From Acidimicrobiia bacterium (GTDB lineage: Bacteria > Acidobacteriota > Vicinamibacteria > Vicinamibacterales > UBA2999), in NCBI GenBank assembly GCA_016871375.1, contig VFYY01000021.1, positions 1 to 35,664 on the forward strand: a stretch of DNA of 35,664 bases, written 5' to 3'. A program made the translations under genes and the position numbers. Below the pieces are notes generated by a model that was given only the letters and a program-made list of their open reading frames with translations, did not search any database and was not told where the DNA came from. This document shows, piece by piece, positions 1 through 35,664 of the stretch; the first letter of the stretch is position 1, and each line of letters starts with the position of its first letter.

Positions 1-770
1 GCGCCCGTCCGGGCGTCAGGACGCAGCAGGCGCGCGGTGAACGTCAGGTTGACCGGCCGCGACAGCGCGCCGGGATCCTCGACGGTGGCGTTCAGGCGCA
101 GCGTGCCGTAGTTCACGCGCGTGTAGCGTTCGCTGACGTGGAGCTGGCCGGTGTGCGGGGTGCCGCGGCGGTCGAACCACCACTTGTCGTTGAAGCCGAC
201 GGTGTCCACGACGAGCGTGTCGCCCTCGAAGCGGCCGATCGAATGGCCCAGCCAGTTCGGCACCCATTCGTCCTTCGGCGGATGCGTGCGGCCGTCCATG
301 TAGATCACGCGATGGTTGCCGGCGTCGCCGAGCTCGTTGAGCTTGTAGACATGCGACAGCCCCCGGGAGGTGTACGACATCGCGAACGTCCACGGGTAGG
401 GATTGGTCCGCAGCACGCTCATGGGCAGGCAGACGGTGTAGGGATCGTCCTGCGAGCGGCGTTTGTCGCGCAGCTCGCGCGCCCACGGCAGCAGCGGCAG
501 CTCGCCGGGCTTCAGCCCGCCGTTGGCCTCGATGTCCTGGATGGCGCCGCCGCCCACCCAGGGGCCGGTCAGATCGATCGTGCCGTCAGGGAGGCGCGGA
601 ACGGGCCGGCTGGCGGCTTCCGATTCCGACACGACGGGGCTGCCGGGATTGATGAACGCGACGCCGCCTTCGCGAGTGAGGGTGACACCGCCTTGCGCTG
701 CCACGCCCGCACTCGCGAGGACGACCGCCGCGAGGACATTACGGAGTCGGGAGAGGAGCCTGCTGCCCAT
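1..770 (-). CDS. DUF6152-partner secreted protein (copy A), 3' end truncated by window edge
   Basis: Own reading of the minus strand from ATG at 770: MGSRLLSRLRNVLAAVVLASAGVAAQG...PRLPDGTIDLTGPWVGGG...GHSIGRFEGDTLVVDTVGFNDKWWFDRRGTPHTGQLHVSERYTR; absent from the ORF track because no stop lies in the window. Clearly homologous to copies at 1169, 2106, 7258 and 17968. Confidence 0.85.
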   Translation of the reverse strand, partial: MGSRLLSRLRNVLAAVVLASAGVAAQGGVTLTREGGVAFINPGSPVVSESEAASRPVPRLPDGTIDLTGPWVGGGAIQDIEANGGLKPGELPLLPWARELRDKRRSQDDPYTVCLPMSVLRTNPYPWTFAMSYTSRGLSHVYKLNELGDAGNHRVIYMDGRTHPPKDEWVPNWLGHSIGRFEGDTLVVDTVGFNDKWWFDRRGTPHTGQLHVSERYTRVNYGTLRLNATVEDPGALSRPVNLTFTARLLRPDARTG

Positions 771-1155
771 CGGGGCCGCCCTGCGTGAAGAGCGGCTTGT
801 CCGGCGTCTCCGCCTTCGCGATGTACATCAGCGAACCGCGGCTCTCGACGACGAGGCCGCCGAAGCCCTCGAACACGACCTTGTCGCCCTTCTTCAGGTC
901 GTTCGGGCCCCAGCCCTGGCGGCGGATCGAGTTCGGGCTCGTGAGCTCCATGTTCCAGTTCGTCACCTTGCCGTCGGGGCCGGCGACGTCGATGTAGACG
1001 CGCATGTGCGGGTTGGTCCACGCGACCTCGGTGACCGTGCCGGCGAGCTTGACGCGCTTCTTCGCGTCGTACTCGGTGTCGAAGCCGTGGTGCGCGACCA
1101 CGGGCGCGGCCATCCCGATCAGGCCGAGCGCGACTCCCAGAATTCCCAGTCTCAT
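739..1155 (-). CDS. DUF6152-like small secreted protein (copy 1)
   Basis: Signal peptide then AHHGFDTEYDAKKRVKLAGTVTEVAWTNPHMRVYIDV...; same family as 3000, 6792, 8138, 18848. Confidence 0.85.
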   Translation of the reverse strand: MRLGILGVALGLIGMAAPVVAHHGFDTEYDAKKRVKLAGTVTEVAWTNPHMRVYIDVAGPDGKVTNWNMELTSPNSIRRQGWGPNDLKKGDKVVFEGFGGLVVESRGSLMYIAKAETPDKPLFTQGGPDGQQAPLPTP

Positions 1156-1168
1156 AGCGATCTCCCAG

Positions 1169-2032
1169 TTACCGTTGATTGCTCGTGCCGGAGCCGATCC
1201 CCTGCAGCCCGCCGGCCCGGCCGTACTGATTGTCCTCCAGGCAGATGAACTCCATCAGGTCGCCGATGCCGGTCTCCGGATCGGGCCGCAGCAGACGCGC
1301 CGTGAACTTCAGCGTCACCGGCTTCGAGAACGCGCCTGGATCGTCGAGCGTGAACTCGTTGACCATGCGGCCCCAGCTGATGCGCGTCCACCGCTCGATC
1401 GTGTGCAACTGCTCGGTGTGCGGCGTGCCGCGGCTGTCGAACCAGAACTTGTCGTTGTAGCCGACGGTGTCGATGACGAGCGTGTCGCCTTCCCAGTGGC
1501 CGATGGAGTGGCCCCACCAGTTCGGCACCCATTCGTCCTTCGGCGGGTGCTTGCGGCCGTCCATGTAGACGACGCGGTGCGCGCCGGCGTCGCCGGTCTC
1601 GTGCAGCACGTAGATGTGCGAGAGGCCCCTGGACGTGTACGACATCGCGAACTTCCAGGGATACGGGTTCACGCGCGGCACGCTCATCGGCAGGCACGCG
1701 GTGTACGGCTCGTCCTTGGCCAGCCGCTTGTCGCGCAGCTCGCGCGCCCACGGCAGCAGCGGCAGCTCGCCCGGCTTGAGGCCGCCGTCGCGCTCGATGT
1801 CGCCGTTGGACCCGCCGCCGATCCACGGGCCGGTCAGGTCCACCCTGCCGTCGGGCAGGCGCGGAATCGGGCGGCTCGTCGCCTCGGCGTCGCTCACAGT
1901 GGGGCTGCCCGGGTTGATGTAGCGGACGCCGCCATCCGTCTGCACGCCCTGGTTTCCCCCGCCGCGGCCCTGCGCATAGACCACGCCGGCCACTCCGACC
2001 ACAGTGATCGCGATGATCGACAGTCTTCTCAC
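1169..2032 (-). CDS. DUF6152-partner secreted protein (copy B)
   Basis: Signal peptide; PRLPDGRVDLTGPWIGGG; GHSIGHWEGDTLVIDTVGYNDKFWFDSRGTPHTEQLHTIERWTR; C-terminal FICLEDNQYG. Confidence 0.85.
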   Translation of the reverse strand: MRRLSIIAITVVGVAGVVYAQGRGGGNQGVQTDGGVRYINPGSPTVSDAEATSRPIPRLPDGRVDLTGPWIGGGSNGDIERDGGLKPGELPLLPWARELRDKRLAKDEPYTACLPMSVPRVNPYPWKFAMSYTSRGLSHIYVLHETGDAGAHRVVYMDGRKHPPKDEWVPNWWGHSIGHWEGDTLVIDTVGYNDKFWFDSRGTPHTEQLHTIERWTRISWGRMVNEFTLDDPGAFSKPVTLKFTARLLRPDPETGIGDLMEFICLEDNQYGRAGGLQGIGSGTSNQR

Positions 2033-2085
2033 GTACGTCCTCCGTGTCTTTTCTGCCAGCTGCCTGCTGCCGGCTGCCCGCTTAC

Positions 2086-2109
2086 GGGCGATGCATGCGT
2101 CGCCCCTAC
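2086..2109 (-). repeat. REP-like GTAG hairpin, family A (GTAGGGGCGACGCATGCATCGCCC)
   Basis: Near-perfect palindrome preceded by GTAG; TAG is the stop codon of the 2106..2909 gene. Confidence 0.75.
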
Positions 2110-2909
2110 TTCTTGGTCTCGCCAGTGGCCGGGTTGAACCCCGGGATCGTCTGCTGCCCGTACTGATTGTTCTCCTGGCAGATGTACTCGAGCAGCTCGT
2201 CTCCGGGCGGGCTCAGCGTCGCCGTGAAGACGAATTCGAGCGGCCTGGTGAACATCTCCGGATCCGTCATCGTGACTCGGTTCTCCATCGTCCCCAGCGA
2301 CGTGCGCGTCCACCGCTCGACGATGTGCAGCTGCTCGCTGTGCGGGGTGCCGCGGCGATCGAACCAGAACTTGTCGTTGAAGCCGATGGTGTCGATGACG
2401 AGCGTGTCCTTCTCCCACCAGCCGATCGAGTGGCCGTACCACGTCGGGTCCAGCTCCTCGATCGGCGGGTGCTTCCGGCCGTCCATGAAGACCTGCCGGT
2501 AGCTGTGGATGTTGCCCTCGTGGAGGATGAACAGGTGCGTCGCCGCCCTGTGCGTCGGCGTCTGCACGAAGCGGTACGGGAACGGCGTCACGCGCGGCAC
2601 GCCCATCGGCAGGCAGCGGTTGTGCGGCTCCTGCGTGACGTCCCGGGAGGCCAGGATCGCCTTCGCCTTCGGCGTCATCAGCGCATCGAGCGTGCCGGGC
2701 TTCATCCCGCCCTCGCGCTCGATGTCGTTGATCGGCCCGCCGCCGACCCAGACGCCCGAGAGATCGACGGTGCCATCGGGCAGCCGCGGCACGGGTCCCT
2801 CAGGCGGGCCCTTGCGCCGCTGCGTGCTGATCGACGGACCGCCGCCCTGCGCATCGGCCAGGACGGGGACGATCGACACGACGAGCGCGAGGACAAACAG
2901 CTTCTTCAT
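2106..2909 (-). CDS. DUF6152-partner secreted protein (copy C)
   Basis: PRLPDGTVDLSGVWVGGG; GHSIGWWEKDTLVIDTIGFNDKFWFDRRGTPHSEQLHIVERWTR; YICQENNQYG. Confidence 0.85.
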   Translation of the reverse strand: MKKLFVLALVVSIVPVLADAQGGGPSISTQRRKGPPEGPVPRLPDGTVDLSGVWVGGGPINDIEREGGMKPGTLDALMTPKAKAILASRDVTQEPHNRCLPMGVPRVTPFPYRFVQTPTHRAATHLFILHEGNIHSYRQVFMDGRKHPPIEELDPTWYGHSIGWWEKDTLVIDTIGFNDKFWFDRRGTPHSEQLHIVERWTRTSLGTMENRVTMTDPEMFTRPLEFVFTATLSPPGDELLEYICQENNQYGQQTIPGFNPATGETKK

Positions 2910-2924
2910 GGCAACCTCGGCATG

Positions 2925-3003
2925 TGCGATTTGCGATTTGCGATTTGTGATTTCAAATCACAAATCGCAAATCACAAATCACAAATCACAAATCGCAAAT
3001 CAC
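2925..3003. repeat. Heptanucleotide array (TGCGATT)n / (CRCAAAT)n arranged as an inverted pair
   Basis: 19-bp perfect arms 2935-2953 and 2955-2973 around a single C; then further CRCAAAT units. Confidence 0.9.
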
Positions 3004-3386
3004 TGATCGTTATTACCCGAAAAGACTTTCTTGCCGTCGGGCAGCGTGACGACGCGCGCGTTGGCGATGCTCGCGCCCGAGCGCGCCTGGATCCCCTCGA
3101 TGCTGACGCTGTCGCCGATCTTCACCGCGGTGCGCGTCCAGCCGTTGCGCACGAGCGCGCTGACGGCCAGCAGCTCGAGGTTCCAGTTCACCACCGACCC
3201 GTCCGGCTGCTTCACGTCGATGTACATCCGGGCGTGCGGGTTCGTCCACTCGATCTTGGTCACGGTGCCCGCGAGCGCGACCGTCTTGTTCGGGTCGTAC
3301 TCGCCGGTAATCGAGTGGTGCGCGACCGCAGGAACCGCCGCGCACAGGAACGCGAGTGCGGCGGCAAACGCCAGTTTCGTCTTCAT
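3000..3386 (-). CDS. DUF6152-like small secreted protein (copy 2)
   Basis: Start chosen at MKTKLAFAAALAFLCAAVPAVAHHSITGEYD (ATG 3386, preceded by GGAGGAGCG) rather than the longer ORF start at 3443. Confidence 0.85.
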   Translation of the reverse strand: MKTKLAFAAALAFLCAAVPAVAHHSITGEYDPNKTVALAGTVTKIEWTNPHARMYIDVKQPDGSVVNWNLELLAVSALVRNGWTRTAVKIGDSVSIEGIQARSGASIANARVVTLPDGKKVFSGNNDQ

Positions 3387-3401
3387 CGCTCCTCCGCAGA
3401 C

Positions 3402-3425
3402 GGGCGACGCATGCGCCGCCCCTAC
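3402..3425 (-). repeat. REP-like GTAG hairpin, family A (GTAGGGGCGGCGCATGCGTCGCCC)
   Basis: Same sequence family as 2086 and 17948. Confidence 0.75.
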
Positions 3426-3426
3426 C

Positions 3427-3468
3427 CACCTACGACCTACCACCTACCACCTACCACCTACCACCTAG
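3427..3468. repeat. Heptanucleotide array (CACCTAC)x6
   Basis: cacctac gacctac cacctac cacctac cacctac cacctag. Confidence 0.9.
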
Positions 3469-6400
3469 AACTCGTACTTGACACCGAACTGCATGATACG
3501 CGGCGTGCCGGCCTGCGTCTGGATGCGCCCGAACGTGCCGGCAGCCAGGTTCGTGCCCGGGTTGCCCCAGTTGAAGTGGTTCAGCAGGTTGAACGTCTCG
3601 ACCCGCAGCTCGATGTTCTGCGCCGTGCCGAAGTTGATCAGCTTGGCCAGCGACAGGTCGATCGTCCAGAACGCCGGCCCCTTGATGCTGTTGCGGACCA
3701 GGTTGCCGAAGGTCCCGAGCGCCGGCTGCGCGAACGCGGCGCGGTTGAGATACGCGTTCAGCGTCTTGCTGCCATAGACGTCGTCGCTCACCTGGTTGAC
3801 GCGCTGCTCCTGGAACCGCTGGCCGTTGAGCGCGCGATCGCTGCCCGTGGTCACGCTCAGCCAGCTCCCCGAGCGGGCGTTGAAGATGCCCGACGCGCGC
3901 CAGCCGGAGACGATCGCCCGCGCGACCGCGTTGCCGACGTCCGGCGTCTGGTAGCCCACCGTGAAGTTGCTGATGTGCGTGCGGTCCTGATCGCAGTGGC
4001 CGCGGTCGGCGTCGGGATTATCGGGGTTGGTCGGCCCCTGCGCGAGCTGCGGGAAGCCGCCGGTCGTGTTGTCGCCCCAGCAGCGGGAGATCGTGTAGTT
4101 GCCGCTCAGGCTGATGCCGGCCGTCGAGCGGCGCCGGAACGCCAGGCGCAGCCCGCGGTAGTCCTGCGTGCCGATGCTGGTGTGCAGATCGAGGTTGCCG
4201 ATGAGCGCCGCCGACGCCGGGTTCTCGCCGGACACGGTCAGGCGCCGACGCTGGTTGACCGACGCGGTCGTGCCGCAGTTGGCCATCGTCACGCCGTTGA
4301 TCGTGCAGGCGCCCGTGCCGAAGAAGAGGCCGGGATTGAGCTGGATCTGCATCCACAGCCGGTCCGTGTAGCTGCCCAGGTAGGCGGCCGACACGCCCCA
4401 GTCGCTGCCGATCTGCCGCTCGAGCGTGACGTTCCACTGCTGCACGCGCGGCGAGTTGATCCCCGGGTCGGTCGCGCCGAAGGCGCCGAACGGAATGAAG
4501 TTCACCTCGCGGAACGGCACGATCGGGTGCGGGTCGCCGCCGAGATGGCCATACGGGTTGTCGAAGCCGCCTGGCGGGTTCTCGATGAGCGAGCGGTTGC
4601 CCCATGGCGGCGACTGCGTGTTGATGTTGTGCCGCTCGGCGGTCGGGAAGTCATACGAGATGCCGTACGAGGAGCGCAGCGCCATGCGCCCGTCGCCCGT
4701 CATGTCCCAGGCGACGCCGACACGCGGCGACACATTGAGCCACTGCTTCTTCAGGCCCGTGTTCCCGTCGGGGAAGCCGGGGTCGCCGGGGTAGATGAAC
4801 CCGGCCGGCGCGTTGACGAACACCGTGCTCTTCACGTTGCGCCGGAAGTTGTCCATGCTGAAGTTGTAGACCTGCCCGTTCTCGAGCTGCTGCCCGAGGA
4901 ACGGCTCCCACCGCAGGCCCGCGTTCAGCGTCATGCGCGTGTTCATGCGCCAGGTGTCCTGGCCGTAGAAGCCGACATACCACATGTGCATCGGCATCTG
5001 CGCCGGGCCCCCGTGCTCGAGACGCGAGACGCGGCCGAGCACGAAGTCCGAGAGGCCGAGGCCGGTGACGTTGCCGTTGACCTGCCAGTCGCCGCCCGAC
5101 CGCGCGTGGGTGAGGAAGTCCATCTTCCAGTAGGCGATGTTGCCGCCGACCGACAGCTGATGGTTGCCCTTCACGACGGAGAAGTCGTCGCTGACCTGGT
5201 AGGTATTGGTGTTGAACTTGCCCGTCGTCGCCGTGCCCGCCGAGATGCTGAACGCGCCGGACACCGCCATCACCATCTCGCCAGGCTGATAGCTGAAGAC
5301 GTTCGAGCCGAGGTCCCGCGGCGCGAACCACGGCGGGCTGCTGCGGTCGATGGCCGTGCGGTTGAACGCGAAGCGCAGCGAGTTGACCGTCGTGTTGCTG
5401 AGCACCATCGTGCTGCCCGCCGCCGCCGACTGCGCCAGGTTGTCGAGACCCGGGGTGCCGACCGTCAGCACGTTGTCCGGGTTCTCGGCAAACGGCGACG
5501 GTTTCAGGTGCTTGGTGCGCATGTAGCGGCCGAAGATCGAGTGGTTCTGGCTCCACTGGAAGTCCACACGGCCGACTTCCTGGTCCTCGTCGCGGTTGTC
5601 CGAGGTCGTGTAGGTGATCTCGCCGCACGGGTTCGTCGTGCTCGGCAGCCGCCGGGCCAGGTTGAGCGCCGCGGGGCTGAAGAGCGCGGGGTTGACGCGG
5701 TTGCCGACAAACGGCGCGTTGAGCGTCACGTTGCGGCCCTGGCACGCGACGGACGCAAACTGCGTGAAGTCGCCCGCCAGCATCGCGGCGGTCGGCACGT
5801 AGGTGATGTTCGCGGACGGCCGCTGGCGCGTGCGCGTGTTCTGATAGCCGCCGAAGAAGAACAGGCGGTCGCGGAGGATCGGACCACCCAGCGTGCCGCC
5901 GTACTGGTTGCGGTTCAGGCCGTCGTCCACGCGCTTGCCGTCGGGCCCGATACGGGCGAACGGGTCGGTGGCGTTGAAGCGGCGGTCGCGCAGGAACTCG
6001 AAGACGTTGCCGTGATACGCGTTGGTGCCCGAGCGGGTCACCGCGTTCACCGACGCGCCGGAATGGATGCCGTTCTGCGCGGTGAGGCCGCTCGTCGCCA
6101 CGCTGAACTCCTGCAGCGCGTCGGGGAACGGCAGCGGCAGGTTCGCGTTGTTCTGCGGGTTGTTGTGCATGGCGCCGTCGAGCAGGTAGGCGACGCCGAA
6201 CGAGAGGCCGCCCGCCACGGAGATGCTGACGCCGCCCGTCATGCTGCGGCTGTCGGCGGTGCCCGTCTGCACGGCGGCGCCGCTGAGCACGATCAGGTCG
6301 GTGACCTGGCGGCCCTGCAGCGGCAGCTCGTGGACGTTCTGCACGACGTCGCTGATGCCGGCGCTGCGGACGTCCACGATCGGCGCGGCGGCTTCAACCG

Positions 6401-6755
6401 ACACGGTTTCCTGCAGGCTGCCAAGGCCGAGCTGCGCGTTGATCGTCGGCGTGGCGCCCACCTGGAGCTGGAGGCCGGTCTGCACGTAGGTGCGGAAGCC
6501 CTGGAGCGCGACTTCGAGGCGATAGGGGCCGGTCGGCAGGTTCGTCATTACCCACTGGCCGTTGCCGTCGGTGACGACCGTACGCGTGGTGCCGATGTCG
6601 GTCTGGGTGGCAGTGACGGTGACACCGGGCAGCACGGCGCCGCTTTCGTCCGTGACCCGGCCGCTCAGTTCGGCGGTCGCCTGCGCGAAGGCGGCCGTGC
6701 TGGTCAGAAGCAAGCTCAGAACGCCGATCGAGAAACCTCGAAGCACGCGCGTCAT
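3465..6755 (-). CDS. TonB-dependent receptor, Oar-like, with N-terminal carboxypeptidase-regulatory-like domain
   Basis: Signal peptide; ATAELSGRVTDESGAVLPGVTVTATQTDIGTTRTVVTDGNGQW; plug and barrel; terminal aromatic residue (FGVKYEF). Confidence 0.92.
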   Translation of the reverse strand: MTRVLRGFSIGVLSLLLTSTAAFAQATAELSGRVTDESGAVLPGVTVTATQTDIGTTRTVVTDGNGQWVMTNLPTGPYRLEVALQGFRTYVQTGLQLQVGATPTINAQLGLGSLQETVSVEAAAPIVDVRSAGISDVVQNVHELPLQGRQVTDLIVLSGAAVQTGTADSRSMTGGVSISVAGGLSFGVAYLLDGAMHNNPQNNANLPLPFPDALQEFSVATSGLTAQNGIHSGASVNAVTRSGTNAYHGNVFEFLRDRRFNATDPFARIGPDGKRVDDGLNRNQYGGTLGGPILRDRLFFFGGYQNTRTRQRPSANITYVPTAAMLAGDFTQFASVACQGRNVTLNAPFVGNRVNPALFSPAALNLARRLPSTTNPCGEITYTTSDNRDEDQEVGRVDFQWSQNHSIFGRYMRTKHLKPSPFAENPDNVLTVGTPGLDNLAQSAAAGSTMVLSNTTVNSLRFAFNRTAIDRSSPPWFAPRDLGSNVFSYQPGEMVMAVSGAFSISAGTATTGKFNTNTYQVSDDFSVVKGNHQLSVGGNIAYWKMDFLTHARSGGDWQVNGNVTGLGLSDFVLGRVSRLEHGGPAQMPMHMWYVGFYGQDTWRMNTRMTLNAGLRWEPFLGQQLENGQVYNFSMDNFRRNVKSTVFVNAPAGFIYPGDPGFPDGNTGLKKQWLNVSPRVGVAWDMTGDGRMALRSSYGISYDFPTAERHNINTQSPPWGNRSLIENPPGGFDNPYGHLGGDPHPIVPFREVNFIPFGAFGATDPGINSPRVQQWNVTLERQIGSDWGVSAAYLGSYTDRLWMQIQLNPGLFFGTGACTINGVTMANCGTTASVNQRRRLTVSGENPASAALIGNLDLHTSIGTQDYRGLRLAFRRRSTAGISLSGNYTISRCWGDNTTGGFPQLAQGPTNPDNPDADRGHCDQDRTHISNFTVGYQTPDVGNAVARAIVSGWRASGIFNARSGSWLSVTTGSDRALNGQRFQEQRVNQVSDDVYGSKTLNAYLNRAAFAQPALGTFGNLVRNSIKGPAFWTIDLSLAKLINFGTAQNIELRVETFNLLNHFNWGNPGTNLAAGTFGRIQTQAGTPRIMQFGVKYEF

Positions 6756-6791
6756 CCCTGAACCTCCTGCCCCCTGGTAGTAGTGCCGCGT

Positions 6792-7205
6792 TTAGCGATT
6801 TGGCTGCGGACTGCCGTCGTCCGCCGAGCCCGAGAAGAGCGACCGCCCGCTCGGCAGCACGATGGACGTCGCGTTCATACGGTAGGTGTTGGCGGCGCGG
6901 CCGTCGAACCCCTGCACCTTCACCTTGTCGCCCACTTTGAGCGTGCGGCTCGACCACCCGTTGCGCGCCAGCGCGCTCGGGCTCGCGAGCTCGAGATTCC
7001 AGGTGGCCACCTTGCCCGCCGCGTCCGAGACGTCCACATACACGCGGGCATGGGGGTTGGTCCACTCGATTCGCGTCACGACGCCCTCGAAGCTGACCGG
7101 CTTGCTGGCGTCATATTCAACGGAAAACGAGTGATGCGCAGCGGCGGGAAAGGCGCCAAGCAGAACGCCGAGACCGGCCGCGGCAACGCAACGGGAGAGC
7201 TTCAT
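6792..7205 (-). CDS. DUF6152-like small secreted protein (copy 3)
   Basis: Signal peptide AAAHHSFSVEYDASKPVSFEGVVTRIEWTNPHARVYVDVSDAAGKVATWNLEL. Confidence 0.87.
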   Translation of the reverse strand: MKLSRCVAAAGLGVLLGAFPAAAHHSFSVEYDASKPVSFEGVVTRIEWTNPHARVYVDVSDAAGKVATWNLELASPSALARNGWSSRTLKVGDKVKVQGFDGRAANTYRMNATSIVLPSGRSLFSGSADDGSPQPNR

Positions 7206-7257
7206 GCGGACTCTGCTCCTGAGTTGGGCTGAACGATAGAGAACTTTGATATGTCTG

Positions 7258-8130
7258 TCAACGAGTCGCTGGAGGCCCGATCACCGGGAATTCCCGCGGC
7301 GCCCCGAAGCCCCCGGCGCCCCCGTACTGGTTGTTCTCGTTGCAGATGTACTCGATCAGCTCGTCGCCGGGGTTGCTGAGACGGGCGGTGAAGCGGACGG
7401 TCCACGGCTTCGAATAGGCGCCCGGATCGTCGATGGTGACCACGCGCTCGAGCGTGCCCATGTTGGTCCGGGTGAAGCGCTCGGTCACGCTCGCGCGCTC
7501 GGTCTGCGGGAAGCCCCGCCGATCCATCCAGACCTTGCCGTTGAACCCGATGGTCTCGATGACGAGCGTGTCCCCTTCCCACCGCCCGACCGAGTGGCCG
7601 AACCACGTGGGCACCAGCACGGACTCGTCCGGATGCTTGCCGTTCATGAAGATCTGCCGGTAGCTGTGGATGTTGCCTTCCTCGATGACGAAGATCCGCT
7701 GCGCGGCCCTGCCCGGCGCGGGGTCCGAGACGAACCGCCACGGGTACGGCGCCTTGCGCGGGATGCCCATCGGCAGGCAGTAGCTCGAGGGATCCGCGGT
7801 CGGATCCACCTTCGCCATGTACTCCTTCACCCACGGCAGCACCGGGATCTCGCCGAGCTTGAGGCCGCCGCCGGTCTCGATGTCGCCGTCGGTGCCGCCA
7901 CCCACCCAGAGACCGCTCAGATCGACGGTGCCGTCCGGAAGACGCGGCGTCGGCGTCGTGGGCGGCGGAGGACGACGAACGGCCTGACCGAGCGCGCCGA
8001 GACCGCGTCCGCCTTGCGGCTGCGCGGGCTGCTGCTGCGCGGGCGCCTGCGCGGCAAGCCCATCGACTGCGCTCAGGGCAGGCGGCGCGGCGACTGCGAG
8101 AACTGCGACGAGCGAATAGACCTTTCTCAT
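7258..8130 (-). CDS. DUF6152-partner secreted protein (copy D)
   Basis: PRLPDGTVDLSGLWVGGG; GHSVGRWEGDTLVIETIGFNGKVWMDRRGFPQTE; YICNENNQYG. Confidence 0.85.
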   Translation of the reverse strand: MRKVYSLVAVLAVAAPPALSAVDGLAAQAPAQQQPAQPQGGRGLGALGQAVRRPPPPTTPTPRLPDGTVDLSGLWVGGGTDGDIETGGGLKLGEIPVLPWVKEYMAKVDPTADPSSYCLPMGIPRKAPYPWRFVSDPAPGRAAQRIFVIEEGNIHSYRQIFMNGKHPDESVLVPTWFGHSVGRWEGDTLVIETIGFNGKVWMDRRGFPQTERASVTERFTRTNMGTLERVVTIDDPGAYSKPWTVRFTARLSNPGDELIEYICNENNQYGGAGGFGAPREFPVIGPPATR

Positions 8131-8137
8131 GACACCC

Positions 8138-8566
8138 TCACCGCGCGGGCGCGCCCGCCGCTGCGGGACGCCCGTCTTCGCCGGCCGATCCCGAGAACAG
8201 TTCGCCGCCGGAGGCCGTGCGAATGACCGTGGCGGTCGTGCGATACGTATTCGTGCCCCGGCCCTCGAAGCCTTCCACCGACACCTTCTCGCCCGGCTTC
8301 ACCGAGTTGCGCGTCCAGCCGTTGCGCACGAGCGCGCTGAGGCTGGCCAGCTCGATGTTCCACGTGACCTTCTTGCCGGACGCGTCGGCCGCGTCCACGT
8401 AGACGCGCGCGTGCGGGTTCGTCCATTCGACCTTCGTCACGATGCCCTCGAACTTCACGGGCTTGTTGGCGTCGTACTCGAGCGAGAAGGCATGATGCGC
8501 GGCTGCGGGCGCGGCACTGCCGAGCAGCGTCAGCGCGACGGCCGCGGCGCGGAAACTGATATACAT
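8138..8566 (-). CDS. DUF6152-like small secreted protein (copy 4)
   Basis: Signal peptide AAAHHAFSLEYDANKPVKFEGIVTKVEWTNPHARVYVDAADASGKKVTWNIEL. Confidence 0.87.
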   Translation of the reverse strand: MYISFRAAAVALTLLGSAAPAAAHHAFSLEYDANKPVKFEGIVTKVEWTNPHARVYVDAADASGKKVTWNIELASLSALVRNGWTRNSVKPGEKVSVEGFEGRGTNTYRTTATVIRTASGGELFSGSAGEDGRPAAAGAPAR

Positions 8567-8631
8567 GCGGGACTCCTAACTGATTGGTGTCCCGAAAGAT
8601 ATCACGCTCGCCACTCGGCAGGCGCCGCGAA

Positions 8632-9117
8632 TTATTTCCAGGCGTCGAGCGCCTTCCGGTGCAGCGAGTCCGGCGTCAGCTCCGCCAGCTCGATGCGTCC
8701 CATGTACGGATCGGTGATGTTCGCCAGCAGCGCCTTCGTGTTCGCGCTGACGTTCGGATCGCTCACCGTGATGCCGCGCTGCTTGAACGTGCCGACGGCG
8801 TCCTTGATGTTGTCGACGACGAGGCCGTAGTGCGTGAAGCCGGCGGGCCGCTGCGCGTTCGCCTGCCCGAGCTCGAGGAACGTGTTGCGGCTGATGTGGA
8901 GGTACACCAGCGTGGGCTGCCCGTCGGCGCCGGTGGCGCGGAACGCCTCGCGGTAGCCCATCTTCTCCGTGTAGTACTTGATGGCGTCGGGAATGTTCGG
9001 CACGTTGATGCCGACGTGATTCATCATCTCGACGCCGCGCATCTGGTTCTGGGCGATCGTCGTCTGGGCGGCGAGGCCCACGAGGATCCCCGCGACAAAC
9101 AGCACGAGTCCGCGCAT
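8632..9117 (-). CDS. VOC (glyoxalase/bleomycin resistance-like) superfamily protein with signal peptide
   Basis: Start reassigned to MRGLVLFVAGILVGLAAQTTIAQ (ATG 9117); MNHVGINVPNIPDAIKYYTEKMGYREAF...FTHYGLVVDNIKDAVGTFKQRGI is VOC-like. The N-terminal extension of the 311-aa ORF is out-of-frame antisense of the next gene. Confidence 0.8.
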   Translation of the reverse strand: MRGLVLFVAGILVGLAAQTTIAQNQMRGVEMMNHVGINVPNIPDAIKYYTEKMGYREAFRATGADGQPTLVYLHISRNTFLELGQANAQRPAGFTHYGLVVDNIKDAVGTFKQRGITVSDPNVSANTKALLANITDPYMGRIELAELTPDSLHRKALDAWK

Positions 9118-9131
9118 CTCACCCTCCTGGC

Positions 9132-10553
9132 TCATTGCTTCTGGTAGCGAATCAGGCGATCGCCGGTATTGCCGACGCCGGCGATCGTCATGTAGACGGA
9201 ATCGGTGAAGCCTACACCAACAAGCGGCACCGCGGGCAGCTCGAAGATGCGGTTGTTCGTGAGCAGCACGCCGCCCGGCTTGAGCATCGCCGCGATGTTG
9301 GCCGCCGCGAGCGACTGCTCGAAGACGCCGTAATACAGCAGGATGTTCGTCGCGACGACGAGGTCGAACTGCTGGTCGGTCGGCAGCGGGTCGAGCCGCT
9401 CGGTGACGACGTTCAGATCCTTCGCGGCGATCGACAGCACCACCGACGGCCGGACCTCGACGCGGCGGATGGCGACGCGTCCCGCGCCGGGCGGTGTGAT
9501 GGCGGCGCTGTTGGTGCCGACGTGGTTGCCGACGCGCTGCCAGTAGTCCACGAGCGCGGGCGACCACGGCCGATCGGGATTCCGCGGCAGCACGATGCGG
9601 TACGGCGTCCCCGCCTTCGCGCGCTGCCGCGCCGCCTCCAGGTGCTGCAGCACGCGCGGGCTCAGGTCGAACGCCGTTACCTCCAGCTCGTCGTCCAGGG
9701 AGAGGCCGTAGCGAAGCAGCGAGTCCACGAGCGCGAAGGGCTGAATCGTCTGCTGCGGGTAGAAGTCGTACCCTTCGAGCTTGTCGGTGAAGTCGAGGCC
9801 GGGACCGACGATGGCGACGCGGCGGACGGTGCCGGTACGCAGCGGGCCGTCGTTGTCGCGCTCGCTCCGGACGACCTCGAGCGCCTCGTCCACGCCGTGG
9901 CCGATGAAGACGGACGTGTCGGACGACAGGCCGCGGTCGCGGAAGAGCGTGAGCTGATCGGCAAGCTCCGCGTCCGGCAGGCCGAGCGCGCGGACGGCGC
10001 CGCCGACCGTGACCGTGCGCTCCTCGAGATACCCCAGCAGCGCGGTCCTCCCCGCGTCGGTGGCCGGATCGATCCCGCGCCGCTCGACGACGCCGCGGGC
10101 GAACTGCATCCGCTCGTTCGTGCCCGGCGCGGCAATCGCGGCCGCGAAGTCCGCGATGCGCAGGCGCAGCGACGCGAGCGCCTGCGTCGGGTCCTTCACC
10201 AGCGCGTTCAGGTCGCCCTGCGACGCGCGAGGGCGTGTGGTGAAGGAGGTGCCGAAGAGAAGCAGGTGAACGATGGAGTCCTCGTCGCCCGCGTCCACGC
10301 GCGCGCGGATCGCGGCGTCGCGCGCCTCGATCCAGGCAGGCCAGAGCGCCGAGAGCTGGTCGGGCGTCGTGCCGGCCAGGTCCGCGGGAATCAGATCGTC
10401 ACGAAGAAGCTGATGGACGGCGGTGGCGTCTGCGCCGGGAACGTACGTCTTGGCGCCCTGCGCCGCGACGGCCGCGCCGCTCAGGAATGCCGCGAGGAGC
10501 CATCGGGGCACCGGGACATTGTAGGGGCACGGCACGGGACGGTGGAGGGGCAC
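9132..10553 (-). CDS. Methyltransferase-fold protein with N-terminal signal-like segment (start uncertain; GTG at 10511 is an alternative)
   Basis: RRVAIVGPGLDFTDKLEGYDFYPQQ, ELEVTAFDLSPRVLQHLE, QQFDLVVATNILLYYGVFEQSLAAANIAAMLKPGGVLLTNNR resemble class I SAM-methyltransferase motifs; N-terminus PRWLLAAFLSGAAVAAQG resembles a signal peptide. Confidence 0.7.
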   Translation of the reverse strand: MPLHRPVPCPYNVPVPRWLLAAFLSGAAVAAQGAKTYVPGADATAVHQLLRDDLIPADLAGTTPDQLSALWPAWIEARDAAIRARVDAGDEDSIVHLLLFGTSFTTRPRASQGDLNALVKDPTQALASLRLRIADFAAAIAAPGTNERMQFARGVVERRGIDPATDAGRTALLGYLEERTVTVGGAVRALGLPDAELADQLTLFRDRGLSSDTSVFIGHGVDEALEVVRSERDNDGPLRTGTVRRVAIVGPGLDFTDKLEGYDFYPQQTIQPFALVDSLLRYGLSLDDELEVTAFDLSPRVLQHLEAARQRAKAGTPYRIVLPRNPDRPWSPALVDYWQRVGNHVGTNSAAITPPGAGRVAIRRVEVRPSVVLSIAAKDLNVVTERLDPLPTDQQFDLVVATNILLYYGVFEQSLAAANIAAMLKPGGVLLTNNRIFELPAVPLVGVGFTDSVYMTIAGVGNTGDRLIRYQKQ

Positions 10554-10572
10554 GGCGGCGCCGTGCCCCTCC
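10521..10572 (+). repeat. REP-like element with a 29-nt perfect inverted repeat
   Basis: GTAGGGGCACGGC... then GGAGGGGCACGGCG-G-CGCCGTGCCCCTCC (10544-10572), 14-bp arms. Confidence 0.7.
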
Positions 10573-10580
10573 CCGGGTCG

Positions 10581-13529
10581 TTAGAAGCTGATGCGGAACC
10601 CGAACTGCGCGGACCGGTACTGGCCCTGCACGCGCTGGCCGTAGTCGCGGCTGCTTTCCTGCGTCTCCAGCGTCCAGTTCGGACGGTTGAACACGTTGAA
10701 GGCCTCCGCGATGAGGTCGATCGACATCACGTTCGGCAGCGTGACGCGCTGCTGGAAGCGGATGTCGGTCCGGTTCTGCATCGGCTGGATGAACGCGTTG
10801 CGCGGGACGATGGTGCCATCCGCGCGCAGGCGCTGCTCGCCGCCCGCGCCGAGGTTGCGGCGGTCGCCGCCGAAGTTGCTCGACGCGCGGTTGCCCGCCC
10901 CGAAGTAGTGCAGGCCGCTCACCTGGAAGCCGCGGCCCACCTGCCAGATGCCGTTGAACACCGCGCGATGGCGCTGGTCGCTCTGCGCGAAGCTCCACTC
11001 GGCGCCGAGGTCCGGCGCCACGGCAAACGGCACCGGCACCGGCTCGGATCCGGGCACGCCCATGAACGGCTGCCCTTCCGCGCTCCACAGGCCGCCGAGC
11101 GTGTAGGTGGCGCCCGCCTGCCAGCGGTTGCTCATGCGCTTGTTGAAGGCCGTCAGCAGCGCGTGGTACGCCGAGCGCCCCGTGAACGGCGTCATCGCGA
11201 CGATGCCGAACTGCGGGTACGGGAGCAGCGCGCGGTTGGTGTACGGGTTGTTGATGCCGATGCCGCTCGCGTTGGTCCAGCTCAGGTTGACGTTCTCCTG
11301 GATGAACTTCTCGTCGCGGCCGCGCGCGTAGACGTAGTCCGCTTCCACCGCCATCACGCTGCCGATCTGGCGCTGCACGCCGATGGTGCCCTGCCACGTG
11401 TGCGGGACGTGCGCGTACTCGGCCGGCGGCGCCATCTCACCCGCGCCGCGCAGCACGCACGGCGCCGCGCCCGCGAAGTTGCGCGCGCGCCACGCCGCGA
11501 AGTTGGCCGCCTGCTCCGGGGCCGAGCAGAAGCGCGTCACGGCCTGCTCGAAGGTCGGCGCCGGTCCGTTGAAGGGGTTCGACCCGAAGTCCGGCCGGCC
11601 GTCGTTGGCCACCTCGAGCACCGCGATCGTGGCCGGCTCGTAGGCGTAGAGCACGACCGGCGTGATCACCTCGGCATAGTACTTGCCGGCGCCGCCGCGG
11701 ACGACCGTGCGGTCGTTCCACTGATAGGCGAAGCCGAGGCGCGGCTGGATGTTGTTCGCGTCCTCGGGACGGCCCTTCCGCATGAACGGCTCGAACTCCG
11801 CCTGCTGCGCGAACGATCCCTTGGTCAGGTCGTAGCGCACGCCGAGGTTCAGCGTCAGCTTGCCCGTGATCCGCCAGTCGTCCTGCAGCCACGCCGCGTA
11901 GTACGGCAGGTCCACGTCGGCCCGGCGGCTCTTGTGGACGCCGAGGCGATAGGTGCGGATGAGCGGCGAGATGGCGTTGAGGTTCCACGTGTCCACGTTG
12001 AACGGATCCGGAAAGAACGACTCGAAGTTCGCGGGGATCGCGCCGGCGCGGGCGTCGATGTTGCCCATGCAGTTGGTGCAGTTCGCGCTCATCTCGTGAT
12101 GGAGCAGGAACTCGCCGCCCGCTTTCAGGTCGTGGCGTCCCTTCGCGTTATAGGACAGCGTGAAGTTGTCCTGGACGCTGTAGAGGTCCTGGCTGCGGTG
12201 CCGCGGGTAGCCGCTGTTGCCGGTGATGTTGAAGCCGGTGAACTGGATGCGCGGCGAGCCGCTGGTGACCGGCCCGTACGGCCCGTTCTGGGCCATCCAG
12301 TGCCGCGACCACGTCGTCAGGTTCTGGTTGTAGAAGATGTAGCCCGCCCAGGCGACGCGCACCTCGTTCAGCGCGCGGTTGCTCAGCACCTGCGTGAGTT
12401 GCGCCTGCAGGGTGTTCTGTGTCTCGCGCGTCTGCTGCGTGGCCGCCGGGTGGTTGTTGTTGCTGCCGGCGCCGAAGGGCTCGAGGGTCTTCGTCAGGTT
12501 CCCCTTCAGCATCAGCCGCATCTGCGGCGACATCTGGTAGTCGAGGCGCCCGCCGCCCAGCTTCTTCGACAGCTTGCCGTTCAGCTCGATGTTGAAGCGC
12601 GGGAACGGCGTGTTCTAGATGCTGGTCCGCGGCTCGCGCTCGTACTCGAGGAAGCCGAAGTAGTGGAGCCGGTCGCGCACCAGCGGGCCGCCAATCGACC
12701 CCGCGAACTGCTGGTTCGAGATCGGCACCTTGCGGCGGAGCGCCGGGTTCTGCGCGTTGAAGCGGTCGTCGCGGAAGTTGGCGCGGAACGATCCGGCCAG
12801 GTTGTTGGTGCCCGACTTGGTGACGACGTTCACCTGCACGCCCTGCGAGCGCCCCTGCGTGGCGTCGAAGCGGTTGGAGATGAACTGGAACTCCTGGATC
12901 ATCTCCTGGCTGAAGGGCGGCTGGCCGCCGCCGCCGAGGCTGTTGGTGACCTGCATGCCGTCCAGGTTCGTCTGGTACTCGCGCACCTCGCCGCCGTTGC
13001 GGTCCGGCAGCGGCGACGCGGCGTTGGTCGAGGACGTCCGGCTGCCCGGCGCCAGCAGCGCGAGCGCCATCCAGTTGCGGCCGTCCACCGGCAGCTCCTG
13101 CACCTGCTGCGGATCGACGTTGCCGCCCAGCTGCGACGTGGAGACGTTCAGGAGCGGGGTGTCCGCGGTCACCGTCACCGTTTCCTGCACGGTGGACGGC
13201 GACATCTGCATGTTCACGGCGCCGGTCTGCCCGACGAGCAGCTGCACGCCGGTCCGCGTCACGGTGGCAAAGCCCTGGAGGGTTGCCGAGAGCGTGTACG
13301 CGCCGGTGCGGACGCCGATACGGTAGATGCCCGCCTCATCGGTCACGGCCTCGAAGCGGTTGCCCGTGGCGTCATGCACCGCGGTCACCGTCACGCCGGG
13401 CAGCACGCCACCCGTGGAGTCGGTCACGGTGCCCGTGAGCACCGCTTCCTGCGCGTACCCGGCGAGCGGGGACGCGACTATCAGAACGACGACGAACAGC
13501 CACTGCCACGAACTCCGTGCTGCCATCAC
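10581..13529 (-). pseudogene. TonB-dependent receptor (Oar-like) interrupted by a single in-frame amber codon at 12615-12617
   Basis: ORFs 12615..13529 and 10581..12533 are in the same frame; reading through gives YEREPRTSI*NTPFPRFNIELNGKLSKKLGGGRLDYQMSPQMRLM, aligning with YERAPKTSVWRTPFPQFNVQLSGKETIKMGGGRLDYQVSPNTRLM of the paralogue at 21495..24380. Confidence 0.85.
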
Positions 13530-13588
13530 TCCTCCGGTTTGGTTGGGAACGGTGCGTGGAAGCTAGCGCCCGGGAGCGAGGGAGTCAA

Positions 13589-13600
13589 CTGAAATTTCAG
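13589..13600. promoter_or_regulatory. Perfect 12-bp palindrome CTGAAATTTCAG in a divergent intergenic region; possible operator
   Basis: Self-complementary sequence between a minus-strand TonB receptor start and the plus-strand PilZ ORF. Confidence 0.3.
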
Positions 13601-13602
13601 AC

Positions 13603-13980
13603 ATGCGCCTCAAGGATGGACGCGCGCCGCCGATTGTGAGGAAAGGACCGACTGGCGTGCCAGGAGTCTTTTCTTCCGGTTTCGACCGCCGACGCGCGAA
13701 ACGCGTCCATCCGGGCCCACTCACGGTCTCGATGTACGGGCAGGACGGTGTGCTCGTGGACGTCAGTGAGACGGGCGCGCTTTTCAGAACCAGCCGCGCG
13801 CGCCCGCGTACCGAGTCGCTCGCCTTCACGCTGAAGTGGGGGGACGAACACATCCCCCTTCACGGGCGCGTCGTCAGAGCGGCGATGCAGCGCCTGGAGC
13901 ACCACGTCGCCGTGGAGTTCCAGCAGCTGGCGCCGCACTCGATAGCCCAGCTGCGGCGACTGCTGCAAACCACGCACTGA
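13603..13980 (+). CDS. PilZ domain protein
   Basis: RRRAKRVHPGPLTVSMYGQDGVLVDVSETGALFRT matches the RxxxR and (D/N)xSxxG PilZ signatures. Confidence 0.75.
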   Translation: MRLKDGRAPPIVRKGPTGVPGVFSSGFDRRRAKRVHPGPLTVSMYGQDGVLVDVSETGALFRTSRARPRTESLAFTLKWGDEHIPLHGRVVRAAMQRLEHHVAVEFQQLAPHSIAQLRRLLQTTH

Positions 13981-14012
13981 CGCAATGCAGCACTGACCTC
14001 CCGGACCGGTAC

Positions 14013-14035
14013 GTAGTGTCCGGCTTGAGCCGGAC
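14013..14035 (+). repeat. REP-like GTAG hairpin, family B (GTAGT GTCCGGCTTGAGCCGGAC)
   Basis: Same family at 28743, 34811, 34977. Confidence 0.75.
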
Positions 14036-14054
14036 CACGCTCCGATTCTCGTGG

Positions 14055-14076
14055 CGCGGACCTTGTTAGGTCCGCG
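14055..14076. repeat. 9-bp stem, 4-nt loop hairpin CGCGGACCT TGTT AGGTCCGCG between convergent genes
   Basis: Perfect inverted repeat; could be REP-like or act as a terminator (no U-tract seen). Confidence 0.5.
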
Positions 14077-14185
14077 TGTCGCGCCGCAGCCGCTGCCGTT
14101 CGCTCCGCCGCTCCGGTCGGACGCCGTGGACGATTACGTATGAATTCCCAAACAACTGAACACGAGTCTCACCGCGAAGCCCCCC

Positions 14186-16522
14186 CTACGCAGTTGAGTT
14201 GCGGGTACCGAGGGCCTCCTTGATCCGCTCGGGCGTGAACGGCACCTGGCGCAGGCGCACGCCGGTGGCGTCGAAGATGGCGTTGCCGATCGCGGCCGCG
14301 GCCACCGTGACCGTGGTCTCGCCGGCGCCGGTCGCCGGCACGTCCGCGCGGTTGATCAGCACGCTCTCGATGACCGGCAGCTGGTCGTGCAGGTAGAACG
14401 GCGGGTAGCTGCGCCAGTCCACCGACTGCACGCGTGTGGCATCCCACCGCACTTCTTCGCGCACGGTCCGGCTGATGCCCTGGATGAGCCCGCCTTCCAT
14501 CTGGTTGCGGACGCCGTCCGGGTTGGAGATCGGACCGCAATCCAGCGCCGAGACGAAGCGGCGCACCTGGACGACGCCGGTGTCCTGATCGACGGTCACC
14601 TCCGCGACGGTTGCGCAGTAGCCGTTGTCGCCCTCGTACAGCACGCAGGCGATCCCGCGGCCCGTCGCGACCCCGTTGCGGCGCCCGCCAGGACGCGGCG
14701 ACGGACGCGTATCCCAGTTGGCGGCTTTCGCCGCCGCGGTGACGACCTCGCGCAGCCGCGGATCGCGCAGGTGCCGCAGCCGGTACTCGACCGGATCCGC
14801 CTTCACGGAGGCCGCAATCTCGTCGAGGAACGACTCATGCGCGAACGTGTTCTGCAGCCGGTTCGGCGACCGCAGCGGTCCGGTGAAGAACGGCGACTCG
14901 ATCACCTTCGACAGGAACCGCTCGCTCTTCACAACGCCGGTGCCGCCGCACATCGAGCCGACGCAGCCGGTCACATACGACGAGGCGACGTTGTTGCCGT
15001 TGTCGAAGTCGCCCGACGGCGCGGGCGCCGGCGACCGCGGCGCGAAGCCCTGGATCTGGTAGCCGGCCACGTTGCCGCTGACGACGTTGCCGGGGTTGTT
15101 GCCGCCGGGACGCCCGCCCTTGGCCGGCGACCAGCCGATGTAATCCCAGGCGACGATGGTGTTGCCGGCGTCGAGACCGACCTGCTGGTCGATGACGAAG
15201 GCGAGACCGTAGTTCTCCCACGCCATCTCGTCCTGCCGCGAGAGCTGCACGCGCACCGGACGGCCGTCGGCCTGCGACAGGATGGCCGCGTCGTAGGAGA
15301 CCGAGTCCGCCTGGTTCACGCCGTAACAGCCCGGACCAAGCCGGAACTGGATGCGCACCTGATCCGGCTTCATGCCGAGCACCGTGGCCACCGTATTGCG
15401 CAGCGGCCACACGGCCTGCGACGAGGACCAGATCGTCGCGCGATCCTGGCGCACGTCGGCGACGGCGGCCGAGGTCCCCAGCGACCCGTGCATCTGATAC
15501 GGATAAAGATACGTGGAGCGCATGATGCGCGCCGCGCTCTTCAGGTTCGCGTCCACGTCGCCCGAGTTGGTCGTGAACGTCTCGCGCGTCGGCCGGCTGC
15601 GCATGTAGTCGTACCAGCTCGCCTGCGCCGGCAGCGCAGGTGCCGGATTCCACTGCACCTTCAGCCGCTGCGCGGCCTGGATGGCCTGGAACGGCTTGTC
15701 CGCCACCACGCCCACCCAGTTCTTGCGCGTGACCACGCGCACGTTGCCGGGCAGATCGCGCACCGACGCCTCGTCCACCGACGCGAGCGTCGCGCCGGGA
15801 GACGGCGGACGCACCACGCGGCCGTGGCGCATGCCCGGCACGCGCACGTCCTGCGCGTACTCGTAGCGCCCGGTCACCATCGCCGGGATGTCGAGCCGCT
15901 GCACCGGCGTGCCGAGCACGGTCCAGGTGGACGGGTGCTTGCGCCGCGCTTGACGACTCAACGGCAGGTTGAACGTGCGGCCGCCGACGAGCTCGCCGTA
16001 GCTCACGCGCCGCGTGGCGTCGCCGGTCACCTGCACGGCGCCGTCGCGCGCCACGAGCTGTTCCGCCGGCACACCCAGCCGCGTGGACGCCATCTGCACG
16101 AGCGCTTCGCGCGCGGTCGCGCCCGCCAGCGCCAGGTTCGCCTGGTTGAAGTTCGCCGGATGCGACTGCGCGCCGCTGGTCGTTCCCTGATCGGGCGTGC
16201 GATCGGTGTCGCACATGATCAGCGTGACGCGATCGATCGGGACGCCGAGCTCCTCCGCCACGAGCTGCGTCTGCGCGGTGAAGAGCCCCTGCCCCAGCTC
16301 GCACTTGCCGGTGTACGCGGTCACGCGCCCGTCGGCGCCGATCGCGATCCAGGCGTCGAGCTGCGTGGCCGGGTTGCCGTTGATGCCCTGCGCGGCGGCG
16401 GTGCCCGGCGCCAGCCCGAGCCTGCCCGCCGCGGCGGCGGCCCCGAAGGTGACGATGAGCGCGCCCGAGCGCGCGATGAACTCGCGGCGGCTGAGCGCCG
16501 CCTCGGGTGTGAGCCTGGTCAT
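14186..16522 (-). CDS. Molybdopterin-dependent hydroxylase large subunit (isoquinoline 1-oxidoreductase beta / aldehyde oxidase-like), Tat signal
   Basis: Start reassigned to MTRLTPEAALSRREFIARSGALIVTFG (ATG 16522); GKCELGQGLFTAQTQLVAEELG, GPGCYGVNQADSVSYDAAILSQ, C-terminal GAGETTVTVAAAAIGNAIFDATG. Confidence 0.9.
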   Translation of the reverse strand: MTRLTPEAALSRREFIARSGALIVTFGAAAAAGRLGLAPGTAAAQGINGNPATQLDAWIAIGADGRVTAYTGKCELGQGLFTAQTQLVAEELGVPIDRVTLIMCDTDRTPDQGTTSGAQSHPANFNQANLALAGATAREALVQMASTRLGVPAEQLVARDGAVQVTGDATRRVSYGELVGGRTFNLPLSRQARRKHPSTWTVLGTPVQRLDIPAMVTGRYEYAQDVRVPGMRHGRVVRPPSPGATLASVDEASVRDLPGNVRVVTRKNWVGVVADKPFQAIQAAQRLKVQWNPAPALPAQASWYDYMRSRPTRETFTTNSGDVDANLKSAARIMRSTYLYPYQMHGSLGTSAAVADVRQDRATIWSSSQAVWPLRNTVATVLGMKPDQVRIQFRLGPGCYGVNQADSVSYDAAILSQADGRPVRVQLSRQDEMAWENYGLAFVIDQQVGLDAGNTIVAWDYIGWSPAKGGRPGGNNPGNVVSGNVAGYQIQGFAPRSPAPAPSGDFDNGNNVASSYVTGCVGSMCGGTGVVKSERFLSKVIESPFFTGPLRSPNRLQNTFAHESFLDEIAASVKADPVEYRLRHLRDPRLREVVTAAAKAANWDTRPSPRPGGRRNGVATGRGIACVLYEGDNGYCATVAEVTVDQDTGVVQVRRFVSALDCGPISNPDGVRNQMEGGLIQGISRTVREEVRWDATRVQSVDWRSYPPFYLHDQLPVIESVLINRADVPATGAGETTVTVAAAAIGNAIFDATGVRLRQVPFTPERIKEALGTRNSTA

Positions 16523-16989
16523 GCGCGCACCCCCTGCGTGGCGTAGCGGCGAATCGCCTTCATCATGCGGACGTTCACGCCGCAGCGGCACAGCACGTTC
16601 GAGAGCGCCTGCTGCAGCTGCGCGTCGGTGGCGCGCGGGTTCTGATCGAGGAAGGCCTTGGCGGTCAGGATCACGCCGCTCATGCAGTAGCCGCACTGCA
16701 CGGCCTGCTCGTCGATGAAGGCCTGCTGGATCGGATGCGGCTTCTCGGGTGTGCCGAGCCCCTCGAGCGTGGTGATCTCGGCGCCGCCCACGGTGTTGAC
16801 CGGCGTCATGCACGAGCGGACGGCGCGGCCCTTGACGATCACCGTGCACGCGCCGCACTGCCCGAGCCCGCAGCCGAACTTCGGCCCGCGCAGCTCGAGG
16901 TCGTCGTTGAGCACGTACAGGAGCGGCGTCGCCGGATCGACGTCAACGGTCTGCCGGCGGCCGTTGACGGTCAGATTGAACATGGCCAT
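16519..16989 (-). CDS. (2Fe-2S)-binding small subunit of Mo-hydroxylase (IorA-like)
   Basis: CGLGQCGACTVIVKGRAVRSC and CGYCMSGVILTAKAFL...CRCG; ATGA overlap with the large-subunit start. Confidence 0.93.
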   Translation of the reverse strand: MAMFNLTVNGRRQTVDVDPATPLLYVLNDDLELRGPKFGCGLGQCGACTVIVKGRAVRSCMTPVNTVGGAEITTLEGLGTPEKPHPIQQAFIDEQAVQCGYCMSGVILTAKAFLDQNPRATDAQLQQALSNVLCRCGVNVRMMKAIRRYATQGVRA

Positions 16990-16996
16990 GAGAAGA

Positions 16997-17067
16997 AACT
17001 CCCAACTCCCAAGACTCCAACTCCCAAGGCGTTTTCCTTGGGCGTTGGGTGTTGGAAGTTGGGAGTT
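16997..17067. repeat. Heptanucleotide array (AACTCCC-like) arranged as an inverted pair
   Basis: Outer arms AACTCCCAACT/AGTTGGGAGTT and inner stem CCCAAGG-cgtttt-CCTTGGG. Confidence 0.85.
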
Positions 17068-17076
17068 GTTATAGCA

Positions 17077-17958
17077 CTAAGGCGTGGGTCCCGCCATCTT
17101 CCGGAGCACGGCGCATACCGCGGCGGTGTCTTCGGCGCGGCGTCCCTGCCTGAGCGCCTCCGCGTAGAGCGGCTTGGTCGCGTTGAAGAGCGGCGTCGGG
17201 CACGCGGCCTGCCGCGCGTAGGCGGCAATCAGCGTCATGTCCTTCTGCCAGACGTCGAGCTTCATCATCGCCGGCGTGTATGTCCCCTTGACCATCAGGG
17301 GGCCGCGGATCTGCAGCATGCGCGAGCTGCCGCCGCCGTCGGCCACGACCTTCAGGACCATCGCCGGGTCCAGCCCCGACTTCATCGCCAGCACCATTGC
17401 CTCCGCCGCCGCGGCGGTGTGAATGGCCACCAGCAGGTTGGCGACGAACTTCACCTGCATGCCGGCGCCGAACGCGCCGACGTAGTAGTGCGCACGCGTC
17501 ACCGCCTGCAGCACCGGCACGACGCGCCGATGCGCGGCGCGGCTGCCGCTGACGACCACGATGATGTCCCTGTGCTTCGCCTGGATGCCGGTGCCGCTCA
17601 GCGGCGCATCGAGCATGGTCGTCCCGCGCGCGGCGAGCAGCGTGCGCGCCCGTTCCTTCACGTCGATGGGCAGCGTGCTGGTTTCGACGACGACCGCCGG
17701 CGGCGTATCGGCCGCCGCGAGCTCGCGCGCCACGTCGAGCAGCGCGCCCGACGACGGGAGCGAGGTGATGACGATGGAGGACCGGTTCCCGAGATCGCGG
17801 TTGCTGCGCGCGCTGATGCCGCCCATGCGCCGATGGCGGCGCCGTGCGGCCGCTGCGACGTCGAACCCGATGACCGTGTACTTCGCGCGGATCAGGTTCA
17901 GCGCCATCGCGGAGCCCATGATGCCGAGCCCCGCGATGCCGACAGCCGGGCGACGCAT
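17077..17958 (-). CDS. NAD(P)-dependent beta-hydroxyacid dehydrogenase (3-hydroxyisobutyrate dehydrogenase family)
   Basis: VGIAGLGIMGSAMALNLIRAKYTVIGFD Rossmann motif; DAPLSGTGIQAKHRDIIVVVSG; AGMQVKFVANLLVAIH. Confidence 0.88.
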   Translation of the reverse strand: MRRPAVGIAGLGIMGSAMALNLIRAKYTVIGFDVAAAARRRHRRMGGISARSNRDLGNRSSIVITSLPSSGALLDVARELAAADTPPAVVVETSTLPIDVKERARTLLAARGTTMLDAPLSGTGIQAKHRDIIVVVSGSRAAHRRVVPVLQAVTRAHYYVGAFGAGMQVKFVANLLVAIHTAAAAEAMVLAMKSGLDPAMVLKVVADGGGSSRMLQIRGPLMVKGTYTPAMMKLDVWQKDMTLIAAYARQAACPTPLFNATKPLYAEALRQGRRAEDTAAVCAVLRKMAGPTP

Positions 17959-17971
17959 GCGTCGCCCCTAC
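17948..17971 (-). repeat. REP-like GTAG hairpin, family A (GTAGGGGCGACGCATGCGTCGCCC)
   Basis: Perfect palindrome GGGCGACGCATGCGTCGCCC with a GTAG head, spanning a gene junction. Confidence 0.8.
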
Positions 17972-18789
17972 CGTGAATCAGCCGGCTTCGAGATGCCGCC
18001 GGGCAGGCCGTACTGATTGTTCTCGATGCAGATGTATTCGAGGATCTCGCTGCCCGGTTCAGCCAGCCTCGCCGTATAGGTGACCGTGAAGGGCTTCGTG
18101 AAGGCGCCCGGATCGTCGATCGTCACGTCGCGCCGCAGCGTGTTGAAATCGGTGCGCGTCCAGCGCTCCACCAGGTGCAGGCGATCGGTATGCGGGATGC
18201 CGCTGCCGTCGAGCCAGAACTTGTCGTGCAGGCCGACGGTGTCGATCACCAGCGTGTCGCCGTCCCACCGCCCCGTCGAGTGGCCGTACCAGGACGGGTC
18301 CGGATCCGGCGGGTGCTTCGCGTTCATGAAGATCTGGCGGTAGGTGTGCGCGTTCGCTTCCTGCAGCATGAAGATGTGCGTCGAGTTCACGGTCGGATGC
18401 TGCACGAAGCGCCACGCAAACCCGCCCGTGAGGCGCAGCGGGCCGCCCGGCATGCAGTAGTTGTACGGATCCTTGTCTTCCGTACGCGTGGCCATCAGCG
18501 TCTTCGCCCAGGGCTGCAGGATGGCGTCGAGCTCGCCCGGCTTGAGCAGGCGGGGAATCTCCACTTCGCCGCCGCCGCTCCAGACGCCGGACAGGTCGAT
18601 CGTCCCGTCCGCCAGCTTCGGCGCGGGCCGGTTCGCGCGCTCGGCCACCTTCGGCCCGTTGGCGCCGCCGAGCCGGAACACCGGGTTCTGATTCTGCCCT
18701 TCGACTTCGCTCAGGGCAGGCGCCGGTGGGAGGCTCGCGGCGACGAGCGCGATCGCAAGAGCGGCAATGGTCTTGGGCATGGCACTCAC
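17968..18789 (-). CDS. DUF6152-partner secreted protein (copy E)
   Basis: PKLADGTIDLSGVWSGGG; GHSTGRWDGDTLVIDTVGLHDKFWLDGSGIPHTDRLHLVERWTR; YICIENNQYG. ATG at 18780 may be the true start. Confidence 0.85.
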   Translation of the reverse strand: MSAMPKTIAALAIALVAASLPPAPALSEVEGQNQNPVFRLGGANGPKVAERANRPAPKLADGTIDLSGVWSGGGEVEIPRLLKPGELDAILQPWAKTLMATRTEDKDPYNYCMPGGPLRLTGGFAWRFVQHPTVNSTHIFMLQEANAHTYRQIFMNAKHPPDPDPSWYGHSTGRWDGDTLVIDTVGLHDKFWLDGSGIPHTDRLHLVERWTRTDFNTLRRDVTIDDPGAFTKPFTVTYTARLAEPGSEILEYICIENNQYGLPGGISKPADSR

Positions 18790-18838
18790 AAATCACAAAT
18801 CACAAATCGCAAATCACAAATCGCAAATCGCAAATCGC
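18786..18838. repeat. Heptanucleotide array (CRCAAAT)n, same family as 2925-3003
   Basis: tcacaaatcacaaatcacaaatcgcaaatcacaaatcgcaaatcgcaaatcgcc. Confidence 0.9.
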
Positions 18839-18847
18839 CAATGGTCC

Positions 18848-19219
18848 TCACTGCCCCGGCGTCCCCTTGAACACCTCACGGCCGTCGGCCGTCACGATCG
18901 ACGAGGCCACCGCCCGCGTCGTGACGGCGCGGCCGCCGAACCCGCTGATCGTGACTTCGTCGCCGACCTGCAGCGTCTTGCGGGACCAGCCGCTGCGCTG
19001 CAGCGCGAGCGTGCTCGCCATCTCGAAGTTCCAGGTCGTCAGCGTGCCGTTGGTGTCCTTGACGTCGAGGTAGAAATGCGTGTGGGGATTGGTCCACTCC
19101 ACCTTCGACACGACGCCCTTCACGGTGACGGGCTTGTTGGCATCGTAGTCGGCTGTCCAGGAGTGATGCGCGGCGGCAGGGGCGGCGACCAGGAGCAACG
19201 CGGCAGCGATGTAGCGCAT
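18848..19219 (-). CDS. DUF6152-like small secreted protein (copy 5)
   Basis: MRYIAAALLLVAAPAAAHHSWTADYDANKPVTVKGVVSKVEWTNPHTHFYLDVKDTNGTLTTWNFEM. Confidence 0.87.
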   Translation of the reverse strand: MRYIAAALLLVAAPAAAHHSWTADYDANKPVTVKGVVSKVEWTNPHTHFYLDVKDTNGTLTTWNFEMASTLALQRSGWSRKTLQVGDEVTISGFGGRAVTTRAVASSIVTADGREVFKGTPGQ

Positions 19220-19232
19220 AGGCCCTCCAGCA

Positions 19233-19256
19233 GCGGGCCGTAAAGACCCGCCCTAC
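19233..19256 (-). repeat. REP-like GTAG hairpin (GTAGGGCGGGTCTTTACGGCCCGC)
   Basis: GTAG head overlaps the TAG stop of the ABC ATPase gene. Confidence 0.65.
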
Positions 19257-20062
19257 GTACCCGGACGAGCGTAGTAATACCCCTCATTCTGCTCGATGGC
19301 AACCGGAGACTCGAACAGCGCGGTCAGGTGGGCGGCGGTCAGCACGTCGGCAGTCGCGCCGGCGGCCGCGATGCGGCCGTGGCGAAGCAGGACGACGCGC
19401 TGAATCTCCGGGACGATCTCTTCGATGTGGTGGGTAATCAGGATCAGCGTCGTGCCTTCCCGGGCGATCTGCCGGACCCGCTCCATGAACGCGTGGCGGG
19501 CGACCAGATCCAGGCCGGTGGTCGGCTCGTCGAGGATGAGCGCGCGCGGCTGCGTGACGAGCGCGCGGGCCAGCAGCACGCGCCGCGCTTCCCCGCTCGA
19601 CATCTCGTCGAGCCGGCGCCGCGTCAGGTGCGACACGCCCATCCGCTCCAGCGCGTCGGCCGCACGCGCGCGCATGCCGGCCGTCACGCGGCCGTAGCGA
19701 AGAATCCCCTGCGAGGCGAAGAACGCCGAGAGCACTGCCGCCTCCGCGGTGACGCGCCCCTCGTTGTTGCCGAAGACGAACCGCTGGTGCAGGTCGGCGG
19801 ACACGATGCCGAGCTGGGCGCGGAGCTCGAAGACGTCCCACCGCGTGTCGCCGAAGACGCGCACCGCCGGCGGCCCGTCGCCCTCGGCCAGCGGCCGGTC
19901 CTCGTGCGTGAGCAGGCGCACGAGCGCCGATTTCCCGGCGCCGTTGGGGCCGAGAATCGCGGTGTGCTCGCGTTCGTGAATGGTGAGGTTGAGCCGGTCG
20001 AGGACGGGACGGTCATCACGGATGACCGTCGCGTCCACGAGCTCGAGCACAGGGGCGCTCAA
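19253..20062 (-). CDS. ABC transporter ATP-binding protein, no adjacent permease
   Basis: Walker A GPNGAGKSAL, signature MSSGEARRVLLARAL, Walker B ALILDEPTTGLD, H-loop LITHH; TTG start immediately follows the MFS TGA stop. Confidence 0.88.
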   Translation of the reverse strand: MSAPVLELVDATVIRDDRPVLDRLNLTIHEREHTAILGPNGAGKSALVRLLTHEDRPLAEGDGPPAVRVFGDTRWDVFELRAQLGIVSADLHQRFVFGNNEGRVTAEAAVLSAFFASQGILRYGRVTAGMRARAADALERMGVSHLTRRRLDEMSSGEARRVLLARALVTQPRALILDEPTTGLDLVARHAFMERVRQIAREGTTLILITHHIEEIVPEIQRVVLLRHGRIAAAGATADVLTAAHLTALFESPVAIEQNEGYYYARPGT

Positions 20063-21358
20063 TCAGGCCGGGAGCGGCTTGCCCTTGGTCTCGGGCGCGA
20101 ACGGCAGCACGATCAGCCCCAGCAGGAACACGAGCGCCGTGATCGCCACCGGCACGCCGAGGCTGCCGTAGCTGGCGATGCCGGCGCCGAGGATGAAGAC
20201 CATCGCCACGCCCGCGAAGCGCCCGATCGAGCTGACGAACGCAATGGCGCTCGCGCGGCTGGTCGTCGAGAACTGCTCCGGCAGCCACAGCGTGTAGAGC
20301 GCGAAGTTCGCGCCGCCGAGGCCGAGCAGGAAGATCAGCACGAAGAACGGCACCAGCGCATTGGGCATGTAGAAGACCATGCCGAAGGCAACCGCCACGG
20401 CAATGCCCATGAAGACGAAATAGGACGCCATCGTCGGCCGGCGCCCCCATCGCTCCGCCAGGATCGGCGCCAGCAGGCAGCCGATGATCGTGCCGGTGGA
20501 GAGCACCATCGAGCCGTAGGAGGCCAGACGCGCGGCATCCGCGACGTCGAAGCCTTCACGGCGCGCGATCTGCGTCACCGCGGTCGGCACGTAGATCGAG
20601 CCGCCCCAGAGGCCGATGATCGACACGGTGAAGAGCAGCGAGCTGACGATGGTATTGCGGCGGAACCGCTCGGTGAAGAGCGCATTGAACGCCGACAGCA
20701 TCGACGGCCGCTCCACCTGGACGCGGCTCTTCCACGCCTCCGGCTCACGCACGCCGCTCCGGATCCAGAAGACGAGGAGCGCCGGCGCGCCGCCGAGGAT
20801 GAACATCCAGCGCCACCCGTAGTTCGCGCCGATGAAATAGTTGGCGATCGCCGCCAGGAAGAAGCCGAAGTAGTAGCCGGTGTGCATGTAGCCGGCGCCC
20901 ATCTTGCGGCGATCCTCGGGCCACTCCTCCGCGACGAAGGTGCCGCCCATCGGCTGCTCACCGCCAAGGCCGAAGCCGCACAGCACGCGCAGCACCGCGA
21001 GCTGCCAGATGTTCGTCACCAGGCCGCACGCAAGCGTGAAGACCGAGTAGAAGATGATCGTCGCCGCCAGGGCCTTGACGCGGCCGAAGCGGTCGGCGAT
21101 CGGGCCCCAGGCCATCGACAGTCCCCATCCGAACAGGAACAGCGCGAACAGGATGCTGCCGTAGTAGCCGATGTTGGCCGGCGTCGGCTCGATGCCGGAG
21201 TTCGGCAGCAGCTCCGTCAACGCGGGGACAAGGACGAGCGCATAGATGAAGGCGTCCATGCCGTCGAGGCACCACCCGCCCCAGGCAGCCCAGAATCCCT
21301 TGATCTGATTCGAGTTCAGCGGTGTTTTCGTCTGCGCAGGCGTACCGGCCACAACCAT
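20063..21358 (-). CDS. MFS transporter
   Basis: Multiple hydrophobic helices; MAWGPIADRFGRVKALAATIIFYSVFTLACGL...RVLCGFGLGGEQPMGGTFVAEEWPEDRR. Confidence 0.88.
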   Translation of the reverse strand: MVVAGTPAQTKTPLNSNQIKGFWAAWGGWCLDGMDAFIYALVLVPALTELLPNSGIEPTPANIGYYGSILFALFLFGWGLSMAWGPIADRFGRVKALAATIIFYSVFTLACGLVTNIWQLAVLRVLCGFGLGGEQPMGGTFVAEEWPEDRRKMGAGYMHTGYYFGFFLAAIANYFIGANYGWRWMFILGGAPALLVFWIRSGVREPEAWKSRVQVERPSMLSAFNALFTERFRRNTIVSSLLFTVSIIGLWGGSIYVPTAVTQIARREGFDVADAARLASYGSMVLSTGTIIGCLLAPILAERWGRRPTMASYFVFMGIAVAVAFGMVFYMPNALVPFFVLIFLLGLGGANFALYTLWLPEQFSTTSRASAIAFVSSIGRFAGVAMVFILGAGIASYGSLGVPVAITALVFLLGLIVLPFAPETKGKPLPA

Positions 21359-21409
21359 GAAGGCCCCCTCAGGAGTTGTCGCAATGAGCGGGCCATTCTA
21401 CTCGAATCT

Positions 21410-21494
21410 CAACGCCCACCGTCCAACGCCCAACGTCCAACGCCCAACTTCCAATACGTCTTGGAAGTTGGGAATTGGAGTGTTGGGAGTTGGC
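21410..21494. repeat. Heptanucleotide array (CAACGYC)n arranged as an inverted pair
   Basis: 12-bp perfect stem CCCAACTTCCAA-tacgtc-TTGGAAGTTGGG (21443-21472) flanked by further heptamers. Confidence 0.85.
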
Positions 21495-24380
21495 TTAGAA
21501 CGCGACCCTGAACCCGAACTGCATCGTCCGGTTCTGCCCGGTTTCGGGCCGCCGGAAGTCGCGACGGCCCTCTTCGGCAATCAGGACGAAGTTGTTCGCG
21601 TTGAAGAGGTTGAACGTCTCCGCGATCAGGTCGACCGACCGGCCGCCGCCGAGCGGCAGCCGCTGCTGCAGCCGGACGTCCACACGATTCTCATCCGGCT
21701 GAAGGAACGTGTTGCGAGGCACGAGGCTGCCGTCGGGCCGGAGCCGCATGCTGAAGTCCGTGCCCGTGTTGCGCAGGTCGCCGCCGTAGAAGCTGGCATC
21801 GCGGATCCCCGAGCCGTGATACACGAGCCCGCTGACCTGGAAGCCCCGGCCGACCTCCCAGATGGAGTTGAACACGAACCGGTGGCGCTGGTCCGACTCC
21901 GACAGCGCCCACTCGCCGCCCATGTCCGCCGCCGTGGTGAACGGCACCGGCACGAATCGGCTGGTGGCCGGATCACCCGTGAAGGGCGCCGACTCGGCAT
22001 CCCACAGTCCCGACAGCGTGTAGGTCGCCGACGCCTGCCACCGATGGGACATGCGCTTGACGAAGCTGGTCTGCAGGCCGTGATAGGCCGAGCGGCCCGT
22101 GCGCACCAGCAGCGAGATGTTGCCCCAGTCCGGGAACGCGCGCCGGTTGATATCGCTGAACGGGTAGTTCGCGCCGGTCGCCGGGTTGTAGGTCAGGTTG
22201 ACGTTGTCGATGATGTCCTTCTCGTTGCGGCCGCGCGTGTAGACGTAGTCGACCTCGAGCGCCATGGTGTTGCCGAACTGACGCGCGACGCCGATGGAGT
22301 TCTGCAGGGTGTAGCCGAGGTCCTGCGAGAAGCCCTCCGCCACGAGCTCCTGCAGCGAGTTGCGCAGGCAGCCGGCCACGCGGTTCACGTGGCAGAACAG
22401 CCGCGAGGCCTCCTCGAACGTCGGGAGGGGCCGGCCGTTGAACGGATCGGCCGCGAAGTTCGGCCGCCCGTCGTTGTTGATCTGAATCACGGCCACCTTG
22501 CTGTTGCCGACGGTCCAGAGCGTGTCGGAGGTGATCGGCTCGTAGTAATACAGCCCCGTGCCGCCGCGGATGACCGTGCGGTCGTCCAGCGAGTAGGCGA
22601 AGCCGACGCGAGGCTGGAAGTTGTCCCTGTCGTTCGGCCGGTCGCCGGCGAGGAACGGCGGCACCGCGATGTCGTTGGCCGAGGCATTGATGCTCAGGTC
22701 CCAGCGCAGGCCGAGGTTGAGCGTCAGGCGGTCCCCGATGCGCCAGTCATCCTGGACCCAGGCGCCGAACTTCGGCTGCGTGTAGCTCAGCGAGAAGTCG
22801 CCGACGCCGATGCGGTACGACCGCGTAATCGACGACAGCGCCGCCAGGTTCCAGGTATCGACGTTGAACGCGTCGGGCAGCAGCGCCGGCAGGTTCGCCG
22901 GCAGCGGACCGCCGCGCGCGTCGATCTCGCCACCCGACAGGCGGCGGTTGAAGCTGTCCTCGCGCCGGTGCAGGTACTCGACGCCGGCGCGCATGTCGTG
23001 CCGGCCGTTCGCCTCGTACGAGAGCGCCAGGTCCTCGCGCAGGCTCCAGACGTTCTGCGCGCGGCGCCGCGGAAAGTTCTGGTTCGGCGTGATGTCGAAG
23101 CCGGTGAAGCGGATGCGCGGCGAGCCACCGGTGACGCCGTTGCTCGCCTGCCAGTGCCGCGACCAGTTCGTAAGGCCGCCCTGGTCGAAGCCGAACTCCG
23201 AGTAGCCGACCTTCACCTCGCTGACGATGGCGTTGCTGAACACCTGCGTGAGCTGGCCGAGCGCCTCGCGGCTGGCCTCGTCCGAGGAGCCCGTCGCCGC
23301 GGGATGGTTGCTGCCGCCCGCGCCGAACGGATCGTAGCGGCGCCCCTCGTGCCACTTGCCCATGAGACGGGTGTTCGGCGAGACCTGGTAGTCGAGACGG
23401 CCGCCGCCCATCTTGATTGTTTCCTTGCCGCTCAGCTGCACGTTGAACTGCGGGAACGGCGTGCGCCACACGCTCGTCTTCGGCGCGCGCTCGTACTCGA
23501 AGTTGCCGAAGTAGTGCAGGCGGTCGCGCACGATCGGTCCGCCGATCGCCGTGCTGTACTGCTGGTTGTTCATCGGCAGCACGCGGTTGACGACGGGGTC
23601 CTCGGCGTTGAAGCGGTCGTCGCGGAAGTTGGCGCGGAAGAGGCCCGAGAAGTTGTTCGTCCCCGACCGCGTGATCGCCTTGACCTGTACGCCCGACGAC
23701 CGGCCCATCGTCGCGTCGAAGCGGTTCGAGATGAACTGGAACTCGGCGATCGAGTCCTGGCTGTAGCGCGGCTGCACGCCGGTGCCGAGATCCTGCGTCA
23801 CCTGCTGGCCGTCGATGTGGAGCTGGTACTCGCGCACCTCGCCGTCGTTGCGATCCGGCAGCGGATTGTTCTGATTCCCCGGGGTGGTGCGGCTGCCCGG
23901 CGCGAGCAGGGCCAGCGCCATCCAGTTGCGGCCCTGGACGGGCAGCTCCTGCACCTGCGTCGGGTCGATGTTCCCGCCGAGCGCCGACGTCGTCACCTCG
24001 ATCAGGGGCGCCTCGGCCGAGACCGTCACGGTTTCCTGCACCGTCGACGGATTCATCTGCATGTCCACGTCGATCGTCTGGCCGACGAGGAGCTGGACGC
24101 CCGTGCGCTGCACGGTGGTGAACCCCTGCAGCTCAGCGCTGATGCGGTACGCGCCGACGCGCACGGGAATGCGGAACGCGCCGGTCCCGTCGGTGACGCC
24201 GACGAACGTATTGCCGGTTGCCTCGTTGGTGGCGGTGACGGTCACGCCCGGCAGGACGCCCCCCGTCGCATCGGTCACAGTACCCGTGAGCGCAGCGTCC
24301 TGCGCGTAGCCTGCTGCCGGCAGGCCGAACAGCGCACAGACGAGAAGCAGGCGTACCCGCTTCAGGAAACTACCTGTCAT
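21495..24380 (-). CDS. TonB-dependent receptor (Oar-like), intact paralogue of the interrupted gene at 10581-13529
   Basis: MTGSFLKRVRLLLVCALFGLPAAGYAQDAALTGTVTDATGGVLPGVTVTATNEATGNTFVGVTDGTGAFRIP...terminal MQFGFRVAF. Confidence 0.92.
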   Translation of the reverse strand: MTGSFLKRVRLLLVCALFGLPAAGYAQDAALTGTVTDATGGVLPGVTVTATNEATGNTFVGVTDGTGAFRIPVRVGAYRISAELQGFTTVQRTGVQLLVGQTIDVDMQMNPSTVQETVTVSAEAPLIEVTTSALGGNIDPTQVQELPVQGRNWMALALLAPGSRTTPGNQNNPLPDRNDGEVREYQLHIDGQQVTQDLGTGVQPRYSQDSIAEFQFISNRFDATMGRSSGVQVKAITRSGTNNFSGLFRANFRDDRFNAEDPVVNRVLPMNNQQYSTAIGGPIVRDRLHYFGNFEYERAPKTSVWRTPFPQFNVQLSGKETIKMGGGRLDYQVSPNTRLMGKWHEGRRYDPFGAGGSNHPAATGSSDEASREALGQLTQVFSNAIVSEVKVGYSEFGFDQGGLTNWSRHWQASNGVTGGSPRIRFTGFDITPNQNFPRRRAQNVWSLREDLALSYEANGRHDMRAGVEYLHRREDSFNRRLSGGEIDARGGPLPANLPALLPDAFNVDTWNLAALSSITRSYRIGVGDFSLSYTQPKFGAWVQDDWRIGDRLTLNLGLRWDLSINASANDIAVPPFLAGDRPNDRDNFQPRVGFAYSLDDRTVIRGGTGLYYYEPITSDTLWTVGNSKVAVIQINNDGRPNFAADPFNGRPLPTFEEASRLFCHVNRVAGCLRNSLQELVAEGFSQDLGYTLQNSIGVARQFGNTMALEVDYVYTRGRNEKDIIDNVNLTYNPATGANYPFSDINRRAFPDWGNISLLVRTGRSAYHGLQTSFVKRMSHRWQASATYTLSGLWDAESAPFTGDPATSRFVPVPFTTAADMGGEWALSESDQRHRFVFNSIWEVGRGFQVSGLVYHGSGIRDASFYGGDLRNTGTDFSMRLRPDGSLVPRNTFLQPDENRVDVRLQQRLPLGGGRSVDLIAETFNLFNANNFVLIAEEGRRDFRRPETGQNRTMQFGFRVAF

Positions 24381-24598
24381 AGGCCCCTCCTGAGAATCCA
24401 CCTGGATTGGAGACGTGAGCGCGACAAACGGGATGAACCAGCAACCCTAGGGCACCGGGAACCATCTCGTCAATACGGTTCGCACCCGAGGGTCGCGCAC
24501 GCGGGGGTACTGCGAGTCCCCTGCCCGTGCCGGGAGTGTGAAAACGTTGGCAGAAATGGGCGTTTCCGCCGCGCACATCCGGGAAACCGTATGTGGCG

Positions 24599-26590
24599 CT
24601 ACGGCAATCCGAATGCGAGCAGCACGTTGCCGGGGGTTCCGTTGCCCAGACCGACGTACCCGGACCCGACAAACAGCATCTCCGCCGCCACGGTGGGACC
24701 GGGCGCGCCCATCGAGCCGCCCCTCGCGGGCACCTGGTTGACGGTGTCGAAGTCGCGCCGGGTGTCGACGCTCCAGAGGACCTCGCCGGTGGCGGCGGCA
24801 TGCGCGCGGACGGTGCCGTCCTGCCCGGCCACGAAGACCGCGCCGGGCACCGCAGTCAAGGCCGCCGTGACGCCTCGCCGCCCCTCGACTTGGCTCGGGG
24901 CAGGCGGCGGCCGGAACCATTTCCGCTCGCCCGTCGCGGGATCGATCGCCGCCACGGCGCCGTTGTCGAGCGCGAAGTACGCCCGCTCGCCGTCCGCGGC
25001 GCCGCCAAAGAGGATCTCCGACTCGCCGATCTTCTCCACGAGCGTCGCCTTCCACAGCAGCGCGCCCTGGCGATCGGGATCGTGGGCGAACACCTGCCCG
25101 CTCTTGTTGCCCGCGAGCAATACCCGGCCTGCCCCGAGCGTAGTCGAGGGGCCTGCCCCGAGCGCAGTCGAGGGGCCTGCCCCGAGCGTAGTCGAGGGGC
25201 CTGCCCCGAGCGTAGTCGAGGGGCCTGCACCGAGCGTAGTCGAGGGGCCTGCCCCGAGCGTAGTCGAGGGGCCTGCCCCGAGCTCGGTCGAGGGGCTGGC
25301 CCCGAGCGCAGTCGAGGGGCTGGCGAGCGGCTGCAGGATGGGCGAGGTGCCGAAGTCGAAGTCCGGGCCGAGGTTCTTGGGGCAATTCTCCGTCCGGTCC
25401 TGGCCGCACGCCACCAGCCACGCGTCATTCTCGTGGTCCTGCACCGACCACAGGATGCGCCCGGTCTTCAGATCGAGCGCCATGACGGCGTCCGTGTTGC
25501 GGTGCGCGGGCTCCGTGTAGGCGTCGCCGGTCGCGACATAGATGGCGCCGCTGCGGACGTCGATCGTCGGGGCGTGCCAGATCGCCGCGCCGGCGCCCGT
25601 CCAGAGCTGCGTGCCGGCGGAGTTCCGCCGCGAGGGCACCGGCGGGTCCGGGATCGCGTAGGTCTTCCAGATCTGCCGTCCCGTGGCCGCGTCGAGCGCG
25701 AGGATGCTGCCGCGGAACGTGCAGCACGGATAGTTCAGGCTGCCGCCGGCCGCCTCCTCGCGCGAGGAGAGGGGCACGTACAGGCGCCCCTCGTGCAGCG
25801 TCGGCGAGCCGGTGACGACGGCGAGCGGATGCGCGTCGGCCTGCACCTTCCAGATCGGCGCGCCCGTCTCGGCGTTCACGGCATAGACGTTGGCGCGGAT
25901 GTCGCCGAAGTACGCCACGTAGCGCGCCGCGCCCGAACCGGGGCCGATCGACACGGCGTTGCGCACGCCGGTCTCCGCGAGGAACGACCAGTGCACGCAG
26001 CCGGTGCGCGCGTCGAGCGCGTAGACGTAGCCCGTATCCACGCCGACGAAGACGCGGCCGCCGGCCACCGTCGGCTGTCCGTACACCGACGAGGCGCCCG
26101 GGAAGCCGAACGCCCACGTGAGCGCGAGCCGCGGGATCTCGGCGGCCGTGATCCCGCCGTTCGGCTGATAGCGCGCGTTCGTGGGGTCGGGACTCCAGCC
26201 GTTCCACGCCGCCGCAGCCGTCGGCGCGTCCATGCGCGCGTTTGCGATGCACCGGTTGGGCATGCGGGCCGCCTCGCCCGCCTCGATCGGGCTCAGCTTC
26301 CGGCCGCTGACGAACTCCGCCATCGCCCGCTTCACATCGTCCGGCACGCCCTCGGCGTGGACGCGCATCGGGCCGGTGGTGATCGCGCGCAGGATGGCGT
26401 CCGCCGGCATCTGGCGGAGGGTGGCCAAGGTGGGCGCGCCCTCCACCTCGGGCCGGCGGCCGCCGGCGTCGCCGGTCTGGTGGCAGCCGGCGCAGCGCTG
26501 ATCGATCTGGCGGATCACGCGCGACGCCGTCTGCGCGTCCGCCACGCCGGAGATAGCAAGGAGTATCGCGAGGATCGTCAGGATGCGCAT
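24599..26590 (-). CDS. PQQ-binding-like beta-propeller protein with N-terminal c-type heme motif
   Basis: Start reassigned to MRILTILAILLAISGVADAQ (ATG 26590); CAGCH heme motif; PQQ/WD-like repeats (VYALDARTGCVHW, VYAVNAETGAPIW, ILALDAATGRQIW, VMALDLKTGRILW). Confidence 0.88.
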   Translation of the reverse strand: MRILTILAILLAISGVADAQTASRVIRQIDQRCAGCHQTGDAGGRRPEVEGAPTLATLRQMPADAILRAITTGPMRVHAEGVPDDVKRAMAEFVSGRKLSPIEAGEAARMPNRCIANARMDAPTAAAAWNGWSPDPTNARYQPNGGITAAEIPRLALTWAFGFPGASSVYGQPTVAGGRVFVGVDTGYVYALDARTGCVHWSFLAETGVRNAVSIGPGSGAARYVAYFGDIRANVYAVNAETGAPIWKVQADAHPLAVVTGSPTLHEGRLYVPLSSREEAAGGSLNYPCCTFRGSILALDAATGRQIWKTYAIPDPPVPSRRNSAGTQLWTGAGAAIWHAPTIDVRSGAIYVATGDAYTEPAHRNTDAVMALDLKTGRILWSVQDHENDAWLVACGQDRTENCPKNLGPDFDFGTSPILQPLASPSTALGASPSTELGAGPSTTLGAGPSTTLGAGPSTTLGAGPSTTLGAGPSTALGAGPSTTLGAGRVLLAGNKSGQVFAHDPDRQGALLWKATLVEKIGESEILFGGAADGERAYFALDNGAVAAIDPATGERKWFRPPPAPSQVEGRRGVTAALTAVPGAVFVAGQDGTVRAHAAATGEVLWSVDTRRDFDTVNQVPARGGSMGAPGPTVAAEMLFVGSGYVGLGNGTPGNVLLAFGLP
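25128..25319. repeat. 24-bp tandem repeat, 8 units, in frame within the PQQ-domain CDS
   Basis: Units cctgccccgagcgtagtcgagggg with few substitutions; encodes (GPSTTLGA)n on the coding strand. Confidence 0.95.
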
Positions 26591-26621
26591 GGCGAGAAGA
26601 TTACCTCCGGCGTCAAGACGG

Positions 26622-29468
26622 TCAGCGCTGGATGAGGCGCTCGACGGCGGCGAGATCGTTGCGGACATCGGCGTTGGACGGATCGAGCTGCACGGATCGC
26701 TGGAGGTGTGTCAGCGCCTCCGCGTAGACGCCGCGCGACGCGAGCGCGGCGCCGAGATGCCAGTGGGTGCGCGCGCTGTCGGGCTCCAGCTCGAGCGCGC
26801 GGCGGAAGCTGGCGATGGCCGCGTCGAGCGCGCCTCTCTCGGCCGCGGTCAGGCCGAGCATCACGTGGACGGCGGCGGTGTCGGGCACGACCGCGCCGAG
26901 ATAGTCGCTGTCGAGGATCGTGCGGCCTTCCCGCTCCCACAGGGCGCGCGTCTCCGCCACCTGCTGGCGCGAGGCGTCGTAGGCCTGCGTGAGCAGGTCG
27001 AGATACAACGGCAGCGCGGCCACGCGCGGGTCTGTCTGCCCGTCGACGACACAGCGCGGACACCACTCGGTGACGCCGGCCAGGTCCACGACCTCGCCGG
27101 GCACGCCGTAGCCGCTGCTCAACATCGAGCGGACGGTGTACTCCTGCAGCGGCCGGTCGTCACGCACCGGCTCTGCCGCCCGCGTGGCCTCCGCCAGCGT
27201 GCGTGCGGAGCCGAGGAAGCTGCCGACGATCTCGTGCGGCCGTGACAGCCCGATGCGGTCGAGATCGGCGCGGACGGCGGGCGCCTGCAGGAGCGCGGCC
27301 ACCAGCCGGGCCGGACCCACCTCGACACGCGGCGCGTTCGTCCCGAGCAGTACCAGGTCCGCCTCGGCGCCCGACAGCAGCACCGCCTGCGGGAACACGT
27401 CAAGAAACGACCGGATCATCGAGCGCGTCGTCGCCGCCGGCACCTGGTAGGTCGGCAGCCACTGGCTGAGGTAGCCGCCCGGCTTCAGGCGCGACCGCGC
27501 GAGGCCGTAGAACTCGCTCGAGTACAGGGCGCTCACGCCCGCGTAGGCAATCGGCGGCGGCTCGAGGACGACGAGGTCGTAGGCGCCGGGCGGCTGCATC
27601 TGCAGGTGCTGGCGGCCGTCGTTGATGTAGACGGCGACCTTGGGGTCCGACAGCACGGCGTGGTTGGCGTCCTCGAACTCGCCGGCATGCGCGAGGATGT
27701 CGCGCGACAGGTCGGCCAGCTCGACGCGGCGGACCGACGGGTGGAGCGTCGCCGCATGCGTGGTGTTGCCGACGCCGAAGCCGATGACGAGCACGGTCTG
27801 CGGACCGTCCATCGCCAGCAGGGGGATGTGTGCGAGCGCGCGCATGTAGCGCTGCGACAGCGGCAGCGTGGACGACATCGCGTGCCCGTTGGTGTAGAGC
27901 GTGCGTCCGCGGCCGTCACGCTCGGTGATCGCGATGAGCTCGGTCAGCCCGTCGCTCACGCGCAGGCGGCGTTCCCCTTCCGGTGCCGGCCCGAGCGCGC
28001 GCGTCACGACGTGATCCGCGGGCAGCCGCAGCCACAGCCCGAGCGCGACGAGCGCAACAGCGCCTGCGCCGACAGCGTACGTAGGGCGGGTTCCGCTCAG
28101 CGAAGCCGGCGGACCCGCCGCAAGATGCAGCGGCACGATTGCCAGCGCGGCGGCCGCCATCAGGATCGTTGCGCCCTGCTGGAGGCCGAAGACCGGCAGC
28201 AGCACGAACCCCGTGAGAAGGCTCCCGCACACCGCGCCGATCGTGTTCGCGAAATACAGCACGCCGGCTCGGCGGCCCACCGTCTGCTCCGCTCGCTGCA
28301 CGATGGCGTTGCCGAGCGGAAAGCTGAATCCCATGAACAGCGCGGGCAGCGCCACCTCGAGCAGCATCGGCCGCGCGTTGAACCACAGCTCGGCCCAGGC
28401 GCCGGCGCCCACGGGCGCGGTGTTGATCGGGACGACGTCGGCGCGCGCGAGGCCGAAGAGCGCGGCGGCGACGAAGGCCGCCTGCGTCGCCATGAACCAC
28501 TCCGCCGGACGTCCGATGCGCGAGACGAGGGCGCCGCCGATGAGCGCGCCGACGCCGATGCCGATCAGGATCAGCGCCAGCAGCAGCGAGAACACGGCGC
28601 GGAAGCCGCCGAGCAGGATGCTCATGTGGCGGAACCACAGGATTTCCATGCCGAGCGCCGCGAACCCTGCGAGTGCCAGCGCGAGAGCCGTGAGGATCAC
28701 TGGACGGAAACTGTCGGGCGGCTGGCCTGGCGCCGTCGTGTGGTCCGGCTGAAGCCGGACACTACGTACACGCTTGCCGTGTTGTGCCGTCGTCGCGCGA
28801 GCGATCGTCGCGCGAGCGATCGTAGGGGCCGACTTTAGTCGGCCCAGATAGAGGCGAGCGATCGTAGGGGCCGACTTTAGTCGGCCCAGATAGAGCGCGC
28901 CCACGCCGGCGACGACGTTGAGCCCGATGGCGACAAACTGCGTGCCCCGCAGCCCCAGCGCCGGCACCAGTGTGAAATCCGTCAGCAGCGCGCCCAGCGC
29001 CGCGCCGAACGTGTTCACCCCGTACAGGACCGCAATGCGCCAGCTGCCCGCCTGCAGGTCGCTGCGGACGAGATACCGGATCAACAAGGTGAGCGTGCCG
29101 CCCATCAGCAGCGTGATCGGCGCCAGCACGGCGACCGCGACCGCGGTGCGCAGGACGTACGACGCCGCCGACAACGCGTACCAGCCGTTCGGCTCCTGCA
29201 CGTAGGACGACACCGCCGCCGACACCTGGCCGAGACGCGGCAGCACCAGCGCGATGCCGAGGCCGAGCGCGGCGATGACGATCTCGACGAGCCCGTACGC
29301 GCGCAGCGGCCAGTCAGGGTTGTCCGCGTAGCGGCGGTCGGCCCACGCGCCAAGGACGTAGCTGCCGGCGCCGAGACCGAGCATGAAGACGGCGACGACG
29401 ATCGACGCGGAATAGATCGTGTTGCCGAAGACGTTGCCGAAGACGCGGACCCAGACGACCTGATACAT
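26622..29468 (-). CDS. Fused MFS-like membrane protein / spermidine synthase-like domain / C-terminal TPR-like region (true N-terminus may begin upstream of ATG 29468)
   Basis: MYQVVWVRVFGNVFGNTIYSASIVVAVFMLGLGAGSYVLGAWADRR; TVLVIGFGVGNTTHAATLHPSVRRVELADLSRDILAHAGEF...VYINDGRQHLQ; AAERGALDAAIASFRRALELEPDSARTHWHLGAALASRGVYAEALTHLQRSVQLDPSNADVRNDL. The same frame upstream reads LLYLLFLLSGLSGL with no usual start codon. Confidence 0.85.
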   Translation of the reverse strand: MYQVVWVRVFGNVFGNTIYSASIVVAVFMLGLGAGSYVLGAWADRRYADNPDWPLRAYGLVEIVIAALGLGIALVLPRLGQVSAAVSSYVQEPNGWYALSAASYVLRTAVAVAVLAPITLLMGGTLTLLIRYLVRSDLQAGSWRIAVLYGVNTFGAALGALLTDFTLVPALGLRGTQFVAIGLNVVAGVGALYLGRLKSAPTIARLYLGRLKSAPTIARATIARATTAQHGKRVRSVRLQPDHTTAPGQPPDSFRPVILTALALALAGFAALGMEILWFRHMSILLGGFRAVFSLLLALILIGIGVGALIGGALVSRIGRPAEWFMATQAAFVAAALFGLARADVVPINTAPVGAGAWAELWFNARPMLLEVALPALFMGFSFPLGNAIVQRAEQTVGRRAGVLYFANTIGAVCGSLLTGFVLLPVFGLQQGATILMAAAALAIVPLHLAAGPPASLSGTRPTYAVGAGAVALVALGLWLRLPADHVVTRALGPAPEGERRLRVSDGLTELIAITERDGRGRTLYTNGHAMSSTLPLSQRYMRALAHIPLLAMDGPQTVLVIGFGVGNTTHAATLHPSVRRVELADLSRDILAHAGEFEDANHAVLSDPKVAVYINDGRQHLQMQPPGAYDLVVLEPPPIAYAGVSALYSSEFYGLARSRLKPGGYLSQWLPTYQVPAATTRSMIRSFLDVFPQAVLLSGAEADLVLLGTNAPRVEVGPARLVAALLQAPAVRADLDRIGLSRPHEIVGSFLGSARTLAEATRAAEPVRDDRPLQEYTVRSMLSSGYGVPGEVVDLAGVTEWCPRCVVDGQTDPRVAALPLYLDLLTQAYDASRQQVAETRALWEREGRTILDSDYLGAVVPDTAAVHVMLGLTAAERGALDAAIASFRRALELEPDSARTHWHLGAALASRGVYAEALTHLQRSVQLDPSNADVRNDLAAVERLIQR
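28081..28119 (+). repeat. REP-like GTAG hairpin inside a CDS (GTAGGGCGGGTTCCGC...GCGGACCCGCC)
   Basis: GTAG plus long imperfect inverted repeat; encodes GPPASLSGTRPTY on the coding strand. Confidence 0.65.
28743..28765 (-). repeat. REP-like GTAG hairpin, family B, inside a CDS
   Basis: GTCCGGCTGAAGCCGGACACTAC; encodes VRLQPDHT on the coding strand. Confidence 0.75.
28812..28895. repeat. Perfect 42-bp tandem duplication (2 copies), each with a family C REP (GTAGGGGCCGACTTTAGTCGGCCC), inside a CDS
   Basis: 28812-28853 and 28854-28895 are identical (gcgagcgatcgtaggggccgactttagtcggcccagatagag). Confidence 0.9.
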
Positions 29469-29523
29469 CAGGCCGCTGAGTCCGCTCAGAAGGAAGAGAA
29501 GGTAAAGCAGGCCGGTTCGTGCC

Positions 29524-31866
29524 CTACCGGGTCGCGTTGGTCGCGGGCGTCGCGTTCCTGCGCAGCCAGTCGCCGACGAACTTGACGATCTCGTCGCTGT
29601 TCCGCTCGAGCATCATCACGTGGCTGTTGCCGCGGAGGCCGACGTCCTCGAGGCGGTAGAAGTCCACCTTCACGCCCGCCTGCTTGAGGAACTTCGGCAT
29701 GCACGGGTCGTAGACGCGGTGGTAGGTCGCGTTGGCGCTGGCCATGAACACCGGGACGTTGCCCCAGTTCTTCAGCTTGCGCGCCGGCTCCACCTGCATC
29801 CAGCACGGGATCTCGTCGGGCCGCTCGGACTTCGCCTCGAGCGCGACGTTGAGATCCGCGGGCGTGTTCGCGGGCGGATCGAACTCGTAGCGGTTGTTCG
29901 TCAGGCCCCACGAGTTCGGGTTGCGCGGACCGGCGGTGACCTTCGCCGTGTCGGCGCCGCCAAACTGCGGGCCGCCCGGCTCGATGTTGACCATCGCGCG
30001 CACGAGCGACGAGCGCGCCTCGGTGACGTCGAACGCCACGCCGCCGCCCTGTGAATGCGCGAAGAGGATCACGGGCGTGTTGAGCGTGTCGAGCAGCGCA
30101 ATGGTCGCCTCGCGCGCCAGGTTCGTCGCCTGGCCGGCGAACTGCACCTGCGACTTCATGAAGTTGTCGAAGACCGGATCGCCGATCGCGCCCGAGCCCA
30201 CCCACTGCGTGTGGTTCATCTTCAATGGGAAGTCGCCGCGCTGGCGCGCGTTGGTCCAGATGCGCTCCAGGTCCAGCGCCGTGCGAATGTTCAGGTTGCC
30301 GTCGATCGGCTGCTTGTTCGGCCCGGGCAGCGGCACGTACGCCGAGCGGCCGCGCGTCGGGTAATCGACCATGTAGACGACGTAGCCCTGCTCGAGCAGG
30401 CGGTAGGCCCAGCCCGGCCGCCCGTCAGGCGTCTGCTGCCACTGCACGCCGGTCTGGCCGTTGGCGTGGAAGAAGATGACGGGATACGGGCTGCGCACGT
30501 TGCGCGGCACCCACACGTCCATGTACATCGCGCCGCGCATCACCTGGCGGCCCGGCTCGCCCCAGTAGCCGCCGCCGGCGAAGTAGAAGCCTTTGCGCGC
30601 GATGTTCTCGGTGGAGAACGTCGGGATGGCGCGCGGCGGCACCGCGCGGTCGTTGTTCTCGCCGCGGCCCGCGCGCGCGTTGCGCGAGAGCCACGTGCCG
30701 ATGTACTTCGCGATGTCGGCGCTGTTCTTCTCCAGCATCATCATGTGGCCGTTGCCCGGCAGGCCGACCGTCTCCATCTCGACGTACTCGGTCTTCACGC
30801 CCGCCTGGTTCAGCCACTTCGCGAGGCAGTGGTCGTAGATGCGGTGGTAGCTGCCCTCGCCCACCATGAAGAGCACGGGGATGTTCGCGAGGTTCTTCAG
30901 CTTGCGCGCCGGCTCCTGCTGCACGTAGCAGGGCACCTTGTCGGCCGACGGCGCCTGCGTCTCCAGCGTCGTCTGCAATTGCTTCGCGTCGCTGATCGCC
31001 GGCTCGTAGGTGATCGGGCTGTTGGCCACGCCCCAGCTCAGGCCGCCGCCCTGCTGATACGCGACCTTGGCGTTGTCCACGCCGCGGATCGGCGGCGCCG
31101 CCGGCTCGAGCGTCACGATCGCCTTGACGAGGTTCGGCCGCGCATCCGCGACGAGCCAGCCGAACGCGCCGCCCTGCGAGTGCGTCAGCAGGATGACCGG
31201 CGTGTTGATCATGTCGAGCAGCGCCACGTTGGCGTCACGGGTGAGCGTCTCCTGCCGGTTGCCCGCCAGGAACTGCACCTGCGTCTTGTTGAAGTAGTCG
31301 TTGACCGGGTCGCCCTTCAGGCCCGTTCCGGGCCACTGTGTGTGTTTCTTGGCCTGCGGATAGTTGCCGCGGCGCGACATCGCGGTGAACGTCTCCTCGA
31401 GGTTCTCCGCCGTGCGGATGTTCAGGTTCGGCATCGCGGCCGTCCCGTCCACGCCGGGCACGTACTGCGAGCGGCCGCGCGCCGGGAAGTCGGTCAGATA
31501 GACGACGTAGCCCATGTCGAGGAAGTTGTAGGCCCAGCCGGGACGGCCGTCCGGCGTCAGCAGCCAGTCGACGCCCGTCTGCCCCGCGCCGTGGAAGAAG
31601 ACGACGGGGTACGGCGACCGAATCTGCTTCGGCACCATCACTTCGACATACATCGCCCCGCCCATCGTCATTTCCTTCTCGTCGCCGATGGGGCCGACGT
31701 ACGTCCCGCCGGCGAAAAAGAAGCCGTGGCGGGCGACGTTCTGGAGCGACGCGGTGGGAATGGACGGCGGCGCGGCCTTGGCGGCGTTGGCCGCGGAGCT
31801 CTGCGCGAAGGCGCTGCCGGTGACTCCTAGTACTAGGGTGATGAGAATCAGAAGGCGGTGTGTCAT
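29524..31866 (-). CDS. Secreted tandem alpha/beta hydrolase (two homologous domains in one polypeptide)
   Basis: Start reassigned to MTHRLLILITLVLGVTGSAFAQ (ATG 31866); two domains each with YPV(V/I)FFHxxGQTGVxW, a (T/A)HSQGG nucleophile elbow and a GxxHxMMLExNS motif. Confidence 0.87.
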   Translation of the reverse strand: MTHRLLILITLVLGVTGSAFAQSSAANAAKAAPPSIPTASLQNVARHGFFFAGGTYVGPIGDEKEMTMGGAMYVEVMVPKQIRSPYPVVFFHGAGQTGVDWLLTPDGRPGWAYNFLDMGYVVYLTDFPARGRSQYVPGVDGTAAMPNLNIRTAENLEETFTAMSRRGNYPQAKKHTQWPGTGLKGDPVNDYFNKTQVQFLAGNRQETLTRDANVALLDMINTPVILLTHSQGGAFGWLVADARPNLVKAIVTLEPAAPPIRGVDNAKVAYQQGGGLSWGVANSPITYEPAISDAKQLQTTLETQAPSADKVPCYVQQEPARKLKNLANIPVLFMVGEGSYHRIYDHCLAKWLNQAGVKTEYVEMETVGLPGNGHMMMLEKNSADIAKYIGTWLSRNARAGRGENNDRAVPPRAIPTFSTENIARKGFYFAGGGYWGEPGRQVMRGAMYMDVWVPRNVRSPYPVIFFHANGQTGVQWQQTPDGRPGWAYRLLEQGYVVYMVDYPTRGRSAYVPLPGPNKQPIDGNLNIRTALDLERIWTNARQRGDFPLKMNHTQWVGSGAIGDPVFDNFMKSQVQFAGQATNLAREATIALLDTLNTPVILFAHSQGGGVAFDVTEARSSLVRAMVNIEPGGPQFGGADTAKVTAGPRNPNSWGLTNNRYEFDPPANTPADLNVALEAKSERPDEIPCWMQVEPARKLKNWGNVPVFMASANATYHRVYDPCMPKFLKQAGVKVDFYRLEDVGLRGNSHVMMLERNSDEIVKFVGDWLRRNATPATNATR

Positions 31867-31926
31867 AAGAACTGGTTTGTAGAACTCCAGGACTGGAATG
31901 TCAATAGAGTGTGCGAAGATCCGCGC

Positions 31927-32880
31927 ATGAGAGTGGATCGGATTGCTCTGTGTCTCTGTGTCTCTGTGGCCTGTCTTGCCGCGACGTCCGCGCAGGCGCC
32001 TCAGGGCGTGTGGGCCGAAAAGGCCGCGATGGCGGACCTGCGCAGCGAGGCGGCCAACGTGTTCGCCAACGGCAAGCTGTACGTGATGGGCGGCCTGGCG
32101 CGCGGGCTGGAGTCGCACACGCTGGTCACGGAGTGGGATCCCGTGGCGAACACGTGGCGGGAGCGGGCGCCGATGCCGGGACCGCTGAGCCATCCGCAGG
32201 GCCTGGAGATGAACGGCAAGATCTACGTCATCGGCGGGTTCCTCGCGCAGGTCCACGTCGGCGCGCAGAATGCCGCGTTCGAGTACGACCCGGCGGCGGA
32301 CCGGTGGCGCACGCTGGCGCCGCTGAAGGTGGCGCGCGGCTCGATCGCGGTGGCCGCGGTCAACGGGAAGATCCACGCGATCGGCGGCCGGACGCCGGAC
32401 CGCGTCACCTCTGCGGTGCACGAAATCTATGACCCGGCGACCAACACGTGGACCGACGGCGCGCCCCTGCCGCTCGCGCGCGATCACACCGCGGCGGCCG
32501 CGGTCAACGGCCGCATCCACGTCATCGGCGGCCGCACGAACACCCCCGCCGAGGGCGTCAACCGCCACGACATCTACGATCCCGTGAAGAACGCGTGGAC
32601 GACGGGCCCGCCGCTGCCGACCACGCGCAGCGGAGGCGCGTCCGTGCTCTACAAGGGGATGATCGTCGTCATGGGCGGCGAGTGCAGGAGCGGGGGGCCG
32701 TTCGACGAGACCGAAGGGTTCGACGTGAAGACCGGCCAGTGGCGCACGTTCGCGCCGATGCCGGTCGGCAAGCACGGCATCACCGCCTCGACCGACGGGA
32801 CGACCGTCTACATCGCGGGCGGCAACCCCGAGTGCGGCATGTCGTTCTCGAACCGGCTGGTGACGTTCACGCTGCCGTAA
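31927..32880 (+). CDS. Secreted Kelch-repeat protein
   Basis: MRVDRIALCLCVSVACLAATSAQA signal; repeated GKLYVMGGLARG, GKIYVIGGF, GKIHAIGGR, GRIHVIGGR with downstream W residues. Confidence 0.9.
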   Translation: MRVDRIALCLCVSVACLAATSAQAPQGVWAEKAAMADLRSEAANVFANGKLYVMGGLARGLESHTLVTEWDPVANTWRERAPMPGPLSHPQGLEMNGKIYVIGGFLAQVHVGAQNAAFEYDPAADRWRTLAPLKVARGSIAVAAVNGKIHAIGGRTPDRVTSAVHEIYDPATNTWTDGAPLPLARDHTAAAAVNGRIHVIGGRTNTPAEGVNRHDIYDPVKNAWTTGPPLPTTRSGGASVLYKGMIVVMGGECRSGGPFDETEGFDVKTGQWRTFAPMPVGKHGITASTDGTTVYIAGGNPECGMSFSNRLVTFTLP

Positions 32881-32884
32881 GCAC

Positions 32885-33475
32885 GTGGCGCGGGAGCAGA
32901 CCTATCGCGCCGGCTCGTCCATCGAGGACTACTGCCGCGCCTGCAAGACCGACCGCGACCACACGGTGATCGCGGTCGACGCCGACGCCTGGCCCGTCCG
33001 GGTCAAGTGCGACTGGTGCGGCAGCGATCACAACTACCGTGGCGGGCCGAGAATCGGCGCACCCCAGGCGCCCCAAGCGCCCCGAGCACCCGAAGCACCC
33101 CGAGCACCAGAGAGGACGTTCATGCCTCCCCCCTCCGACGATCTCGAATCCGTCCTGCGCCGCATCATCCGCGAGGAATCAGGACTCACGGCCGCCGCGC
33201 CCGCGCCGAAGTGGCGCGGCGGCACGCTGGTGCTGCGGCCCGCCGGCGGCCAGGGTCAGGAGAAGAGCTGGCCGATCGAAACGTTCTTCAACAAGATCGT
33301 GATGGTGCGGAACCGTCTGCGCACGCTCGAGCAGCAGGTGAACGCCTCCGACCTGCCAGACGATGTGAAGCTGAAGCTGCAAGGCTACGTCACCGGGTGC
33401 TACGGATCGCTGACCAGCTTCAACGTGCTGTTCGCCGATGAAGCCGACCAGTTCAAGGGCAGCGGCGGCGATTAG
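32885..33475 (+). CDS. Conserved hypothetical protein with N-terminal zinc-ribbon-like CxxC...CxxC, Pro/Ala-rich linker and helical C-terminal domain
   Basis: YCRACKTDRDHTVIAVDADAWPVRVKCDWCG; PQAPQAPRAPEAPRAPE linker; starts 5 nt after the Kelch stop. Confidence 0.8.
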   Translation: MAREQTYRAGSSIEDYCRACKTDRDHTVIAVDADAWPVRVKCDWCGSDHNYRGGPRIGAPQAPQAPRAPEAPRAPERTFMPPPSDDLESVLRRIIREESGLTAAAPAPKWRGGTLVLRPAGGQGQEKSWPIETFFNKIVMVRNRLRTLEQQVNASDLPDDVKLKLQGYVTGCYGSLTSFNVLFADEADQFKGSGGD

Positions 33476-33487
33476 GCCGTGGCCGGT

Positions 33488-33513
33488 GTAGGGGCCGACC
33501 TTGAGGTCGGCCC
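33488..33513 (+). repeat. REP-like GTAG hairpin, family C
   Basis: GTAG GGGCCGACC TTGA GGTCGGCCC. Confidence 0.75.
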
Positions 33514-33715
33514 TCTTCCTGTGCGTGCGCTGCGCTTCGGTGGGGATCGACATGACCCTGGGCGGGTCCTGTCGCCGGGTTTCCCCACCCCGTGCTCGGC
33601 GCCACAAGCCTCGTCACGGGAGAGGCGCCTGCGGCGCGGGGCGGGGACGCCCCTCCCGGCGCCACCCGCGCGAGGTCATGTCGCTGAGGCTCGCGTAGCG
33701 GACTACCCCTCGGTC

Positions 33716-33739
33716 GTAGGGGCCGACTGTAGTCGGCCC
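33716..33739 (+). repeat. REP-like GTAG hairpin, family C
   Basis: GTAG GGGCCGACT GT AGTCGGCCC. Confidence 0.75.
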
Positions 33740-33812
33740 TGATGCGCGCCGACCGGCGCTCGGCCTGCCCGCCGAGCACCCGCCCTCGCGATACGATTGG
33801 CGCCGCGAGGGC

Positions 33813-34697
33813 ATGACAATGCAGATGGGGAACAGACACGGACGCGTCGCGGCGTTGGTCGCGGTCTTCGCCACGATAACGATCGTCGCTGGCGCTCAGA
33901 CCGCGCCGCCGATTCGTTTGTACGTCTTGGATGGCGGCGTGCTCGAATCGGATCCGGGACGCTATCGTCTCAAGCCGAACGAGGTCGTCACGTCCCAGCT
34001 CTCGATCGGGATGTACCTCGTCGTCCATCCGCGCGGCACGCTGATGTGGGACGCCGGCGCGGTGCCGGACAACTGGTGGGTGCCCGACGGCGGCCGTCCC
34101 GTCGTGCGGCAGCTCGTGCTCTCGAACGGACAGGATCGCCAGGTGACGCTGCGCAACACGCTGACCGCGCAGCTGGCCGCGGCGGGGCACAAGCCGGAGA
34201 ACACGACGTATCTGGCGCTGTCGCACTACCACTGGGATCACGTCGCGAACGCGAACTCCTTCGCGCGCGCCACGTGGCTGGTGCGCCAGTCCGAGCGCGA
34301 CGGCCTCTTCCCCAACCCGCAGCCGCAGCCGCCGTATCCGTCCGGCTACGCGTACCTGCAGAACAGCAAGACGACGCTCATCACCGCCGACGAGCACGAC
34401 GTCTTCGGCGACGGCACCGTCGTCATCAAGTCCACGCCCGGCCACACGCCCGGGCATCAGGTGTTGTATCTGAAGCTACCGCGCACCGGCGGCGTCGTGC
34501 TCTCGGGCGACCTGTATCACTATCCCGAGGAGCGCTCGCTCAATCGTCTGCCGACGACCGAGTTCAACGAGCAGCAGACCGCGCGCTCACGCGCGGACCT
34601 CGAGGCGTTCCTGAAGAAGACGGGCGCGCAGCTCTGGATCCAGCACGACCTCACGGCGCACGCAAAGCTGAAGAAGTCGCCGGAGTTCTACGACTGA
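33813..34697 (+). CDS. MBL-fold metallo-hydrolase, N-acyl homoserine lactonase-like family, with signal peptide
   Basis: LSHYHWDHVANANSF (HxHxDH), TPGHTPGHQVLYLKL, VVLSGDLYHYPEERSLNRLPTTEFNE. Confidence 0.87.
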   Translation: MTMQMGNRHGRVAALVAVFATITIVAGAQTAPPIRLYVLDGGVLESDPGRYRLKPNEVVTSQLSIGMYLVVHPRGTLMWDAGAVPDNWWVPDGGRPVVRQLVLSNGQDRQVTLRNTLTAQLAAAGHKPENTTYLALSHYHWDHVANANSFARATWLVRQSERDGLFPNPQPQPPYPSGYAYLQNSKTTLITADEHDVFGDGTVVIKSTPGHTPGHQVLYLKLPRTGGVVLSGDLYHYPEERSLNRLPTTEFNEQQTARSRADLEAFLKKTGAQLWIQHDLTAHAKLKKSPEFYD

Positions 34698-34735
34698 TCC
34701 CGTAGTCGGCAGTGGGCGGTAGGCAGTAGGCAGCT

Positions 34736-34793
34736 GTAGGGGCCGACCTGCCTGCCCCGCGAAGCAACAGCGGAGGCGGGGAAGGTCGGCCCC
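34736..34793 (+). repeat. Long REP-like hairpin with GTAG head
   Basis: GTAGGGGCCGACCTGCCTGCCCCGCGAAGCAACAGCGGAGGCGGGGAAGGTCGGCCCC; near-identical inverted copy at 35011-35067. Confidence 0.75.
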
Positions 34794-34810
34794 TGCACGA
34801 TCCTTGTGTG

Positions 34811-34833
34811 GTCCGGCTGAAGCCGGACACTAC
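34811..34833 (-). repeat. REP-like GTAG hairpin, family B
   Basis: GTCCGGCTGAAGCCGGACACTAC. Confidence 0.75.
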
Positions 34834-34976
34834 GTACGCAAGCGTGACGGACGGTGCTCGGGAGGTCCGGCCGTTGAGGCACGCCGACCTTCTGTGTGAC
34901 GCTTGCCCACCGTCGCAAATCGAAGGTGGGAGCCGGCCGGCCGGACGGACGAGCACCGGCCGGCGCGCAAAGTGTG

Positions 34977-34999
34977 GTCCGGCTAAAGCCGGACACTAC
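34977..34999 (-). repeat. REP-like GTAG hairpin, family B
   Basis: GTCCGGCTAAAGCCGGACACTAC. Confidence 0.75.
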
Positions 35000-35010
35000 G
35001 TACAAAGGAA

Positions 35011-35067
35011 GGGCCGACCTGCCTGCCCCGCGAAGCACAACGGAGGCGGGGGAAGGTCGGCCCCTAC
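35011..35067 (-). repeat. Long REP-like hairpin with GTAG head (inverted copy of 34736-34793)
   Basis: GGGCCGACCTGCCTGCCCCGCGAAGCACAACGGAGGCGGGGGAAGGTCGGCCCCTAC. Confidence 0.75.
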
Positions 35068-35070
35068 ATC

Positions 35071-35119
35071 TGCCTACTGCCTACTGCTTACTGCCTACTG
35101 CTTACTGCCTACTGCCTAC
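35071..35119. repeat. Heptanucleotide array (TGCYTAC)x7
   Basis: Seven consecutive TGCCTAC/TGCTTAC units; TAG stop of the NHL gene lies in the last unit. Confidence 0.9.
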
Positions 35120-35664
35120 TTCAACGTGACCTTCTGCACGCGCCAGTTGCCGAGCTCGCCGACGTAGAGCTCGTTCTGCGTGCGGCAGTCGATTGAATTG
35201 ACGGTGCCGAACTCCTTCAGGAGCTTGCCGGCGCGCCCGAACTTGCCGACGATCTTCCCGTCGAGCGTCATCTTCAGGATCTCGCCGTCGTAGTCGAGGT
35301 TGTTCGGCGGGTTGGAGTTCGACACGTACATGAACTGCTGCGCGCCCGGCGTGATGCAGATCGCCCAGGGCGAGCCGACGTTCCGGTACTGCGTCTTGAA
35401 GTTCCCCTCGGTGTCGAACACCTGGATGCGCCGGTTGTCGCGGTCCGCCACGTAGACGGTGTTGGCGCTGTCGATGGCGATGCCGTGCAGGACGCGGAAC
35501 TGGCCGTCGCCGGTGCCGGTCGAGCCCCAGTTCTTGACCCACTTGCCGTTGCGGTCGTACTTCGCCACGCGCGAGTTGCCGTAGCCGTCGGCGACGTAGA
35601 TGTTGCCCTGCAAGTCCCAGGCGACGTCGGTCGGACGGTTGAAGCTCTCGCCCGCGGCGCCGGC
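35116..35664 (-). CDS. NHL-repeat beta-propeller protein, 5' end beyond window edge
   Basis: GNIYVADGYGNSRVAKYDRNGKWVKNWGSTGTGDGQFRVLHGIAIDSANTVYVADRDNRRIQVFDTEGNF; frame stays open to 35664 (AGAAGESFNRPTDVAWDLQGN). Confidence 0.88.
   Translation of the reverse strand, partial: AGAAGESFNRPTDVAWDLQGNIYVADGYGNSRVAKYDRNGKWVKNWGSTGTGDGQFRVLHGIAIDSANTVYVADRDNRRIQVFDTEGNFKTQYRNVGSPWAICITPGAQQFMYVSNSNPPNNLDYDGEILKMTLDGKIVGKFGRAGKLLKEFGTVNSIDCRTQNELYVGELGNWRVQKVTLK

Follow-up and report, generated by a model that had tools for sequence, protein, structure and literature searches.

A GTAG-class REP palindrome as the probable stop and start signal of two adjacent genes

Introduction

Can one copy of a dispersed palindromic repeat both end one gene and begin the next? 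The question is raised by two minus-strand genes in the window, by which we mean the whole stretch of 35,664 nucleotides that was analysed. The initial annotation had placed a single REP palindrome at 17948-17971, where it would form the stop codon of one gene, here called partner E, and the start codon of a beta-hydroxyacid dehydrogenase. Non-autonomous repeats like REPs are usually regarded as untranslated gene-end spacers. Judging from sequence, the GTAG-class REP at this junction very probably now carries the translational punctuation of both genes.

Layout of the junction

On direct reading the coordinates prove exact, and the sequence together with the ORF calls bears out both halves of the claim. 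The minus strand reads ...GAT TCA CGG TAG GGG CGA CGC ATG CGT CGC CCG GCT GTC GGC ATC GCG GGG CTC GGC, with the following features:

17948..17971, minus strand: GTAG-tagged REP, made up of GTAG (17971-17968) and GGGCGACGCATGCGTCGCCC (17967-17948), with the family 3' G at 17947; exact match to the consensus
17968..17970, minus strand: TAG of the REP foot, stop codon of partner E according to the ORF call and ortholog ends
17965..17969, minus strand: AGGGG, Shine-Dalgarno (SD)-like, 6 nt before the ATG and overlapping the stop codon
17956..17958, minus strand: ATG at the palindrome centre, sole in-frame start ahead of the Rossmann motif
17077..17958, minus strand: beta-hydroxyacid dehydrogenase ORF with NAD_binding_2 and NAD_binding_11; N-terminus MRRPAVGIAGLGIMG, partly REP-encoded
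17968..18789, minus strand: partner E ORF, a secreted-type protein ending at TAG 17970-17968

The 20-nt REP core is a perfect palindrome. TAG and ATG share one frame and lie 9 nt apart (GGGCGACGC), with GGG CGA CGC as intervening codons. As had been annotated, no ATG, GTG or TTG stands between them; none occurs elsewhere before the GLGIMG motif either, and the ORF calls offer no alternative ahead of the Rossmann motif, leaving the REP ATG as the first available start of the dehydrogenase. The next in-frame ATG is codon 14, within GLGIMG itself.

A dispersed repeat family

The 20-nt core occurs three times in the window (up to 3 mismatches), against 0.02 expected, and 166 times across many contigs of the 4.2-Mb genome (up to 2 mismatches), where a reversed control gives 0. 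Oriented GTAG 24-mers number 125 + 140 (up to 3 mismatches). The outcome that the initial annotation had named as speaking against it was one of conserved codons with no genomic repeat family behind them, and the 166 cores constitute such a family. Its logo, GTAGGGGCGACGCATGCGTCGCCCG, has GTAG and G as its two ends, and the junction copy agrees with it at every position. The aligned copies carry GTAG at the 5' and G[TC] at the 3' end, the symmetrical GTAG...CTAC form being a minority. Stem variants alter both arms jointly (GAGGCATGCCTC, GCGGCATGCCGC, GATGCATGCATC and others, with GAG/CTC, GCG/CGC, GAT/ATC and GGG/CCC around GCATGC), and GTAGGGGCG, GCATGC and CGCCC are kept across them, these being bases fixed by the search pattern. 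The element thus displays the traits of a GTAG-class REP, namely a palindrome of 20-40 bp, a terminal GTAG, dispersal at high copy number and compensatory stem changes. Of the 162 genomes from the order, 6 contain the exact 23-mer. The assembly analysed here is a draft, and the copy-by-copy analysis took in 126 REP copies, part of the full set; genes were called with our own simple codon-usage model, seeded with the window genes, mostly ones with family matches. The other two copies in the window are:

2086..2109, minus strand: second REP copy, its TAG being the stop codon of a partner E paralog (...GETKK-stop)
3402..3425, minus strand: third REP copy, between same-strand genes

Several other arrangements were seen among the copies. 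Short tandem REP arrays with periods of 28, 32 and 40 nt occur at L100, L105 and L121. Intragenic REPs (L025, L087, L099, L118, three in L128, L132 and others) are read almost only in benign frames, the VGATHASP type accounting for 13 of 14 sense copies and the RATHASPL type for most antisense ones; the TAG frame is impossible within a gene. At L048, L098, L122, L040, L096, L105 and L107 the intragenic REP falls at about residues 16-28 of secreted-looking proteins and apparently forms part of the signal-peptide end, e.g. AAGVAVGAMHASPAHAQ. Eight convergent (opposite-strand) genes stop flush with the 3' side of the REP, in a sharp peak at offset 25 from the REP start and with the layout stop codon, one base, palindrome. 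Symmetrical GTAG...CTAC copies at L243/L244 and L306, in the genome G095 discussed below, appear to end two convergent genes with TAG simultaneously.

The stop half

The TAG of the foot is the stop codon of a same-strand gene in 29 of the 116 GTAG-footed copies, as judged with our gene caller; for GTAGs outside REPs the figure is 30 of 938 (odds ratio 10, p = 2e-14). With the baseline limited to stop and intergenic GTAGs, the comparison is with 30 of 165 (odds ratio 2.4, p = 0.007). Gene ends peak at the exact TAG offset, where 21 copies of the first set fall; the runner-up among the offsets has 3. The C-termini of partner E orthologs (65-74% identity) deviate by no more than about 4 residues from the end seen here, and several have TAG as their stop. 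In EF-Tu the REP-borne TAG stands at the conserved C-terminal residue, and 12 of the 29 relatives compared end in GTAG without a REP. The GTAG foot therefore coincides with the natural stop position, and truncation of partner E by the REP was rejected on the same grounds.

Other REP-terminated genes, named by eye, include those of BipA/TypA, pyruvate dehydrogenase E1, polyphosphate kinase, threonine synthase and release factor 2. Partner E itself has no Pfam or NCBIfam family match; its family is heavily expanded in these genomes, with 59 matches scored in this one. Since stop codons provided by the TAG of the GTAG REP foot were already published in 2013 (Di Nocera et al., PMC3733652), the stop half of the junction is ordinary and known for GTAG REPs. 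Such REPs are common at gene ends, and they need not affect translation there.

The start half

The dehydrogenase (293 aa) looks intact: its codon use is coding-like, it matches Pfam NAD_binding_2 and NAD_binding_11 over their full length, and it reaches no NCBIfam equivalog cut-off. Orthologs with 51-63% identity are found in 8 relatives from the family, which allowed the comparison of orthologous loci that the initial annotation had proposed. The repeat is absent from the start region at all seven loci where this region is visible; in the remaining genome (G017) the contig begins inside the gene. Seven of the 8 genomes lack the repeat anywhere, and G026 carries the repeat elsewhere. The clear ortholog starts (G015, G011, G026) consist of M and two residues before [IV]G[VL][IV]GLGIMG. 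Set against MRRPAVGIAGLG here, an ortholog N-terminus such as MPTIGVIGLG is two residues shorter. The ortholog start position now falls within REP sequence, suggesting that the protein has become longer by about two residues (MRRPAV in place of MPTI).

The AGGGG stretch gives an SD-like pairing of -6.2 kcal/mol with the assumed anti-SD CACCUCCUU. On this scale called genes have a median of -5.0 and random positions of -2.1 kcal/mol, and the share that reaches -5.6 kcal/mol is 45% among called genes and 13.5% among random positions. Because no other start codon precedes GLGIMG, the dehydrogenase, if made intact, would have to start in the repeat, and we infer from the sequence that the REP ATG is its start codon. 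A search for named relatives of the locus returned only one distant Chitinophagaceae match.

Short arrays of other kinds also lie near gene starts. In the window, heptamer arrays of the CAAATCA type precede genes at 18775-18845 and 2940-3010. Different short arrays are found directly upstream of the dehydrogenase in relatives (L051, L052, L055), and in G022 an array of the AGCCCAAAGCC type seems to form the dehydrogenase N-terminus.

Recurrence of the arrangement

Further cases were sought as REP copies whose ATG is the best available start. At L113, in the same genome, the REP TAG ends a glyoxalase-family protein and the REP ATG begins MRRPSIVASLVAGVLCVSAPAYAQ, which is signal-peptide-like; an alternative GTG start there has no SD. 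Another case comes from G095, a genome of the order but from a different family. A single REP there supplies the stop of a DHH/DHHA1 (nrnA-like) gene and opens truB as MRRPYEISGLLLLDKPSG, with (M)RRPYEISGLLLL as the predicted N-terminus from the REP start. Beyond the REP ATG, truB offers no possible start before codon 25; the match to the TruB model sets in at residue 8. Among 8 compared genomes without a REP at this place, six have the truB ATG two residues before a G[VIL]L motif; the start is ambiguous in G071 and farther upstream in G080. The usual ATG position reads ATC in G095, and the six orthologs start six residues later than the REP ATG. This truB gene is the strongest evidence, as far as sequence comparison goes, that a REP start can take over a gene.

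Clear double cases, in which one REP appears as both stop and start, number 2 among the 126 copies in this genome and 1 in G095. Because L113 and the nrnA-like/truB pair share the arrangement, the dehydrogenase junction is not unique; the combination of stop and start is real and recurrent but rare. Three further copies (L024, L032, L048) were rejected as starts, as the frame of the REP ATG is open but a strong native SD and ATG lie just downstream. A REP start is possible but ambiguous in L093, L270 and L047. In L093 (IMP dehydrogenase) the REP ATG (-5.6 kcal/mol) contends with a GTG that is aligned with the start of the G012 ortholog, though this GTG is now without an SD (+3.1). The literature searched, with subscription journals mostly outside its reach, yielded no description of REP-borne start codons.

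RNA folding and a proposed translational coupling

The isolated REP hairpin folds with -16.5 kcal/mol (z -4.05) and has 8 bp; the AUG is part of its CAUG loop, and the stem takes up most of the SD. In a longer RNA context the folding of the junction is unexceptional (z -0.70). A special mRNA structure at the junction is therefore unsupported, and special folding of the whole junction was rejected as an explanation. With the AUG in the four-base loop and most of the SD paired, free initiation is expected to be weak.

We hypothesize, from the arrangement of these signals, that translation of the dehydrogenase is coupled to that of partner E. Ribosomes finishing partner E would stop at the REP TAG, and a terminating ribosome might open the hairpin stem and reinitiate 9 nt downstream at the ATG; the dehydrogenase would then be translated mainly through this coupling. 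Reinitiation is known to drop strongly with distance and to be almost abolished at about 20 nt (PMC10666635), so that the 9-nt gap, being well under this value as in coupled pairs, is permissive. The usual coupled arrangement consists of -4/-1 nt overlaps, and spacings of about +10 nt form only a small set in E. coli (PMC10666635).

On a more general level, and quite tentatively, the REP might act as a mobile punctuation module that holds TAG, the SD-like AGGGG and ATG within 15 nt. Such a module would repeatedly capture gene starts, after which the old start decays (as the ATC in truB of G095 would suggest), couple the gene to its upstream neighbour and add an MRRP- N-terminus. We consider this generalization doubtful at present.

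Origin of the junction and alternative explanations

Relatives with enough flanking sequence mostly display the order MFS-ABC-dehydrogenase with no partner E between. In the window, DUF6152 and partner E are interposed before the dehydrogenase, and MFS and ABC are retained upstream. Together with the missing adjacency in relatives, this retention indicates that the partner E-dehydrogenase adjacency is young; it also makes the assembly look sound, which argues against mis-assembly. Two routes to the junction are conceivable: insertion of the REP at a gene end that was already there, or a rearrangement that accompanied the arrival of the DUF6152-partner E block in the conserved MFS-ABC-dehydrogenase cluster. 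The other edge of this block carries:

19233..19256, minus strand: a different GTAG-tagged palindrome, GTAGGGCGGGTCTTTACGGCCCGC, its TAG being the stop codon of the ABC-transporter gene 19253-20062

GTAG repeats are thus present at both edges of the block, and a second GTAGGGCGGGTCTTTACGGCCCGC copy lies in L282. Another repeat family (CTGAGCGAAGTCGA / GAGCGTAGTCGAGG) is found in frame in the partner E signal region (LSEVEG, window 18700-18716) and again at 25102-25341, where it forms a 24-nt in-frame minisatellite, (GPSTTLGA)n, in the ORF 24599-26710.

The stop codon need not have come with the repeat. If the REP was inserted directly after a GTAG stop that was already present, with the tetranucleotide as insertion site, the stop would be host-derived and only the start REP-derived. 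This reading refines the punctuation explanation rather than competing with it, and we take it seriously while placing it somewhat short of an even chance. It agrees with the 29 of 116 GTAG copies at stops, with a natural pool of gene-end GTAGs (30 of 165 non-REP stop or intergenic GTAGs being stops), with EF-Tu, which ends at the same residue with or without a REP and in 12 of 29 relatives in GTAG, and with the TAG ends of several partner E orthologs. However, 13 sense-oriented intragenic copies are far above the prediction from sense-coding GTAGs (8 of 938), which suggests that the element usually brings its own GTAG. Likewise compatible with the punctuation explanation, as it concerns origin, is a recombination scar between two REPs, one 3' of a partner E gene and one 5' of the dehydrogenase. 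The partner E adjacency missing in relatives, the partner E paralog in the window that also ends on a REP TAG and the different GTAG palindrome at the far end of the inserted block would all fit. Against this, no intermediate was found, the shared sequence amounts to only 24 bp and the far palindrome is a member of a different family. We regard this origin as rather unlikely.

A more fundamental objection would give the REP no other role than that of an intercistronic mRNA element (a 3' stabiliser, a terminator or a translation brake, functions that have been suggested for REPs elsewhere), the ATG being incidental and the dehydrogenase poorly expressed or unexpressed. REPs here do gather at gene ends in both orientations, and most N-terminal REPs have been judged non-coding in the literature (PMC3733652). 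We nevertheless find this improbable, as the dehydrogenase reads intact by codon use, full-length domains and ortholog identity (51-63%) and is without an alternative start, and truB in G095, a near-universal housekeeping gene, is likewise without another start. An accidental likeness to a palindrome, by chance or through conserved codons, has next to no probability left: three window copies against 0.02 expected, 166 genome copies against 0 in the reversed control and the absence of the repeat from the ortholog loci already refute it. The preferred reading remains that the REP now very probably punctuates both genes.

Relation to known systems

The start half is the unusual and rarer part of the junction. 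If this REP does provide housekeeping genes with their start codon and ribosome-binding site, repeats can redefine protein beginnings and co-translated gene sets, and N-termini will be misplaced by gene callers that expect a native start close to such repeats. The predicted REP-derived N-termini (MRRP...) are distinctive.

The junction resembles translationally coupled pairs (PMC10666635) in its very short stop-to-start distance, which is compatible with termination-reinitiation. It differs from them in that the punctuation is made by a dispersed repeat, and coupling is hypothesized here. With REP/RAYT systems (TnpAREP, PMC8266576) it shares a GTAG foot followed by a perfect palindrome, as in the S. 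maltophilia REP, and Y1 transposase domains occur in the genome. Unlike in those systems, none of the four Y1_Tnp genes is flanked by the junction REP within the loci examined; one of the four is flanked by another GTAG hairpin family. Rickettsia palindromic elements (RPE, per PMC3733652) are likewise palindromic repeats read in frame within proteins, and include expressed proteins with an RPE at the N-terminus (as summarised in PMC3733652). The junction REP has no demonstrated sequence relation to RPEs and, unlike them, also bears a stop codon, an SD-like stretch and a start codon.

The GTAG-tagged REPs of PMC3733652 share with it a short GTAG-ended palindrome, high copy number, a gene-end bias, TAG stops and intra-ORF copies. 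N-terminal REPs of that set are mostly held to be non-coding, whereas at this junction and in truB of G095 the REP ATG is the only possible start. A further difference is that here stop and start both come from one element.
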